Shown one piece after another: positions 1-64,000 of a stretch of DNA of 64,000 nt. The stretch is from a bacterium (GTDB taxonomy: Bacteria; Electryoneota; RPQS01), in NCBI GenBank assembly GCA_036504735.1, contig DASXUQ010000005.1, positions 713,377-777,376 on the forward strand, written 5' to 3'. A program made the translations under genes and the position numbers. The notes under the pieces were generated by a model. That model did not search any database. It was not told the origin of the DNA and saw nothing but the letters and a program-made list of their open reading frames with translations. Each line of letters begins with the position of its first letter. Positions within the stretch are counted from its first letter, which is position 1.

Positions 1-1
1 A

Positions 2-2116
2 GGTCTCGAACGCGCCACCGCCCTGAGTTTTACGCAAGACAGCAACAACTCCTTCGATGCCGAAGCCGCCACGCTGATCATCACCGGCGCTGACTCTCTG
101 GAGACCCGCGCTCACATGAAAGTCGGTGCGCGGCGCTTCCGCGAATATGTCAGCCTCAACCGCCAGCTTCCCGATGAAGTGCTGATCACCCTCTCCAATC
201 TGACCGAACCCGAGCGCACCGCCGACTTCATGATGGCCCATCTGCCGCTGCCCCTGCCCAAAAAGCAGGAAGCTCTCGAACAGGACAGCCTGCTCGAGCA
301 GTTCAAGCTCATCAATGGCACTCTCGAACAGGAAATCGAAATTCTGAAAATCGAGCGCACCGTCGAAGGTCAAGTCCGGGAAAAGATCAGCCGCTCGCAG
401 CGCACCTACTACCTGCAGGAGCAGCTCCGCGTCATCAAGAAGGAACTCGGTGAAGATGGCGACGAGGATTTCACGGATGTTATCGCCTACAAAAAGCGCA
501 TCAAAAAAGCCAAGATGCCCAAGGCGGTGAAAGACCGCGCCGAAGAGGAAGTGGACAAGCTCAAGGGCATGGCCATGATGTCCCCCGAAGCATCGGTCAT
601 CAAAAACTATCTCGACTGGCTCTGCGCCATGCCGTGGGCCACTATTACCAAGGATAATCTCGATCTCGATGCCGCCGAACGCGTGCTTGAAGAAGACCAT
701 TTCGGCCTGCGCAAACCTAAAGAGCGCATTCTCGAGCACCTCGCAGTGCTCGCCCGCGTCGATAAAATCAAGGGTCCAATTCTCTGCCTCGTCGGCCCTC
801 CCGGCGTTGGCAAGACGTCTCTGGCTCGCTCCATTGCCCGCGCCATGAATCGCAATTTCGTTCGCCTGAGTTTAGGCGGCGTACGCGACGAAGCCGAGAT
901 CCGCGGACACCGCCGCACCTACATCGGTTCTATGCCGGGCCGCATCATTCAATCCATGAAGCGCGCCGGATCGATGAATCCCGTCTTCCTGCTCGATGAG
1001 GTCGACAAGATGGCGTCCGATTTCCGTGGCGATCCCGCGGCGGCGCTGCTCGAAGTTCTCGACCCCGAACAGAACGGCACCTTCTCCGACCACTATCTTG
1101 AAGTGGATTTCGATCTCTCGCAGATCCTCTTCATCACCACCGCCAACATGCGGCACGAGATTCCGCTGCCGTTGCAGGACCGCATGGAAGTGATCGAGAT
1201 CCACGGCTATTTGCGCTATGAGAAGCTGGAGATCGCCAAGCACTTCCTGATTCCCAAGCAGCTTAAGGAACACGGCATCAAGCCCGGAGAATTGCAGCTC
1301 ACCGACGACACGATCTATGCGATGATCGACGTCTACACCCGTGAGTCCGGCGTGCGCGAACTGGAGCGCACCATCGCGCGCATCTGCCGCAAGGTGGCCC
1401 GCGAAACCGTCAATGCCCGTGGCCGCGAGACCGTCATTTTGCCCGATATGCTCGAAAAATACATTGGCATTCCGCCCTTCAAAGAGAGCATGATCGAGCA
1501 GGGAGAGCGCGTCGGTACCGCCATCGGCCTCGCCTGGACCTCGCTCGGCGGCGACATTCTGAATATTCAGGCCAGCATGATGAAGGGCAAAGGCACGCTG
1601 CTGCTGACGGGCCGGCTCGGCGATGTGATGAAAGAATCGGCGCAGGCTGCGATCTCTTTCCTGCGCGCTCATGGGCGCCCCTGGGGTGTGCCCGATGAAT
1701 TCCTTAAGGGCCACGATGTGCACATTCACATTCCCGAAGGCGGCACTCCCAAGGACGGGCCTTCTGCGGGAATCACTCTGGCCACGGCGCTGCTCTCGGC
1801 TCTGACAGGCCGCGCGGTTCCGGCGGATATCGCCATGACCGGCGAGATCACTCTGCGCGGCCACGTGCTGCCCATCGGCGGTCTCGCCGAAAAGATCATG
1901 GCGGCAAGGCGCGCGGGCATCAAAAAGGTCTTCGTTCCCGAAACCAATCGCGTCGACTGGTTCGATCTTGATGAGGACCTGCGTTCGGATATCGCCGTGG
2001 TCTTCGTCGATCATGTCGAGCAGGTGTGGGTGGAAGTCTTCCCTCCCTCGCAGTCCCCGCCTTCCAAACGCGATTCCGCCCGCGCCGCTCGCTCCACCGC
2101 GCAGCGCCCCTTATAG
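2..2116 (+). CDS. lon: ATP-dependent Lon protease, 5' end outside window
   Basis: Lon is a cytoplasmic AAA+ serine protease that degrades misfolded and regulatory proteins. The reading frame is open from the window edge, so about 100 N-terminal residues are missing; 704 residues are visible. Order: end of the LON N domain, a coiled coil with the family motif [20 protein letters not shown], the AAA+ module with Walker [10 protein letters not shown] (794-820) and Walker [11 protein letters not shown], then the protease domain. The catalytic dyad is present: Ser in DGPSAG (codon 1763-1765) and Lys in LAEKIMA. The C-terminal tail after the protease domain is a short Pro/Ser/Ala/Arg-rich extension. 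A hairpin terminator follows, so the gene ends its own transcript. Identification is secure; an internal ATG at 116 is not the true start because homology continues upstream of it. Confidence 0.97.
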
Positions 2117-2128
2117 AATGACCTGACC

Positions 2129-2157
2129 AAAGAGGCCGGCATCACGCCGCCTCTTTT
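2129..2157 (+). terminator. Intrinsic terminator after lon
   Basis: AAAGAGGC (2129-2136) pairs with GCCTCTTT (2149-2156), extended by an inner CGGC/GCCG pairing, and ends in a run of T. It starts 12 nt after the lon stop codon. Confidence 0.75.
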
Positions 2158-2220
2158 CATCTCCGGGCGCATCCCGGGTTGGCCTCTTGGCATCTTATTT
2201 CATCCTTCACCACTGATTTC

Positions 2221-2823
2221 ATGCCCTTTTTTAAGATTCCCGAAGGCGAGTACCTGCTCTCCGCGCCCAACATTCAGGCGGCGCCCAAGCGTCCCTTGCC
2301 CGAGATCGCCTTTGCCGGACGCAGCAATGTGGGCAAGTCCTCGCTCATCAATTCGCTGCTGAACCGCAAAAGCCTCGCCCTCACCTCGCGCACTCCCGGC
2401 AAGACGCGGATGCTCAACTACTATCTGATTGGCCGTGGCCTCTGCTACTTTGTGGATCTGCCCGGCTATGGTTACGCGCGTGTCTCCGGCAATCTGAAGG
2501 AGCAGTGGGGACAGTTTATTGAAGACTATCTGCGCGAATCTTCGCGCCTGATTATCGTGGTCCTGATTCTCGACATCCGTCACGGCCTGACGCCCCTCGA
2601 CCGCGAGATGGTCAGCGGCCTGCACACGCTGAACCGCCCGTGGATGGCCGTGCTCACCAAGCTCGACAAGCTCAATGCCCGCGAGAAACAGCAAGCCATG
2701 AAGACGCTCGAAGGCGAACTTATCTCCCTCGGCGCCCGCGCTGTCATCCCCTACTCTTCCCTGAACCACACGGGCCGTGATCCCCTCTGGCAGCACCTCA
2801 CCGCCACCATCGAGAGAAAATGA
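2221..2823 (+). CDS. engB: Ribosome biogenesis GTP-binding protein EngB/YsxC
   Basis: A 200-residue TrmE-Era-EngA-EngB-Septin-like GTPase that assists assembly of the large ribosomal subunit. All G motifs are visible: G1 GRSNVGKSS, a switch-I threonine in SRTPGKT, G3 DLPGYGYA, G4 TKLDK and G5 SSL. The length is typical of EngB. I use ATG 2221, because the family has only about 20 residues before G1, rather than TTG 2179. No strong Shine-Dalgarno precedes either start. It follows lon after a terminator, so it is probably transcribed separately. The function is an inference from a very well conserved family. Confidence 0.93.
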   Translation: MPFFKIPEGEYLLSAPNIQAAPKRPLPEIAFAGRSNVGKSSLINSLLNRKSLALTSRTPGKTRMLNYYLIGRGLCYFVDLPGYGYARVSGNLKEQWGQFIEDYLRESSRLIIVVLILDIRHGLTPLDREMVSGLHTLNRPWMAVLTKLDKLNAREKQQAMKTLEGELISLGARAVIPYSSLNHTGRDPLWQHLTATIERK

Positions 2824-2846
2824 CGTAGTTGCACAGCTTGCTGTGC
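2824..2846 (+). repeat. Dispersed 23-bp palindromic repeat, copy 1
   Basis: Begins at the last base of the engB stop codon plus one and contains GCACAGC-TT-GCTGTGC, a 7-bp stem with a 2-nt loop. It matches 40721-40743 at 21 of 23 positions, again just after a stop codon. A related inverted copy lies at 40686-40707. Confidence 0.6.
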
Positions 2847-2873
2847 TTCTCTTCCTGATGATCGAATGAAAAC

Positions 2874-2905
2874 AGAAGCGCGACCCCACAAAAGGTCGCG
2901 CTTCT
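2874..2905 (-). terminator. Intrinsic terminator of the leftward LVIVD gene
   Basis: A 12-bp perfect stem, AGAAGCGCGACC (2874-2885) with GGTCGCGCTTCT (2894-2905). Read leftwards it is followed by GTTTTC. It lies 52 nt past the stop of the leftward gene ending at 2957 and also separates it from the convergent engB. Confidence 0.75.
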
Positions 2906-2956
2906 CTCCCCGGTGCACCCCCGAAAGGGGGTTTCCGATTTCTAATCCTACATACT

Positions 2957-4012
2957 CTAATGCGTGTAAATCACCAACCCGGACAAATCATCCGTCGCAT
3001 ACAATCGTCCATTGTCCACACACACCGAGGTTGGGTGCGTCAGCGGCAGCAGTTGCACCTTTTCGGGATGACGCGGGTCGCGGATATCCACTATATAGAT
3101 ACCGTCATAGCCGTCCACGATGCACGCCCAGTTGCCGTCAATCGCCACTCCGCGCATGCGGTTCGAATTGGGAATGGTGTACTGCGAAATTATCTGCGGG
3201 TGCGCCGCATCCTGCACGTTCATGATCACCATCTCAAAATCGCACGCCACCACCAGCAAACTGTCTTGGTACCAGGCACAATCAAAGGCCGAACCGGGGA
3301 CTATTTGAATGGAGCGCACTGCACCTGTGGAATCGTCGACAAAGTGAACACCGGTTTCCTCGACCGCGACCGCCCATAAATGGTTCCTCTTGCTGTGGGA
3401 AAACCCTTGCCCGCGGTCGCTCCCGGTCCAACCGGATGAGGGCAAATGAATCGAATCAGCTTGGAATGTGAAATTGCAGAAATTTGGATCCCACGCCGAT
3501 GTGTCCGAATCCCGGCACGTCTGTCCGCCATCCAGCACTCTGCTGTGTGACGTAAACCAGTATGTGATGGTGTTTGGTTCGGATTCCATACATAGTCCGT
3601 AGACGGGTCCCTGTATGCTTATAGCCGGACCTGGTCCGCCGGTCATGTAATCAATCGACGTCGCACCCGAGTAGCGGGGTTCCGTCAACCAGCAGACCAC
3701 ATGATGTTGCGCATCGATTGCAATCTTTGAAGCACCTGCCGTCGGATTATAATAGTGCTGCAACGTGTCGTGGAACACCTGCGTGATATTCCCGAGATCG
3801 CGCACATCATAGACTACTGCGCCGTAAGAACTCGCGGCAACGCCTGCGTAACCATCCTGTACCGATACATCTTTTGCTTCACCCGGAATGCTGACGGTCA
3901 TCGCCCAACGGTACGGCTGAGGCGGCACGTCGGGATTGTTCGGGCTATCGCACCCGACAAACGTCACAGCAAATAACGCCAGAAGAAGGATTCCACTCAA
4001 AATTGGTTTCAT
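2957..4012 (-). CDS. LVIVD-repeat lipoprotein, copy A
   Basis: A 351-residue exported protein. The start is set at ATG 4012 because it begins a lipoprotein signal peptide (hydrophobic LLLALFAVTF, then lipobox FVGC with Cys21). The mature part has repeated short beta segments of the LVIVD type, such as IYIVDIRDPRHPE and MVIMNVQDAAHP, typical of beta-propeller-like surface proteins of unknown function. It is clearly paralogous to the next gene upstream over its whole length, with C-terminal halves close to identical in pattern (MRGVAIDG, VDGYDGIY). The gap to that gene is 52 nt, so the two probably share a transcript. No enzymatic motif is visible. The likely location is the outer membrane or periplasm. 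Confidence 0.8.
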   Translation of the reverse strand: MKPILSGILLLALFAVTFVGCDSPNNPDVPPQPYRWAMTVSIPGEAKDVSVQDGYAGVAASSYGAVVYDVRDLGNITQVFHDTLQHYYNPTAGASKIAIDAQHHVVCWLTEPRYSGATSIDYMTGGPGPAISIQGPVYGLCMESEPNTITYWFTSHSRVLDGGQTCRDSDTSAWDPNFCNFTFQADSIHLPSSGWTGSDRGQGFSHSKRNHLWAVAVEETGVHFVDDSTGAVRSIQIVPGSAFDCAWYQDSLLVVACDFEMVIMNVQDAAHPQIISQYTIPNSNRMRGVAIDGNWACIVDGYDGIYIVDIRDPRHPEKVQLLPLTHPTSVCVDNGRLYATDDLSGLVIYTH

Positions 4013-4064
4013 CGCGCCGGATTCCGCTCTCTTTGGATGACTGAACATGTTTGCTCCTGATCGC

Positions 4065-5135
4065 CTAACGCGTGAACACCGACAAACGCCCAACCTGCTC
4101 CGTCGTATAAATCCGTCCCGCATCTGCCCAAACAGAGGTCGGTGAATCGAGTTTCATAAGCTGCACATAAGCAGGGGTGCGCGGATTCGTGATATCCACC
4201 ACATAGATCCCATCGTAACCATCCATCACGCAGGCGTAGCCACCGTCAATGGCGACACCGCGCATCCGGTCGGATGTGGGAATCGTCAGCCGTCCAATCG
4301 TCTCAGGATGAGCCGCATCACGTGCGTTCATTACGACCATCTCGAAGTCACCCGCGACGATCAGCAAGCTGTCACGGTACCACTTGCAATCGTAAGCCGC
4401 ACCGGCAAATGGCAGTGCAGACATCTGCGTTCCTACCGAGTCGAGAAAGATAACTCCCGCCTCCTCGGTTGCTAAAGCACTGATCCCGTCTGTCGCTCTG
4501 CGATCCACGCCTTGAGGCGCATTGGTGCTGCCGAACGATGTCGTCGGGATTCCATACGTAAAGTCCGCTGATCCTGTGGGGACCCACTGTGATGTATCGC
4601 TATCACGCTGCATACGGTAGCCAACGAAACTTCCACCGCTTGTGCCGCGCCCTTCCCCCCCGAGAAACAAAACATTGTTCCGCTGGCTGACAATACCTGT
4701 GGCAAGAAAAGCACCGAAACTGATGCTGCTGGGAAGCGCTTCAGCGACGTACGAATGGTGCAGATAATCGTATGCAGGATTGGAGCCGACTCCTCCCACA
4801 ACGGGGTTCGATGCGAAGGCCACCAGATGATTGAGCGTGTCCAACATCGCTCGATTCATAACCGTGAAGGCACTGGTGCCGGGGAAGCGGGCAACCGTGT
4901 CAATGTGCGCCAGATCGCGCACGTTGAGCACCACGCCGCCGTACGCTCCGACGGCCACCGCCGCGAGATCCCCCGAAGCTACCACATGCTTGGCCGCAGC
5001 GGAAAAGGAATACGTCGCCGCCAGATGATAAGGCTGCGGCTGCGATTCGGGCGAGTTCGGGCTGTCGCACCCGCCAAAGATCACCATCGCGGCCACGAAG
5101 GTAAGGAGGAGCATCCCTCCCAAAATCCGTTTCAT
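4065..5135 (-). CDS. LVIVD-repeat lipoprotein, copy B
   Basis: A 356-residue lipoprotein paralogous to the following gene. ATG 5135 gives a lipoprotein signal (LLLTFVAAMVIFGGC) and forms a 4-nt ATGA overlap with the stop codon of the upstream phosphatase gene, which fixes this start and implies translational coupling. The mature protein shows the same LVIVD-type repeats: LNVRDLAHIDTV, MVVMNARDAAHPE and YVVDITNPRTPA. The tandem pair probably arose by duplication. I do not recognise a specific function. Its tight linkage to vitamin B6 and phosphatase genes is unusual for this family. Confidence 0.82.
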   Translation of the reverse strand: MKRILGGMLLLTFVAAMVIFGGCDSPNSPESQPQPYHLAATYSFSAAAKHVVASGDLAAVAVGAYGGVVLNVRDLAHIDTVARFPGTSAFTVMNRAMLDTLNHLVAFASNPVVGGVGSNPAYDYLHHSYVAEALPSSISFGAFLATGIVSQRNNVLFLGGEGRGTSGGSFVGYRMQRDSDTSQWVPTGSADFTYGIPTTSFGSTNAPQGVDRRATDGISALATEEAGVIFLDSVGTQMSALPFAGAAYDCKWYRDSLLIVAGDFEMVVMNARDAAHPETIGRLTIPTSDRMRGVAIDGGYACVMDGYDGIYVVDITNPRTPAYVQLMKLDSPTSVWADAGRIYTTEQVGRLSVFTR

Positions 5136-5800
5136 CGTCGAAGATCCTGCTCTGTTTGGATTATGTTGCCGAGCGCGTGCTCGATGTCGTAAAATGTTTC
5201 GTAGGGGATAAAGGGCCGGCCGGATTTCAGGCACTCCCGCGCCAGATTTCCGGTGGCAAAGAGGATATCGGCATGTTGTGCCGGACAGAGATCGGTGTAA
5301 CCGTCACCGATGTAGACGAGCTTTTTTCCGGCGGCGCGCTCGGCCAGCACATAAGAACACTTGCAATGGCTGCAATGCTCCGCGTGCCGCTTACCATCCC
5401 ACAGCACCGCCTTCCAGCGTCTGCCGTCAATCTGCGCCGTGTGGGATATAACCGGCACATCCGGCACTCCCGCCCGCGCCAGCAGCGTTTCTATCAAGGG
5501 CCGCAGTCCGCCGGAAAGAATCATGAACGGCAGATTATTCCGCCGGCAAAAAGCGATGAACTCCGCAAACCCGTCGCGGATAATCACTCCCTTATCCATC
5601 GCCGCGCAGGCGTCTTCCCACGTCACGTTCAGCAAACCGATCTGCCGGGGAAAGGCTTCCCGTTCCGTCAGCCGCCCGCTCCACACGGCATCGTCCAGTT
5701 CCTTCCACTCCGGCGGCGCGTATCGTTGCAGCAGAAAATCGCAGGCGTCCGGAATCGAAATCGTGCCGTCAAAATCACAGCAGATGGAATAGTCCGTCAT
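5132..5800 (-). CDS. HAD-superfamily phosphatase, MtnX/phosphoserine-phosphatase-like
   Basis: A 222-residue haloacid-dehalogenase-type phosphatase. Motif I is CCDFDGTIS (nucleophile Asp9, acid Asp11), motif II is MILSGG and motif IV is YIGDGYTDLCPA. The HCSHCK segment in the middle resembles the cysteine-containing cap of MtnX (2-hydroxy-3-keto-5-methylthiopentenyl-1-phosphate phosphatase of methionine salvage), but the rest of that pathway is not in the window. The substrate is therefore uncertain; a phosphoserine-type or pyridoxine-phosphate substrate also fits the genomic position. Both ends overlap neighbours by ATGA (with pdxT upstream and the LVIVD gene downstream), so it belongs to the pdx transcript. 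Confidence 0.75.
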   Translation of the reverse strand: MTDYSICCDFDGTISIPDACDFLLQRYAPPEWKELDDAVWSGRLTEREAFPRQIGLLNVTWEDACAAMDKGVIIRDGFAEFIAFCRRNNLPFMILSGGLRPLIETLLARAGVPDVPVISHTAQIDGRRWKAVLWDGKRHAEHCSHCKCSYVLAERAAGKKLVYIGDGYTDLCPAQHADILFATGNLARECLKSGRPFIPYETFYDIEHALGNIIQTEQDLRR

Positions 5801-6372
5801 GGCCGCAGCGACAAAAAGAACCGGTGCAGCCGCAAATCCCCCGTCAACTCCGGATGAAACGACGACGCCATGAAATGCCCTTGCCGCACCGCCACGGGAT
5901 CACTGCCCAGCCAGGCCAGCGGCTCGACATTCTCCCCCATTCGCGTAATGCGCGGTGCGCGAATGAACACACCGTGCAGCGGAGTCTGCGCATCTTCCAC
6001 GTTGCCGGATAGCTTCAGGTCCGATTCGAAGGAATGCACCTGCCGCCCGTAACCGTTGCGCTGAATATCCAGGTCAAGGAACCCGAGGGGCTTCACACGC
6101 GGATCACTCGCGTCCTTGGAAAGCATAATCATTCCCGCGCACGTGCCCCACACCGGATGCGTCTCGCAGAAGGTGTGCAGCCGTTCCAGCAATTCGGGAA
6201 GCAGCAGCAACGTCAGCGTCGTGCTCTCCCCGCCGGGAATAATCAGTCCGGACAGCCCGTCCAAATCTTCCGCCGTGCGCACTTCCCGCGCTTCGGCGCC
6301 CGCGGCTTCCAGCGCGCGCTTGTGCTTTTCGAAATCCCCTTGCAGGGCCAGAACACCAATCCGACGTGCCAT
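5797..6372 (-). CDS. pdxT: Pyridoxal 5'-phosphate synthase glutaminase subunit PdxT
   Basis: A class I glutaminase, 191 residues, that releases ammonia from glutamine and channels it to PdxS for ribose-5-phosphate-dependent PLP synthesis. Visible motifs are the N-terminal IGVLALQGDFEKH, the oxyanion strand GGESTT, the nucleophile elbow GTCAGM, and the His-Glu pair in SSFHPELTGD. ATG 6372 is chosen because the family starts directly with this strand. It lies 124 nt downstream of pdxS with a hairpin pair between, and its stop overlaps the start of the HAD gene (ATGA). Confidence 0.95.
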   Translation of the reverse strand: MARRIGVLALQGDFEKHKRALEAAGAEAREVRTAEDLDGLSGLIIPGGESTTLTLLLLPELLERLHTFCETHPVWGTCAGMIMLSKDASDPRVKPLGFLDLDIQRNGYGRQVHSFESDLKLSGNVEDAQTPLHGVFIRAPRITRMGENVEPLAWLGSDPVAVRQGHFMASSFHPELTGDLRLHRFFLSLRP

Positions 6373-6434
6373 TATCTCACTAAAATACGTTTTCGTGGTT
6401 TGCCACCCGAACAACAATCTCGACGCCGGCAGGC

Positions 6435-6497
6435 ATTCAGGTGCAGGGCTTAGCCCTGCCGCCGGGCAGGCGATTCAGGTGCAGGGGTTACCCCTGC
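6435..6497 (+). repeat. Pair of 25-bp direct repeats, each a hairpin
   Basis: The units at 6435-6459 and 6473-6497 differ only in the loop-flanking bases and each contains a GCAGGG(C/G)TTA(G/C)CCCTGC palindrome. They sit in the pdxS-pdxT spacer, and the second touches the pdxS stop codon. There is no T-tract, so they are not obvious terminators. They could stabilise the upstream pdxS mRNA end. Confidence 0.6.
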
Positions 6498-7384
6498 TAC
6501 CATCCCCGTGTGGACAGCAGTTCTTCTTCCTTCATGGTCCGCACGTCGAGACTCGGCATGGCCTGCAGCAGACCCGCCGACACGTCCACCAACTTCTTCG
6601 GATCGTTGTAGTACGTCGTCGCCAGCACAATCGCCCGGCCGCGCGCTTCGGGATCTTCACTCTTGAAAATGCCCGAGCCCACAAACACCGATTCCGCGCC
6701 AAGCTGCATCATCAGCGCCGCGTCCGCCGGCGTGGCAATGCCGCCCGCCGCAAAGTTCGGCACCGGCAGTTTGCCCAGTTCGCGCACCTGCACCAGCAGC
6801 TCGTAGGGAGCGCCGATCTCCTTGCCGTAGTGCACCAGCTCTTCGTCGCCCATCACCTGCACGCGCTTGATCGCCGACATGACCGTGCGCATGTGGCGAA
6901 CGGCTTCCACGATGTTGCCCGTGCCCGCTTCGCCCTTGGTGCGGATCATTGCCGCGCCTTCGGCGATCCGCCGCAACGCTTCGCCCAGATCCCGGCAACC
7001 GCACACGAACGGCACCGTGAACTTGTGCTTGGCAATGTGAAAACTCTCGTCGGCGGGAGTCAGCACTTCGCTCTCATCGATGAAATCGACTTCCAGAGCT
7101 TCGAGAATCTGCGCCTCGACAAAATGTCCGATACGGCACTTGGCCATCACGGGAATGGACACGGCTTCCTGGATCTCGCGGATTTTCTTTACGTCGGACA
7201 TGCGCGCGACCCCGCCGTCCCGGCGGATATCGGAAGGAACGCGTTCCAGAGCCATTACCGCCACGGCGCCCGCGTCTTCCGCGATCCGCGCCTGCTCGGC
7301 ATCTGTCACGTCCATAATCACCCCGCCCTTGAGCATTTCCGCAAGTCCGACCTTGGCGGTGAAGGTTCCTGTTTCTTTCGTCAT
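6497..7384 (-). CDS. pdxS: Pyridoxal 5'-phosphate synthase lyase subunit PdxS
   Basis: A 295-residue TIM-barrel enzyme that builds PLP from ribose 5-phosphate, glyceraldehyde 3-phosphate and ammonia supplied by PdxT. The sequence follows the family closely: [20 protein letters not shown], the Schiff-base lysine region MAKCRIGHF, and the second lysine in [12 protein letters not shown]. The length is typical. ATG 7384 is 24 nt from the stop of the FG-GAP gene upstream, so read-through from that gene is possible. The pdxS-pdxT order on one strand supports a deoxyxylulose-independent vitamin B6 route in this organism. Confidence 0.97.
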
Positions 7385-7408
7385 GGCACTATCCCGAAAT
7401 TTGAATTC

Positions 7409-9367
7409 TCATTTAATCAGCAAAAGCTTCTGCGAGAAGGTCTCACCGCCCGCGCGCAGCGCCAGCAGGTACACACCGCTCGGCAAGTCGTCCGCATTCA
7501 GCGGCATCCGGTACGGACCAGCGGCCAGCGTCCCGGAAGAAAGTGTGCGCACGGCCCGGCCCGTGATATCGAACAGCGCAAGGTCCGCGTTGCCGGGCGC
7601 GGACAAATCAAAGGTCAGGGTCGTCCGTCCGTTGAACGGATTCGGATACACCGGATGCAGCGCCGTCTTCGCGGGAATCGCTCCGCGCGGCTCCGGCGCG
7701 TCCAGCACATAGGCAACCACCGCCACCGTGGCGATGCTGTCGGGGCACGCGTTGTTGCGCAACTCGAGGCTCCCGTAGTAGTCCCACGGTCCGCTGTTGG
7801 ACGTATCCGGATGGATGTTCACCACGAACGAGAAGGGCTGCGACGGGGGAACCTGTGCCACAGCCGGCGACACGGACAGCCAGTCGTCATTGGCGTAGCG
7901 CCCATGCGCCGTAATCGAAATATCCAGCATGCCGTTGCCCGGATTCCTCACCGAGAGTACAAACGGCGTCAGAACGCCATTGTGCACGGCCACGTTCAGG
8001 GACGAAACATCCAGTTGCAGTAACGGCTGAGTCATTTCAATCGCTACCCGCGTGGTCTCGCCCCGCGCAATCTGAACGTTGTTCATCAGCGTATCCGTCC
8101 AGCAGGCGCCGGTCACACGCAAATCATAGGTTCCGGGGATGCCGGCAATGTGAAACCGTCCGGCATTGTCCGTCTGCGCCGATGTGCCCGTCTGTACGAT
8201 TTGCACCAGAGCGCCGTTCACCGGCGAATTGTCCAGCAGCGACCGCACCGTGCCCGCCACCACCGCCGGAATGCCCAGCGTGTTGCGGTAAAGCAGCACC
8301 TGCGATCCCTGATAGTCCGCCGTCAGCACATCCGGATCCCCGTCCTGATCGAAGTCGCTGATGGTCAGCGCATACAGCGCCGATCCCTGAGGCATGGTGC
8401 GCAGCGTAAACGTGCCGTTGCCCGCATTTCGCCACCATTGCATCACACCGTTTTGTGCACAGGCCACGATGTCCGGGCGGCCATCCAAATCAAAATCCGC
8501 AACACCGATCCCGCGCGGATACCGCACCGTGCCGGAAAGATTGTGCTGTGTGAACACGGTCCCGCTGTGCTGCCACCAGGCAAACTGCGACTCCACAAAC
8601 GGCGCCGCCACAATGTCCAGCGTACCGCTGCTGTCCAAGTCCGCCAGCGCCACGTCCGTGCACTCCGTGCCGAAGTCCAAATCGTGCCGCGTCCACGTGG
8701 AATCGTTCGCGCCGTGCTCGATCCAGAACACGGTCGAGTAGTTGCGGCAGCCGACAATATCCACGTCCCCGTCGCCGTCGAAATCGCCGAGTGCCAGATC
8801 AAAAGGATTGTTCGGCACATTGATGGCGGCAGCTTGCTCCAGCACTCCGTTGTGCTGTGTAAACATCCGGACCGTATTGCCCAACGATTCCGATGTCACC
8901 AGATCCGTGGTGCCGTCGTGGTTGATATCGCCGGCGCAGGCTCCATACGCGCCGTGGCAACCACCCATCAACGTGCTGGCCGCAAAGCGATTATCCGTTC
9001 CCTGCCCCGTGTTGGTCAGCAGTGCAAACCGGTCTTCACCGTACACGGCAACCACGATGTCCGGCCTGCCGTCACCGTTAAAATCCCCCACGGCCAAACC
9101 CCGCAGACCTACCGGCGAATAAAATGCGGCATGGGTCAAATTGTTGTTGGGAGTCGTCTCGATCCAAGCCAGTGTGCCATACGCGCCACTGGCCGCGACG
9201 TCCAAATCCCCATCGCCGTCAAAATCCGCAGCCGCTACTCCAAAAACGTGGCTGACGTCGTTCGTAATCACCGACTGGACAAAGCCCTGCGACCATGCCT
9301 GGCCCGCAACTGCGAGCATACACACGATGCAAAGTACCTTGATGCGACCCGTCCACCGTATCGTCAT
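7409..9367 (-). CDS. Secreted FG-GAP/VCBS-repeat protein with T9SS C-terminal sorting domain
   Basis: 652 residues. ATG 9367 opens a Sec signal peptide (IKVLCIVCMLAVAG, AWS-Q cleavage region). Residues about 30-390 are tandem FG-GAP/VCBS units with calcium-binding-like DFDGDGDLD, DFNGDGRPD and DFDQDGDPD motifs, expected to fold as a beta-propeller. A carboxypeptidase-regulatory-like segment follows (VRSLLDNSPVNGALVQIVQT), then a beta-sandwich, then a type IX sorting domain starting YPNPFNGRTTLTF and ending SQKLLLIK. It is probably exported through the outer membrane and surface-attached or released. It is divergently oriented to the PAS sensor gene, with 260 nt between their starts. Confidence 0.85.
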   Translation of the reverse strand: MTIRWTGRIKVLCIVCMLAVAGQAWSQGFVQSVITNDVSHVFGVAAADFDGDGDLDVAASGAYGTLAWIETTPNNNLTHAAFYSPVGLRGLAVGDFNGDGRPDIVVAVYGEDRFALLTNTGQGTDNRFAASTLMGGCHGAYGACAGDINHDGTTDLVTSESLGNTVRMFTQHNGVLEQAAAINVPNNPFDLALGDFDGDGDVDIVGCRNYSTVFWIEHGANDSTWTRHDLDFGTECTDVALADLDSSGTLDIVAAPFVESQFAWWQHSGTVFTQHNLSGTVRYPRGIGVADFDLDGRPDIVACAQNGVMQWWRNAGNGTFTLRTMPQGSALYALTISDFDQDGDPDVLTADYQGSQVLLYRNTLGIPAVVAGTVRSLLDNSPVNGALVQIVQTGTSAQTDNAGRFHIAGIPGTYDLRVTGACWTDTLMNNVQIARGETTRVAIEMTQPLLQLDVSSLNVAVHNGVLTPFVLSVRNPGNGMLDISITAHGRYANDDWLSVSPAVAQVPPSQPFSFVVNIHPDTSNSGPWDYYGSLELRNNACPDSIATVAVVAYVLDAPEPRGAIPAKTALHPVYPNPFNGRTTLTFDLSAPGNADLALFDITGRAVRTLSSGTLAAGPYRMPLNADDLPSGVYLLALRAGGETFSQKLLLIK

Positions 9368-9627
9368 TGGCCGGCTACCCAATCGGCTATGTCTGTGAAA
9401 TGCTGGTGTGATCTGATGGCACGGAGCGCCCGTGCAACTTGCCATACTCACGACTGTTGCGAAACGCCGCAGGCGGCAGAAATGGGCGTGACAAAGCATT
9501 CTCCAAGCAATGTAAGGTACATATTTTTTCTTACTTTGTCAAGCAATTGCAGGCCATTGCCGGACGGCATCGTATTTGCAAATTGGTCAGGAGAATAAGA
9601 AATGTTTACGCAAGTCTGAGAGGGGTT

Positions 9628-12030
9628 ATGTCCCGTTTTTGGCGAGTCGTCTCCTGGATCAGCGGCGGTATTACCGTCGTCGCTGGTACGCTTCTGCTGA
9701 TGGGAAGCCTGAAAAACTCCGGTTCACAGGCCGTCCACCTGCAACAGGCCCGGTTGGAAGCCCTTGCCCGGCTGTGGGAAGGCCGGATGGAAAATACGCG
9801 TCTGTTCTTTCATGACCAAATGGTCAGGTATAACGTTCTGGCCGCTCTCGATCATCCCGAGGATTGGTCTGATTGGCGCATACAGAACAAATTCGACGCG
9901 ATCCGCAGCACATGGGCGAAAGAGGATGGAGTCCTGCGCGGTCTGGTGGTAATCACCGATGACGGGCAGCTTCATACCGTGGCCGGAGACACCGCTGGAC
10001 TCGGCGAAGCGTCCGCCCTGCTCCGCCGTTCAGACAACGCGGATCTGGCTCTGCTTGGCTCTAAGAGTGGTCCCGCGAGCACACTGGTCCTGCAGTACAG
10101 CCCGGTCGCGCTGGACGATGGGCGGCATCCGGCTCATGTACTTGCCCTGATCGACGCGGCAACCATCTTGCCCACCGAAGGGGAACTCCCCGAGTCGTGG
10201 ACCCTGCTGGCGACACCTGCCGACGCGCTCATGGCATCATCGTCTCCGCATTCGGCGGTCACGGTAAGCGCGGCCACGTGGCCGCTGCTGCTCGCCGAAA
10301 AATCCGGTGCGGTGCCGCAATCCGGTGGCGGGACCTTGTGTTTTGTCCGGCTGCATATTCCCGGCATGGAGCCGTTGCTCCTTGTGGAGGCGGTTGCCTC
10401 CCACAGCGCAGCGTCCACTCTGCTGCTGGCGGTACTGCTCGGCATTGGAACCGTGTCGCTGCTCGTCGCGTCGACTCGCCGCTCGCCGGAATCGGCATCG
10501 GGTCCGGCCGTGGCCAGCAAAGCCGTCGAAGAAGTCAGCTCCTCGGATCCCACCGGATTCCGTCAGATCTTCCAAACGGTCGCCGATCCCCTCTGTGTGC
10601 TCGACAACAGCGGCCAGTTCATCCGCGCCAACCGCACAGCCCAGGATTGGCTGCGCCTGAACAAAGGCAAGCCTGATCCGGAGATGACCGTGCTCACCGT
10701 TCAGTCCGAGATGACCGTGAATGACTATCTGTCCCGCGCCGTGGAAGACCCCGCCGCCATTTCCGGATTGTGCCGGTTTACCTGCGGAGAAGCCAGCGTG
10801 TTCGGCGTCATTACGGCCACTCGGCTCTCACGCGATGAAGATGGACGCGGCCCGGTGCTGATCCATTTTCATCCGCAGCCCGAGCAGCCGCGCGTCGCCG
10901 ATGATCGCGCCTACATGCCGCCGCCCATCGTGCCCGCCGGTTTCGTTGCCGCCGGACATGATTCCCATTGTCCCTTCCCCGTACTGGCGGTCACTGCCGG
11001 CGGACTGATTACCAGCTTTAACGATGCCGCCCGGGCGACCTGCCCAAAACTCGAAGACACGCCGCTCCTCAGCGACGTCCTCGCCGGAGTCGACAGCCGG
11101 GACATTCCCTCCCTGCTGACATCGGAATCCAGTACAGCCTTCGAATCGCTGTTTGGTTCGGGACCACACGAATTCGAAATCGTGCATAACGGCAGCGAGA
11201 TTCTGCTCTATGCTCACCGTCTCTCGGCATCCAAAAAACTCGAAGTGGAGTTGAAGCAGGCGCAGGAGAGTTTCTACACCATGTGCGCGCTCAGCCCCTC
11301 GCCGGTGCTGCTGGTGGATCCCCGCGACCACGTGATCCTTGAAGCCAATGCCGCCGCCGCCGATCTGTTCGGTTTTACGCCGGTGGATCTGCGCGGTCAG
11401 GCCATCGATTCGCTGGCCGCCGAACCTTACGATTTTGCCGCGGCCGATGAGCCGTTCGTCGCCGCGTCTACCACGGGCTACACCACCCGCTGCCTCCTCC
11501 ACTATGAGCTGATCAAGATCGAAGGCATGCCCACACTGCTCGTGGTGCTGGAGCAGATGCAAAATCTCGTGGTGCCCGTCGAAGAGTCTCCCGTGCCCGA
11601 GGAACAGATTACGGAGGAACAACCTGTGGCTTCCACGCTGCCGCCTCAGATGCCTGTCGGTCCCGGCCTGCTGATTACCATGAACCCTACGGTGCGGGAA
11701 GTGGCGCGCCGCCTGCTCGAGAAAGTGGGACATCCCTGCGAAGTGTTTTCCAGCCTCGATGATGCCACGGTCTGGCTGATTACCCACAGTCTGAAGCCCG
11801 AACTCGCCGCCATCGATCTCACCGATTTCGATGACGCCGAAAACTGGATCGAAGACTTGCGCGCCCGCTGCGGCGATGTCCCCTGTGTCGCATTCACCGA
11901 TGGCGGCGACTACCTCCTGCCCGACGGCGGCTCCAATGAATATCTCGTCAAGCCCTTCGATCTCGAATCGCTCATCGCGTCCCTGTCCACCCTGCACTTG
12001 GAAACATCCAACTGCGAGTCCTCGCAGTAA
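9628..12030 (+). CDS. Membrane PAS-domain sensor with C-terminal receiver-like domain and no kinase
   Basis: 800 residues. ATG 9628 is preceded by AGAGGGG, a good ribosome-binding site, and starts directly before TM1 (about 8-26). A periplasmic sensor region of roughly 230 residues precedes TM2 (about 261-282). Three PAS-like domains follow, near 310, 449 and 548; the third is clearest, with a PSPVLLVDP start and LEANAAAADLFGF. Residues about 678-795 resemble a response-regulator receiver, with a candidate acceptor Asp in AAIDLTDFDD and the conserved Lys-Pro in EYLVKPFDLE. There is no histidine-kinase, cyclase, EAL or methyl-accepting domain. How it signals is unknown; it may be an acceptor in a phosphorelay or bind a partner kinase encoded elsewhere. 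Confidence 0.75.
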   Translation: MSRFWRVVSWISGGITVVAGTLLLMGSLKNSGSQAVHLQQARLEALARLWEGRMENTRLFFHDQMVRYNVLAALDHPEDWSDWRIQNKFDAIRSTWAKEDGVLRGLVVITDDGQLHTVAGDTAGLGEASALLRRSDNADLALLGSKSGPASTLVLQYSPVALDDGRHPAHVLALIDAATILPTEGELPESWTLLATPADALMASSSPHSAVTVSAATWPLLLAEKSGAVPQSGGGTLCFVRLHIPGMEPLLLVEAVASHSAASTLLLAVLLGIGTVSLLVASTRRSPESASGPAVASKAVEEVSSSDPTGFRQIFQTVADPLCVLDNSGQFIRANRTAQDWLRLNKGKPDPEMTVLTVQSEMTVNDYLSRAVEDPAAISGLCRFTCGEASVFGVITATRLSRDEDGRGPVLIHFHPQPEQPRVADDRAYMPPPIVPAGFVAAGHDSHCPFPVLAVTAGGLITSFNDAARATCPKLEDTPLLSDVLAGVDSRDIPSLLTSESSTAFESLFGSGPHEFEIVHNGSEILLYAHRLSASKKLEVELKQAQESFYTMCALSPSPVLLVDPRDHVILEANAAAADLFGFTPVDLRGQAIDSLAAEPYDFAAADEPFVAASTTGYTTRCLLHYELIKIEGMPTLLVVLEQMQNLVVPVEESPVPEEQITEEQPVASTLPPQMPVGPGLLITMNPTVREVARRLLEKVGHPCEVFSSLDDATVWLITHSLKPELAAIDLTDFDDAENWIEDLRARCGDVPCVAFTDGGDYLLPDGGSNEYLVKPFDLESLIASLSTLHLETSNCESSQ

Positions 12031-12126
12031 GAAATTTCGCGCCACCCAGAGACGATTGTCATCCTGCATCCGTCTTCGGATGCAGGATCTCTATGCAGCG
12101 GACCCAACCCACGCGGCATCCCAACC

Positions 12127-12176
12127 CTTCGCGGCGGCAGGGCTCTTGTGTCGTGGCCCTGCCCCGCCTTGCGAAA
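12127..12176 (+). repeat. Dispersed GC-rich hairpin repeat, copy 1
   Basis: Starts CTTCGCGGCGGCAGGGCTCT, forms a GGCAGGGC/GCCCTGCC-type stem, and shares its outer sequence with 18891-18938. It lies in the 272-nt space between the convergent PAS sensor and flgB genes. Confidence 0.5.
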
Positions 12177-12212
12177 CCGTCCCGTCGGCCATCGGGTTTC
12201 CCGGAGAACCAC

Positions 12213-12239
12213 AAAAAAACGAACCACTTTCGTGGCTCG
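12213..12239 (-). terminator. Intrinsic terminator downstream of flgB
   Basis: Read leftwards, the stem CGAGCCACG/AGTGGTTCG is followed by seven T (the A run at 12213-12219). It is 63 nt past the flgB stop. Confidence 0.8.
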
Positions 12240-12302
12240 CATTGATGAGGTTTAAGGAGATGCTTCCGCACGGCTGGCCCGTGCTTATCGGTCAAGGGAG
12301 TT

Positions 12303-12737
12303 TTACTGGCCCTTAATCGCGGATTTGAGACTCGTGTAACGGCGCTTGAGCAGCTCGAGTGCGGTCATGTAGCGGAGCTGTGTTTCCGCCATCTGCGCCA
12401 TTTCCACGTCAATATTCACCCCGTTCACACCGCTGCCTTCCGGATCCGGGGTCTCCTGCCGTGCCGTCGCCGACAGATCATTCAGGCTGCCCGCGCCATC
12501 CGTCGACATATGCCGGACGTCACTCGTACGAAGCCCACCCCCCTGCTCGCTGGCCAGCATGGTCTTCAATTCGCCCTCAAAGTCCACCGCCACCCGGCGA
12601 TAGCCCGGCGTCTCCACGTTGGCAATGTTCTGCGTATGGGCGCGCTGCCGCATGGCCTGTGCATCCAGCGTCTTCTTGAGCACGACCGTCGACGTCGACT
12701 GACCGATCAAAAACCCTTCTACCAGATTGTCCGCCAT
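12303..12737 (-). CDS. flgB: Flagellar basal-body rod protein FlgB, orphan
   Basis: A 144-residue proximal-rod protein of the flagellar basal body. The hallmark N-terminal rod motif is present (QRAHTQNIANVETPGYRR, here with the usual NxANxxTPG spacing), as is the C-terminal helix ending LRYMTALELLKRRYTSLKSA. The length matches FlgB. In most genomes flgB heads an operon with flgC and fliE; here neither is next to it, upstream is a lamin-tail protein and downstream is a terminator. Either the flagellar genes are scattered in this genome or this is a relic. ATG 12737 is well supported by homology. Confidence 0.9.
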   Translation of the reverse strand: MADNLVEGFLIGQSTSTVVLKKTLDAQAMRQRAHTQNIANVETPGYRRVAVDFEGELKTMLASEQGGGLRTSDVRHMSTDGAGSLNDLSATARQETPDPEGSGVNGVNIDVEMAQMAETQLRYMTALELLKRRYTSLKSAIKGQ

Positions 12738-12876
12738 AAGCCTCCCAAAACACGAGCCGATACAGGTTGCGATCTCACAACTGCAATCCCTATGCCGCGG
12801 GTCTATTCTATTGAGATTTCTGAACCGATCCTTCCACCTGACGGCAAACTCTGCCTCCGTTTACGGCGCAAAAGAG

Positions 12877-12907
12877 TGCCGCGCGGAGCAGGGCGCTCCG
12901 CGCGGCA
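12877..12907 (-). terminator. Terminator of the lamin-tail gene
   Basis: A 13-bp perfect stem, TGCCGCGCGGAGC (12877-12889) with GCTCCGCGCGGCA (12895-12907), loop 5 nt. Read leftwards it is followed by CTCTTTTG. It begins 27 nt past the stop at 12935. Confidence 0.78.
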
Positions 12908-12934
12908 GATTTTCGATTTGATGACCGCAGACGC

Positions 12935-15900
12935 TTACGGGCAGGACGGCCCACCGGCACGCACCACATAGAAGCGGCGCGTGGCCAGCGTACTGGCATC
13001 CGTGTACTGCGTAGTTCCGGTGACGGTTGTGAGCAGCGTGTAGCCGTTGGGGAAGATCGCTCCGCCGTCCGTCGAGGACCAGATCTCGTAGCAGTCGCAC
13101 TGCTGGTTTACGCCCGGCTGCCAGCGCAGCAACACCCGGTTATTCACGCCATCCCGCAGCGCGGTAAACTGCACCGGCACTTCGCACTGGCCCGACGTGA
13201 ACGGCGCAATTCGTCCGGTCACCAACTGATAGCCACCGCAATAGGGCGAACTGGCGTCGAACTGGCTGACGATCGCGTTGAACGTCACCGGCCCGGCGGG
13301 GATCAGCGTGCCCACCAGCGTGTCACAGGGAACCACGCGGAAGATCACGGTGTCCGTGCCTGACCACGCCAGATAGTTGCGGCCGCTCGTGCCCGCCGCG
13401 AACGTCGAATCGCCGCCGTACTGGAACGTCATGTTCTGAATACGGACATGGCGCGACTCGAACTGCTCTGCCGAGCAGTCATTTACCACCGTCGAAACCT
13501 GCGACGGCGAGACCGTTACCGGCAGCGGCAGCACATGATTTTGAGCCAGCAACGTAATAATCGGCTTCAGGTTGTTCGACGAGTCGATCTCCGTCAAGCC
13601 GCGATAGTTCTTCAGATAGCCTTCAAGCTGCACCAGATCACCAACCCGGAGGCGGCGTCCGCCGTTCTGCATCGTGTCGCGCACGGCGTTGCCGTAGATC
13701 ATCACACCGCAGCCGTTCAGTTCGATGTACGCGTTGCGGCGGCAGGAATCTTCATAGGTCACCACGCCCGTAGTGATCACCCGGCGCAGGTCAAGCTGGG
13801 AGATGCCGAACTGATCCTGCTGGCGAATGTCACAGATCGTATACGGCGCCGCTTGCCCCTGCACCATGCAGATCGAAGCGTGCTGCGGCGTACCCTTGTC
13901 ACCCAGATAAGCGCCCGCCCAGGATGTATCGGCGCGGCACCAGTTGGTGTCTACCGACGGGCTCCAGCTTAAGTCGCGAAGCTGCGCCGCACGGCCTTCG
14001 CTGAAGGGGAAGCTCGCCGTATAGGTCAGCGTCGCCGCAATCGTGCCGTTGGCATCCTTCACCGTCAATGAATCACCGGTGTTGTTCAGCGACAGACCCC
14101 AGCCCGACGTGCCGTACTGATAGGCGTAATCGTAAGGGACACCGCCGTTGGTGCCGCCGTCACCGTTGGAGCAGAACACAAAGTATTGACCGGGGTTGAT
14201 CGTGTGATTGCCTTCGATGCTGTCGCACCCGGCGTTGTCACAGACCAGCCAGCCGTTCAGGTTCACGGACGTGTTGCCCGCATTGTAAATTTCGAACCAT
14301 TCCCCAAGGCTGTCTTCCAGACCCGGCATGTTGGGATTGGCCATGAACTCGGTGAAGATAAAATTCGCCGGACGCGGAACCACGGAGAACGGAATCTGGC
14401 TGTTGGGCAGAATGGCGTTGCCCGCCAGGTCGCGCACGTTGTTGACCGTCAGCGTGTAGGTATTCGGCGTCAAGGCAGACGCGAACGTCAAGCGCACCAC
14501 CGCCGTATTCGCCTGGCGCACCGCGCCTGTGGGCGTTCCCGCGCCGTTGTTCACGGAGTAGTTGGTGACCGTTTCCGACGTCGCCTGATCCACATCTTCC
14601 GAGAACGTCACATCGACCTGCGTCACCCCGGACGAAACTGCTGTCAACAGCGTCGGCGGAACGTTGTCCACCACACACGCCGTGTTAGCGGCTCCCGGAG
14701 TACAATGGCGGTACCGCCCGGCAGCCGCAAAGACGTTGGTCGAGATATGCCACGCCGAAGAATCCGGACTCCACACCGTGTTTTCGTCGCACTTTTCAAT
14801 CGAATTGCCGGCGCCCGCCGCCGCCAGATCGGGATAGTTGGTGGTCAAAGAACCATCCACCAGCATGCCGCCCGTCGAATCGGTATACAGCGCGAGGTTA
14901 TCGCCCGTATTGCCCAGCGCCCACGCGCCGAAATACTGCACGCACTGGATGTAGCCGGTCAGTCCCGGCGCCACGTCACGGCTCAAAACCGCGTAGCCGT
15001 GCGCTGGAATGGTGTTCCCCTGCGGAACCTGAATCGCGCCTTCCGCGCCTGTCGGCGGATAGGTCGGCGCGTCGGTCAGAATCCATCCCGAAATATTGAT
15101 CGCACCCGCGGTGCGGTTGTGCAGCTCTACCCATTCGATGTCCGTGGAAGCCGTGTCGTCATACATGATCTCGTTGATCACGACGTCACCCGCGTTGATC
15201 GTCCCGTTGATGGCAAAACCGCCCGTCGCGTTGGACGCGGGATTGCCCGAAAGATCGGCGACGCCGTTCACCGTCAGCACATAGCTGTTGCTGGCCAGAT
15301 TGTTGAACGTCAGATGCACCAGCGCGGTATTCGTGTTATCCCGCGTAGCCGTCAACGGATGCCCTACACTGTGATCCACGGTGTAGTTGGCAATCGCCTG
15401 CGATGTGGTCAGATCGACCGGCTCGCTGAAGAGTACGTTGATGGCCGTCGTGCTGACCACCGTAATCCCCGCGATGCTCGGCGGCGTGGTATCCACTCCG
15501 ACTGCAGTCACCGAGAAATCATCCAGTGCTACGTTGCCGACAACCTTGACTTCATAAATGAACTTAAAAGATACATCCTGCGCCCCGCGGAACGGTGCGG
15601 CCAGCGGGATGACCACCTCAGCGTAAGAACCATTGCGAATATCCGCCCCCGTGCCGAAGGAACAGTTACGGATCTCCACCCAGCCGTTCGTACCCTGCTG
15701 AGCGTAGATCTTAAAGGTGCCGGTCGTGCTGGTGCTGTTGCCTTTCAGCCACACCTTCATCGTGTCCGGGTTGTCAATCGTCGGCGAAATGGTGTGGTCA
15801 CCGGTCGCGTCGATCTTGACGCTGTTCGGCGCATCGTGTCCCGTCGTATATCCCGCACACCCGTCAAGTGTCCAGTCCAAGGTATCCGTCGGCCAGGTAA

Positions 15901-16003
15901 GAAATGCCTGAGAATACGGCGCATCGTGAAGCCCTGCCCACGCGGCTCCGGCACCGGCCAGCATGATCATGCTGAGCCACAACACTAATCGGAAACTCTT
16001 CAT
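12935..16003 (-). CDS. Large secreted protein with two lamin-tail domains and Ig-like modules
   Basis: 1022 residues. ATG 16003 starts a signal peptide (MKSFRLVLWLSMIMLAGAGA, AWA-G) and has AAGGAAT upstream. After a beta-sandwich at about 30-165 come SbsA/Big_5-type Ig-like units (TTPPSIAGITVVSTTAINVL and a second near VPPTLLTAVSSGVTQVDV), alternating with two lamin-tail domains (VINEIMYDDT...EWVELHN and FTEFMANPN...EWFEIYNAG). A nucleic-acid-binding-like OB segment may follow, around the residues encoded near 13500-13700. The C-terminus lacks a clear T9SS sorting domain. Such proteins are common in FCB-group secretomes, and lamin-tail domains are often fused to secreted nucleases, but no nuclease motif is evident here. 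It is probably monocistronic. Confidence 0.8.
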   Translation of the reverse strand: MKSFRLVLWLSMIMLAGAGAAWAGLHDAPYSQAFLTWPTDTLDWTLDGCAGYTTGHDAPNSVKIDATGDHTISPTIDNPDTMKVWLKGNSTSTTGTFKIYAQQGTNGWVEIRNCSFGTGADIRNGSYAEVVIPLAAPFRGAQDVSFKFIYEVKVVGNVALDDFSVTAVGVDTTPPSIAGITVVSTTAINVLFSEPVDLTTSQAIANYTVDHSVGHPLTATRDNTNTALVHLTFNNLASNSYVLTVNGVADLSGNPASNATGGFAINGTINAGDVVINEIMYDDTASTDIEWVELHNRTAGAINISGWILTDAPTYPPTGAEGAIQVPQGNTIPAHGYAVLSRDVAPGLTGYIQCVQYFGAWALGNTGDNLALYTDSTGGMLVDGSLTTNYPDLAAAGAGNSIEKCDENTVWSPDSSAWHISTNVFAAAGRYRHCTPGAANTACVVDNVPPTLLTAVSSGVTQVDVTFSEDVDQATSETVTNYSVNNGAGTPTGAVRQANTAVVRLTFASALTPNTYTLTVNNVRDLAGNAILPNSQIPFSVVPRPANFIFTEFMANPNMPGLEDSLGEWFEIYNAGNTSVNLNGWLVCDNAGCDSIEGNHTINPGQYFVFCSNGDGGTNGGVPYDYAYQYGTSGWGLSLNNTGDSLTVKDANGTIAATLTYTASFPFSEGRAAQLRDLSWSPSVDTNWCRADTSWAGAYLGDKGTPQHASICMVQGQAAPYTICDIRQQDQFGISQLDLRRVITTGVVTYEDSCRRNAYIELNGCGVMIYGNAVRDTMQNGGRRLRVGDLVQLEGYLKNYRGLTEIDSSNNLKPIITLLAQNHVLPLPVTVSPSQVSTVVNDCSAEQFESRHVRIQNMTFQYGGDSTFAAGTSGRNYLAWSGTDTVIFRVVPCDTLVGTLIPAGPVTFNAIVSQFDASSPYCGGYQLVTGRIAPFTSGQCEVPVQFTALRDGVNNRVLLRWQPGVNQQCDCYEIWSSTDGGAIFPNGYTLLTTVTGTTQYTDASTLATRRFYVVRAGGPSCP

Positions 16004-16302
16004 AGTAGATTCCTTGTACTTATTCATGGTGAACGATATATACACGGGGATGGTCGGTAAGCGTCGAATCCTTGCAGGGATTTCTCCCTGTACAATCCCT
16101 AATATACTAATCAAAACTGTCATTTCTGTAAGGGAATCGCCAATTTGCCGTTAAGACTTATCCACAGATCTCACCCGTCCGCAGTCCTAACCCATTGAGC
16201 GGCTTGCTCATGTGTTTAGGGATAAAATGTCTTATGGCGAACCGAGAGGCACACCGCTTTTCGGCCCATTGTTGCCCATTTTTGTCCCATATGGAGCGGG
16301 TA
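16004..16302. other. Gene-free stretch upstream of the lamin-tail gene
   Basis: No coding frame with support. It holds the 5' region of the leftward lamin-tail gene, including a TATATT hexamer on the minus strand (16101-16106) for which I cannot find a convincing -35, and a single perfect DnaA-box nonamer at 16158-16166. The rest is unremarkable. Confidence 0.5.
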
Positions 16303-16304
16303 TG

Positions 16305-16325
16305 AAAAAAGGGGCACATGGCCCC
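16305..16325 (-). terminator. Intrinsic terminator of the tyrA transcript
   Basis: Read leftwards: GGGGC-CATGT-GCCCC followed by six T (A run 16305-16310). It lies 33 nt past the tyrA stop. Confidence 0.82.
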
Positions 16326-16358
16326 TTCGTTCGGTAGACAATCGGACGGTAGAAAGCG

Positions 16359-17528
16359 CTAATCCTTCAGCCGCGCCGTGTAGCCGCCTTCAACGAGGAT
16401 CTCAATCGCCCGGCGGGCATCGGCCCGCGATTCCAGCACCACTTTCAAAATGCCGCCGCGCCGTTCCCGGATGTAAATCACGTTGATATCCCGAATGCCG
16501 ATCTCATGCGCCGCGAGCAGTCCCGCAATGCGCGCCAGCGTTCCCGGACGGTCCGCCACGGTCACCACCAGTTCGCAGTTGGCGTCCCAGTCACCGGGGC
16601 GTTCGCGGGCCAGTTTGCGCTGAAAGGCGTGGGCGTGCTGCCAGAGGTCGGCGAACTTGCCTTCCTGCAAATCCTTCATCGTGCCGTCCAGCATCTCGCG
16701 GAATTCCTTCATGGCCGCTTCCAGTTCCCGCTGGTTGGAGCGCACGACGCCTTCCCACACTCCCAGCGGCAGCGCCGCCATGCTGGTCATGCTCTGAAAA
16801 TTCCCCGTCGCCAGTTTGGCAAGCACCGGAATTTCCCCGCTGTTTTGCGCCACCCAGTTGGAGAGCGACAGCGCGATCATCAGCGGCACGTGCGTTACCA
16901 TGGCGGCGATCTTGTCATGGGTCTCTGCATCCATCGCCTGCGGATAGGCTCCCAGCATCCGCACCCACCACATCAGCGTATCACGGCACACCTGCATCGT
17001 ATCGGCGTCGGGCGTCAAGAGCCAGAAGGCATCATCGAACAGATTCGCGTCCGCATTCGCCACACCCTGCCGGCTGCTTCCCGCCAGCGGATGGCCGCCG
17101 ATATAGCGCCCGACGGCGTTCTCGGTCTCCCGCGCCAATTTGGCCAGTTCCACTTTCACGGGAGCCGTATCCGTAACCACCGCCCCGGGTTTTGCGGTTT
17201 TGAGAATCGTGGGCAGCAGCTTAATCGTCTCTTCGATCGGCGTACTCAGCACGATAAGATCGGCGTCCATCACGGCTTCGGACAGATCCCCTACGCCGCG
17301 GTCAATCGCGCCGCGCTCCAGCGCTTCGTCCAGCACATTCGGCTGGTCGTGGCCGACGATGATTCCGGTATATCCCATCGCCTTCATCTTCAGGCCGATG
17401 GAGCCGCCGATCACCCCCACGCCGATCAGCGCCGTGTGGCTGAACTCGGTCGCCACCAGTTCCAGCGGATCGGGCAAAGTTGCCGTTTCCACCGATGCGG
17501 ACATTTTCTGCTCGGTCTTGTCTGCCAC
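16359..17528 (-). CDS. tyrA: Prephenate dehydrogenase with C-terminal ACT domain
   Basis: 389 residues, tyrosine branch of aromatic amino-acid synthesis: NAD-dependent oxidative decarboxylation of prephenate. The Rossmann motif is IGVGVIGGSIG, followed by a DADLIVLSTPIEE strand, the TDTAPVK loop and the substrate-site motif GGHPLAGSSRQG carrying the catalytic His. Residues about 318-389 form an ACT domain (LVVTVADRPGTLARIAGLLA), the usual site of tyrosine feedback. The listed start is GTG 17528; an ATG at 17504 is an alternative, since the family core starts later. It is 8 nt downstream of a degenerate paralogue, so the two are cotranscribed and may work together. Confidence 0.93.
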   Translation of the reverse strand: MADKTEQKMSASVETATLPDPLELVATEFSHTALIGVGVIGGSIGLKMKAMGYTGIIVGHDQPNVLDEALERGAIDRGVGDLSEAVMDADLIVLSTPIEETIKLLPTILKTAKPGAVVTDTAPVKVELAKLARETENAVGRYIGGHPLAGSSRQGVANADANLFDDAFWLLTPDADTMQVCRDTLMWWVRMLGAYPQAMDAETHDKIAAMVTHVPLMIALSLSNWVAQNSGEIPVLAKLATGNFQSMTSMAALPLGVWEGVVRSNQRELEAAMKEFREMLDGTMKDLQEGKFADLWQHAHAFQRKLARERPGDWDANCELVVTVADRPGTLARIAGLLAAHEIGIRDINVIYIRERRGGILKVVLESRADARRAIEILVEGGYTARLKD

Positions 17529-17536
17529 GGTAGTCT

Positions 17537-18628
17537 CTACGCTAATAGTTCGACATTTATTCCGGCGTGACGCAGCATCGTCAAGGCGCGGTTTCTCTCA
17601 TCTGAGGACTTCAGACTCAGCCGATAGGTTCCCGGCTCGGCATCTTCCATTCGTTCCAGCGCACCGATGGTGATGCGCGCCTTGGCCATCATTTCCGACG
17701 CCTTCTCCAGCACCTTCATGTCCTGCCCGGCCACCAGCACCAGGTCGGCTTTAGTGTCGGCAGGCCCGCTAAGGTTCAGGGCAAATCCCGAAAGTTCGAT
17801 CAACGCGTCCAGTTCCCGCTCGAGGGTCCCGTTTCTGATGGAGTCCTTGATGCGCTTCAAATGGTCCAGCAGCGAGTCGATCCCTTGCAGCACCAGTTCG
17901 CGGTTCGCGGCCATATCCTGCACCCAGTCCGATTTCCGCAGTGCGGCCAGATCCTGGATCTCATCAAGCATTCGCTGCCCGAGCATCTCCGGCTGGATCT
18001 TCAGACCCGCATTGTCGTTCATCATGGACTGGATAATGGCAACCATTGCCGTCTTGGGCACCTGACTCAGAACGGCCAGCAGGCGGTCGTGCGCTTGCGG
18101 ACTCATGGCGACCACATTCGCACCCATCCGCTTGGTCACATCCTGCAATGTCGAGAACGCTTCGAGGTCATCTTTGCCGCGCGGCGTCAGAATCACCGTC
18201 TTGTTCTCGAAGAAGAACCGGTTGGACTCCGATGCGTCGCCGTCGCTGCTCGTGTCGCCCAGCAGGCGAAACCCCACATAGTGGACATCCGAGCGCTGGC
18301 GGCTTTCAAAAAGCTCCTTGACATCGCCCTTGACACGCGTCATCTCGGAGATCGTCGCTCCGTCATCGGCATGCTCGAGCACAGCAGCGAGCTGGCTGCA
18401 CGAGTGGCCGCTCTGCGACGAGAGCATGACAAGATCCGCCCCCACCATGGCCTTGGCGAGATCTTGCGTGCCATCCTGAATCAGCCCGAGCTTCCAGCAC
18501 TCGCTGATGATCGCCGGTTCGGCGACGCCGACAATGGAGCCGCGGAAGCCGATACGCTTCAGCCCGAGCGCAAAGCTTCCAACGACGCGATCAAATCCCA
18601 CCAGACAAACTTTTCGGTACATTCCCAT
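17537..18628 (-). CDS. TyrA-fold paralogue lacking catalytic motifs (possible pseudoenzyme)
   Basis: 363 residues, parallel to TyrA along most of its length: an N-terminal Rossmann-like strand (VCLVGFDRVVGSFALGLKRI), GADLVMLSSQS where TyrA has DADLIVLSTPI, TRVKGDVKELFES in place of the APVK loop, then the helical dimer domain and a C-terminal ACT-like segment. The glycine-rich loop is altered (VGFDRVVGS for GxGxxG) and the GGHPLAG substrate motif is replaced by VGFRLLGDT, so the catalytic His is absent. The frame is intact with a good ribosome-binding site (GAGGTG), so this is not a decaying pseudogene. A regulatory or heterodimer-partner role for TyrA is my inference. Confidence 0.7.
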   Translation of the reverse strand: MGMYRKVCLVGFDRVVGSFALGLKRIGFRGSIVGVAEPAIISECWKLGLIQDGTQDLAKAMVGADLVMLSSQSGHSCSQLAAVLEHADDGATISEMTRVKGDVKELFESRQRSDVHYVGFRLLGDTSSDGDASESNRFFFENKTVILTPRGKDDLEAFSTLQDVTKRMGANVVAMSPQAHDRLLAVLSQVPKTAMVAIIQSMMNDNAGLKIQPEMLGQRMLDEIQDLAALRKSDWVQDMAANRELVLQGIDSLLDHLKRIKDSIRNGTLERELDALIELSGFALNLSGPADTKADLVLVAGQDMKVLEKASEMMAKARITIGALERMEDAEPGTYRLSLKSSDERNRALTMLRHAGINVELLA

Positions 18629-18705
18629 ACGGCAACACCTCTCTACACTTTATCCAAGCCGTATGTAGCAAACGCCGCGCCAGAGCGGGTCTTTTCCCAT
18701 CGGCT

Positions 18706-18734
18706 AATATAGAAAAATCCTCAGCAATTCGCAA
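18706..18734 (-). promoter_or_regulatory. Sigma-70 promoter of the TyrA-like pair
   Basis: On the minus strand: -35 TTGCGA (18734-18729), 17-nt spacer, -10 TATATT (18711-18706). It lies about 80 nt upstream of ATG 18628. Confidence 0.6.
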
Positions 18735-19061
18735 TGCTTTGCACGTGGATTAGCCGAAAATCAAGCAGCAGAACGGAGGGAGCTTGAATCAATGAACGAA
18801 ATACGAGAAACGACACCCTCGGCCTCGACCCACTTTGCATAAGATAGATCAGCATGTGAGGAGAGAAGCGAGCTTGGCGGCGGCCTTACGCTTCGCGGCG
18901 GCAGGCCTCTTGAGACTTAGGCCTGCCCCGCTTGGCAATAACTGCGAAAAGCAACCCCCCGCCACTACAGGCGGCAATTGCCTGCCCCAAACATCTGAAC
19001 AGACGTTCCGCCGAGATTTTGCCGGGCAAGGCAGAGGCACGTTGGGGGATAGGACAGGCCG
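18735..19061. other. Gene-free stretch with a hairpin repeat
   Basis: No supported gene. It contains a copy of the dispersed GC-rich hairpin (18891-18938) and otherwise plain intergenic sequence between the TyrA-like operon promoter and the terminator of the Cys-rich array. Confidence 0.5.
18891..18938 (+). repeat. Dispersed GC-rich hairpin repeat, copy 2
   Basis: Starts CTTCGCGGCGGCAGGCCTCT and closes with GGCCTGCCCCGCTTGGCAAT. The outer arms match the copy at 12127-12176, and the stem keeps pairing although its inner bases differ (GGCAGGCC/GGCCTGCC here). Confidence 0.5.
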
Positions 19062-19102
19062 AAAACAAGCGAGGGTTCTCCGGCAGTGAGAACCCTCGCT
19101 TG
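19062..19102 (-). terminator. Terminator at the end of the Cys-rich array
   Basis: A perfect 15-bp inverted repeat, CAAGCGAGGGTTCTC (19066-19080) and GAGAACCCTCGCTTG (19088-19102). Read leftwards it is followed by TTTT. It is the strongest hairpin in this part of the window and closes the four-gene array. Confidence 0.85.
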
Positions 19103-19161
19103 TCAATTAGCAGCCGGGCACGGCGGCGGCACACCAGCCGCGCCCGGACCTGCTCCGCAGA
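19103..19161 (-). pseudogene. Possible 3' remnant of a further Cys-rich copy
   Basis: Directly after the stop of the last Cys-rich gene, one minus-strand frame reads CGAGPGAAGVPPPCPAAN and then a stop at 19105-19103. This resembles the family's conserved tail (CVRPxxxPPC-stop). The stretch is short and GC-rich, so chance is possible. Confidence 0.3.
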
Positions 19162-19644
19162 TCACTGATAACAGGGCCGTGCGCTGAGTGCGCGTATGCA
19201 TCCACCGGCCACGCAGTCATCCCTGCATTGTCCGCAATCGGGCTGATTGGGGCAGGGTTCAAGGCATACTTGCAGGGTATAGCGTTCCCCGGCTCTGAGA
19301 TTGACGGTGCAGGTGTTATTGCAGTCCCGGTTCACGCAGTCCCGGCTGCTGCATACCGCCACCGGCTGAGTGCCGGACGGAGAATAGATCGCCGCACAAG
19401 ACATACAGCCAAAGCAGTTCGTACTGGACTGGCAGGCCGTCCACACATCGAACGCATACGTTCCGGACACCTCCACGGTGAACGTCGCTGACGTGCAACT
19501 GGTAGGAGTGATGAACGTAGGCGGACACGTGAGACGCTCGCAGCCGCGGTCGATCACGGTGACGACGGGATTCGGCGGCTGAGCCCAAACAGTCATGGGC
19601 AGAACCAGCGCCAATGTCAGTAACAAACCAATGACGACTCTCAT
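19162..19644 (-). CDS. Cys-rich secreted protein, array member 1
   Basis: 160 residues. ATG 19644 has AGAGGTG upstream and opens a Sec signal peptide (MRVVIGLLLTLALVLPMTVW, AQ cleavage). The mature part of about 138 residues carries 18 cysteines. The shared family pattern is GC-x(4)-CPP, CTSATFTV, GTYAFDVWTAC, GCMSCAAIY, DCNNTCTVNLRAGERYTLQV, CLEPCPNQPDC and a terminal RPCYQ. The alternating beta-strand pattern with C-x-x-C pairs suggests a disulfide-stapled beta-sandwich that acts outside the cytoplasm. I do not recognise the family. It is the last of four tandem paralogues and ends at a strong terminator. Zinc-binding or structural roles are possible, but nothing in the sequence decides. 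Confidence 0.8.
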   Translation of the reverse strand: MRVVIGLLLTLALVLPMTVWAQPPNPVVTVIDRGCERLTCPPTFITPTSCTSATFTVEVSGTYAFDVWTACQSSTNCFGCMSCAAIYSPSGTQPVAVCSSRDCVNRDCNNTCTVNLRAGERYTLQVCLEPCPNQPDCGQCRDDCVAGGCIRALSARPCYQ

Positions 19645-19715
19645 TTCACACCTCTTCGTTTGTGAGATACACCGGCGGCATCTCGCTTTCCGCATCTGAC
19701 GCCGCCTATACCCGA

Positions 19716-20174
19716 TTAATTGCAGGGCGGCGACGCCGCGGGCCGGACGCAGCCTCCGGCGACACACCCGTTCGCGCAGGCCGTGCAATCGCGCTCATTC
19801 GGACAAGGTTCCAGACACACCTGGAACGTATAGATGACTCCGGCCTGCAGATTGACCCGGCACGTGTTGTTGCAGTCGCGATTGCTGCATCCGGTGGTCG
19901 CGCAGGTGATCAGGGGAACAACGGTCGTGCCCCAGATCGTCGCACAGGACATGCAGTGCCAGCACTCGGTAGCGCAGGCCGTCCACGTGTCCATCTCGTA
20001 GGTCCCCGTCACAGGAACAGTAAAGGTCGATACCTTGCACAGATTGGACGGGCTGGTGGGCGGACAGGGCAGAATATCGCATCCGGTGTCCTTTAAGGCG
20101 ATAATGGGTTGCGCCGTGCCTGCCAGGGGCAGCAGCAGCGCGAGAGCGAAAAGCACATACAGAATGGATTTCAT
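19716..20174 (-). CDS. Cys-rich secreted protein, array member 2
   Basis: 152 residues, 18 cysteines in the mature part at the same spacing as member 1 (WTAC, HCMSCATIW, DCNNTCRVNLQAG, CLEPCPNERDC, GGCVRP, PPCN end). Signal peptide MKSILYVLFALALLLPLAGT with AQ after it. The ribosome-binding site AGGAGGTG is very strong, 4 nt from ATG 20174. It is closest to member 1, with an almost identical DCNNTC to CLEPCPN block. The spacer to member 1 is 71 nt without a terminator, so the two share a message. The role is unknown; secretion and heavy disulfide bonding are the only safe statements. Confidence 0.82.
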   Translation of the reverse strand: MKSILYVLFALALLLPLAGTAQPIIALKDTGCDILPCPPTSPSNLCKVSTFTVPVTGTYEMDTWTACATECWHCMSCATIWGTTVVPLITCATTGCSNRDCNNTCRVNLQAGVIYTFQVCLEPCPNERDCTACANGCVAGGCVRPAASPPCN

Positions 20175-20232
20175 AGTTCACCTCCTGTTTCGTGTACTCT
20201 CTTCTCCTTGCGAACAACGCTCAACTCGACAC

Positions 20233-20682
20233 TTAGTAGCAAGGTGGCGTTGTGGGCGGCCGTACACAGCCCCAGGCTTGGCAACGCTCGTCGCACGGAG
20301 TGGTGCCGGTCACGCACTGCAGCAGGCATACGTCGATCGTGTAGGTTCCAGCCGGCAGGCTCACGCGGCAGCTCTCATTGCAGTCACTGCCGGGACATCC
20401 GACGCTGCACTTGTAGAGCTGGGCACCCGTCATGCTGTGAATGGTCACGCACGACACGCAGCTCTGGCATGGGGTGTTAGGACAGCGGATCCACGAGTCG
20501 ATGACATAGTCCCCCGTGACGGGCACGGTAAATGTGGCGGACGTGCAACCTGCAAACCCATCGGGCGGACAGGTCATGCTCGAAGTCGGACGCGTGTCGC
20601 TGAGCGTGATCAGCGGCTGTGCCGACGCGATGGCCGGCAGCATCAGGGCAACGGCCAGCAAAGCCAAAAAGAAATTTTTCAT
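20233..20682 (-). CDS. Cys-rich secreted protein, array member 3 (16 Cys)
   Basis: 149 residues, the most divergent member. It keeps CPP, GCTSATFTVPVTGDY, SCVSCVTIH, DCNESCRVSLPAG and PPCY, but has only 16 mature cysteines: the first family cysteine (GC before CPP) and one in the C-terminal cluster (TPCDERCQAWGC instead of four Cys) are both absent. Signal peptide MKNFFLALLAVALMLPAIAS, then AQ. Ribosome-binding site GGAGGTG before ATG 20682. The spacer to member 2 is 58 nt. It is exported and of unknown function; the paired loss suggests that those two cysteines bond to each other in the other members. Confidence 0.82.
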   Translation of the reverse strand: MKNFFLALLAVALMLPAIASAQPLITLSDTRPTSSMTCPPDGFAGCTSATFTVPVTGDYVIDSWIRCPNTPCQSCVSCVTIHSMTGAQLYKCSVGCPGSDCNESCRVSLPAGTYTIDVCLLQCVTGTTPCDERCQAWGCVRPPTTPPCY

Positions 20683-20745
20683 TCTACACCTCCGGTTTGG
20701 ATTCTACTCTTTCCGTTCATGATTCTGCATCCCAACGGGGACGCG

Positions 20746-20831
20746 TCAGTAACAGGTGGGGTTGGTGACGACCTCCCCGAATTGTTCCCGGACAAAAACG
20801 GCGTCCGCCGCTGTTACGCGGCGGATGTAGG
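20746..20831 (-). pseudogene. Possible second 3' tail after array member 4
   Basis: Downstream of the member-4 stop, in another frame, the minus strand reads VVTNPTCY then TGA (20748-20746), like the family end PPCY/RPCY-stop. No cysteine framework remains upstream of it. It may be a relic of a deleted array unit. Confidence 0.3.
20793..20825 (-). terminator. Hairpin with T run between array members 4 and 3
   Basis: TCCGCCGC (20804-20811) pairs with GCGGCGGA (20818-20825), 6-nt loop. Read leftwards, five T follow a short GC spacer. It starts 7 nt after the member-4 stop, so it may reduce read-through and make member 4 the most abundant product. Confidence 0.6.
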
Positions 20832-21293
20832 TCAGTAGCAGGGCCTGATGGTGTTCGGGTACCGCACACAGGCGTTGGCCGTACAGTCGCGACACGGGCT
20901 GCAATCAGCCGCTCCCGTGGGACAGGGCTCCAGGCAGACTCCGATAATGTAGGTCTGGCCGGCTGCAAGCCGCACAGTGCAGGTGTTGCCGCAGTTCGCG
21001 CTTCCACAGCCGCCGCCGCAGGTGGCTATGGGGACCCGCGACCCATCCGCGAGGTAGATGGCGGTGCAGGCATAGCAGCTACGACAGTCATGATCGGGAC
21101 ACACCACCCATGCGTCCAGAGCGTACTCCCCCGTGGTGGGAACAGTGAAGCTCGCCGATGTGCATCCGGTGGCATTGAGCGGCGGGCAATCCCCCAGTGT
21201 ACAGCCTTTGTCGCTCACCGAGACGATTTGCGCCATACTGAAAGTGGGCAGAGCCAGCAGTATCGCCAGCGCCAAAACAAGAACGACTTTCAT
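20832..21293 (-). CDS. Cys-rich secreted protein, array member 4 (promoter-proximal)
   Basis: 153 residues, first gene of the array. ATG 21293 is preferred to GTG 21296 because AAGGAGG sits 7 nt upstream. The signal peptide ends FSMAQ. The mature part has 18 cysteines in the family framework (GC-x(4)-CPP, GCTSASFTVPTTG, WVVC, SCYACTAIY, NCGNTCTVRLAAG, CLEPCP, RPCY end). It lies 73 nt downstream of a near-perfect sigma-70 promoter and is followed by a hairpin with a T run, which points to high expression. Function unknown. Array position, export and conservation of every cysteine argue for a structural or binding protein rather than an enzyme. Confidence 0.83.
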   Translation of the reverse strand: MKVVLVLALAILLALPTFSMAQIVSVSDKGCTLGDCPPLNATGCTSASFTVPTTGEYALDAWVVCPDHDCRSCYACTAIYLADGSRVPIATCGGGCGSANCGNTCTVRLAAGQTYIIGVCLEPCPTGAADCSPCRDCTANACVRYPNTIRPCY

Positions 21294-21365
21294 CACAGAC
21301 CTCCTTGTTGATAAACGGCCCCCTCCCCATTGTCAAATGTTGTCGGACCCAGACTTCATGGCTTA

Positions 21366-21394
21366 AATATACCGCCCCACACAAGAGATGTCAA
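21366..21394 (-). promoter_or_regulatory. Consensus sigma-70 promoter of the Cys-rich array
   Basis: On the minus strand: -35 TTGACA (21394-21389), spacer exactly 17 nt, -10 TATATT (21371-21366). This is the best promoter match in the window, with transcription expected to start near 21359. Confidence 0.78.
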
Positions 21395-21589
21395 TATGCC
21401 TTTATTTATCTATCTCCACTTTCTTCGGCTGAACACAATCATCATAGAGGCATTTCTCTGCTATTAATCTTTACCTGCGCGTCATGATATATTGAGAATC
21501 AATTTTTATAAATATGGGATTTATTTTATACATAAGCGTGATTTTTATAAATTGATCCTCCATTTTATCAATCGTAGGTGCATGGCAGA
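21395..21589. other. AT-rich gene-free stretch
   Basis: Markedly AT-rich compared with everything around it (for example repeated TTTTATAAAT-like words at 21500-21570) and without a supported gene. It separates the promoter of the Cys-rich array from the end of the suf operon and may act as an UP-element-like region for that promoter. Confidence 0.45.
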
Positions 21590-21624
21590 CAAAAAGAAAG
21601 CCGCCCGATGGCTCGAGCGGCTTT
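21590..21624 (-). terminator. Intrinsic terminator of the suf operon
   Basis: AAAGCCGC (21597-21604) pairs with GCGGCTTT (21617-21624). Read leftwards it is followed by CTTTTTG. It lies 28 nt past the sufU stop. Confidence 0.83.
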
Positions 21625-21651
21625 GTGTTCGCGCTGAACGTCAACCTGCGT

Positions 21652-22077
21652 TCACGTTCCCCGGTAGCGCTGAAGTCCTTCTTCTATCGTCGTCCATGGC
21701 AAAGTGGCACACTTGACACGCACGGGCAGCTTCGAGATGCCGGACAGCGCCGTCAAATCTCCCATGTCCACGCCGTCGGGCGCTTCGCCTTCACGAATGA
21801 ACTCTTTGAAGTTCTGAATCCAGTGCTCGATTTCTGCCGTGGTCTTGCCTTCGAGCATCTCGGTCAGCATGGATGCCGACGCCATGGAGATGGCGCAGCC
21901 CTTGCCGATAAACCGCACCTTCCGGAGCACGTCCCCTTCGAATTCGAGGTCGAAGGTCAGGTCGTCGCCACAGAGCGGGTTGACGCCTTCGACCGACACG
22001 GTGGGATGTTCAAGCCGGCCTTTGTTGCGGGGCAGACGATAATGGTCAAGCAGAATTTCGCTGTAGAGATCAAACAA
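21652..22077 (-). CDS. sufU: Iron-sulfur cluster assembly scaffold / sulfur acceptor SufU
   Basis: 141 residues. SufU accepts persulfide sulfur from SufS and binds zinc. The three conserved cysteines are in NPLCGDDL, GKGCAISMASASM and VRVKCATLPW, and the GxGCAISxASASM insertion typical of SufU is present. The start is TTG 22077, giving MFDLYSEILLDHYRLPRNKG; GGAG lies exactly 8 nt upstream, and this puts the start 16 nt after the sufS stop. No ATG exists near the homologous N-terminus. It is the last gene of the suf operon and is followed by a terminator. Confidence 0.9.
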   Translation of the reverse strand: MFDLYSEILLDHYRLPRNKGRLEHPTVSVEGVNPLCGDDLTFDLEFEGDVLRKVRFIGKGCAISMASASMLTEMLEGKTTAEIEHWIQNFKEFIREGEAPDGVDMGDLTALSGISKLPVRVKCATLPWTTIEEGLQRYRGT

Positions 22078-22093
22078 GTCGTAGACTCCGGCG

Positions 22094-23317
22094 TTAGACG
22101 AGCTGCAGTACCTTTTTTGCCATACGGATCGCCGACACCAACTCGTCGATCTCCTCTGCGGTGTTGTACAGATAGAAACTCGCTCGCGCCGTGGCTTGCA
22201 CTCCCAGCCAGCGCATGAGCGGCTGCGCGCAGTGATGCCCGGCGCGAATGGCCACGCCCTCGCGGTCGAGCAGCGCCGCCACGTCATGCGGATGAATGCC
22301 TTCCACATTGAAGGTCACCAGCCCGCCGCGCTCGCCGGAAGGACCATACACGGTGACTCCCGGTTCCTGCATCAGCTTTTCATAGGCGAGGGAACTCAGC
22401 ATGCGGTCGTGGCTTTCGATCCATTGCATGCTGACGTCATCCAGATAGCGGATGGCCGCGGCAAGGCTCACCGCTTCGGTAATGGGCGGCGTACCCGCTT
22501 CGAACTTGTACGGCAGATCATTCCACGTGGCATGGTCGAGCCAGACTTCGCGGATCATCTCGCCGCCGGTCATGTAGGGATCCATGTCATCGAGCACTTC
22601 GGGCTTGCCCCACAGCACACCGATGCCGGTGGGTCCCAGCATCTTATGGCCGGAGAAGGCATAGAAATCCGCGCCCAGATCGGTCAGGTCTACCGCCATA
22701 TGCGGTGCCGCCTGCGCGCCATCCACCAGCACTTTCGCCCCGACGCGGTGAGACATTTCCACGATTTCGCGCACCGGAGTAATCGTGCCCAGCACATTCG
22801 AAACATGGGTAAAGGCCACCATGGCGACATGGCTGTCCAGCAGTTTGCGGCCCGCTTCCATGTCGAGCGATCCGTCACTTGCCAGCGGCCAGAAACGCAG
22901 TTCCGCGCCGACGGCTTTGGCGACAAGCTGCCACGGAACCAGATTGGCGTGATGTTCCAGCGGCGTCAGCAGAATCGCCTGGCCGTGCTTGATGAACTTG
23001 CGTCCGTAGGCCTGCGCCACGAGGTTGATGGACTCGGTGGTGCCGCGTGTGAAGATGATCCCCTTGGTGGAGGGCGCATTGACGAACGTCGCCACGGTCT
23101 GGCGCGCGGCTTCATAGTCGCTGGTGGCATTCTCGCCTAAGGTATGCACACCGCGATGCACGTTGGAATAGCGCGACTCGCAGAAGCGGCAATAGGCGTT
23201 GAGCACCTGCTGCGGCTTCTGGGAACTGGCGGCGCTGTCCAGATAGACCAGCGGGCGGCCATTCACCTTCACCTGCAATATGGGAAAATCCTTACGGATC
23301 TCTTCAACCGTTTTCAT
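22094..23317 (-). CDS. sufS: Cysteine desulfurase SufS
   Basis: A 407-residue PLP-dependent class V aminotransferase-fold enzyme that removes sulfur from cysteine as a persulfide for Fe-S cluster assembly. The PLP lysine is in FSGHKMLGPTGIG, the N-terminal substrate region is YLDSAASSQKP, and the catalytic cysteine loop is IRAGHHCAQPLM, the group II (SufS) arrangement. ATG 23317 overlaps the stop of the Rieske gene by ATGA, so the two are translationally coupled. sufU follows immediately, its usual partner. Confidence 0.96.
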   Translation of the reverse strand: MKTVEEIRKDFPILQVKVNGRPLVYLDSAASSQKPQQVLNAYCRFCESRYSNVHRGVHTLGENATSDYEAARQTVATFVNAPSTKGIIFTRGTTESINLVAQAYGRKFIKHGQAILLTPLEHHANLVPWQLVAKAVGAELRFWPLASDGSLDMEAGRKLLDSHVAMVAFTHVSNVLGTITPVREIVEMSHRVGAKVLVDGAQAAPHMAVDLTDLGADFYAFSGHKMLGPTGIGVLWGKPEVLDDMDPYMTGGEMIREVWLDHATWNDLPYKFEAGTPPITEAVSLAAAIRYLDDVSMQWIESHDRMLSSLAYEKLMQEPGVTVYGPSGERGGLVTFNVEGIHPHDVAALLDREGVAIRAGHHCAQPLMRWLGVQATARASFYLYNTAEEIDELVSAIRMAKKVLQLV

Positions 23318-23667
23318 GCATCCTTCCTGGCTTCGACTGAAGCCAGATACTTCTCCGGAATGGTGACGAAGATGTCGTCGCCTTCGAGCTTCAACTCATA
23401 GACCTCAATCGGGTCTATGGCCGGCAGGGAGAGCGCCTCGCCTGTCTTCAAATCAAATTGCGAGCCGTGCCGCGGGCATTCGATGCAATGGCCTTCAAGC
23501 CAGCCGTCGTGCAGATGCTCCTCTTCATGGCTGCAAATGTCGCTGCTGGCAAAGTAGCCGTCTTCCGTGCGGAAGATGGCCAGGTCAAGGCTTCCCACTT
23601 TGAAGGCCTTGCCTTCTCCCTTAGGAATGTCTTTGACGCTGCAAATCCGAATGTTCTGGTTGGCCAT
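23314..23667 (-). CDS. Rieske-type [2Fe-2S] ferredoxin within the suf operon
   Basis: A 117-residue small Rieske/NirD-like electron-transfer protein. Ligand motifs are C-x-H in DICSHEEEHL and C-x-x-H in ECPRHGSQFD. ATG 23667 has GGAAGAG upstream and gives a standard N-terminus (ANQNIRICSVKDIPKGEG). It lies between sufD and sufS and overlaps sufS by ATGA, so it is a genuine operon member. Similar non-heme ferredoxins accompany sufBCD in several phyla and may supply electrons or act as an early client of the assembly machine; which applies here is inference. Confidence 0.88.
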   Translation of the reverse strand: MANQNIRICSVKDIPKGEGKAFKVGSLDLAIFRTEDGYFASSDICSHEEEHLHDGWLEGHCIECPRHGSQFDLKTGEALSLPAIDPIEVYELKLEGDDIFVTIPEKYLASVEARKDA

Positions 23668-23710
23668 AAGTTTCTCTTCCTGTCTCAGGTTTTTGGTCTC
23701 AGGTCTTGTC

Positions 23711-24919
23711 TCAGCCCTGAACTCTACCGATGGTTCTCGCCACGAGATTCCGCCAGCGGCTTTGGACGGCTTCCACGGGCACAAAGCGGATAATCTCTTC
23801 GGCGAAGCCCGAGGCGATAGCGACCATCGCCTGCAGTTTGGTCAGGCCTCGGGTTTCCATATAGAAAACCTGCTCGGGATTGACCGATCCCATGGACGCG
23901 CCGTGCGTGCAGCGCACGTCGTCGGCGATGATTTCCAGCTTGGGAATCGCGTCGGCATGGGTACCGGCTTCCAGCAACAGATTGCGGCACTGCTGATAGG
24001 CATCGGTGCGCTGCGCCTGCTGCGGCACGGTGATTAAGCCCTGATAGATCGAATGCGAATGCCCGGCCAGCAGCGTCTTCATGGTCAGATTGGACGTACA
24101 CTGAGGCGCGCCATGATACTGATGGGTGCGGTGGTCGGCATGGGACTCGCCCGTACCGGCAAACAGACCCTTAAAGGTCGCTTCCGAACCTTTGCCCAGC
24201 AACGCGATTTCGAGCCGCGCGGCATGCCACGGCGCTCCCGGAGTCGCAGAAAACCAGTTCAACTTTGCGTCATTGCCAAGCTGAATCCGCGCGCGGCGAT
24301 AGAAGGCTGTGTGCGCGCTAATCTGGTCTTCCTGCAGGTAGGTCAGCTTAGCGCCGTCCTCGACGATGATTTCCGTTCGGCCAACGGCAGCGGGAGAGTC
24401 GTCGCTGGCTTCCCAGCGGTCATAAAGCACCACATCCGCACCGGCCTCTACAAGGAGCACGGTGGTAAAGGTGGCCAGACCGGGGCCGGTGGCTTTCTGC
24501 ACCAGTTGGACCGGATCACCCTTAAAACCCTTCATCACACGGAAGCAGACCGCATTGCGGCTCAGCGCCTTGTGATAATAGAGAAACTTGGCATCGTAAT
24601 CGTCGCCGGCAATCATCTGCATGGCGCGGCAGCGTTCTTCGCCGTTGGCTTCGAGGGGCTCAAGGCCTGTTGCCTGCCCGCCGCCAATGGCTGACACGGC
24701 AACGTCCGTACGCGTCTGCGCCGGATCGACTTCTTCGAGGCGGTTCCAGGGGAAGACGTCGGGATCGGTCTTGCGCCAATCCTCTTCTAAACGTGACGGC
24801 GCAGCGGCGTTGCGGGCCTGCTCCAAGGCGTGTTCGCTCTCTTGCATCGTAAACAGACGTCCCGGTGCCGCTTCGATGTACGCGAGCACCTGCTCTTTTG
24901 CGGTGGTCTTATCAGCCAA
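23711..24919 (-). CDS. sufD: Fe-S cluster assembly protein SufD
   Basis: 402 residues, partner of SufB and SufC in the SufBC2D scaffold. The beta-helix core and C-terminal motifs are recognisable: [20 protein letters not shown], then [20 protein letters not shown] and an RGL-x(4)[14 protein letters not shown] helix; the conserved His is in the CTHG motif. The start is TTG 24919, with GGAGG 6 nt upstream, overlapping the end of sufB by 8 nt. The N-terminal third is less conserved, as is usual for SufD. Confidence 0.93.
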
Positions 24920-26318
24920 CGGAACCCTCCATCTGAAGCTGGATCAGGCGGTTCATCTCAAGTGCGTATTCCATCGGCAACTCTTTGACGACAGGCTCAA
25001 TGAAGCCGCGCACAATGAGTGTCATGGCTTCGGCCTGCGAAATGCCGCGCGTCATCAGGTAGAACAGTTGCTCGTCGCCGATCTTGGAGACCGTGGCTTC
25101 ATGCCCCAGTTCCACCTTATCATTTTTGATATTCATGTAGGGGTAGGTGTCGCTGCGGCTGTGATCATCCATTAAAAGTGCGTCACAGCTTACAGTGGAC
25201 TTGCAGTTCGGAGCATCCGCCGCCACTTCCACAAGGCCGCGATAGGATGTTCTGCCGCCGCCGCGCGAAATGGACTTGGAAAGAATCACCGAAGTCGTCT
25301 CCGGTGCGCGGTGAATCACCTTGGCCCCGGCTTCGGTGTGCATGCCGTTGCCCGCATAGGCCACAGAAAGCACGTCCGCGCGGGCGTGGCGTCCCACCAT
25401 GTAGACCGACGGATATTTCATAGTGATCTTGGAACCAAGATTGCAGTCCACCCATTCCATGGTGGCGTCTTCATCGCAGACGGTGCGCTTGGTGACAAGG
25501 TTGTAAACATTTTTCGACCAGTTCTGAATCGTCGTGTAGCGCACGCGGGCGTGCTTCTTGACGAAGATTTCCACCACTGCCGCATGCAGCGAATCGGAGG
25601 AATAGACCGGAGCGGTGCAGCCTTCCACATAGTGGACAAAGGCGCCTTCATCGGCGATGATCAGCGTGCGCTCGAACTGGCCCATGTTCTTGGCATTGAT
25701 GCGGAAGTAGGCCTGCAACGGAATGGTCATGTGCACACCCTTGGGCACATAGATGAAACTGCCGCCCGACCAGACCGCCGTATTCAGCGCCGCCAGCTTG
25801 TTGTCGCCCGCCGGAATCAGCTTGGAGAAATACTCCTTGAACAGGTCCGGGTACTCGCGCAGCCCGGTGTCGGTATCGAGAAACACGACGCCTTGCTTGC
25901 TCCATTGCTCCTGTAAGCTGTGGTAGACCACTTCCGATTCATACTGCGCGCCCACCCCGGCGAGGAATTTCTTCTCCGCTTCGGGAATGCCGAGCTTGTC
26001 ATAAGTCTCCCGGATTTCGGCGGGGACGGCATTCCAGTCCGACGCGACCTTGTCCGTGGGCTTGATGTAGTAGTGAATGTCGTCGTAGTCGATAGTGGAG
26101 AGATCCGGTCCCCAGTTGGGAGTCGGCTTGCGCATGAAATACTCGAGCCCCTTCAGACGGAGCTTGAGCATCCACTCGGGCTCTTTCTTATATTCGGAAA
26201 TCTCTTCCACGACTTTCCGGGACAGCCCCTTGGGCATGGTGACCAGATTGTGCTCGGCCACATGAAACCCGTACTTGTCGTAATTGTCGAGATCCAATTC
26301 AAACTTTTTCTGTTCCAT
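24912..26318 (-). CDS. sufB: Fe-S cluster assembly protein SufB
   Basis: 468 residues, core scaffold subunit of the SUF system. Strong family motifs are [12 protein letters not shown] near the N-terminus, [38 protein letters not shown] carrying the conserved cysteine, and the C-terminal [23 protein letters not shown] 26318 has GAGGA upstream. No promoter is evident in the 43 nt before it, so it may be read from upstream leftward genes. In most genomes sufC is adjacent; here sufC is about 8 kb upstream, beyond unrelated genes. Confidence 0.97.
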
Positions 26319-26361
26319 TCATTCCTCAGATCTTACTCAGCCTGATTCGTCCCCGCTGTGC

Positions 26362-26862
26362 TCACATCAGCGGAATACTCTTCCACAAAGCAATTTCCCA
26401 TTTCCCTTGTTTCCGCACCACCGAAGCCTCGACGGCTTTGGCGTATGGCATGGTCAGAGCCGTCTTCGGCGTACCATCTGCATTTCGCAACCCGTAGAAC
26501 GACCATTCCACCGCAACTATCAGAGAGTCTGCCGCGATGACACGGAGGCTCACGTAAGCGTAGTTGTCGCGAAGGTCGTGCGGCTTACTGGAGATCGGTT
26601 CGAACACGACGTTCTCGAAGTGCAAGCCGGCCAGAAAATCCGGCGGTGGTGATGCCAAGTACGGATAGGCAACGTACATGGTGTCTGCCTGACCGGACGC
26701 GGGCTGTATGGCCGAGATGCTCTCGGACATGATGCGGATCAACACCTCGCGGGCCGCCGGGGCGAACTTAGCGGCTTCGGGAGTCGCGTATTGTGGTTCT
26801 CGCGCGGACACCACCGCTACCATAGCCCCCGCCATGAACACCAACAGCCACCACTGTTTCAT
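26362..26862 (-). CDS. Exported protein of unknown function, pair member A
   Basis: 166 residues with a signal peptide (WWLLVFMAGAMVAVV, then SAREPQ). The mature domain has the pattern AREVLIRIMSESISA, DTMYVAYPYL, a beta-rich middle and SVVRKQGKWEIALWKSIPLM at the end. It is paralogous to 26982-27452, which shares DTMYVA, a VxEP strand and the (S/T)VxRK-x(3)-WEI-x(2)-W ending. The C-terminal pattern resembles small lumazine-binding-like or NTF2-like domains in which a Trp-rich strand closes the sheet, but I cannot assign it. It is 43 nt upstream of sufB on the same strand. Confidence 0.65.
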   Translation of the reverse strand: MKQWWLLVFMAGAMVAVVSAREPQYATPEAAKFAPAAREVLIRIMSESISAIQPASGQADTMYVAYPYLASPPPDFLAGLHFENVVFEPISSKPHDLRDNYAYVSLRVIAADSLIVAVEWSFYGLRNADGTPKTALTMPYAKAVEASVVRKQGKWEIALWKSIPLM

Positions 26863-26886
26863 GGGTCCTCCTTAGGGAAAGTTGGC

Positions 26887-26908
26887 GGGCGGATCTTAAG
26901 ATCCGCCC
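26887..26908. repeat. Perfect 22-bp palindrome
   Basis: GGGCGGATCTT followed by its exact reverse complement, in the spacer between the two exported-protein genes. A second small inverted repeat (GGCCGG/CCGGCC, 26941-26958) and a CGCGCGTGAAGCGCG hairpin sit beside it. No T run follows on either side. Confidence 0.55.
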
Positions 26909-26981
26909 CTCCGACCGCGCGTGAAGCGCGATGGCGGTGTGGCCGGATGGAACCGGCCACCTAATCCGCCTTAACCGGAGA

Positions 26982-27452
26982 TCATTTATCATTCCCACCG
27001 AGATCATTCCACGCAAGGATTTCCCAAGCATCGCCCTTGCGAATGACCGTGGCATCCGCACCCCCATAGACCGTACCGCCGGGCTTCTCGTGACGGGCGC
27101 GCATCCACTTGAACTGTGTCTTGAGAGTATCCTGCGACGGAAATTCAAAGAAAGTGAATCCCGCGTTGTTAGGAGCCCAGTTGCCCGGGTGTTTGGACCA
27201 CGGCTCCAGCACCAGATCCGCAGACCGCAAATTCTGCAAGAGTTCCGCAGGCGGATCCTGCTCACCGACGAGCGCCACATACATGGTGTCCGGTTCGGAC
27301 CGGGCATCGGCCGGAGTGTTTTCAAGAAGCGAGCGAAGCAAAACCATGCGCACGGCGGGTAGATACTCGCCACTTGGGCGCGGAGGATCGCACGCCCATG
27401 CCGATCCGGTCAGAATCCCCAAAACAATCGTAAGCAGAATCCATAGCTTCAT
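26982..27452 (-). CDS. Exported protein of unknown function, pair member B
   Basis: 156 residues with signal peptide MKLWILLTIVLGILTGSAWA followed directly by C, so it could be a lipoprotein with a non-ideal lipobox (AWAC) or a soluble periplasmic protein. It shares with member A the DTMYVA strand, a following VLEPW strand and the C-terminal ATVIRKGDAWEILAW. The tandem arrangement with a palindrome-rich 119-nt spacer indicates an old duplication. It lies downstream of the glycosyltransferase operon on the same strand. No catalytic motif is visible. Confidence 0.65.
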   Translation of the reverse strand: MKLWILLTIVLGILTGSAWACDPPRPSGEYLPAVRMVLLRSLLENTPADARSEPDTMYVALVGEQDPPAELLQNLRSADLVLEPWSKHPGNWAPNNAGFTFFEFPSQDTLKTQFKWMRARHEKPGGTVYGGADATVIRKGDAWEILAWNDLGGNDK

Positions 27453-27515
27453 GAGTAACTCTCTAATATTTTTATGTTGGGTTCATAGTAAGCAATGTAT
27501 ACCGCAAGTCTGACT

Positions 27516-28577
27516 CTATCCCCGCACCGCCTCCGCAAATTCCCCGGCCCTTGCCTCTGCTGAAAAGCGGTGGCGGATGACGTCCAGGCCTGCGGCGGCC
27601 AAGTCATTCCGCCGCGCCGGATTATCCAGAATCTGCTTCAGACAAAGATACCACTCTTCCGGCGAATTTGCGACCGATACGCTGCGGCCATCTGCAAATT
27701 CAGCCAGCGGTAAACCTGTAGGACTGACCACAACCGGCACTCCATGTCCCAGACAAACTATAGCCTTAAAATTCATCTTGGCGCGGCACCATGGGTCATC
27801 GCGCAGAGGCGCAATGCCTACAGTGAACTGCGGGATGAATTCTGCCTCCGCTGCCAGACTCCACGGAAACAGCCGGTGGCGGTAACGCGGCGGCGGATCG
27901 GTCAGGCGCGAGGTGACCAGCCAGACTTCAAGCGCAGGCCGCTCCTCCTGTAAACGCACCAGTACGTCTTCTATATCCCAAATGTACCGCTGATTTTCCG
28001 GCGCTCCCACCCAGCCAATGACCGGCGGATTGGCGCTTGGCGACGGCCCGGAAGCGACACTCGGAACCACCGACGGCAGAATACGGACATTGGAACTATG
28101 TTGCCGGGCGTAAGAGGCCAGTTCGTTCCCGCTGACCAGCACCACATCGGCGCGTTTCATGATCCATTCGCAGCGTTCGCGCTTTTGTGAATTAACTTCG
28201 GGAACATGCTCGACGCGTACCGCCGTTTCCGGCAAAGGCGTGAGATACACGGCGTCGTCCAAATCATAGACAATCCGCTTGCCCAGCCATTTCCCGAGCC
28301 TCACTTGCCACCGCGTATAAGACAGACGATGGAACCAGAGCGTTCGCGCTGACAGGAAGTTGAAAGCGGTGCGCAAAGGCACCAGTTCCAGTGCGAGCTT
28401 GGCGCATAACCCGCGTTTTTCCGATGCGCGGTGCAGGTGTCTGTGGTAGACATAACTGCCGACAAACCCGCGCAGGCCATACTTCTCAAGATAGGGCAGA
28501 TAGGCAAAGGCCCGGGCGCGAGCGCTGGCGTTGCTTAAGCCACCTGTTCCTAAAAAAAGTACGGTGTGTCTGCCCAA
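27516..28577 (-). CDS. GT-B fold glycosyltransferase (GT4-like)
   Basis: A 353-residue glycosyltransferase. N-terminal strand VLFLGTGGLSNASARARA; the domain-linking motif IVYDLDDAVYLTP, typical of a group of GT4-like enzymes; then a C-terminal nucleotide-sugar domain with VIGWVGAPENQRYI and a late FKAIVCLGHGVPVVVS strand leading to the EFADGRS region. Cytoplasmic, probably acting on a surface glycan. It is last of three closely packed genes (gaps of 10 and 12 nt) that together look like a small polysaccharide or lipooligosaccharide module. The sugar donor and acceptor cannot be read from the sequence. Confidence 0.82.
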   Translation of the reverse strand: MGRHTVLFLGTGGLSNASARARAFAYLPYLEKYGLRGFVGSYVYHRHLHRASEKRGLCAKLALELVPLRTAFNFLSARTLWFHRLSYTRWQVRLGKWLGKRIVYDLDDAVYLTPLPETAVRVEHVPEVNSQKRERCEWIMKRADVVLVSGNELASYARQHSSNVRILPSVVPSVASGPSPSANPPVIGWVGAPENQRYIWDIEDVLVRLQEERPALEVWLVTSRLTDPPPRYRHRLFPWSLAAEAEFIPQFTVGIAPLRDDPWCRAKMNFKAIVCLGHGVPVVVSPTGLPLAEFADGRSVSVANSPEEWYLCLKQILDNPARRNDLAAAGLDVIRHRFSAEARAGEFAEAVRG

Positions 28578-28587
28578 GGAGAAGTCC

Positions 28588-29367
28588 TCAGCGCAACCGC
28601 GTAGCGCGCTTGACGAAGCGGCGCAGTTTTAATGCGGGCGATTTTTCGAAGCCCAGCACCAGCTTCAAAGATTGAAAATCGGTCAGGTCGAAAAGCTGCA
28701 GGAGTTCTTTACGGCGCCACTGCTGCGCGGAAAAATGCCGATCTCCGAAATCGATGGGACGGTTGCGGCCATAGCCGAAGGGCAGCGGCACAAAGGAGTC
28801 GTCTTCTTCGACGATGTGCATAAACTTGTCTTCGGTGTCCATGTCGCGGTCATCCTGCGGAATGGCCATGAACTTCTGCATGAAGGGCAGCACGTAATCC
28901 GTGCGCAGAATGGTCAGGCTCTGATCCGAGCGGTTGGGTCCGCCCACGGAGAACGTAATCCGCTTGTCTCCCATGTTTTCGATGGCGCGTTCGATGATCC
29001 CTTCCCCCACGCACAGGCAATCCTGCTCGATGAACACCGCATAGTCCACCTCGTTCAGCATGGCGTAGCACGCGCCGAGGAAAAAGGAGCGCGTCCAGCC
29101 GCCCCACTTGGTGTCGCACTTCATGCCATGCAGAAAATTGCGGCGCATGGAAACAAATTCGAGGTCCTTGCCTTCCAGATCGGGAATCACAGGACTGGCC
29201 GAATCCACCACGATGACTTTTTCGGGATGGGTGTAGGAGCGCACGAACTCGTACCAGACTTCGAACCAGTCTTGCGAGCGGATGCGGGGATCGGAATGCT
29301 TGGTGGCGCCGGGATGCACACTGGTGCCGTCGCACCACCAGCCGGAGTGGATAATGTAGTTGGCCAT
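28588..29367 (-). CDS. Probable GT-A-like glycosyltransferase
   Basis: 259 residues. A Rossmann-like start (YIIHSGWWCDG, KVIVVDSASPVIPDL) leads to an acidic metal-binding-like motif, YAVFIEQDCLCVGEG, that occupies the place of the DxD motif in GT-A enzymes. FSVGGPNRSDQS and a C-terminal DRHFSAQQWRRKEL follow. It is flanked by a GT-B and a GT9-like gene with gaps of 10 and 12 nt, which supports a glycan role. It does not match a glycosyltransferase family I can name, so the call rests on the acidic motif and context. Confidence 0.6.
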   Translation of the reverse strand: MANYIIHSGWWCDGTSVHPGATKHSDPRIRSQDWFEVWYEFVRSYTHPEKVIVVDSASPVIPDLEGKDLEFVSMRRNFLHGMKCDTKWGGWTRSFFLGACYAMLNEVDYAVFIEQDCLCVGEGIIERAIENMGDKRITFSVGGPNRSDQSLTILRTDYVLPFMQKFMAIPQDDRDMDTEDKFMHIVEEDDSFVPLPFGYGRNRPIDFGDRHFSAQQWRRKELLQLFDLTDFQSLKLVLGFEKSPALKLRRFVKRATRLR

Positions 29368-29379
29368 CAGAAGAGTCAG

Positions 29380-30099
29380 CTACCGGACATCGCGCTGCAC
29401 GTACACGACATCCAGCGCATCCAGATTGGGAGTAAACAGATGAATGTTCACCGAGTGGGGATAAATGAAAACGCGGGTGGGCTTCACACCGGCAAGATCG
29501 AAGATGTGAAACAGGCCGGACTGGCTGACATACGATTCGCGCGCTCCGGCCATGCGCTGCGCATTGTCGAGCACGGGCCGGCTCAAATCGATCGGCGTAG
29601 CCTGCGGGACTTCCTCGCGGATGTAGGCATCCGAGCAGAGGATCTCATCCGTGCGCGGGTAGTCACCGAGATTCAGCTTGAAATCCGGATCATAAGACAG
29701 GCCGTGCTCTTCGGCGCAATACTCGGGCACAAACTTGCGCGGATGGCGGCGGAAACCCAGATTGTAATACTCACCGCAGGGCACATAGTAGCGGCGCGGA
29801 TCGAATTTATACGGGGTGCCCCCGCACTCCCAGTCGCGCACGGGAAATTCCGCCAGAGTCACCGCGCCGGTCATCTCCTGCAAGCACAGCAGGCTTTTGA
29901 TCTGGGTAAACGGGGCGAACTTGCGGGCGAGAATAAAATGGATTTTTTTGCGGCGGGTCTTAAACAGCCAGGAGGTGATAGGCAGACACGCGATGAGATC
30001 CCCGAGTTTGCCGCAGTGGGTCACCGCGATCATATCCTTCGGGGCCGTCAAATCAAACCAGATGCGTCGCAGCCCGTAACCGAGCTTTCGTTCGATCAT
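29380..30099 (-). CDS. GT9/heptosyltransferase-like glycosyltransferase
   Basis: 239 residues. The N-terminal motif GKLGDLIACLPITSWL is the hallmark (G-x-(L/I)-GD-x(3)-LP) of ADP-heptose:LPS heptosyltransferases and other GT9 proteins. Later the C-terminal half has KPTRVFIYPHSVNIHLFTP. It is shorter than classical WaaF/WaaC (about 340 residues), so part of the nucleotide domain may be missing or divergent. First gene of the glycosyltransferase trio. I infer a role in lipopolysaccharide core or another surface glycan. Confidence 0.68.
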   Translation of the reverse strand: MIERKLGYGLRRIWFDLTAPKDMIAVTHCGKLGDLIACLPITSWLFKTRRKKIHFILARKFAPFTQIKSLLCLQEMTGAVTLAEFPVRDWECGGTPYKFDPRRYYVPCGEYYNLGFRRHPRKFVPEYCAEEHGLSYDPDFKLNLGDYPRTDEILCSDAYIREEVPQATPIDLSRPVLDNAQRMAGARESYVSQSGLFHIFDLAGVKPTRVFIYPHSVNIHLFTPNLDALDVVYVQRDVR

Positions 30100-30152
30100 G
30101 CCGTAAGAAACACTCCATAGATGCTCGCCGGCAATGGGATTGCGCCGGCCGC

Positions 30153-30689
30153 TCAGCCCTGCCTGTCGCGCGAGTTTGCGGGACGCGACATCGGCACCAG
30201 TTTATGTTTGGCGGACCGTGCTATCATGAGCAGTTGATCCGCGATGTCTGCCGGGACGCTGTACTTGGTAAGCGTCGTCTGCAAATCGCTAATGCCCGCG
30301 TTCCATTGCCGTTCCGTCAGCCGGATACGTACCCGGGCGGACGGCACTTTGTTCAGCAGCGCCGTGTCAATCTGGCAGGGTCCGCCCGAAATCCGGCAGA
30401 CGCCGCTGACCAGCAGTCGATGCAAATCGGCAGGATTATACAGGGCCAGGGCATCCGTGACGGACCTGTTGACCATGATCACCGAGTCCTGCAGGATGCG
30501 GGCGGTCAGGTCCGTCGCCAGAGAATCGATGCCGCTCAATTGGCCCAGAGCTTCGTACAACGATGGTGAAGACCGGGCACGCTGACCGGCTGCCGGGGGT
30601 TGCTGCTGCGCCAGCAGTGGAAAGACCATAACGGCAGAGAGCACCGCCAAAGCGACGGCACCCCAGCCAATGTTGCGTAATCTTTTCAT
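30153..30689 (-). CDS. Exported truncated-haemoglobin-fold protein, proximal His missing (member A)
   Basis: 178 residues with a signal peptide (VALAVLSAVMVFPLLAQ). The mature part follows the group I truncated-haemoglobin pattern: SLYEALGQLSGIDSLATDL, then DLHRLLVSGVCRISGGPCQ (compare the LxxLLV-x-Q-(I/L)C-x-A-(T/S)GGPC signature of exported members), then a C-terminal ISDLQTTLTKYSVPADIADQLL. Where the family has MKxAHxGMGI, with the heme-ligating His, this protein reads NKVPSARVRIRLTERQW, so the ligand appears lost. B-helix aromatic residues are also absent (ATDLTARIL). It is adjacent to a second member. Heme binding is doubtful; a structural or sensor role is my inference. Confidence 0.6.
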   Translation of the reverse strand: MKRLRNIGWGAVALAVLSAVMVFPLLAQQQPPAAGQRARSSPSLYEALGQLSGIDSLATDLTARILQDSVIMVNRSVTDALALYNPADLHRLLVSGVCRISGGPCQIDTALLNKVPSARVRIRLTERQWNAGISDLQTTLTKYSVPADIADQLLMIARSAKHKLVPMSRPANSRDRQG

Positions 30690-30718
30690 TATTTTCTTTT
30701 GTATACGGCCAAATATAA

Positions 30719-30761
30719 AACCGGGAGGCCGGATGATCGTTGACCGTCACCCGGTCTCCCG
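30719..30761 (-). terminator. Hairpin terminator between the globin-like genes
   Basis: CGGGAGGCCGG (30722-30732) pairs with CCGGTCTCCCG (30751-30761) with one wobble. Read leftwards it is followed by TTTTA. It starts 41 nt after the stop of the upstream globin-like gene. Confidence 0.6.
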
Positions 30762-30801
30762 ATACCCATGACTTCGTCAGACTCCGACGGAAGTGACGGA
30801 C

Positions 30802-31689
30802 TTAGTAGCTGCTGGAACCGGTGTGGCTCTTGCTGGTCTTGCCGGCGCCGCTCACGAAGTCCCCGCGCATGCTGTTCACAGCCGCGATCAGCTTGTTCTG
30901 GTCGGCCTGCGTCAGGTTGTACGAACTCAGCGCGGTCTTCAGGTCATCGACGGCCTTGTCCCATTCACCCTGGCCGACCTTCGGCTGATTCTTCATTTCC
31001 GATTTGGACAGCTTGACAACCTTGCAGTCGCCACCGGCTGCTTTGCACAACTTGGTGCGCACATGCTCACGGATGGCGGTGTAGTCCCAGCCGCCCATGT
31101 TGCGGCTGCTGCCCATCGTACCGGATGTGCCCATACCCGTGTTGCCCATGCCGGAGTTCCCCATGGTGCCGGTGTTACCCATCGTGCCCGTGGAATACCC
31201 TTGGCTGCCGGTGGTTCCGGCAGGTCCGGTAGTTCCGGTCGTGCCCGAGACTCCGGGGGTCATTCTGCCGGTGCTGTCAACGGTCGCATGCGGAGCCATT
31301 CCGGTATTGCCCATCGTGTCCGCACCCATACCGCTGCCACTGACGCCGGTCTGACCGATACCACTCACGCCACCCTGCCCTTGCCCCATGGTGCCGGACA
31401 TCGAACCGCTGCTGGTGCCCGTGCCGGTCATACCCATCGGCGTCGTGCCCATCAGATCCGCAAGAAAGCGGTCGGTGAGCGCGTCAATCGCGGAGATACC
31501 GCCCAGCTTATCGTAAACGGTTTCTTTCGAAGATGACTTGTGGGGCATCTTCGATGTGTGCCTGGATGACTTTGTGGTTCCAGTCGAGTCCCCTGAGTCC
31601 TGCGCGGAGAGTGTTCCGATTGAGCCCCATGCCAGCACTAACGCCGCCAAAGCCATCGCAAGACCGGGTGCATACCGACGTGCTTTCAT
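30802..31689 (-). CDS. Exported truncated-haemoglobin-fold protein with long Gly/Met/Thr/Ser insert (member B)
   Basis: 295 residues. ATG 31689 has AGGAG 8 nt upstream. Signal peptide PGLAMALAALVLAWGSIGTL, SAQ. An N-terminal globin helix pair (YDKLGGISAIDALTDRFLAD) is separated from the rest of the fold (AIREHVRTKLCKAAGGDCK, then WDKAVDDLKTALSSYNLTQ and NKLIAAVNSMRGDFV) by about 120 residues rich in Gly, Met, Thr and Ser with repeats of the MGxTGxMG type. The segment expected to hold the proximal His reads SEMKNQPKVGQGEW, without His. The second half is very close to exported group I truncated haemoglobins. The insert sits where the CD loop and distal pocket should be. Confidence 0.65.
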   Translation of the reverse strand: MKARRYAPGLAMALAALVLAWGSIGTLSAQDSGDSTGTTKSSRHTSKMPHKSSSKETVYDKLGGISAIDALTDRFLADLMGTTPMGMTGTGTSSGSMSGTMGQGQGGVSGIGQTGVSGSGMGADTMGNTGMAPHATVDSTGRMTPGVSGTTGTTGPAGTTGSQGYSTGTMGNTGTMGNSGMGNTGMGTSGTMGSSRNMGGWDYTAIREHVRTKLCKAAGGDCKVVKLSKSEMKNQPKVGQGEWDKAVDDLKTALSSYNLTQADQNKLIAAVNSMRGDFVSGAGKTSKSHTGSSSY

Positions 31690-31955
31690 AGCTGAACTCC
31701 TCCATTCTGTCAATCATTAAGTCATAAATTCCAAACGAGTCGTCTAAACCTGCTGCGTCGGTTCGTTCCGGTCAGCAGACGCCTCGCGTGCGTAGTTTTT
31801 CAATAAGTGTCCATTCCGACGCTTCCCGGGCAAGACCGGGAAGACTTCGCGCGCCACGTCATAAGACCGCGCCGAAATCAGAACAAATGTCTTTGTAAAT
31901 AGGAACGGGTTACTATGCGGGTTGTTCTCTGTCCGCAGTGACAAAGAGCGGTCGG

Positions 31956-32450
31956 CTACGGCTGCGTAGCCAGTACCTCTACCGTCACCGCGAGCGGCCG
32001 CGATTCAGGCAGAAAGCACACCTGATTGTTACACGCCTGAAAGTCAAGCGTTCCCTTCATCACGCGTTTCCCGGCGGCGGCGCTGCGGCTTACCGCCAGC
32101 CGCAGCTTGACCATGATATCCCCGCCATACACGAGAAGATTCTCCGTTGTACCCTCGAGCCGCCACACGGTTCCTTTGGGGTAAACAGCGTCACCCGCCC
32201 GAATGCCGTCGGTGCTGTCCAGCTTCACCTCAAGCGGGATGTAGTCATCACTCGCCGCGGGATTGGCATTTACATGGTAGCCGCGAGCAACGGTGATCGG
32301 AATGGTGACCACCAGAGTATCCCCCGGATGAACTTTCGCGGCGGGAACGCTGCCAATCAGAAGCGTCACCGGCGGCTCCGGCGGTTTGCCGAAAGCCAGC
32401 AGACTCCACGCAAACATCGCTGCAAACAGGATCAGGACAGGGCGTCGCAT
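31956..32450 (-). CDS. Exported protein like the N-terminal domain of DsbD
   Basis: 164 residues with a signal peptide (MRRPVLILFAAMFAWSLLAF). The mature domain follows the DsbD alpha/DsbC-like beta-sandwich: GYHVNANPAASDDYIPLEVK, GDIMVKLRLAVS and the paired cysteines in QACNNQVCFLPES. In DsbD such a cysteine pair passes electrons to periplasmic thiol proteins; here the domain stands alone without the membrane and thioredoxin domains. The start overlaps the stop of the upstream DUF2892 gene by 1 nt (TAATG), so the two are coupled. A reductant or chaperone role for disulfide-rich exported proteins is an inference. Confidence 0.75.
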   Translation of the reverse strand: MRRPVLILFAAMFAWSLLAFGKPPEPPVTLLIGSVPAAKVHPGDTLVVTIPITVARGYHVNANPAASDDYIPLEVKLDSTDGIRAGDAVYPKGTVWRLEGTTENLLVYGGDIMVKLRLAVSRSAAAGKRVMKGTLDFQACNNQVCFLPESRPLAVTVEVLATQP

Positions 32451-32692
32451 TACGGCGCGGCTACCTCAACGGTTGATTCTTCGAAGCTCTCCACCATCTC
32501 ATCATCCATATCCTTGTTAGTGGAGATGCCCAAGGCCTTGTACACCGGGCAGGTCCCCGTGATGCCCGTGATCAGCGGATAGAGTCCCAGCAGCCCCATG
32601 AACCTGCGTCCGCGCAGAAGACCGATTCCCACCATACCGGCACCGATTGCCGTGCGTACCAGCCTGTCCGTCGCTCCTAAATTCCCTTTCAT
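32450..32692 (-). CDS. Small membrane protein, DUF2892/YgaP-tail-like
   Basis: 80 residues: NLGATDRLVRTAIGAGMVGIG, then a second hydrophobic segment (FMGLLGLYPLITGITGTCP) and an acidic C-terminal tail. This is the DUF2892 pattern, the two-helix membrane anchor also found at the end of the rhodanese YgaP. The conserved TGxCPVYKALG block is present. Ribosome-binding site AGGAGAAAC before ATG 32692. Coupled to the DsbD-N-like gene (TAATG). Linkage to sulfur or thiol chemistry fits both partners but is not proven. Confidence 0.8.
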   Translation of the reverse strand: MKGNLGATDRLVRTAIGAGMVGIGLLRGRRFMGLLGLYPLITGITGTCPVYKALGISTNKDMDDEMVESFEESTVEVAAP

Positions 32693-32778
32693 GGAGTTTC
32701 TCCTGTTTCATAATGATGTGCCGTGGAACAGATAAAGTAGAGCATGACTATGGCCGCGCGTGGGCGGCGGAGGTAGAG

Positions 32779-32802
32779 CGGCAGGACTCGATGGCCCTGC
32801 CG
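32779..32802 (+). repeat. Small hairpin, possible member of the dispersed GC-rich family
   Basis: CGGCAGG (32779-32785) pairs with CCTGCCG (32796-32802). Its core resembles the hairpins at 12127 and 18891, but the flanks differ. It lies in the 256-nt spacer upstream of the DUF2892 gene. Confidence 0.35.
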
Positions 32803-32948
32803 TCAAACTTTATCCTACTTCACTGAAGAGTGCCGCGAAGCTACCCGGCCACTTCGGCATCCAGCGGCGCTCCGGTGGGCGGCTGCATGGGACCTTCCCC
32901 CGCCGCGGTCTCAGGCTCTGTATAAAGATCCGACTCATCAGGTCGAGG

Positions 32949-33431
32949 TCACGGCCTGCCTAATGCAGGGTACGATGTTTCTTCATCCTCCACGGGCAAG
33001 GTCTCGGTGCCGTTGCTATGATAGTCCTTGCCGTAAATGGCCCCCACGGCCATCCCGGCTACAGCACCCAGCGCGGTCTCAAACATTCCCGAAGCAAGCG
33101 TCGCCGGAAGTCCAACGCGGGTGTTGGCAAACTGCACCAGAGATGCGGGCACCGCTTGCAGTGATCCGGCCCAGGCTCCGTAGCGCGCGCCATCTTTTAC
33201 CGGAGCATGTCCGTCGCGCCGCATCGCCCGTGGAAATTCATAGGCGAACCACATGCCATAGATGGCCCGGCTGAGCACATCGACCGGGTAAAGGGGATGC
33301 CGCCGCTTCACGCCACGCCGGGCCTGCGACGTGTAGAACCTCCGCATCACTCCCGAATACCACAGGGCGGACCCGGCCCAAAAAATGGCTGATGCCGCCG
33401 CCGATGCCATCCAAAACTTCTTCGTATCCAT
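32949..33431 (-). CDS. Membrane protein of unknown function, pair member A
   Basis: 160 residues. It starts MDTKKFWMASAAASAIFWAG, with hydrophobic segments at about 5-25, 95-110 and 118-135 and a Gly-rich ASGMFETALGAVAGMAVGAI segment near the C-terminus. It is paralogous throughout to 33541-34074 (KKF-x-x-ASAAAS, RxFYxSQxxRG, FETxLGxxAGxxVGxIYG). The tail is acidic. I do not recognise the family; it looks like a small integral membrane protein. It shares a strand with its neighbours and sits 109 nt downstream of its paralogue. Confidence 0.65.
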   Translation of the reverse strand: MDTKKFWMASAAASAIFWAGSALWYSGVMRRFYTSQARRGVKRRHPLYPVDVLSRAIYGMWFAYEFPRAMRRDGHAPVKDGARYGAWAGSLQAVPASLVQFANTRVGLPATLASGMFETALGAVAGMAVGAIYGKDYHSNGTETLPVEDEETSYPALGRP

Positions 33432-33540
33432 AAGGATGTCCCGTCATAATCGTCTTCACTATCGTCCATCGCCGGCATAAAAAGTTCAGTGCGGAAACGC
33501 CAAAAGCAGGCCGGAATGTTGGCCTTGGCGTGCGTTCCGC

Positions 33541-34074
33541 TTAGCGGCCATTGTGCGCCCGCGCACCCTGCTTGCGAAAATGATGCACAGGCTCGTCCTC
33601 GATGGGGCCTTCAGCAGGTTCACGGTCAATCGACACATACCCCGCCATGTCTTCATCCGTCCGCCGGTTCACCGGGTAGCCATAGATGCTGCCCACCAGA
33701 GATCCGGCCAGACCGCCCAGCAGAGTTTCAAAACCTGCCGTGGCCAGTGCGGCGCGCAGGCTCATGCGCTTCCCGCCGTATTCGGAAAGACTGGATGGGA
33801 TGCTGGCCAGAGCGCCGACCAAAAGCCCGGTCCGGAAGCCTTTGCCTTCCGGCGTGCGAGCATTGGACCGTGACCGTGGATACGTCACCGCGAGGCCGAC
33901 ACCGTAGACCACACGGGCCAGAGTGTCTGCGCTTAAAGATGGCCGGGACCTGTGGCCACCCCGGGCGGACTGCGACTTATAAAAGTCGCGCAGCAAACCG
34001 TACCAGACCAGACTGCCCGCAGCCAGCACACCCGAGGCGGCCGCAGACGCCAGCAAGAACTTCTTTGCTTCCAT
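33541..34074 (-). CDS. Membrane protein of unknown function, pair member B
   Basis: 177 residues, paralogue of the preceding entry: MEAKKFLLASAAASGVLAAG, FYKSQSARGG, then a hydrophobic GLLVGALASIPSSL segment and GFETLLGGLAGSLVGSIYG. It has a longer charged C-terminal tail. The Gly-rich amphipathic C-terminal segment recalls glycine-zipper membrane domains, but I would not name a family. It is adjacent to sufC across a 178-nt spacer containing a dispersed repeat. Confidence 0.65.
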   Translation of the reverse strand: MEAKKFLLASAAASGVLAAGSLVWYGLLRDFYKSQSARGGHRSRPSLSADTLARVVYGVGLAVTYPRSRSNARTPEGKGFRTGLLVGALASIPSSLSEYGGKRMSLRAALATAGFETLLGGLAGSLVGSIYGYPVNRRTDEDMAGYVSIDREPAEGPIEDEPVHHFRKQGARAHNGR

Positions 34075-34195
34075 AGGACCACTCCATAATTAGAACGCCC
34101 TATTCCGCCAATGCATTATTAAGCAGGTGCCGAAAGACTGAAACAGCCATACCCCCCTTTTATCCCCCCTTATTCTAAGGGGGAGACTCTGATCA

Positions 34196-34234
34196 TTCCC
34201 CCTTTGTAAAAGGGGGAATCAGAAGGGGGTTCTG
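34196..34234 (+). repeat. 39-bp dispersed repeat, copy 1
   Basis: A CCCCCTTT/AAAAGGGGG hairpin followed by AATCAGAAGGGGGTTCTG. It matches 36612-36650 at 36 of 39 positions. This copy is intergenic, just downstream of sufC. Confidence 0.7.
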
Positions 34235-34252
34235 ATTTCAGTACTTTTGATT

Positions 34253-34999
34253 TCAGGCTTCGGAAGCTTCCCGGATAGTGTCGTAGCCCTGGTCTTCGAG
34301 TTCGAGAGCGAGCGTGCGGTCACCGGTTTTGACAATGCGGCCATTCACCAGCACGTGCACGTAGTCGGGCACGATATAGTTAAGCAGACGCTGATAGTGC
34401 GTGATCACCAGCGCACCAAAATCGGGGCCGCGCAGAGCGTTGACACCGTTAGACACGATACGCAGGGCATCGATATCCAGACCGGAATCGGTCTCGTCCA
34501 GCACGGACATCTCCGGCTTGAGCATCCCCATCTGCAGGATCTCATTGCGCTTCTTTTCGCCACCGGAGAAACCTTCATTCAGGTAGCGCTTCGCAAATTC
34601 CGGAGTGATTTCGAGCAGCTCGAGCCACTTCTTCAACTCCTTATTGAACTCGGCAAACGATGGAGTGTTGCCGAATCTCTCGGTCATGGCCAACCGCAGA
34701 AAGTTGGTCACAGATACCCCGTATATCTCCTGCGGATACTGGAAGGCTAAAAACAGGCCGAGTTTAGCGCGCTCGTTGGCCTCTAAACCGACCAGGCTCT
34801 GCCCTTTCCATAAAATGTCGCCACCGGTCACTTCATAGCGCGGGTGCCCCATAATAGCCGATGCAAGCGTAGACTTACCGCTGCCATTAGGTCCCATCAC
34901 GGCATGGACTTCTCCGACGGGCACTACGAGGTCGAGGCCCTTCAGAATCTCCTTGCCTTCCACCGCGACGTGAAGGTTTTTGATCTCAAGACTATTCAA
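34253..34999 (-). CDS. sufC: Fe-S cluster assembly ATPase SufC
   Basis: A 248-residue ABC-type ATPase subunit of SufBC2D, cytoplasmic. Walker A GPNGSGKST, Q-loop FQYPQEIYGV, signature FSGGEKKRNEI (SufC-specific) and Walker B SVLDETDSGLDID are all intact. The start is TTG 34999, with GGAG upstream, 32 nt after the Rrf2-family regulator. In this genome it is separated from sufBD by the 26.3-34.1 kb insert while staying on the same strand. Confidence 0.97.
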   Translation of the reverse strand: MNSLEIKNLHVAVEGKEILKGLDLVVPVGEVHAVMGPNGSGKSTLASAIMGHPRYEVTGGDILWKGQSLVGLEANERAKLGLFLAFQYPQEIYGVSVTNFLRLAMTERFGNTPSFAEFNKELKKWLELLEITPEFAKRYLNEGFSGGEKKRNEILQMGMLKPEMSVLDETDSGLDIDALRIVSNGVNALRGPDFGALVITHYQRLLNYIVPDYVHVLVNGRIVKTGDRTLALELEDQGYDTIREASEA

Positions 35000-35031
35000 C
35001 AGTCGTTCTCCGTTATCCGTGCTAAGTATGG

Positions 35032-35553
35032 CTATGCCGTCGGTTGAGTGCGGCTGATTTCCGCCTGCACCATCGGCATCATCCGCAGGTCATCCGACTC
35101 TTCGAACGACGCGGGAACTCCCTGAGTGTCTTCCGCTTCCGCCTTGGCGATCAGCACCAGCAGATCCGACAACGTGCGGTTGCGGAAAAACTCTTTCAAA
35201 TGTCTCTCGGCTGTGCGCCAGAAGCCACGGATGATGCACCCGTTGGAAAGCACACAGAACTTCGGATCGTGCGCGCACTGGTTGAACTGGAGGCTTCCTT
35301 CGAATGTTTCGATCACGTCCAGCAAGTTGATCGCATCCGGTGTACGTCCCAGCATCACGCCGCCGCCTTTGCCGCGCTGAGTGCGAAGCATGCCATGACT
35401 GGCGAGCTGGGCGACGATCTTGGTGAGAAATACTCGAGGTACGTGTTGCCGGTCGGCAATCTCCCGGGTGACCACGGCGGTGCCGCGTGCCTGATGCATG
35501 GCGACGTCTACCAGCACTCGGAGTGCATAGTCTGCTTGCAGTGAAACCAACAT
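35032..35553 (-). CDS. Rrf2-family transcriptional regulator with Fe-S cysteines (SufR/IscR-like)
   Basis: 173 residues. An N-terminal winged helix (SLQADYALRVLVDVAMHQ, recognition region VPRVFLTKIVAQLASHG, wing RGKGGGVMLGR) is followed by three cysteines in CAHDPKFCVLSNGC (spacing 6 and 5), as in Rrf2 proteins that bind a [2Fe-2S] cluster. It is expected to sense Fe-S status and control the suf genes. It is immediately upstream of sufC and shares its promoter. ATG 35553. The cluster-binding capacity is inferred from the cysteines. Confidence 0.9.
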   Translation of the reverse strand: MLVSLQADYALRVLVDVAMHQARGTAVVTREIADRQHVPRVFLTKIVAQLASHGMLRTQRGKGGGVMLGRTPDAINLLDVIETFEGSLQFNQCAHDPKFCVLSNGCIIRGFWRTAERHLKEFFRNRTLSDLLVLIAKAEAEDTQGVPASFEESDDLRMMPMVQAEISRTQPTA

Positions 35554-35590
35554 GTCACAATCCCCTAAATCAGATCCATTTTGTCTGGTT

Positions 35591-35619
35591 AAATTACATA
35601 ATTATTCTTACCGAGTCAA
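35591..35619 (-). promoter_or_regulatory. Sigma-70 promoter of the Rrf2-sufC operon
   Basis: Minus strand: -35 TTGACT (35619-35614), 17-nt spacer, -10 TAATTT (35596-35591). It ends 38 nt from the regulator's ATG, so autoregulation through an overlapping operator is plausible. Confidence 0.7.
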
Positions 35620-35984
35620 GTCTTTTCCAAACCGCCGGAAGGACTACCACTTAAAATACTCGAGTCCTTTTTCCCGGATGTTCAGTTCAAATGTTTGCTC
35701 AAAGTAATATTTAATACCGCTTTAGTGTATAGAACAGACGCTCAAAACAGCGTAAATCCCGACAGGTGCAAAATATTCAGATTTCTGAGGAGGCACGGGG
35801 CAGCAGCATACCACAATGGACCCTGCCTTCTCCCCTGTTGGGCCGCATTAACAGATCTCAAAATCTTCTAATATTTGTCCGTTTCGGGATCATATCTCAC
35901 CCATAATCAAAATAATAGCGACAATCCACCGCGTTAAAGTAGACATTTCACGTCCTCTTTGACACAGCGCTTTGGAGTTGCCAT
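35620..35984. other. Gene-free stretch
   Basis: No supported gene, hairpin with T run or repeat seen between the suf promoter and the T9SS-domain remnant. Confidence 0.5.
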
Positions 35985-36167
35985 TCATCTCAGGAGAACC
36001 ATCTTCCGGCACGCTGACAGTCCCTCTCCTTCAAGGCGATACAAGTAAACGCCCGATGCCAGCGCGGATGCATCAAAACCCAGATGATGCTCCCCAGCGG
36101 TCATGTTCCCATCCGCAAGAGTTGCCACGGTCTCGCCGAGCAGATTGAACGCACTTGACATTCTGGC
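35985..36167 (-). pseudogene. Decayed 3' end of a T9SS cargo gene
   Basis: The minus strand encodes FNLLGETVATLADGNMTAG, ASALASGVYLYRLEGEGLSA and CRKMVLLR, then a stop (35987-35985). This is a clean C-terminal half of a type IX sorting domain. The upstream half (YPNPFN region) and the passenger are missing: further upstream the strand runs into the TPP riboswitch promoter. It is a remnant of a gene deleted or overwritten by the thiamin-uptake locus. Confidence 0.72.
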
Positions 36168-36183
36168 TGCACTGTTTTACATT
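36155..36183 (+). promoter_or_regulatory. Promoter of the TPP-riboswitch transcript
   Basis: -35 TTGACA (36155-36160), 17-nt spacer, -10 TACATT (36178-36183). Predicted initiation at about 36190 falls right at the first base-paired nucleotides of the aptamer. Confidence 0.8.
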
Positions 36184-36191
36184 TGAGATCA

Positions 36192-36292
36192 CGCAACCGT
36201 AGGGGTGGTCATCACGGGGAAACCTGCACGATGGCCTGAGAGATAGACCCTTGGGACCTGATCCGGGTAATGCCGGCGGAGGAAACGGTGCG
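36192..36292 (+). ncRNA. TPP (THI-box) riboswitch aptamer
   Basis: P1 is CGCAACCG (36192-36199) with CGGTGCG (36286-36292). The pyrimidine-sensor arm has the universal CTGAGA (36236-36241) followed by ACCCTT, and the pyrophosphate-sensor arm has ACCTGATCCGGGTAATGCCG then GCGGAGGAA. These match the THI-box consensus closely. It senses thiamin pyrophosphate and controls the downstream receptor and permease. Confidence 0.95.
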
Positions 36293-36332
36293 AGTCAGTT
36301 TTGCGTAACAGGCTGGATTCCGCTTCCAGTGC

Positions 36333-36370
36333 AAAATGGCCGCAACCGCTTTCGGTTGCAGCCATTTTTT
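36333..36370 (+). terminator. Intrinsic terminator serving as riboswitch expression platform
   Basis: AATGGC-CGCAACCG (36335-36348) pairs with CGGTTGC-A-GCCATT (36353-36366), followed by a T run to 36370. It lies 40 nt after the aptamer, so bound TPP should favour termination before the receptor gene. Confidence 0.85.
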
Positions 36371-36690
36371 GTTGTGTAAAACAGAGGATCGTGATCATGA
36401 ACATGTTGAGAAGAGCTATCCACGTCAGCCATCCCATATCCACCTCCCAAGCAGAAATCCGCAGGGAAACCTCCTCTGCTCCCCTTTCCCCTCTTTTCCC
36501 CCTACTTCAGTGGGGGGAACACAAGAGGGGTGGGGAAAGGGGCAGGGGGATAGAGGTCTGCCAGCACAATCACAAAGGGGATAGAGGTCTGCCCCCCCGA
36601 CCCGCCGACCCTTCCCCCTTAGAAAAAGAGGGAATCAGAAGGGGGTTCTGCTCTCGTCTCCTTCCCCTACTTCAGTGGGGGAAGGCCGGG
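36371..36690 (+). other. Long repeat-laden leader of the receptor gene
   Basis: About 320 nt between terminator and start codon, with no gene. It holds two copies of a CCCCTACTTCAGTGGGG hairpin (36496-36519 and 36661-36684) and copy 2 of the 39-bp dispersed repeat (36612-36650). The frame is open through it, but composition and repeats show it is non-coding. Confidence 0.6.
36612..36650 (+). repeat. 39-bp dispersed repeat, copy 2
   Basis: 36 of 39 bases match 34196-34234, including all of GGGAATCAGAAGGGGGTTCT. Confidence 0.7.
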
Positions 36691-39171
36691 ATGGGGGTGG
36701 GGGAAGTTAGATGGGGGTGGCTTTTTGGCTTTTTAGCTTTTTGGCTTTTGGCTTCAACTTCCTTCGCTGCCGAGATTCGCGGAACGGTAAAGGACTACAC
36801 CAACGGATATGCGGTCGCCGGAGCAATGGTGAAGTTTCCGGCTTTCAATGTGGAAACGGCCACCGACAAAGATGGCCGCTTCCGGTTTACTGACCTCTCC
36901 GCGGGAATCTATGGTGTCGTGATCTCCGCGCCGGGGTATCATATCTACAATTTCGAGCAGACCTTTGCCGACTCGGCCTCTGTTGTCAATGTCGCCATTG
37001 AACTCAAGCCGTCGGTCGCGGGAGAAACCACGGCAGAGTACTTGCAGGAACAGCCCCGCTACAACATGCCGGAAGTAACGGTCCTGAGCACACGGGCGAC
37101 CACCAAGGATCCCATCACCTACACCAACATGAACCAGCGGGAAGTGCAGCAGAGCACCTACGGACAGGATCTGCCGCTGCTCTTTACCGAACTGCCGAAT
37201 GTGATCGCCTATTCGGACGGCGGTAACGGTACAGGCTATTCCTATCTGCGGATGCGCGGATTTCCCCAGAGCCGCGTGGCCGTGGAAGTCAACGGTACGC
37301 CCCTGAACGACGCCGGCACCGGAGAAGTCTTCTGGATCGACCTGCCGGACTTTGCCGAAGACTTGCAGGACGTGCAGGTGCAGCGCGGTGTGGGATCATC
37401 CCTCTATGGCCCGGCCGCCTTCGGCGGGACCATCAATGTGGTGACGCGCACTCCGGGCCTCTATGACCACCCCACCCTGCGCGCGGAAGGCACCTATGGG
37501 TCGTTCAATACGCGCCGTGCAATGGTGATGTTCGAATCGGGACGGTTGCAGGACAAATACGGTATCTCCGGACGGCTGACGCGCATGAGCACCGACGGCT
37601 ACCGTGATCAGTCCTGGGCGACTCTCTGGAGCTATTATCTCTCCGCCGCGCGCTTCGGCAAGACGCACACCACGCGCGTGGTGTTCTATGGCGGCCCCGA
37701 AAAGACTCACCTCGCCTATGACGGAGCCACGCTGGCCGAACTGGCGCAAAATCGCAAATACAATCCGCTGTCCTATCCCGGCGAGACCGACAACTTCTTC
37801 CAGCCGCACTACGAACTGCACGACGAGTGGAAGATTTCCGGCAAGGTGAAACTGGACAACTCCCTCTACCTGTTCCGCGGCGACGGCTACTACGACCAGT
37901 TCCGCACGGCGGGTTCTCCTTCCGACTATTACTATTCCGCCGTCTCGCCGCAAGTGGAATTCAATCTCCTGCGGCGGCGCAATGTCGGCGAGACCGATTG
38001 GGGCTGGATTCCCCGGGCGCGAATCGAGCACGGCTGGGGCGAAACTACGGTGGGCGGCGAACTGCGCATCCATCAGGCACACCACGACGGCCAGATTGTC
38101 TGGTCCGAGTATCAGCCGGCCAACACGGGTCCGGATTACCGCTATTACGATTACCGCATCCGCAAGAATGCCGGCTCGGTGTATGTGCATAACCTCTTTA
38201 ATCTTTCGAAAAACCTGACCGCTATGGCGGATCTGCAATTGCGCACCCTTAGCTATCAGATGGACCGGGACCGCCTGTGGGGCGTCACCTGGAGCAAGGC
38301 ATGGGCCTTTGCCGCGCCGCGCGTGGGCCTCAGCTATCAGTTCCTGACACCCGATGGCAAGACCGGAACCCCCGCGGCCAGCGTCTATGTCAATCTCTCC
38401 GAAGCCGACCGCGAACCCGCATACAATGACATCTACGACCCGCAATCCCGCGACAATCTGCCCGATGTGGCGGCCGAAAATTTCCGCAGCACACCGGGCG
38501 GTTACAAGTACATCGGTCCCGGCCTGATGCCGGAAAATATGCAGGATCTGGAACTGGGCACCAACTGGCAATGGGTGCGCGGACGGCTCGGTATAAACCT
38601 GTATGCCATGCGGATCCACGACGAGCTGATCTGGGCCGGCGGTCTGGACAATCTGGGCCGTCCGGTAATTGGCAATGCCGATCAGACCAAGCACAATGGG
38701 ATCGAGGTCTCCGGCGCGTACTCTCCGGTCAATTGGGTGAACCTTTCGGGCAATGTGGCCCTCACCGATCACCGCTTTGTGCACTTCAAGGAATGGACGA
38801 GCAGCACAACCTTTATTTCCCATGACGGCAATCGCCTGGCCCTCGACCCGCCGTTCATCCTGAATTTCAAAGCGCGGTTTGACTATGAAGGATTTTTCTT
38901 CATGCCCTCCGTGCAGGCCTTGGGCAAGCAGTTTATCGACAACACCGAAGATGCCAGCACCGCCATTCCGGCCCACGCCCTCCTCAATGCGGATTTCGGT
39001 TACCGCTTCACGCATCTTGGCAGCGCGGCACAGTCGGCGGAACTTCGCTTCCGCGTCAACAACCTGCTGAACCGCACCTATGAGAGCGCGGGCTGGTGGG
39101 GCTGGACGGAGCCGGTCTACATCACCGGCGCACCGCGCGCGGTCTACAGCACCATGTCCGTGGAATTTTAG
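36691..39171 (+). CDS. TonB-dependent outer-membrane receptor, TPP-regulated
   Basis: 826 residues. ATG 36691 is chosen because it opens a signal peptide (WLFGFLAFWLLASTSFAA) with GGGGGAAGG just upstream; the open frame before it is the repeat-filled leader. A carboxypeptidase-regulatory-like domain comes first (IRGTVKDYTNGYAVAGAMVK), then a TonB plug (GQDLPLLFTELPNVIAYSDG, YSYLRMRGFPQSRVAVEVNG, QVQRGVGSSLYGPAAFGG) and a C-terminal 22-strand barrel ending YSTMSVEF with the terminal aromatic residue. It moves a large or scarce substrate across the outer membrane with TonB energy. The upstream TPP riboswitch argues for thiamin or a precursor. The next gene is a permease, the inner-membrane step. 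Confidence 0.92.
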   Translation: MGVGEVRWGWLFGFLAFWLLASTSFAAEIRGTVKDYTNGYAVAGAMVKFPAFNVETATDKDGRFRFTDLSAGIYGVVISAPGYHIYNFEQTFADSASVVNVAIELKPSVAGETTAEYLQEQPRYNMPEVTVLSTRATTKDPITYTNMNQREVQQSTYGQDLPLLFTELPNVIAYSDGGNGTGYSYLRMRGFPQSRVAVEVNGTPLNDAGTGEVFWIDLPDFAEDLQDVQVQRGVGSSLYGPAAFGGTINVVTRTPGLYDHPTLRAEGTYGSFNTRRAMVMFESGRLQDKYGISGRLTRMSTDGYRDQSWATLWSYYLSAARFGKTHTTRVVFYGGPEKTHLAYDGATLAELAQNRKYNPLSYPGETDNFFQPHYELHDEWKISGKVKLDNSLYLFRGDGYYDQFRTAGSPSDYYYSAVSPQVEFNLLRRRNVGETDWGWIPRARIEHGWGETTVGGELRIHQAHHDGQIVWSEYQPANTGPDYRYYDYRIRKNAGSVYVHNLFNLSKNLTAMADLQLRTLSYQMDRDRLWGVTWSKAWAFAAPRVGLSYQFLTPDGKTGTPAASVYVNLSEADREPAYNDIYDPQSRDNLPDVAAENFRSTPGGYKYIGPGLMPENMQDLELGTNWQWVRGRLGINLYAMRIHDELIWAGGLDNLGRPVIGNADQTKHNGIEVSGAYSPVNWVNLSGNVALTDHRFVHFKEWTSSTTFISHDGNRLALDPPFILNFKARFDYEGFFFMPSVQALGKQFIDNTEDASTAIPAHALLNADFGYRFTHLGSAAQSAELRFRVNNLLNRTYESAGWWGWTEPVYITGAPRAVYSTMSVEF

Positions 39172-39184
39172 AAAATGACAAACC

Positions 39185-39249
39185 AAAAATGAAAAACTAA
39201 AAAGTAGATCGCTAACGTTGCGGTTTTCCCTTTTTAGTTTTTCATTTTT
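39185..39249. repeat. AT-rich 20-bp perfect inverted repeat
   Basis: AAAAATGAAAAACTAAAAAG (39185-39204) and its exact reverse complement (39230-39249), followed by a partial duplication of TTTTTGGTT. It fills the spacer between receptor and permease. It might act as a weak terminator setting a receptor:permease ratio. Confidence 0.7.
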
Positions 39250-39273
39250 AATTTTTGGTTTTTGGTTTCCCCC

Positions 39274-40725
39274 ATGCCTTCCTCCTTCCGCCTTCATCCT
39301 TTGGACATCGCCGTTCCTGCGCTGTATTTTGTGGCCGTGCTGATCATCGGCCTCGTGCAGCGTGGGCGGCGCCATGGGGTTGAAGAGTACCTGTTGATGG
39401 GCCGGAAGCTGACCGCTCCGGCCTTCATCATGTCTCTGGTGTCCGCATGGTACGGCGGTATCTTAGGGGTCAGCGAGTACTCGTACAACTACGGCCTCTC
39501 CAACTGGTTTGTGTTCGGTGTGCCCTATTATCTCCATGCGCTGATCTTTGCGATCTTCTTTGCCCGGCTCGCGCGTCGCACGAAGAACTACTCGATTCCC
39601 GACCGGCTGGAAACCGTTTATGGCAGCGGCGCGGCACGGATCGGCGCGCTGGTGATTGTCGTGATTACCATGCCCGCCGCCTATCTGCTGATGGCGGGCA
39701 AGATGACCGCGTGGATTTTCGGCTGGACTTACCCCGCCGGACTGCTGGCCGCGGTGCTGTTCTCGACAATCTACATCTATGCCGGCGGACTGCGGAGCGT
39801 GGTGCGGACGGACGTCTTCGAATTCATCATCATGTACGCGGGCTTTGTGATGATGGTGCTGATGCTCGGCTCGCACTATGGCGGCATCAGTTTCCTGCGG
39901 GCGAATGTCAAACCGGAACTGTTCACACCCCTGGGCGGACAGGCTTTTGCCGCCGTGTTCGTGTGGTACATTATTGCGTCCACGACGCTGATCGAACCAC
40001 TGTTTTATGAGCGGGTTTCGGCGCTGGAAAAGGAGCGCACCGCGCTGCCGGGAATCTTGATGGCGATTGTCTTCTGGGCCATCTTCGATTTCATGACCAC
40101 CACCACCGGCCTCTATGCCCGCGCCCTGCTGCCGGATCTGAAGGACCCCTCCTATGCCTTCCCCGAGTTGGCCCGGCTGGTGCTGCCGGTAGGAGCCTTC
40201 GGCTTCTTTCTGGCGGCATTGCTGGCGACCATCATGAGCACCGTAAATGCCTACACCTTTCTGGCGGCAAAGACTCTGGGACAGGATCTCATCTGGAAGG
40301 GCAGCGCCGCACGAGATCCGAATCAGGTGCAGCCGCTGGTCCGGCGCTGGCTGCTGGTGACGACCGTGGCCGCCACGCTACTGGCACTGGCGTCCGATTC
40401 GATTGTCAATCTGTGGCATGGCCTGGGTTCGATTGCCGCCCCGGTCCTGCTTCTTCCCACGCTGACCTCATGGTCGGGCAAACATGCCTATCCCCGCCGG
40501 TTCGTTGTGCTGGGAATGATCGCCTCAGGGTTGGTGTCGCTCTTCTGGCAACTCTGGCAGGTGTATATGGGCGGGACGTATCCGTTCGGGATCGAGCCGA
40601 TTTACGTGGGGCTGGGGGTGTCGGGAGTGATTTATGCGGGAGGGAGGATGTTTACTAAACCTCAATCCGCGCCCGGAACAGAAGAGCGCAGCAAGCTGCG
40701 CGACTACCCCAAGATCAATCCGTAG
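39274..40725 (+). CDS. Sodium:solute symporter (SSS family), probable thiamin-related permease
   Basis: 483 residues with about 13 hydrophobic segments. SSS features are GRKLTAPAFIMSLVSAWYGG, then SIPDRLETVYGSGAARIGAL and the YAGGLRSVVRTDVFEFIIMY block. It uses the Na+ gradient for uptake across the inner membrane. It follows the TPP-regulated receptor by 102 nt on the same strand and is therefore probably under the same riboswitch. SSS permeases of the PanF-like ThiV type have been proposed as thiamin-related transporters from TPP regulation in other genomes; this gene may be an equivalent, but the substrate is inferred from context. ATG 39274 is used rather than TTG 39262. Confidence 0.88.
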   Translation: MPSSFRLHPLDIAVPALYFVAVLIIGLVQRGRRHGVEEYLLMGRKLTAPAFIMSLVSAWYGGILGVSEYSYNYGLSNWFVFGVPYYLHALIFAIFFARLARRTKNYSIPDRLETVYGSGAARIGALVIVVITMPAAYLLMAGKMTAWIFGWTYPAGLLAAVLFSTIYIYAGGLRSVVRTDVFEFIIMYAGFVMMVLMLGSHYGGISFLRANVKPELFTPLGGQAFAAVFVWYIIASTTLIEPLFYERVSALEKERTALPGILMAIVFWAIFDFMTTTTGLYARALLPDLKDPSYAFPELARLVLPVGAFGFFLAALLATIMSTVNAYTFLAAKTLGQDLIWKGSAARDPNQVQPLVRRWLLVTTVAATLLALASDSIVNLWHGLGSIAAPVLLLPTLTSWSGKHAYPRRFVVLGMIASGLVSLFWQLWQVYMGGTYPFGIEPIYVGLGVSGVIYAGGRMFTKPQSAPGTEERSKLRDYPKINP

Positions 40726-40743
40726 TTGCACCACTTGCTGTGC
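40686..40743. repeat. Inverted pair of the 22-bp dispersed repeat
   Basis: 40721-40743 matches 2824-2846 at 21/23. 40686-40707 is the reverse complement of the same element at 19/22 and lies inside the last codons of the permease (encoding RSKLRDY). Together they can form a larger stem across the stop codon. Confidence 0.6.
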
Positions 40744-40764
40744 CATGAGCAAACACCGAATACG

Positions 40765-40802
40765 GCGCGGGCAGGTCCATCAGACCTGCCCGCGCTGCAT
40801 TT
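40765..40802 (+). terminator. Terminator after the permease
   Basis: A 13-bp perfect stem, GCGCGGGCAGGTC (40765-40777) with GACCTGCCCGCGC (40783-40795), loop CATCA, then TGCATTTTCTTT. Confidence 0.82.
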
Positions 40803-40823
40803 TCTTTGTGTTTGAATGGAGGA

Positions 40824-41141
40824 TTACGCGGGCACGGATTGAGTCACCTCAAACCCTGGCGCGGATTCTGGACCGTCCGATAACGGAATGTGCATGCGCC
40901 GTTCTACGGCCACCAGATACTGCATGATTTGCCCCATGGCGGACATAATGATTCCGCCGGCTGACCCGATGATGATGACAAGCAGTCCCATCACCAGTCC
41001 CGATTGGCGTGTGACGACTTCGGCAAAAGCGCCCATCACCACCACTCCGAGGAGCACAGACATTACCACTGTGACCCAGCCGAACACCGCCATGAACTTT
41101 CCCAAATCGTTTAAGACATCAGAACGGTTTTTCACTTGCAT
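40824..41141 (-). CDS. Small two-helix membrane protein
   Basis: 105 residues. ATG 41141 is fixed by AAGGAGGAAAAG directly upstream. Two long hydrophobic helices (FMAVFGWVTVVMSVLLGVVV and LVMGLLVIIIGSAGGIIMSA) are separated by a short polar loop, with charged N- and C-terminal tails. No cysteine or catalytic motif. I do not recognise it. It faces the convergent permease terminator on one side and diverges from the GH13 gene on the other; no promoter was identified on its strand. Confidence 0.75.
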   Translation of the reverse strand: MQVKNRSDVLNDLGKFMAVFGWVTVVMSVLLGVVVMGAFAEVVTRQSGLVMGLLVIIIGSAGGIIMSAMGQIMQYLVAVERRMHIPLSDGPESAPGFEVTQSVPA

Positions 41142-41266
41142 CTTTTCCTCCTTAACCTGAGATACTCGCGCGCACCGGATAATATACTGAATTTTCACGA
41201 AAAGTCAAGTCCTGACTTGAATATGTCTTAATTAATCACATAGCATGTGAAAGCAAGATGCGGAGT

Positions 41267-41295
41267 TTGCAAGTGTCGAGGAAATATGGTATACT
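41267..41295 (+). promoter_or_regulatory. Sigma-70 promoter of the GH13 gene
   Basis: -35 TTGCAA (41267-41272), 17-nt spacer, -10 TATACT (41290-41295), 37 nt before the start codon. Confidence 0.72.
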
Positions 41296-41332
41296 TGTAG
41301 CAAAGTATTGAGGTTACTTTCTCCCCTTCTGC

Positions 41333-44300
41333 ATGAACTCTTTTTTTTCTGACTTTCACCTTTCGCGGCTCTCGCGTGAACGCTATCGCTTTAACCGCGA
41401 CCTGCTCCTGCCGTCCGGCAGGAGGCTGCGGCCGGATACTCTGGCCGTTCAAGAACTGGCGTATCGCATGAACCTGCGGCTGGGTCCGCAGGGGCGCGGC
41501 GCCAAGCCGGGGCACGTGCAGGCGATGATTCTGCTGCAATACATCCTGCACGTGGTGGTGGAAACCTACCGCCGGCAAAAAGAGCCACAAGTGCTGGAGA
41601 AGTCCGAGCGCTGGCTGGAACAGCAGTTCTCGGCGGATACCGTGTTCGAGATGCTGCGCAGCTTTGCCGATCACTACCCGCCCCTGGTCGTCTACCGCGG
41701 CGAGCGCACCCTGCCGCAGTATCTGGAAGAAAAGCAGGATGAGGTCGACGGCAGGCACCGCCTGCTGGAACTGGCGATGCTGGTGTATCTGGCCAATATC
41801 AATCCTGCCGCCGAAACCGTGCGGGATTTGTATGATGACCGCGAGTTTGCCTACCGCGAAGCTTACCTGACACAGATCACCGCGCTGGAAAGTTTTCTGG
41901 CGACATTGCCCCCCTTCGGTCCGAAAAACCAGACACTGTTTGAATTGCTCACCGCGCCAATGAAAGCGGCTCCCCATTCGATTCTGGGACAGCTTGCCTA
42001 CATCCGGGAAAACTGGGTGGAATGGCTGGGCGAAGATTTGGTTCTACTGCTGCTCTCGGCGGAAGATATTGTGCGCGAAGAGGAACAGGGCGGCGGTCCC
42101 GGGCCGGGGATTGACCCCGACTATCTGCAGCGCCTGTCCAGCCGCGCAATTTTTGAAAACACGGAAGTCGAACGCTTCAGCACGGACAAGGACTGGATGC
42201 CACAGGTGGTGCTCATGGCCAAGAGTATCTACGTGTGGCTGGATCAGTTGTCCCGCAAATATGGCCGCCTGATTCGAAGGCTCGACGAAATTCCCGATGA
42301 GGAGCTGGATCTGCTGGCGCATTGGGGCTTCACCGGACTGTGGATGATCGGCGTCTGGGAGCGCAGCGAAGCCTCGCGCCGCATCAAACACATTCGCGGC
42401 AATGTGGACGCAGTCGCCTCGGCTTACTCCCTGTATCAGTACCGGATCAGCGCCGACTTAGGCGGCGATGCAGCGCTGGATAATCTGCGGGAACGCGCCC
42501 TGAAGCGGGGAATTCGCCTCGCCAGCGATCTGGTGCCGAATCACATGGGCATTGATTCGGTGTGGACGCGAATGCATCCCGACTGGTTTATTCAACTGAA
42601 CTATTCTCCATACGGTGCGTACAGTTTCACCGGACCGGATCTTTCCGACGACCCCGATATTTCGATCCGCATCGAAGACGGTTACTGGCGGCAGACCGAT
42701 GCGGCGGTGGTGTTTCAGCGGGTGGACAAGCGCAACGGGGATACGCGCTTTATCTATCACGGCAATGACGGCACCAGCATGCCGTGGAATGACACCGCAC
42801 AGCTCAATTTCCTGATTCCCCAAGTGCGCGAGGCGATGATTCAGCAGATTATCGACGTGGCGAAACGTTTTCCGATCCTGCGCTTCGACGCGGCGATGAC
42901 GCTGACCAGGAAGCACTATCAGCGGCTATGGTATCCCGAGCCGGGGACGGGCGGCGCGATTCCGTCGCGCTCGCAGTTCGGCCTGACCAAAGATGAGTTC
43001 GACCGTGCGATGCCTGAAGAGTTCTGGCGGCAGGTGGTAGACCGCGTGGCCGAGCAGGAGCCCGAGACGCTGCTGCTGGCCGAAGCCTTCTGGCTGCTCG
43101 AAGGGTACTTTGTGCGCACCTTGGGCATGCACCGCGTGTACAACAGCGCGTTCATGAACATGTTGAAGCTCGAAGAGAACGCCAAATACCGCCAGGTCAT
43201 CAAGAACCTGCTGGAGTTCGACCCGCGCATCTTGCAGCGCTTCGTCAACTTCATGAACAATCCCGACGAAGACACGGCAGTGGCGCAGTTCGGCAAAGGG
43301 GACAAGTATTTCGGCGTGGCGATCATGATGGCCACCATGCCGGGACTCCCGATGTTCGGGCACGGGCAGATTGAGGGCTACACCGAAAAATACGGGCACG
43401 AATATCAGCGCGCCTACTATGATGAGCTGCCCGATGAGGAACTGGTGCACCGCCACGAGCGCGACCTCTTCCCCATCCTGCGCAAACGGCATCTCTTCAG
43501 CGGCGCGGACCATTTTGTGCTGTATGATGTCTTCCGCAATAATGGCGAGGTCGACGAAAACGTGTTCGCCTTCTCCAATGGCTATGGAGACGCGCGGGCG
43601 CTGGTGGTCTTCCACAACAAGTATGCGGAGACCAGCGGCTGGATTCACCGCTCAGCGGCCTTCGCCGTGCCAGGTGACGGCCAGCAGTTGATCCAGAAGA
43701 CGCTGAGCGAAGGCTTGGATCTGAAGCATGAGCCCGGAGTATATTACATTCTGCGGGATCACCTGTCGGGACTGGAATATCTGCGCCGCGCCACGGATCT
43801 GGCTTCGCAGGGACTGTTTGTGAGCCTGAAGGCGTATCAATGCCAGGTGTTCACGGACATCCGCGAGTTAAAGGACGATGAATCCGGGCACTGGTCGCGG
43901 CTGTGTGATGCCCTGCAAGGCCGCGGTGTACCGTCTATCGAACGCGAATTCAAGCGCGTGGTGTACGCTCCGGTCATTTCCGCCTTCGAAAAGTTCGCTT
44001 CGGCGGACCGTTTCAAATCCTTGCTGGAGTCCTCGGCATCGCAGGCAAAAGGAGCCTCGAGCGCCGCACGGGTGGCGAGCTTCGTCGAGGCGGCGCGGCC
44101 CTTCCTTGAGCAGGCAGCAGCCATCGGCGCAGTGGCAGATGTGGAAGAGAGCCTCGAAAAGCTCACTCTGTTGACGGACGCCGCGTTGTGCCTGCATGCC
44201 CCTGCGAAAAAGATGGCCTTTGACCGCACGCAGGCGCACAAGGCCGCGCGCGATCAGTTGGTGCGCTGTGTGCCCGCCCGGCTTGCCGCTTCCGAATCGT

Positions 44301-44812
44301 TCTGGCGCGTGCTGTGCGGTTGGCTGGCTACGATCAGTGTTCCCGATAAGCTGGATACCTGGCTGCTGTCGGATGTGCTGCAACGCACCTTCAGAGAGCT
44401 GGGGGCGACGGAGAGTCAGGCATGGTATGAGGTGGAACAGGTGCGCGTGCTGCTCGAGTACCATGAGATGGCGCGCAGCTTCGCCGCATCGCGCCGCTTC
44501 CTCGGCGTAGTCACCATGCTGAATGATCCGGCGGTACTCAGGCTGATTGGCGCGCATCTCTACGGCCAGGTCATGTGGTTCAACCGGGAGAGCTTCAATC
44601 ATCTGCTGCGGCTGCTCTACGCGATGACGGCGCTGCATGCGCTGGCGGATCCGAAACCGGCGAAGACCGAGCGCGCGCGAATGCTCGCCGCGTCGTATGC
44701 AAGCTTTACGCAGGTTGAAGATCTAAGCGCGATCTCCGAGTACCAACTCGAGCGGCTGCGCGTACTGCTGGGCTATGCGGCAAAGACGGAAGACGCGAAC
44801 CTTGTGACGTGA
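41333..44812 (+). CDS. Large GH13 (alpha-amylase family) protein with helical N- and C-terminal regions
   Basis: 1159 residues, no signal peptide, probably cytoplasmic. Residues about 1-330 are helical and unlike known carbohydrate modules. The (beta/alpha)8 catalytic region follows: region I DLVPNHMG (about 400), region II LRFDAAMTL with the Asp nucleophile (about 517), region III LLAEAFWLL with the Glu acid/base (about 583), and region IV FMNNPDED (about 643), which keeps the stabilising Asp but has Pro where most GH13 enzymes have His (NHD). Residues about 830-1159 form a second helical region. It likely acts on an intracellular alpha-glucan or trehalose-type sugar. It is convergent with PPi-phosphofructokinase across a shared terminator. 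Confidence 0.85.
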   Translation: MNSFFSDFHLSRLSRERYRFNRDLLLPSGRRLRPDTLAVQELAYRMNLRLGPQGRGAKPGHVQAMILLQYILHVVVETYRRQKEPQVLEKSERWLEQQFSADTVFEMLRSFADHYPPLVVYRGERTLPQYLEEKQDEVDGRHRLLELAMLVYLANINPAAETVRDLYDDREFAYREAYLTQITALESFLATLPPFGPKNQTLFELLTAPMKAAPHSILGQLAYIRENWVEWLGEDLVLLLLSAEDIVREEEQGGGPGPGIDPDYLQRLSSRAIFENTEVERFSTDKDWMPQVVLMAKSIYVWLDQLSRKYGRLIRRLDEIPDEELDLLAHWGFTGLWMIGVWERSEASRRIKHIRGNVDAVASAYSLYQYRISADLGGDAALDNLRERALKRGIRLASDLVPNHMGIDSVWTRMHPDWFIQLNYSPYGAYSFTGPDLSDDPDISIRIEDGYWRQTDAAVVFQRVDKRNGDTRFIYHGNDGTSMPWNDTAQLNFLIPQVREAMIQQIIDVAKRFPILRFDAAMTLTRKHYQRLWYPEPGTGGAIPSRSQFGLTKDEFDRAMPEEFWRQVVDRVAEQEPETLLLAEAFWLLEGYFVRTLGMHRVYNSAFMNMLKLEENAKYRQVIKNLLEFDPRILQRFVNFMNNPDEDTAVAQFGKGDKYFGVAIMMATMPGLPMFGHGQIEGYTEKYGHEYQRAYYDELPDEELVHRHERDLFPILRKRHLFSGADHFVLYDVFRNNGEVDENVFAFSNGYGDARALVVFHNKYAETSGWIHRSAAFAVPGDGQQLIQKTLSEGLDLKHEPGVYYILRDHLSGLEYLRRATDLASQGLFVSLKAYQCQVFTDIRELKDDESGHWSRLCDALQGRGVPSIEREFKRVVYAPVISAFEKFASADRFKSLLESSASQAKGASSAARVASFVEAARPFLEQAAAIGAVADVEESLEKLTLLTDAALCLHAPAKKMAFDRTQAHKAARDQLVRCVPARLAASESFWRVLCGWLATISVPDKLDTWLLSDVLQRTFRELGATESQAWYEVEQVRVLLEYHEMARSFAASRRFLGVVTMLNDPAVLRLIGAHLYGQVMWFNRESFNHLLRLLYAMTALHALADPKPAKTERARMLAASYASFTQVEDLSAISEYQLERLRVLLGYAAKTEDANLVT

Positions 44813-44842
44813 GTCGTCACCATAGTAAGATCGAACCCAATG

Positions 44843-44870
44843 AAAAACCCTCCGCTTCCGGAGGGTTTTT
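44843..44870. terminator. Bidirectional terminator between GH13 and pfp genes
   Basis: AAAAACCCTCCG-CTTC-CGGAGGGTTTTT, a perfect 12-bp stem with A and T runs on the two flanks, placed between convergent stop codons. Confidence 0.92.
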
Positions 44871-44889
44871 CATGTCATGCTTATTACGG

Positions 44890-46215
44890 CTATTTCTTTC
44901 CGTTGACGGTGGCAGCGCGCGCGGCCTCCTCGGCTTCCGATTTGACCGGAGGATCGTTGATCAGATACCGGAAGCGGCGTTCGAACTCCTCGCGGGAGAG
45001 TTTGCCGATCAGCGCCAGCCGCGCAATGGACTTGACCTCGGCAAAGTCGGCGGGCTCAAGCCGCACCATATACTGCCGCGCCACTTTGTAACTGTCGGAG
45101 TCGATATCCACCTGCCGGATCCGCAACCGGCCCGAGGACGGCTCGGTAAGATCCTCGAAATTCAACGGGATGATCTTGCCTCGGTAAATGGTAACAATCG
45201 CGCCGGTTCCGCCGTTCAGCAGATAGCGCACCGCGGCGTAGCCCAGATCCTGTACATATTCCCGGTCAAAGGGGATCGGCTCCGCACAGCGCAGCTCATA
45301 GCCGATGTCCTTGGCGACGATCATCGTGGGGATTCCGCGCTCTTTCAGACGGCGGCTGACTTCATTCTTCAGCATCCGGCCAAGGTCAATCTCCGAGAAG
45401 CGGATGTTGCCGTGGGCGTCATAGTCCAGATCCGCTACCCGCATCAGCTCATTCTTGTCGATCCGGTCCAGCAAACCCTCGGCCAGCACCGCCGTGCCGA
45501 AGGGCCGGCCCATCGCCAGGCGCTTGATCGCCGAGGTTTCGAGGATGTCGCAGATAGTCATGAAGCTGATCTTGCGGTCGCGGAATTCTTCACCGATAAT
45601 GGTCAGCGTCGCCCCGGCGGCCTTGCCCATCCCCAACGCCAGATGTCCCGCCTTGCGCCCCATGGTAACCACATAATACCAGCGGTTCGTGGTCTGCGCG
45701 TCTTCCATCAGCGTTCGGACAATATCCGAACCCACATGGCGAGCCGTTTCAAAGCCAAAGGTCGGCATTTCACCCGACAGAGGCAAATCGTTGTCAATCG
45801 TCTTCGGAACGTGCGCCACCTGAAGCTGCTGCCCCACCAGTTCCGCCACCTTGTGCGCCGTAAAAGCTGTGTCATCCCCGCCAATCGTCACGAGGTAATC
45901 TACCTCGAGCTGAGTGAGGACCCGCAGCATGGCGTCCATCTTGGATTGGGAATCGGTCGGGTTCTCCCGGCTGGTCCGCAGCATGGAACCCCCGAGGAAG
46001 TGGATCCGGCTGACGGTCTCGATATCCAGATCGACCGTACGGGCGTCTCCCTTAGCCAGCCATTTGAACCCATCGTAGATGCCGATCACCCGGAGGCCGG
46101 AATTCACCGCCTCAATGGTCACCGAGCGGATCACACCGTTGATTCCGGGAGCAGGACCGCCCCCGACCAAAATGGCCAATGTGCGGCGACGGACTGTATC
46201 TTCAGGTTTTGCCAT
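44890..46215 (-). CDS. Phosphofructokinase, PPi-dependent type
   Basis: A 441-residue group II phosphofructokinase: fructose 6-phosphate to fructose 1,6-bisphosphate. Motifs are GGGPAPGINGVI at the N-terminus, then GGDDTAFTA, PKTIDNDLPL and MGRKAGHLAL. The second Asp of GGDD and the Lys of PKTIDND are the residues known to specify pyrophosphate rather than ATP (ATP enzymes have GGDGS and PGTIDND). The reaction is therefore probably reversible and serves both glycolysis and gluconeogenesis. It is longer than bacterial PfkA, as is usual for this group. ATG 46215. Monocistronic. Confidence 0.92.
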   Translation of the reverse strand: MAKPEDTVRRRTLAILVGGGPAPGINGVIRSVTIEAVNSGLRVIGIYDGFKWLAKGDARTVDLDIETVSRIHFLGGSMLRTSRENPTDSQSKMDAMLRVLTQLEVDYLVTIGGDDTAFTAHKVAELVGQQLQVAHVPKTIDNDLPLSGEMPTFGFETARHVGSDIVRTLMEDAQTTNRWYYVVTMGRKAGHLALGMGKAAGATLTIIGEEFRDRKISFMTICDILETSAIKRLAMGRPFGTAVLAEGLLDRIDKNELMRVADLDYDAHGNIRFSEIDLGRMLKNEVSRRLKERGIPTMIVAKDIGYELRCAEPIPFDREYVQDLGYAAVRYLLNGGTGAIVTIYRGKIIPLNFEDLTEPSSGRLRIRQVDIDSDSYKVARQYMVRLEPADFAEVKSIARLALIGKLSREEFERRFRYLINDPPVKSEAEEAARAATVNGKK

Positions 46216-46275
46216 GGCTCAGAACTTTAGGAGCTGAAATGGGTGAATGCACAATGAAGGGTCTAATTTACAGCT

Positions 46276-46294
46276 TTTGAACGTATTATTCAAA
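46276..46294. promoter_or_regulatory. Candidate operator dyad upstream of the DUF438 gene
   Basis: TTTGAA-N7-TTCAAA, a perfect 6-bp dyad with 19-bp span, in the 265-nt space between the divergent pfp and DUF438 genes. The outer TTGA/TCAA words recall CRP/FNR-family sites, but the spacing is wider than usual. Confidence 0.3.
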
Positions 46295-46480
46295 CTCTTT
46301 GTGGTATTTTCTGCCCGTGAGCTTTCTATTGCAAACACCCGAACCCCTCCGATGTTCCCGGCCAGAAAATGCCGGAATTTATTATCGGATCAAAACCGCC
46401 AGCTTCCCAGACCGTATATTGGATCTGTTCGTCCAACAAGGCAAGACCCAGTCAGCCCGTCCATTAACCGGAGCACATAG

Positions 46481-47722
46481 ATGAGTGAATTGATTGACAA
46501 TTCAAAAAAACGGAAAGATCTGCTTAAACATATGATTCTGGAGCTGCATAAGGGCGCGGCTCCCGAGGTCGTCAAAAGCCAGCTCGTCAGGCTGATGGGG
46601 CAGATTCCTTACGGGGATGTGGTGCAGGTCGAGCAGGAGCTGATTTCCGAAGGTCTGCCGCAGGAGGAAGTTCTGCGGATGTGCGACGTGCATTCGGCGG
46701 CGTTGAAGGGCCAAATTGACCTTTCCGGCGTCAAGGCGGCCCCTCCCGGCCATCCGGTGGATACCTTCACACAGGAGAACAATGCCCTTGAGGAGCTGAT
46801 CGGAGATGCCGAGGAGGTCTTCGGCGAAATTGAAGCCGCAACAGAGGCCGCCAGTATAGCGGAGCCCTTCGAGCGGCTCCATGAACTGTTCGGCAAACTG
46901 TGGGAGGTGGACAAGCACTACCGCCGCAAGGAGAACCTGCTTTTCCCCTACATGGAAAAGCAGGGGATTACCGGACCCCCGACGGTCATGTGGGGCAAGG
47001 ACGACCAGGTTCGCTCGCTGATCAAAGGGACCTTCGAGGTTTTCAAGCTCTCCGATGTCGTCGACGCGGATCAGGCACGCGCGCTGGTGCAGTTGTCCTT
47101 CCGCCCAGCACTGGAAGCCGTTTCGAACATGATTGTGAAAGAATCCCAGATTCTGCTGCCGATGTGCATGGACCTGCTGTCGGATACCGAATGGTATGAG
47201 ATTGCCGAGCAGAGCCCGGAAATCGGCTTCTGCCTCTATGATCCATCGGTGCGCTGGGTGCCGGAGAATCTGCCCGCAACCGAAGGCGGCGATATTCCCA
47301 AAGGGAGAATTGTACTGCCTACGGGGAGCTTCGACGTCGCTCAATTGGCGGCGCTGTTCAATGCCCTTCCAGTAGACATCACCTTTGTCGACAAAGACGA
47401 CACCGTGCGCTACTTCTCGCTGGGCAAAGAGCGGATTTTCCAGCGGGACCGCGCGATTATCGGACGGCAGGTGCAATTCTGCCATCCCCCGAAGAGCGTG
47501 CATGTGGTCAATCAGATCCTCGACGATTTCCGCGCCGGACGGCAGGACAAGGCCGAGTTCTGGATTCACATGGGACCGAAGTTCGTGCACATCAGCTATT
47601 ATGCGGTCCGCGGAGAAGCCGGAGACTATCTCGGCACCGTGGAAGTAACGATGGATTTGACACGCTACCGCGCACTCGAAGGCGAGCGGCGGCTGCTGAA
47701 CTATGAAACCGAAGAGGCCTGA
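46481..47722 (+). CDS. DUF438 / hemerythrin (HHE) / PAS protein
   Basis: 413 residues, cytoplasmic. Residues about 10-75 are DUF438 (VKSQLVRLMGQIPYGDVVQV, then MCDVHSAALKG). Residues about 95-235 form a hemerythrin-like cation-binding helical bundle with HELFGKLWEVDKHYRRKENL and a following E/H-rich set able to hold a di-iron site. Residues about 280-400 are a PAS_10-type domain (ITFVDKDDTVRYFSLGKERI, GRQVQFCHPPKSVHVVNQIL). The family is widespread in anaerobes and linked to oxygen or nitric-oxide handling. The next gene starts 3 nt after its stop, so the two form an operon. Confidence 0.88.
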   Translation: MSELIDNSKKRKDLLKHMILELHKGAAPEVVKSQLVRLMGQIPYGDVVQVEQELISEGLPQEEVLRMCDVHSAALKGQIDLSGVKAAPPGHPVDTFTQENNALEELIGDAEEVFGEIEAATEAASIAEPFERLHELFGKLWEVDKHYRRKENLLFPYMEKQGITGPPTVMWGKDDQVRSLIKGTFEVFKLSDVVDADQARALVQLSFRPALEAVSNMIVKESQILLPMCMDLLSDTEWYEIAEQSPEIGFCLYDPSVRWVPENLPATEGGDIPKGRIVLPTGSFDVAQLAALFNALPVDITFVDKDDTVRYFSLGKERIFQRDRAIIGRQVQFCHPPKSVHVVNQILDDFRAGRQDKAEFWIHMGPKFVHISYYAVRGEAGDYLGTVEVTMDLTRYRALEGERRLLNYETEEA

Positions 47723-47725
47723 GTC

Positions 47726-48244
47726 ATGCCCGAACAGACCATCAGCATTACACCCGATGCAAAGCTTTATGACGTGCTCGCCGCTTATCCCCAGCTTGGG
47801 GCGGTGGTAAATGATCTCGTCCCCAGCTTTGCCCGGCTTACCTCGGCAACCCTGCGCGACGTGGTGTCCAGAACCTTGACCCTCGAACAGGCGGCAACCG
47901 CCAACAACTCCTCTCCCGTGACGTTGGTGATGACCCTGCGTCAGGCGGCGGGAGTTACCGAAACGGCTCCCTCGGGCCGCTCCATCGGCAATGCTCCCGA
48001 TTGGGTGAAGAGCGGCGAGGTGGTCAAAGAATTAGATGCCCGCCCGCTGCTGGCGCAAGGACATCATCCCAAAGCGGAAGTGCTGCAAGAGTTGTCGGGG
48101 CTGGAGGCAGGGCAAATCTTTTTGCTGGTCACGCCCTTCGTACCCGGTCCGCTGGTGGAGATGGGCAGGCAACAGGGGCTTTCCACCTGGACACGGCAGG
48201 GCGAAGCGGGCCGGTTTGAGACCTATTTCGGCAAGTTGGACTGA
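47726..48244 (+). CDS. DUF1858 + DUF2249 protein
   Basis: 172 residues. The N-terminal half is DUF1858-like (SITPDAKLYDVLAAYPQLGA, LVPSFARLTSATLRDVVSRT, LEQAA), normally a hybrid-cluster or ScdA-associated domain. The C-terminal half is DUF2249-like (VVKELDARPLLAQGHHPKAE, LVTPFVPGPLVEMGRQQGL). These two domains recur with DUF438/hemerythrin proteins, here directly upstream with a 3-nt gap. A shared role in nitrosative or oxygen stress, or repair of iron centres, is established only loosely for the families and inferred here. Confidence 0.88.
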   Translation: MPEQTISITPDAKLYDVLAAYPQLGAVVNDLVPSFARLTSATLRDVVSRTLTLEQAATANNSSPVTLVMTLRQAAGVTETAPSGRSIGNAPDWVKSGEVVKELDARPLLAQGHHPKAEVLQELSGLEAGQIFLLVTPFVPGPLVEMGRQQGLSTWTRQGEAGRFETYFGKLD

Positions 48245-48351
48245 TGGCACAATAGCCGAAAGGGCGACACCCTGCCGCTGCGAACTTGACCCTTTCAACT
48301 GTTTGAATTATGGCCGCATAAAGCGCGGTTTGTGCAGAACGCTCTGCTTAT

Positions 48352-48385
48352 GAAATCCCAGGAGATTCTCTTGGGATTTCTGCTT
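48352..48385 (+). terminator. Hairpin after the DUF438 operon
   Basis: GAAATCCCA (48352-48360) pairs perfectly with TGGGATTTC (48372-48380), then TGCTTT. The T run is weak. Confidence 0.5.
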
Positions 48386-48393
48386 TAGACATA

Positions 48394-48422
48394 TTGCGCT
48401 CGGGGCACTAATTGTGTATTTT
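48394..48422 (+). promoter_or_regulatory. Promoter of the DUF2703-like lipoprotein gene
   Basis: -35 TTGCGC (48394-48399), 17-nt spacer, -10 TATTTT (48417-48422). Confidence 0.5.
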
Positions 48423-48511
48423 GGATGGTAGCAGTCGTGATTCCAGGCAGTGCCACCGTTATGGCATTGGCCGGTGAATTGCAGTAAATTCCCTAACCGA
48501 GGTGAATTTCG

Positions 48512-49009
48512 GTGAAAAAATTCCTGATATTTGGTGCTCTGTTGGTGCTTATTCTGGCGGCGTGCTCCAAGCAGGGGGCTCCCCTGACGCTGGTAATTCA
48601 GTGGCAGAAGGCAGATACGGATGCCTGTCTCGCCTGCCAGAATACCGCAGTACAGGCAAAGGATATTCAGAAGGCCTTCGAAAAATTGACCAAAGAGCTG
48701 GCCGCCAAAGGCATCCGTGTCGAACTGGTGGAAAAGAAGGCCGAGGTCGATACGGCCAATCCGGAGCTTGCCAACGGTCAGATTTGGATGGGTAATGTTC
48801 CTGTAGATGGCTGGCTGAACGGCGCTGCGACACAGGGCAAAATCTGTCCGGCCTGCCCGGCAGGGCCGCGCGGCAAAGGGCATCTCCACAAGTCTCTGGT
48901 GGTGGATGGCCAGGTATATGATCCGATTCCTGTGGACCTGATGGTGCGCGCGGGTCTTGCCGCCGCGGGAAGTCTCAAGGCAAACCCGAACACTGATAAC
49001 AGCCATTAG
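48512..49009 (+). CDS. DUF2703-like lipoprotein with CxxC motifs
   Basis: 165 residues. GTG 48512 with GAGGTG upstream opens a lipoprotein signal (KFLIFGALLVLILAACSK, Cys18). The mature part resembles DUF2703: LTLVIQWQKADTDACLACQN, AFEKLTKELAAKGIRVELVE, NGQIWMGNVPVDGWLNG, with two CxxC pairs (CLAC and CPAC). The pairs could bind metal or cycle as a disulfide. The arrangement is thioredoxin-like in outline, but the usual cis-proline region is not obvious. Located in the periplasm on a membrane anchor. It precedes an exported Ntn hydrolase by 19 nt, so they are probably cotranscribed. Confidence 0.75.
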   Translation: MKKFLIFGALLVLILAACSKQGAPLTLVIQWQKADTDACLACQNTAVQAKDIQKAFEKLTKELAAKGIRVELVEKKAEVDTANPELANGQIWMGNVPVDGWLNGAATQGKICPACPAGPRGKGHLHKSLVVDGQVYDPIPVDLMVRAGLAAAGSLKANPNTDNSH

Positions 49010-49028
49010 AAAGGAGCGGGATCTTCCA

Positions 49029-50555
49029 ATGCTCCCCTTCGATACGCGTTTTGGTTTGATGGCTATTTTAGCTGTGGCATGCTTGACCGCTGTACTGGTG
49101 TGCGGCGATATTCAGCTTACCACTCCCGCCGAAGAACAACTGGTGGACAACGGCCAGTGTACGACGGCGGTGATCGCCGGGTTCGCCACGGCCAATGGCC
49201 GGCCGCTGCTCTGGAAGAACCGTGACGTCTCCCAGCCCGATCAGGAAATTGTCTATTTCAATGACGGCACCTACCCGTATGTCACCATCGCCAATGCACA
49301 CGACAATACGCAGGCATGGGGCGGCGTGAACAGCGTGGGCTTTGCCATCGAAGATGCCAATAACTGGAACACGCAGGATACCGTGCCGGGTTCGGACGAT
49401 GACGGCACAATTATCAAGCTGGCGCTGCGCACCTGCGCGACGGTGAATCAGTTTCAGACAATCCTCGACTCGACCCGCATTCACGGCCACACTCAGCCGG
49501 CAATCTTCGGCGTGATTGACGCTGAAGGCGGCGCATCCATGTTCGAGACCTTTGCCCATTCCTACATCCGGTATGACTGCAACGACACATCGGATACGCG
49601 CACCGGCGTGTTGGTACGGTCGAATTTCTCCTATGCAGGCACTCAAACCGGACGCATCGGCGTCTACCGGCATAACCGGGCGCAGACGTTCATCGAAAAT
49701 GCGGTGGCCGGGGACAGTCTGACGGCGAAATTTATCTGCCGCACCGTGGCGCGCGATCTGCACAATGAAAACGGACTTAACCCCTATCCGCTGCCCTATC
49801 AGGGGACATCAGGCGGACTGCCGCGCGGGTGGATTTCCACCTATGGCGCAGTATGCCGGCGGTTGTCAGTTTCGGCCTGTGTGATTGAAGGTGTGCAGAC
49901 CAATGAAGACCCGATGTTGTCGACGCTGTGGGCCTTCCCGATGGCCGTGCAATACGGCGTGGCGCTGCCCTTCTGGGTCGCCTCCCGCACCACCCCGCCG
50001 GAAGTAAATGGCGATTCCACGGCGCCGCTGTGTGATGTGGGCTTGCGCATCAAAACGCTGGCGCAGCATCAGCCCGGCTTCCATGACACTCTCGATACCT
50101 ACATGCTGGTGGATGGACACGGTGGCGGAGTGCTGGCCGCCACGTACCCGCTTGAAGACCGGATTTTCCAACGCGCCGATTCGGCTCTGGCCGTCTGGCG
50201 CACGGCGGGACACCCGGACTCGGCAGGCATGACCACGCTTTCGGCACAGCTTGCCACGATGGCCTATGACTCCCTGCATGACTGGCCGCGCCCCGGACAG
50301 CTTTGGGTGCAGCCGCGCGCCGTTGCCGGCCTCACCGCCTACAACGTGCCCGACGTCGGTCTGCGTTTCCGCTGGGATGCTGTGACGCAGGATACGCTGG
50401 GCTTCCCTATCAGTCCGGCGGGGTACACCTTGTGGCGCAGCGATGCCAATACGGGGCATCTGGACAGCATCACCACGACCACCGCGACACAAGTCGTAAT
50501 CCCGGTGCCCACTGACAGTACGCGCGGCACCTATGTGGTCAAAGCCCGGCGCTGA
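49029..50555 (+). CDS. Exported Ntn-hydrolase of the C45/acyltransferase type
   Basis: 508 residues. ATG 49029 gives a signal peptide (FGLMAILAVACLTAVLVCG). The likely nucleophile is the Cys of NGQCTTAVIAGFATANGRPL, followed by the family strand LLWKNRDVSQPDQEIVYF with its conserved N-R-D. A typical G-x-NSVGFAIEDANN block follows. Such enzymes cleave amide bonds after autocatalytic exposure of the Cys (isopenicillin-N acyltransferase-like and conjugated bile-acid hydrolase-like families). If processing occurs at the Cys, about 43 residues, including the signal, are removed. The C-terminal 100 residues look like a fibronectin-like module (GYTLWRSDANTGHLDS). Substrate unknown. Confidence 0.75.
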   Translation: MLPFDTRFGLMAILAVACLTAVLVCGDIQLTTPAEEQLVDNGQCTTAVIAGFATANGRPLLWKNRDVSQPDQEIVYFNDGTYPYVTIANAHDNTQAWGGVNSVGFAIEDANNWNTQDTVPGSDDDGTIIKLALRTCATVNQFQTILDSTRIHGHTQPAIFGVIDAEGGASMFETFAHSYIRYDCNDTSDTRTGVLVRSNFSYAGTQTGRIGVYRHNRAQTFIENAVAGDSLTAKFICRTVARDLHNENGLNPYPLPYQGTSGGLPRGWISTYGAVCRRLSVSACVIEGVQTNEDPMLSTLWAFPMAVQYGVALPFWVASRTTPPEVNGDSTAPLCDVGLRIKTLAQHQPGFHDTLDTYMLVDGHGGGVLAATYPLEDRIFQRADSALAVWRTAGHPDSAGMTTLSAQLATMAYDSLHDWPRPGQLWVQPRAVAGLTAYNVPDVGLRFRWDAVTQDTLGFPISPAGYTLWRSDANTGHLDSITTTTATQVVIPVPTDSTRGTYVVKARR

Positions 50556-50580
50556 CCGCCATCACTCATGACACATCCTA

Positions 50581-50607
50581 AGCAGCGGGCGTCAAGCCCG
50601 CTGCTTT
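50581..50607 (+). terminator. Intrinsic terminator after the Ntn hydrolase
   Basis: AGCAGCGGGC-GTCAA-GCCCGCTGCT followed by TT, perfect 10-bp stem, 26 nt past the stop. Confidence 0.82.
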
Positions 50608-50625
50608 TGCATATGGATATCCCGC

Positions 50626-50654
50626 TTGACTTCCGGTGTTGCGTGTTGTATCTT
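50626..50654 (+). promoter_or_regulatory. Promoter of T9SS cargo gene A
   Basis: -35 TTGACT (50626-50631), 17-nt spacer, -10 TATCTT (50649-50654). Same -35 and spacing as at 52509. Confidence 0.72.
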
Positions 50655-50710
50655 GTCTCATACGCCTATTCCTTGTGAAAGCACACGGGAATTCATACAT
50701 CGAGGTCATC

Positions 50711-52372
50711 ATGAGCCCCACTTCAAAGATCCTGACCACCCTTACCTTAGTCATTATTCTGTCCACCGCCACTCTGGCTCAGCAGGTGCACGCCCGGGCG
50801 GATCGTTGGACAGGCTTGACTTCCATGCAGAACGATATGGGCCTCTTCGGCTTTGAAGGCGGAGATCCGTGTGACAGCAACCGCGTGCCTGGCCTCGAAC
50901 TGCCCGGCGGTTCCGGACAGCAATATCTGGGTTATGCCGCGCTGTGGGTGGGCGGACTGATTATCGAACAGGGCTTTGAAACCAAGCGCGTAAGCACGGC
51001 CACGGACGGCTGGTTGTCACCATCCATCAATGAACTCTGGCCAGTAAGCGGAGCGGAGAGCGGGATCGTGGAGACGTCGCGGCGCGACACCGTCGACTGC
51101 CATGATGAGAATATCCACGATGTGGCGGCGCTGGCCGACCACCAGTTCACCACGGTATTTGCCGATACCTTCCGCGATCCGGGCTTTGTGGAGAATGATC
51201 CGATAGACGGTGGACACCGGCCGCTGGGTGTCAAAATTACCCGCACCACGTACTCGATGATGGACGCTCCCGGCAATCACATCTACTGGATCAGGTACCA
51301 CCTCGAAAACATCGCCAGCAATTTTCTGAAGAACCTCTATCTGGGAGTTCTGCTGGAAGGCGAAGTGCGCGATCCGTCCGAAAGCCATTCCGACGACGAC
51401 CTGTTCGGGTTCGATCCCGCCAGCAACGTCGCCTATCACTGCGACAATGACGGACGTCGCGAAGGCGATTCGACAGGCAACAATTTCACGGTGCCGAATG
51501 CCGTGGGATTCTGTTTTTTGACAGATCCGGAAAACCGCGAACGACTGTCTTTCAACTGGTGGATGTCCCACGGCGAAGTCGAGCATGATTTCGGCCCTGC
51601 TTGGGAAGACTACGCCCTGCGCGACAGCATGGAGCTGGGATGGACTCGCCTGTTTGGCACTCCGATGGGCGATGAGCACAAGTACCAACTGATGTCGAAT
51701 GGCGAGCAGGACTATGATCAGGCTCGCACCGCCGATTCGGCCTGGATTGCCGGTCATCCGCAACAGGGCAAGGTGTGGAGTCGCGCGGATTATCCCGACA
51801 ATGCGTTCGACATCGCCAACGGTTCTTACGCACGTGCTCTGCTGTCCGTGGGACCGACGGGAGTGTATGATTACACTGATCAGAGCGGACGCCGGATCTA
51901 CCGCTTGAATCCCGGCGAAGAGTGCGATGTGTGGATGGCCTGTGTCGGCGGTTTGAATTTCCATAATCCCGAACGCCCACAGCCCGGCAACCGGGTCATT
52001 GATCCTGTACTGTTTGACCTCACCGATTTGCGCGCCCACGTGCAGACGGCGAGGCTCGGACTCGGCAGACCGTGGTTAGCCGCCCGGGAATCGCATTCTG
52101 TTCCGCCTGTCGAGTTCACCCTATCCCCTGTCTATCCCAATCCCTTCAATGCATCGACCCGCATTCGGTTTGATGTGAGTCGCGCAGGGATGACCCAGAT
52201 CAACGTCTATGATGTGATGGGGCGGCTGGTGCAGACGCTGGCCGCGGGCACGTTTTCCGCGGGCCACCATGAGGTGCGGTGGGATGCTTCAGGGTTGTCC
52301 TCGGGGGTATATTTTGTCCGGGCAATTGCCGCCGGTCAGAGTGCGGTGCAGAAGGCGCTGCTGCTCCGGTAG
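50711..52372 (+). CDS. T9SS-sorted secreted protein, pair member A
   Basis: 553 residues. ATG 50711 has GAGG upstream and opens a signal peptide (LTTLTLVIILSTATLAQ). The long mature region, with no enzyme motif, is shared with member B: QQYLGYAALWVGG, STATDGWLSPSINELWP, RRDTVDCHDENIHD, RPLGVKITRTTY and WMACVGGLNFHNPERPQPGN. A type IX sorting domain at about 465-553 starts YPNPFNASTRIRF and ends QSAVQKALLLR. It is exported through the outer membrane and probably anchored to surface glycan or released. Its own promoter and a terminator upstream make it a separate unit. Confidence 0.83.
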   Translation: MSPTSKILTTLTLVIILSTATLAQQVHARADRWTGLTSMQNDMGLFGFEGGDPCDSNRVPGLELPGGSGQQYLGYAALWVGGLIIEQGFETKRVSTATDGWLSPSINELWPVSGAESGIVETSRRDTVDCHDENIHDVAALADHQFTTVFADTFRDPGFVENDPIDGGHRPLGVKITRTTYSMMDAPGNHIYWIRYHLENIASNFLKNLYLGVLLEGEVRDPSESHSDDDLFGFDPASNVAYHCDNDGRREGDSTGNNFTVPNAVGFCFLTDPENRERLSFNWWMSHGEVEHDFGPAWEDYALRDSMELGWTRLFGTPMGDEHKYQLMSNGEQDYDQARTADSAWIAGHPQQGKVWSRADYPDNAFDIANGSYARALLSVGPTGVYDYTDQSGRRIYRLNPGEECDVWMACVGGLNFHNPERPQPGNRVIDPVLFDLTDLRAHVQTARLGLGRPWLAARESHSVPPVEFTLSPVYPNPFNASTRIRFDVSRAGMTQINVYDVMGRLVQTLAAGTFSAGHHEVRWDASGLSSGVYFVRAIAAGQSAVQKALLLR

Positions 52373-52508
52373 GAACCTTCTGCCAGTCGCTAACTTCCGG
52401 CTCGCCATGCAGTTTTGAGCCGATTTGTGAAATGGCACACACATCATGAACGATGATGTCCGCAAAGGAGTAGTGGATCGACTGTTCAGGTAATTTGATA
52501 TATTTCTC

Positions 52509-52537
52509 TTGACTTTTGAAATTTCATGCTGTATTTT
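52509..52537 (+). promoter_or_regulatory. Promoter of T9SS cargo gene B
   Basis: -35 TTGACT (52509-52514), 17-nt spacer, -10 TATTTT (52532-52537). Confidence 0.72.
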
Positions 52538-52595
52538 ATACGGTAAGGATTTCCTCTGTAGTCTGTCAACGTGCTTTAACGACAAGGAGGTCAAG

Positions 52596-54281
52596 ATGCG
52601 GACAGTTTCCATCCTCTTGCTGACAGGGCTTTGTGCCCTGTTTGTGCTCTCTTCCGCCATCGCCCAACCTTTCGCGCGGCCCAACGCGCAAAACCGGGTA
52701 GACCGGTGGAACGACATGTGGGTGAATTTCACGAACTACGGGTATATGGGCAATGACGGGCCGGGAATGATGACGGCCTTGGATGATCCGTGCTCACCCA
52801 ACCCTTGGGCTCCGCAGTGTGAAATGCCCGGCGGTTCCTCGCAACAGTATCTGTTTCAGGCGGGGCTGTGGATCGGTGCAAAGGTGGATGTCGGCGGCAA
52901 CTATATTCCGCGCGTTTCCACCGCTACGGACGGCTGGCTGAATCCGGCAATTATGGAGTTCTGGCCCGGTGAAGGTCCCGAGAATGGTATCAATGAGCGT
53001 TCGCGGCTGGACACCGTCGATTGCTTCGGTCAAAACGTACACAGTGAGTCCGCATCGGCTGACCATGAACTCGTGGCGGTCTACACGGACACATTGTCGG
53101 ATCAGCAATACGTTTCGGACGATCCGGTCGATGGCCCGCACCGTCCGCTCGGCGTAAAAGTTACCCAGATCAGCGGGGACATGCGTCCTTCCGGATGCAG
53201 CCACATCTACTGGCTGCATTATGTGATCGAGAACATCGGGTCGAGCACGCTGCGCGATATGTACGTCGGCCAGTATGTGGACGGCGACGTGGGCCGCAGT
53301 GATATGCTGAATCAGCACGTGGATGATCTTACCGGTTTCGAGCCGACGGAGCAGATAGCCTACATCGCCGACAACGATGGCCGCGATCCGAACCAGACCA
53401 GTGGCCCGTTTGTCGCCCCGCACGTGACCGGAATGATGTTCCTCACGCCGACTCAGTCCTATCAGCGTCTGTCCTACAACTGGTGGATCTCCAACGGCGA
53501 TGCAACTCTGGACTACGGCCCGGCATGGCGTTCCTATGCCGAAAGTGACAGCGCCGGTATGGGCTGGACAAACACCTATGGCACGCCGATGGGAGACCTG
53601 CGTAAATATCAGGTCATGAGCAACGGTGAAATCGACTTCGATCAGCTTCACGTGAATGACGCCGAGTGGATCGGGGAGCACCCGCAGGGCCCGCAGGCGT
53701 GGTCCACGGCCTCGCCGTCGCCCAACGCACCCGATATCGCCAACGGCTATGACACCCGTTATCTACTCTCCTTGGGCCCCTTGGGAAGCCACGTAGGGGA
53801 CCACACCGAACTGGCTCCGGGCGAACGGATTGATGTGTGGATGGCCTATGTCGGCGGCTTGAACTTCCACAATCCCGAGCACCCGCAGCCTTCCAATCAG
53901 GTGATCGATCCTTCGCTATTCGACTTTACCGACCTGCTTGCCAAGGCCTCCACTGCCCGGGGCAACACCTGCTTCGATTGGGCCACACTGGGTGCGGGTA
54001 ATCCAAAGGTTGCACCCTCGGATTTCGCCCTCGAGCCCCTCTACCCCAATCCCTTCAACTCCATGTCGACCATCCGCTTCACTCTGGCGCGCTCATCGCA
54101 AGTCGACATTGCGGTATTCGACATTCTCGGACGCGAAGTGGCGCAGCTTGCCTCGAGCCAATTCGCAGCCGGAAATCACGCGCTGTCCTGGAATGCCGCC
54201 GGACTGTCCTCCGGTCTCTACTTCATTCAGGCCCGCGTCGGAGATGTGCACTTCACACAGAAGGCGATGCTCCTCAAGTAA
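52596..54281 (+). CDS. T9SS-sorted secreted protein, pair member B
   Basis: 561 residues, paralogue of member A along its full length (QQYLFQAGLWIGAKVD, STATDGWLNPAIMEFWPG, RPLGVKVTQISG, YNWWISNGDATLDYGPAW, WMAYVGGLNFHNPEHPQPSN). ATG 52596 has a perfect AAGGAGG site 5 nt upstream; signal peptide VSILLLTGLCALFVLSSAIA, Q. The sorting domain runs from YPNPFNSMSTIRF to HFTQKAMLLK. The shared Trp- and Asn-rich core between signal and sorting domain has no known enzymatic pattern and may be a family confined to this group. It ends at a strong terminator. Confidence 0.84.
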   Translation: MRTVSILLLTGLCALFVLSSAIAQPFARPNAQNRVDRWNDMWVNFTNYGYMGNDGPGMMTALDDPCSPNPWAPQCEMPGGSSQQYLFQAGLWIGAKVDVGGNYIPRVSTATDGWLNPAIMEFWPGEGPENGINERSRLDTVDCFGQNVHSESASADHELVAVYTDTLSDQQYVSDDPVDGPHRPLGVKVTQISGDMRPSGCSHIYWLHYVIENIGSSTLRDMYVGQYVDGDVGRSDMLNQHVDDLTGFEPTEQIAYIADNDGRDPNQTSGPFVAPHVTGMMFLTPTQSYQRLSYNWWISNGDATLDYGPAWRSYAESDSAGMGWTNTYGTPMGDLRKYQVMSNGEIDFDQLHVNDAEWIGEHPQGPQAWSTASPSPNAPDIANGYDTRYLLSLGPLGSHVGDHTELAPGERIDVWMAYVGGLNFHNPEHPQPSNQVIDPSLFDFTDLLAKASTARGNTCFDWATLGAGNPKVAPSDFALEPLYPNPFNSMSTIRFTLARSSQVDIAVFDILGREVAQLASSQFAAGNHALSWNAAGLSSGLYFIQARVGDVHFTQKAMLLK

Positions 54282-54308
54282 GCGCGAACCTTGAAGGCTT
54301 TGAACTTG

Positions 54309-54340
54309 AACGGGCGGCCCACTGGGTCGCCCGTTTCTTT
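54309..54340 (+). terminator. Terminator of T9SS cargo gene B
   Basis: AACGGGCG (54309-54316) pairs with CGCCCGTT (54328-54335), then TTCTTT. Confidence 0.78.
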
Positions 54341-54355
54341 GCGCATGTGCCGATA

Positions 54356-54395
54356 AACAGCAAACCCTCCCATAAGTCTGGGAGGGTTTGCTGTT
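54356..54395 (-). terminator. 17-bp perfect hairpin between convergent genes
   Basis: AACAGCAAACCCTCCCA (54356-54372) and its exact complement (54379-54395), 6-nt loop, just past the CoA-transferase stop at 54425. The T run on the minus strand is interrupted, but stem stability is high. Confidence 0.7.
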
Positions 54396-54424
54396 CTTCA
54401 CCCGGTGTTGGGATCGGGATTCTC

Positions 54425-55756
54425 TTAGATGATATTCACCTTCTTGGCCTGCGAGCGCAGCTCATCGCGGAACTTGGGATGCGCAATGCCGATCAGGGCA
54501 TGAGCGCGTTCACGCAACGTCTTGCCGTGCAGATAGGCGACGCCAAACTCGGTGACGACATAGTGGACGTCGGCACGGGTGGTGACGACGCCGGCGCCCG
54601 GCTCGAGTTCGAAGACGATCTTGGAGACCGTATCATTCTTCGTGGTGGACGGCAGAGCCATAATCGGCAGACCACCCTTGGAGCGCGCGGCGCCACGGAT
54701 GAAGTCCACCTGGCCGCCGAAACCGCTGTAGATGCTGTGGCCGATGGAGTCGGAATTCACCTGGCCGGTGATGTCGACCGAAATCGCGGAGTTGATGGAG
54801 ACCATATTGTCGTTGCGCGAAATCTGGAACGGATCGTTGGTGTAGTCCACGGGGCGGAATTCCACCATCGGATTCTCGTGACAGAAATCGAACAAGGCGC
54901 GGGAGCCCAGCACAAAGGCCGCGACCATCTTGTCCTTGTTGATATTCTTGCAACGGCAGGTGATCACGCCTTCCTTGACCAGTTCCACGGCGCCGTCGGA
55001 GAACATCTCGGTATGCATACCGAGGTCCTTCTTGTCATGCAGGAAACTGAGCACGGCATTGGGGATACCGCCGATCCCGAGCTGCAAACAGGCGCGGTCG
55101 GGAATCAGGTCCGCAATGTAGCGGCCGATCTTGGCGTGCAGATCGCTCACCGGCTCCTTCGGCAGCTCATGAAGCGGCGTGTCGAAGTTGATCATGCGGT
55201 GGAAGCGGGATTTGTGAATGAAGTTTTCACCGTAGACGCGCGGCATTTGCGGATTGACCAGCGCGATCACATACTTGGCAACGCGCACCGCGCTCAGCGT
55301 GGCGGCGGAGTCGATACCCAGGCTGCAGAAGCCGTGGGCGTCGGGCGGCGAGACCTGCACCAGCACCGTATCCACCAGCTTCTGTCCGCTAAGGAACAGT
55401 CCGGGGATTTCGCCAAGGAAAATGGGAGTGTAGTCCGCGCGGCCTTCATTAACCGGCTTGCGTGCATTGCCGCCCGTGAAAAATGCATTGTGACGGAAGT
55501 GGCCGGCCATTTCCGGAGCCATGTAAGCCGCCGGGCCGAAGGTCAAAATGTGGATCACTTCCACATCGTGCAGCTCGGGGGCCCGCGAGGCCATCGCCTC
55601 GATCAGCAGCGTCGGAGCCGCGCAACCGGAACCAATGAAAACGGTATCGCCAGACCGAATGCAACGGCAGGCATCAATCGCCTCGACCAGCTTGTCAGCC
55701 GGAAAGGTGCTGGCCACGGATTCGGCTTTAGGTTTGGGTGGAGAAACTACGGCCAT
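54425..55756 (-). CDS. Acetyl-CoA hydrolase/transferase-family CoA-transferase
   Basis: 443 residues, class I CoA-transferase of the acetyl-CoA hydrolase / 4-hydroxybutyrate CoA-transferase type. Features: the SGDTVFIGSGCAAPTLLIEA nucleotide-like loop, a middle QLGIGGIPNAVLSFL, the catalytic Glu in DLGMHTEMFSDGAVELV, and GFGGQVDFIRGAARSKGG with the oxyanion-like glycine loop. It moves CoA between acetyl-CoA and another short carboxylate, typically in acetate formation or energy conservation. ATG 55756 has GAGGATAAA upstream. It is followed by a terminator and so forms its own unit or the end of one with glnN, 235 nt away. Confidence 0.9.
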   Translation of the reverse strand: MAVVSPPKPKAESVASTFPADKLVEAIDACRCIRSGDTVFIGSGCAAPTLLIEAMASRAPELHDVEVIHILTFGPAAYMAPEMAGHFRHNAFFTGGNARKPVNEGRADYTPIFLGEIPGLFLSGQKLVDTVLVQVSPPDAHGFCSLGIDSAATLSAVRVAKYVIALVNPQMPRVYGENFIHKSRFHRMINFDTPLHELPKEPVSDLHAKIGRYIADLIPDRACLQLGIGGIPNAVLSFLHDKKDLGMHTEMFSDGAVELVKEGVITCRCKNINKDKMVAAFVLGSRALFDFCHENPMVEFRPVDYTNDPFQISRNDNMVSINSAISVDITGQVNSDSIGHSIYSGFGGQVDFIRGAARSKGGLPIMALPSTTKNDTVSKIVFELEPGAGVVTTRADVHYVVTEFGVAYLHGKTLRERAHALIGIAHPKFRDELRSQAKKVNII

Positions 55757-55991
55757 TTTATCCTCAAAACTTAGGTGTGATGTGTGGAGCCGGACCCCGC
55801 CGGACTCATGTTCGTGAAAATATACGCAATTTTCGTGTCAAAATCCAGTGGTCTGAATAGATGATGTCCCCGTCGTTTACAGCAAATGCAAGCAAACAGG
55901 TGTAGAATTCCATTTTCGCCACAGTGTTCACTCAAAATGCTCCATTACGATTTCTATCAGCCGCGTGTTCCGAAACAGAACAAGTTTGCGT

Positions 55992-58190
<2,199 letters not shown>

Positions 58191-58302
58191 GGGATAAAAT
58201 GGGAAATAGAAAATGGGGGAATTTGAAAGAACTCTGCATATGGAATACTAACCAGCACGCTCCCGCGTGCTGGATTCGTCACTTCCGGTTGGGGACACTC
58301 TT

Positions 58303-58737
58303 CTATTCCTCCTTCACCTCGGGCACTTGGGACGGTGCCTCGGGCTTGGGAGGCGGCACAGGGGCGCGCGGAACGGCGGCAGCCATTAAGATAAGTATAC
58401 CCGCCGCCAGCAATCCGGTTCCCCAGTGTATCTTGACTATCGGCTTCAGAAGGCTGGAAATGAAATTTGTGTTGCCCGTAATTCTGTCCCAGCCACGATA
58501 GATCCCGAAACCAATAGCCGCCAGAATACCAATCTTGGTGGCATACAGCCCCCAAGAGACCTTGTTAATGCAGAAGATCAAATGCGCCGCCGCCAGCAAG
58601 AGCAGGGCAATAGCCACCGGCTGCTGAAGCTGGAGAAGATTGATGCCGCCATACACCGGAACACTGACCAGCGGCACGAAGACACCGATCAGCAGCAGCA
58701 GTGCGCCGAGGATGCCGAAAATGAAACCTGTTTGCAT
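58303..58737 (-). CDS. Membrane protein with four helices, unknown function
   Basis: 144 residues. Hydrophobic segments at about 4-25, 38-55, 65-85 and 107-122 are followed by a Pro/Glu-rich C-terminal tail (RAPVPPPKPEAPSQVPEVK) that is probably cytoplasmic or periplasmic and disordered. No motif recognised. The gene starts 30 nt after the stop of the first Ig-like lipoprotein gene on the same strand, which suggests cotranscription as the last gene of that array. Confidence 0.7.
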   Translation of the reverse strand: MQTGFIFGILGALLLLIGVFVPLVSVPVYGGINLLQLQQPVAIALLLLAAAHLIFCINKVSWGLYATKIGILAAIGFGIYRGWDRITGNTNFISSLLKPIVKIHWGTGLLAAGILILMAAAVPRAPVPPPKPEAPSQVPEVKEE

Positions 58738-58767
58738 GAAGTTATACTAAGTTCGAACTTACTTAAA

Positions 58768-59502
58768 CTACTGAAGGACCGTCACCCACGCAGTGTCGCT
58801 CCTCCCACCCCGACACCCGCTGATGAAGTAATACCGGCTCGGTGTTGCTGGCGGAAACCATAAACCGATAGCCGTGCCATTGTCGTCTGTTGGCTGCCAC
58901 ATGTCCAGGACTCCCTGTTCCGGCGTCATGGAAACATTGAATCCTGCCGGAGCCGACATGCCGCTGCGCCACCCTGTCCACGCACGGACATTAACAGAAT
59001 CCGCGCGCCCGGCCCCGCGAACATGCACGGTATCTGGCTGCAACTCAACATGGACAGTATCGAAGACATCCATTGTCGTAGCGGCTCGAAACCACATCGT
59101 GTAATTGCATTCTACGCTGCCATAGTTCGCGTGGATTATGTTGTAACCGGCACCCACAGCGCATCTAGTATGAAAGACGAAGTCAACGCGTCCATCGGCG
59201 TCCGTGGTGTCCTGCGTCGCCGAAGTATACTCAATGAAGCCCACACCGGGCTGAACCAGTGACAGATGTACTCTGAAGTCGGACTGTGGCAAGCCTGTCC
59301 CGCCGTTCGTCATTTTGACGTAACCCTGAACAGCAGCGGAATCCCCGGGGAAAGCTTGCAGGGTGTCTGTCGGCGTCAACATGACAATCCGCGGAAAAAT
59401 TGGACCGTCTGTCCGTGGCATCGGCGGGTACTTGTCGTTGCATCCCCACCATGCCATTCCCGTTACAGCCGTCAGCAGAGCAATCGCTGCAAAGCGTTTC
59501 AT
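58768..59502 (-). CDS. Ig-like A+B-unit lipoprotein, array member 1
   Basis: 244 residues. Lipoprotein signal MKRFAAIALLTAVTGMAWWG, then Cys21. The mature part is one A domain (LTPTDTLQAFPGDSAAVQGY, TTDADGRVDFVFHTRC, GYNIIHANYGSVECNY) and one B domain (VELQPDTVHVRGAGRADSVN, QPTDDNGTAIGLWFPP), both Ig-like beta-sandwiches resembling bacterial Ig-like/filamin-type modules. It is the last Ig-like gene in transcription order and is preceded by a 96-nt spacer. Probably an outer-membrane surface or periplasmic lipoprotein. Adhesion or a structural role is possible; no binding motif is visible. Confidence 0.83.
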   Translation of the reverse strand: MKRFAAIALLTAVTGMAWWGCNDKYPPMPRTDGPIFPRIVMLTPTDTLQAFPGDSAAVQGYVKMTNGGTGLPQSDFRVHLSLVQPGVGFIEYTSATQDTTDADGRVDFVFHTRCAVGAGYNIIHANYGSVECNYTMWFRAATTMDVFDTVHVELQPDTVHVRGAGRADSVNVRAWTGWRSGMSAPAGFNVSMTPEQGVLDMWQPTDDNGTAIGLWFPPATPSRYYFISGCRGGRSDTAWVTVLQ

Positions 59503-59598
59503 CTTCGTTCCCTCCCCAAGTTGCGTAACTCAAAGTCCGTTCGTGATGACGCGGAAATCAAGTCGATTTCCGCGCGGTCGCAAACAGTGCCGAGTAAA
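59503..59598 (-). repeat. 96-nt array spacer 1 with hairpin
   Basis: Nearly identical to spacer 2. It carries the perfect hairpin CGCGGAAATC-AAGTC-GATTTCCGCG (59550-59574) and, on the minus strand, the GGGAGGGAACGAAG ribosome-binding region of the next gene. No T run follows, so termination is unlikely. Confidence 0.8.
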
Positions 59599-60333
59599 TT
59601 ACCGTAAGCCGAGGGTTGAATCCACGAAAACACTGTCTCTTAAGTTGAAATTGCTCCACGGCGCCGAAATGATGAACCAGCCATAAGCCGTCGGATACCA
59701 ATGCCCGACCGTCCGCCCTGAGATGTCGGTGGGAGGAAATGGATCTGGCGAGAAATATCCTCCCGTAGCCGCAAATGGAATCGTCACCCCGAAAATACCC
59801 ACACCGGAGGTGTCAATGATGGTAAACCAGACCTGAACCGAGTCCTGCAATGTCAAATGCCGACGGCTGAGTCCCAAATGTATTTGATCGTCGAAAACGA
59901 TGGTCGGCTCAAACCAAATCGTATACTCGCCAAAAGCCGAGCCGTGCCGTGCACGAATCGTGTTCGTTACACGTTGGTCAGCCACGCGATGGCGAAGCAC
60001 AAAACTTACTTGTCCCAAGCTATTGGTCGTGTCCCGATGAGAATCGGTGAACTCAAACCATCCGGCATCAGGGTCGGAAAGCTCGAGGTCCAGCCGCGTC
60101 CCTTCCACCCCGTAGTCCGAACCCTGTTCCTTGGCAATGGCATATCCTGCCACCGAAACAGTGTCTCCGGGCATGGACCTCAACGTATCCGTGGGGGTTA
60201 ACAGAATGACCTGAAGAAGCAGATACCCACCACACCTTCTGTTGATGATGGAGTCGTCTTTAGATGGGTAACACCCCGTTAACCCCATGCCCACCAAAAC
60301 CATCAGCAGAGCAATCGCTGCAAAGCGTTTCAT
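59599..60333 (-). CDS. Ig-like A+B-unit lipoprotein, array member 2
   Basis: 244 residues, the same length as member 1. The signal MKRFAAIALLMVLVGMGLTG then Cys shares its first ten residues with member 1. The A domain (LTPTDTLRSMPGDTVSVAGY, HRDTTNSLGQVSFVLRHRV) diverges, while the B domain (LSRRHLTLQDSVQVWFTIID, GYFSPDPFPPTDISGRTVGH, STLGLR end) is almost the same as that of member 3. It is a mosaic of its neighbours, as expected from recombination within the array. Extracytoplasmic lipoprotein; function unknown. Confidence 0.83.
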   Translation of the reverse strand: MKRFAAIALLMVLVGMGLTGCYPSKDDSIINRRCGGYLLLQVILLTPTDTLRSMPGDTVSVAGYAIAKEQGSDYGVEGTRLDLELSDPDAGWFEFTDSHRDTTNSLGQVSFVLRHRVADQRVTNTIRARHGSAFGEYTIWFEPTIVFDDQIHLGLSRRHLTLQDSVQVWFTIIDTSGVGIFGVTIPFAATGGYFSPDPFPPTDISGRTVGHWYPTAYGWFIISAPWSNFNLRDSVFVDSTLGLR

Positions 60334-60429
60334 CTTCGTTCCCTCCCCAAGTTGCGTAACTCAAAGTCCGTCCGTGATGACGCGGAAATCAAGTCGATTT
60401 CCGCGCGGTCTCAAACAGGGATGAGAAAA
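60334..60429 (-). repeat. 96-nt array spacer 2 with hairpin
   Basis: The same length as and close to identical with spacer 1; hairpin at 60381-60405 in the same register. This repeated spacer shows that the duplicated unit was gene plus spacer. Confidence 0.8.
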
Positions 60430-61155
60430 TTACCGTAAGCCGAGGGTTGAATCCACGGAAACGCTGTCCTTTGCGGTGAAATTTCTCCACGGCGCCGAAA
60501 TGATGAACCAGCCATAGGCCGTCGGATACCAATGCCCGACCGTCCGCCCTGAGATGTCGGTGGGAGGAAATGGATCCGGCGAGAAGTACCCGCCCGTAGC
60601 CGTAAATGGAATCGTCACCCCGGAAACACCCACACCGGAGGTGTCAATGATGGTAAACGAGACCTGAACCGAGTCCTGCAATGTCAAAAGCCGACGGCTG
60701 AGTCCTATGTGAGGCACAGGGAGAAGAGTGCAGACCGGTTGAATCCAAATCTTGTAGTCGGCCTCCGCGCTGCCGACGCTGACATGAATGATGTTGTAAC
60801 CGTTTCCTGGCTGCCGATTGGTCCGGAAAACGAAATCCACACGGCCAAGACTGTTCGTCGTATCATTCGGGCACTCCAGCACACCCACACCGGGATACCG
60901 CAGCGACAAATTCACCTTCACGCCCGGCTCCACAAGACCGGAGGCCGCATCTTTCACCACCACAAAGCCCTGTGCCGATGCCGAATCACCCGGCAGAAAC
61001 CTCAAGGTGTCCGTCGGACTCAACATGACAATCTGCACACCATACCAACCGCACCCGCGCCGATAAGGCAGGTCATGCGTCACATCCTCCTGGCACCCCA
61101 CCAATCCCATTCCCACCAAAGCCAGCAACCCGGCCACCATGGCAAAGCTCTTCAT
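60430..61155 (-). CDS. Ig-like A+B-unit lipoprotein, array member 3
   Basis: 241 residues. Lipoprotein signal MKSFAMVAGLLALVGMGLVG then Cys21. The A domain begins LSPTDTLRFLPGDSASAQGF and contains NSLGRVDFVFRTN; the B domain is LSRRLLTLQDSVQVSFTIID, GYFSPDPFPPTDISGRTVGH, then STLGLR, nearly identical to member 2. The N-terminal half is closer in style to the A domains of member 4 (FLPGDSA). Membrane-anchored outside the cytoplasm. Part of the leftward array transcript starting with member 4. Confidence 0.83.
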   Translation of the reverse strand: MKSFAMVAGLLALVGMGLVGCQEDVTHDLPYRRGCGWYGVQIVMLSPTDTLRFLPGDSASAQGFVVVKDAASGLVEPGVKVNLSLRYPGVGVLECPNDTTNSLGRVDFVFRTNRQPGNGYNIIHVSVGSAEADYKIWIQPVCTLLPVPHIGLSRRLLTLQDSVQVSFTIIDTSGVGVSGVTIPFTATGGYFSPDPFPPTDISGRTVGHWYPTAYGWFIISAPWRNFTAKDSVSVDSTLGLR

Positions 61156-61251
61156 TTTCGTTCCCTCCCAAAAGTTGCGTCCCTCACCACTGTGTTGAAA
61201 GAGACGGAATCACCGCAGGATTCCGCCTCTTCTAAAACATTGAAGTGTGGG
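61156..61251 (-). repeat. 96-nt array spacer 3, diverged
   Basis: The same 96-nt length with a less similar sequence. A related hairpin is retained (GAGACGGAATC 61201-61211 with GATTCCGCCTC 61219-61229, one mismatch), so the stem is preserved while bases changed. Confidence 0.72.
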
Positions 61252-63231
61252 TCAGCGCCCCCGCAAAAGGGAATCGACCACCAAAGTGTCGACAGAAAGA
61301 AGGCTGGCAAAACTTCCGGCTACAAAGAATGTGCCATAGCCGCCCGGATGCCAGTAACCCAGAGTTCGCCCGGAAGCATTGGTGGGGGCAAACGAACTCA
61401 GATGACCGGCGCTGGCCCAGAAGTGAACCGTCGCGCCGGGAATGCCGATGTTTGATGTGTCCACCACAGTCGCCGCAACCATCACCGAATCGCGCACCGT
61501 TCCATGAGCGTGCAGCGTATCCGGCGATACCTGAACCATGAGGCTGCCGGGCACATACGGACTGGGCCGCACCCACAAAGGCTGGTTATCTTCGTGCCCG
61601 CCGCAGGCCGCATGAAGGACGGTGTAGCCCGCCGTCTGCTGGTTGGACTGGAAGGTGAAGTTCACCCGGCCAAGAGCGTTCGTCGTATCGCGTGAAGAGT
61701 CCGGAAAGGTAAGGAAGCCGATGAAACTTTCGGCTTCTGACACGTCTACCTGTGCATTCGGCACGGCACGTCCTTGAAGGTCGCGCACCTGCACAAATCC
61801 TTCCGCCCATGCCGAGTCACCGGGAAAGAACCGGAGAGTATCCGAGTCTGTGCGCATGACGATCTGCACGGACGCGACCTGATCATAAGGGAAGGAATCC
61901 ACCACCGCCCAGGCCGTGTCCGTCAGACTACCGACGTGGGCCGCCACGTAATGTTCACCATAGTTGGAGAGATGCCAGTACCCGGACGTGTGGCCTGCAC
62001 TGTCCGTCGGCGGCATGGCGCGCAGAATTCCACTGCTCGCTGTGAAGGGAATGAGCCTACCGGGAATGCCCAAGCTGTGGTTATCCCGCAGCGTCACCGA
62101 TACAAGAAATGAATCGGCCACGGCTCCGCGCGTGTGCAGCGTGTCGGGGTTCAGCGACAGAGTCAGTGATCCCGGTTCTGCACCCTGCATGATCAGGTGA
62201 ACGGTCGCGCTGTCGGTGTGCCCGCCGCATTCCGCGCGGATCACATTGTAACCGGGGCCTGCATCACTGTGGGTTGTAAACCGGAAATGCACGATGCCCG
62301 TGATATCGGTCGTGTCACGCAAAGCCGCATTTTCGAATTGGATGCTCCCCACCTGCTCGGACAAGGAGAACAGAACGCGCTTACCCGCCAAAGATACGCC
62401 GCTTTCGCCCCGCACCAGCACAGTCCCCAGCACAGACGCGGAATCCCCCCAGGCAAAGTGCAGCGTGTCACTCGCCAGAGTCATCCGCACACTGCCCACG
62501 TCCGTGACGGTGAGCGTGTCGGCCACCACCCACGCCGTGTCACAGGTAAGACTCGCGGCATTGACAGTAATAGAGAATCGGCCCGCGCCGCCGGGCAGGA
62601 ACCGGCTCACGGCCCGGCCATCCACGTCTGTCGGCGGAAAAGCGCGCAGCGTACCGCCCGAAACGATGGGATGCACCGTCACGTTCGAAATCGGGCGGTG
62701 CGTTATGTCCGTCAGCGTGATCATTACCAGAGAAGAATCAGTGCGGGCATCTTCCACGTCGCCAAGATGCAGCGTGTCGGGTGTGGCCGTCACAGCCACA
62801 AAACCAGAGCCGATGGGTTGCAGATAAATGCGCCGCTCGCCCGTCGCGCTGCCCGCGAGTGCGCGAACCGTATTGAAGGCGAGGCTTTCATTGATGCCGT
62901 ACCACACGAACCGGAAATGCACCTGCCCATTCTCATCGGTCGTGTCGCGCAGCACGGTGTTCACATACTCGATCTGCCCGATAGTCGTGCCCTGCAGACT
63001 CAAACTGACCTTCATCCCCGGCACAATTCCCGATGTGTTGGTCACCTCCGCCACGCCCAGCGCCGTCACAACGTCATTGGGCAGAAAGCGCAGCGTATCG
63101 CGATCCATGGTCACCGTCACCCACACTCCCGGTGGATTTGTGATGATGTGGCCTTCATCTTTGCTCTTGCACCCCAGCAGGCAGATGCTCAGCACAACAA
63201 GTACGGCAGCGAACACGGAAATGATCTTCAT
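61252..63231 (-). CDS. Ig-like lipoprotein with three A+B units, array member 4
   Basis: 659 residues. ATG 63231 has GGGAAGGGAG upstream and opens a lipoprotein signal (MKIISVFAAVLVVLSICLLG, Cys21). The mature protein is three copies of the two-domain unit: A domains with DTLRFLPNDVV, DTLHFAWGDSA and DTLRFFPGDSA plus an RDTT(D/N) turn, and B domains with PDTLHLGDVED, PDTLHTRGAVA and PDTLHAHGTVR plus a PPTD/APTN turn. Units run at about 35-235, 240-445 and 450-655. The three smaller downstream genes each equal one such unit. It probably forms an elongated rod on the outer membrane. It is first in transcription order. Confidence 0.85.
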   Translation of the reverse strand: MKIISVFAAVLVVLSICLLGCKSKDEGHIITNPPGVWVTVTMDRDTLRFLPNDVVTALGVAEVTNTSGIVPGMKVSLSLQGTTIGQIEYVNTVLRDTTDENGQVHFRFVWYGINESLAFNTVRALAGSATGERRIYLQPIGSGFVAVTATPDTLHLGDVEDARTDSSLVMITLTDITHRPISNVTVHPIVSGGTLRAFPPTDVDGRAVSRFLPGGAGRFSITVNAASLTCDTAWVVADTLTVTDVGSVRMTLASDTLHFAWGDSASVLGTVLVRGESGVSLAGKRVLFSLSEQVGSIQFENAALRDTTDITGIVHFRFTTHSDAGPGYNVIRAECGGHTDSATVHLIMQGAEPGSLTLSLNPDTLHTRGAVADSFLVSVTLRDNHSLGIPGRLIPFTASSGILRAMPPTDSAGHTSGYWHLSNYGEHYVAAHVGSLTDTAWAVVDSFPYDQVASVQIVMRTDSDTLRFFPGDSAWAEGFVQVRDLQGRAVPNAQVDVSEAESFIGFLTFPDSSRDTTNALGRVNFTFQSNQQTAGYTVLHAACGGHEDNQPLWVRPSPYVPGSLMVQVSPDTLHAHGTVRDSVMVAATVVDTSNIGIPGATVHFWASAGHLSSFAPTNASGRTLGYWHPGGYGTFFVAGSFASLLSVDTLVVDSLLRGR

Positions 63232-63338
63232 AGCCGGCTCCCTTCCCAAATTGCTGGTGTAACCCCGTGGTGTTTCGAAAAGAGCCGGCACAAGTTCGGC
63301 GCCTTTCACCGCAACAAAGTCAGCAGATGTGCGAACAA

Positions 63339-63758
63339 TCAGTCTTTCGGCAGCTCGAAATAGAAATGACGATCCGCCAGCTCCGGGTACTTTTCGGTAA
63401 GCGGTTTGCCGCTGGCGCCGATATTGTCATACGGGTGCTCACAGATGTGGAAGACCGGAAACCAGTCCGGCTTGCCCAGGATCTCCACAAAGGCCGCGCT
63501 CATGGTGTTGATCAACCGCGCTTTGACGCTGCGCTTCAGGCGCGGGCAGTAGAGCAGGAAATGCAGATACGGATGGTTCTCCCCGTCCCACAACTTCCCC
63601 GCCATCCCGGCATCGCCAATGCCATATTCACAAAAGCGGATGCGGAAGACATCGCGGCCAAATCCCGCCACTTCGACTCCAATATCGGTGAGGGTGGCCA
63701 TGAGATTCCGTTTGATCTCAAGCTCGGTCTGCGGAAGAGAAATTTCCAGACAAGGCAT
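63339..63758 (-). CDS. Tautomerase-superfamily-like protein
   Basis: 139 residues, cytoplasmic. It starts MPCLEISLPQTELEIKRNLM; proline directly after the initiator Met is the catalytic residue of the 4-oxalocrotonate tautomerase superfamily, and the beta-alpha-beta start followed by a second half (HPYLHFLLYCPRLKRSVKAR, AAFVEILGKPDWFPVFHI) fits the two-domain tautomerase layout. Conserved polar residues later (EHPYDNIGASGKPLTEKYPE) could form the active site. Substrate unknown. It starts 15 nt downstream of the thioesterase gene end, so the two are probably an operon. Confidence 0.65.
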   Translation of the reverse strand: MPCLEISLPQTELEIKRNLMATLTDIGVEVAGFGRDVFRIRFCEYGIGDAGMAGKLWDGENHPYLHFLLYCPRLKRSVKARLINTMSAAFVEILGKPDWFPVFHICEHPYDNIGASGKPLTEKYPELADRHFYFELPKD

Positions 63759-63773
63759 AGATGCGAGAGCCTT

Positions 63774-64000
63774 TCAGTGTTCAGTTTTCTTCTGAAATCT
63801 GGCAATGGGTTTGGGGCGGTTGTGCTCATCTACGGCCACAAAGACCACACTGGTCTTCACCACCAGCACATCCTTGTCGGTCACGCCTTCCAGATCGAAG
63901 CTGATCGAGGTGCGGCCTTCCTTGGTGTTGGACGCGAAGAAGTTGACGATGTGGCCTTCGAACACCGGATGCAGGAAGTGCAGTTCGCCGAACTTCAGTG
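63774..64000 (-). CDS. Acyl-CoA thioesterase (hotdog fold), 5' end outside window
   Basis: The C-terminal part of a hotdog-fold protein. The visible residues include LKFGELHFLHPVFEGHIVNF, SNTKEGRTSISFDLEGVTD and VLVVKTSVVFVAVDEHNRPK, matching YciA/acyl-CoA hydrolase proteins, in which the strand ending VFVAVDExxRPxP closes the sheet. The frame continues past the window edge, so the start and the N-terminal catalytic region are not seen. It hydrolyses acyl-CoA to free acid and CoA. First gene of a probable operon with the tautomerase-like gene. Confidence 0.82.
   Translation of the reverse strand, partial: LKFGELHFLHPVFEGHIVNFFASNTKEGRTSISFDLEGVTDKDVLVVKTSVVFVAVDEHNRPKPIARFQKKTEH

Follow-up and report, generated by a model that had tools for sequence, protein, structure and literature searches.

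What is the role of four adjacent genes for small, cysteine-rich exported proteins in a bacterium of the poorly known lineage Electryoneota (RPQS01)? The genes are found on the minus strand, at positions 19162-21293 of a stretch of 64,000 nucleotides of contig DASXUQ010000005.1 (hereafter the window), where four tandem open reading frames, named A to D in the 5' to 3' direction, encode proteins of 149-160 amino acids. Coordinates of the features of this locus are collected in Table 1.

Table 1. Features of the four-gene locus, in window coordinates
Feature	Position	Strand	Description
Promoter TTGACA-17-TATATT	21366-21394	-	5' of gene A; exact match, 11/12 to consensus
Gene A	20832-21293	-	Exported Cys-rich protein, predicted beta-sandwich; 153 aa, 18 Cys in mature part
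Terminator-like hairpin, then TTTTT	20804-20825	-	Directly 3' of gene A; 8 pairs, 7 GC; consensus match only
Gene B	20233-20682	-	Family member; 149 aa, 16 Cys; lacks counterparts of C10 and C110 of mature gene A product
Gene C	19716-20174	-	Family member; 152 aa, 18 Cys
Gene D	19162-19644	-	Family member; 160 aa, 18 Cys
Perfect 16-nt inverted repeat	19065-19103	-	7-nt loop, closes operon; short, weak T run

A to D are real genes, in which the protein is conserved and synonymous sites are near saturation. The paralogues share 43-54% identity in protein and 51-60% in nucleotide sequence, with pS at 0.64-0.78 (near saturation) and pN at only 0.32-0.40; consequently, purifying selection acts on the proteins, and the duplications are old. 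The signal peptide of each protein is hydrophobic and ends in ...A-Q, and the mature proteins are acidic (pI 4.7-4.9) with a mass of about 14 kDa. A preliminary description, made from the letters of the sequence alone, had proposed four adjacent exported proteins with a common cysteine framework and strong ribosome-binding sites, and both proposals are confirmed; a purine-rich ribosome site of the GGAGG/GAGG type precedes all four reading frames. The details of the framework require some revision. Eighteen cysteines are present in A, C and D but not in B, where one is missing near either end of the chain, and the number of invariant cysteines is 16. The motifs said to follow a common order do so as a framework but vary in sequence: in B, CLLQCV replaces CLEPCP, and the C-terminal ends across the four proteins are RPCY, PPCY, PPCN and RPCYQ, so that the supposed PPCY end is not constant.

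The promoter reported for the operon is found exactly as described. The more general pattern TTGACA-N15-19-TATATT occurs at 64 sites in the whole window genome versus 0 sites for a reversed control pattern, which indicates a genuine promoter type of the host; it is a strong, usable promoter signature for the window lineage. The 15-bp terminator claimed at the end of the operon was correct in part: a hairpin does exist 3' of gene D, with arms of 16 nt, but it lies outside the range given for the operon and has a weak T run. Compared with it, the hairpin behind gene A is the better terminator-like element. Judged from its sequence, this hairpin may uncouple gene A from genes B to D, and A may then be the most abundant product. 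On one side of the operon are genes that look, on inspection by eye, like a Suf Fe-S cluster operon, which has a separate terminator-like hairpin at 21597-21624; on the other side is a prephenate-dehydrogenase-like gene. The gap between A and B (20683-20831) contains an in-frame ...VTNPTCY-stop remnant that resembles the C-terminus of another copy and is perhaps a decayed fifth gene. Elsewhere in the window, at 58768-61155, there are three tandem open reading frames of 241-244 aa, at least two of which start with similar lipoprotein-like signal sequences.

The small proteins yield nothing significant in Pfam, NCBIfam, PADLOC and PDB sequence searches, in agreement with the earlier statement that they represent no known family. 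Family profiles were built from A to D first and then from the relatives found, and detect 37 members in 6 of the 11 genomes of the window's family-level group: 13 in genome G010, 11 in G007, 6 in the window genome (G000), 3 in G001, and 2 each in G002 and G005. No member was found in G003, a genome of the same group that is 56% complete, and the profiles detect none outside the group, whether in the remaining 28 genomes from the phylum or in about 350 genomes at greater distance. A scan of a contig database with the four window proteins revealed no relative; the same scan with the beta-helix partner described below added one further gene pair, on a contig of G005 itself. The cysteine framework, whose absence from homologues in related genomes had been named as a point that would count against the preliminary description, is kept in these homologues. 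In a diverged sister branch (L042 4417-4962 and L049 7289-7819), the N-terminus carries a hydrophobic anchor, a linker is charged and rich in proline, and the number of cysteines is 8-10. AlphaFold2, supplied with 37 aligned sequences, models the mature product of gene A as an 8-strand beta-sandwich with pLDDT 92.2 and pTM 0.86. We conclude that A to D represent a family that is undescribed and restricted to one lineage, and whose members are small, Sec-exported and predicted to fold as beta-sandwiches. Literature searches on beta-helix, the type IX secretion system (T9SS), cysteine-rich and similar terms found no paper, most subscription journals being outside the search.

The pattern of cysteines is informative about their state. 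Members have between 8 and 22 cysteines, and in 34 of the 37 the total is even (the even values being 8, 10, 14, 16, 18, 20 and 22), one of the three odd cases being a broken copy, versus 12 of 27 for the downstream partners used as a control; the members are kin, so a binomial figure for this parity would overstate its significance. Moreover, cysteine columns are lost jointly (10 with 110, 71 with 84, and 75 with 99), gene B lacking exactly the first of these pairs, and one extra pair is present in 27 members and absent in 8 with no exception. Even totals and paired losses favor disulfides over metal sites, and the combination of a signal peptide with paired cysteines is that of a disulfide-rich secreted protein. 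As far as sequence patterns can tell, the small proteins are probably disulfide-stapled, as had been suggested, with up to about 11 disulfides. The same evidence bears on the proposal of a metal-binding or redox protein in which CxxCxxC and other cysteines serve as ligands. That proposal would account for the conservation of CxxCxxC in most members and would fit the failure to find DsbA, DsbB or VKOR, but cysteines that come and go in pairs and add up to even totals make it highly improbable.

The lack of recognizable oxidants raises a question in its own right, namely how up to eleven putative disulfides are made without identifiable Dsb or VKOR enzymes. DsbA, DsbB and VKOR have no match in the window genome, and DsbA and VKOR have none in the five other member genomes (G001, G002, G005, G007 and G010), with positive search controls in both cases; the secreted proteins of the family in these six genomes contain, for the most part, 14-22 cysteines. 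Either the oxidant is an unrecognized one, or the profiles miss it, or oxidation is uncatalyzed. Genome G005 also encodes an exported protein of 1570 aa (L040 11980-16692) in which 98 cysteines form part of repeats such as CDLGRCCYSGGC, CXXCH being absent.

The key result concerns the genes that follow the small ones in related genomes. The usual next gene encodes a protein of about 520-550 aa that starts with ..VLxVPxEYxTIQxALDS.., and the Pfam models Beta_helix (PF13229) and Por_Secre_tail (PF18962) each match 15 of 16 such partners. A beta-helix gene is located directly downstream on the same strand for 28 of the 37 members in all genomes, at distances from a slight overlap to about 65 bp; examples are L041 2035-2511 with 2533-4113 and L152 7200-7676 with 5564-7183. 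Another three members are followed by T9SS-tail proteins of other kinds, namely a subtilase, an Omp28-like protein and, at a broken frame, a protein whose tail is marginal. Outside the window genome, 30 of 31 members are thus directly 5' of T9SS cargo, one of the tails being marginal. Placement upstream of T9SS cargo, which is absent from the preliminary description, is the norm in this family and the window quartet is the exception. The association also holds in the reverse direction: 28 of the 29 strongest beta-helix matches in member genomes (E<1e-70) have a small member directly upstream. The sole exception, at G010:C25, is a cargo gene without a small gene that follows a ferritin-like gene; a complete pair in G007 likewise follows a ferritin-like gene, which suggests that the small gene was lost at G010:C25. 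G007 also has a broken pair (L190 3949-5909), in which stops interrupt the small gene as well as the beta-helix gene.

The small gene and its partner diversify together as a unit. Over 27 pairs, the correlation between their distance matrices is r=0.78, a value reached in 0 of 10,000 permutations, and within two single genomes it is 0.87 and 0.89; such a correlation results from co-duplication as a unit and does not prove contact between the two proteins. The model of the beta-helix partner is fair (pLDDT 75). Its likeness to polysaccharide lyase and phage tailspike reaches only TM of about 0.3, and for this reason we assign no catalytic role to it.

This arrangement has consequences for two further interpretations. 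A toxin-like product, also considered previously, here taken as a secreted antibacterial or host-directed toxin, would be in keeping with small, exported, cysteine-rich proteins in multiple copies, but there is no match to any toxin or defense model, no immunity-like gene was seen, and the linkage to structural T9SS cargo is tight; we regard it as the least probable of all interpretations. A more serious alternative is that the small protein is a periplasmic escort, which as a dedicated chaperone or cap would maintain the beta-helix cargo in an export-competent state without being displayed. An escort would fit with a small gene that is the first of its pair, with a product that has a signal peptide and no T9SS tail, and with one-to-one pairing with cysteine-containing cargo. 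However, it is not obvious why a chaperone would need 18-22 cysteines, the cargo gene at G010:C25 survives without a small gene, and the window genome has six copies for one canonical pair. We consider the escort unlikely.

The six members of the window genome comprise this canonical pair, located on another contig (G000:C2:267563-269675), and five solo copies, which are the window quartet and a distant copy at G000:C10:433051-433506. No T9SS gene adjoins the quartet or the C10 copy, so that only 1 of 6 members in this genome is directly 5' of a gene with a T9SS tail. In a tree, the five solo copies form a weakly supported cluster (86/56) that does not include the paired copy. These five represent an expansion without partners, the quartet having lost its T9SS neighbor, and since they have none, a role as companion of the cargo cannot be universal. 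The window genome does encode the T9SS translocon SprA (E=2.8e-176), and at least about 150 T9SS sorting tails are found among the matches listed.

The solo copies lend weight to the main rival explanation, in which the small proteins are free-standing secreted glycan- or matrix-binding proteins and the T9SS neighborhood reflects only shared expression and block duplication. Five of the six copies in the window genome stand alone, and the predicted fold is in the jelly-roll/CBM class. On the other hand, shared expression alone explains less well why 28 of 29 strong beta-helix partners keep an upstream member even though identity among the pairs has dropped to roughly 30%, and we find this explanation somewhat unlikely, with the escort next in order and the metal and toxin readings poorly supported.

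The explanation that we prefer, with a probability of about one half, is that the small proteins have the putative function of disulfide-stapled subunits that accompany T9SS surface cargo. In the usual arrangement, the gene for each small protein immediately precedes that for a single large T9SS cargo, most often a right-handed beta-helix of about 530 aa with a C-terminal sorting tail, and the small protein would probably bind this cargo or act with it at the cell surface, a candidate role being that of an accessory subunit or a glycan-binding module. The genes, signal peptides, fold prediction, cysteine-pairing signal, gene pairing, co-duplication and T9SS presence are computational results; physical contact with the cargo, surface location and a ligand are inferred. 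That the proteins are a surface component, as had been proposed, is plausible but indirect, as it derives from the neighboring T9SS surface cargo in relatives; a point against it is that a sorting tail for surface delivery is missing from the small proteins (no match to PF18962 or PF13585 in any member). The quartet and the C10 copy would be an emancipated expansion without partners, the quartet with a promoter of its own, and presumably either function as free-standing secreted or matrix proteins or serve other T9SS cargo in trans. More tentatively, it is possible that the family represents a new class of T9SS accessory proteins, i.e., one-to-one disulfide-stapled companions that occur up to about 13-fold per genome and undergo oxidative folding without DsbA, DsbB or VKOR. 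The significance of the finding is that an uncatalogued secreted family with a confidently predicted fold is tied to T9SS cargo, which suggests that some T9SS surface proteins have a dedicated small partner.

Among known systems, T9SS cargo with a Por_Secre_tail and a right-handed beta-helix is exactly the usual downstream partner, whereas the small proteins have neither the sorting tail nor the beta-helix. Foldseek matches to the gene A model are generic jelly rolls with TM of 0.27-0.57, the best in the PDB including the ColH collagen-binding domain, CBM6, p24 GOLD and C1q/TNF folds, and a viral fold library likewise returned generic jelly rolls only. With C1q/TNF-type jelly rolls, including BclA_C, the small proteins share the topology class, but they lack a collagen stalk and are, by prediction, heavily disulfide-bonded; neither a significant sequence match nor a TM above 0.5 was found (TM 0.27-0.40 for C1q/TNF; weak matches only, E 0.06-0.3, for BclA_C, PF18573). 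The PPC (PF04151) and ColH collagen-binding domains are small secreted beta-sandwiches, as the small proteins are by prediction, but ColH (3jqw), one of the best solved folds, is aligned to the gene A model at TM of only 0.48/0.54. The best E-value of the PPC model is 0.1, in 1 of 37 members and with a score below the curated Pfam cut-off, so that no significant sequence match accompanies this likeness. The small proteins further differ from these domains in their 16-18 conserved cysteines, and whereas PPC is a C-terminal domain, they are encoded by free-standing genes.
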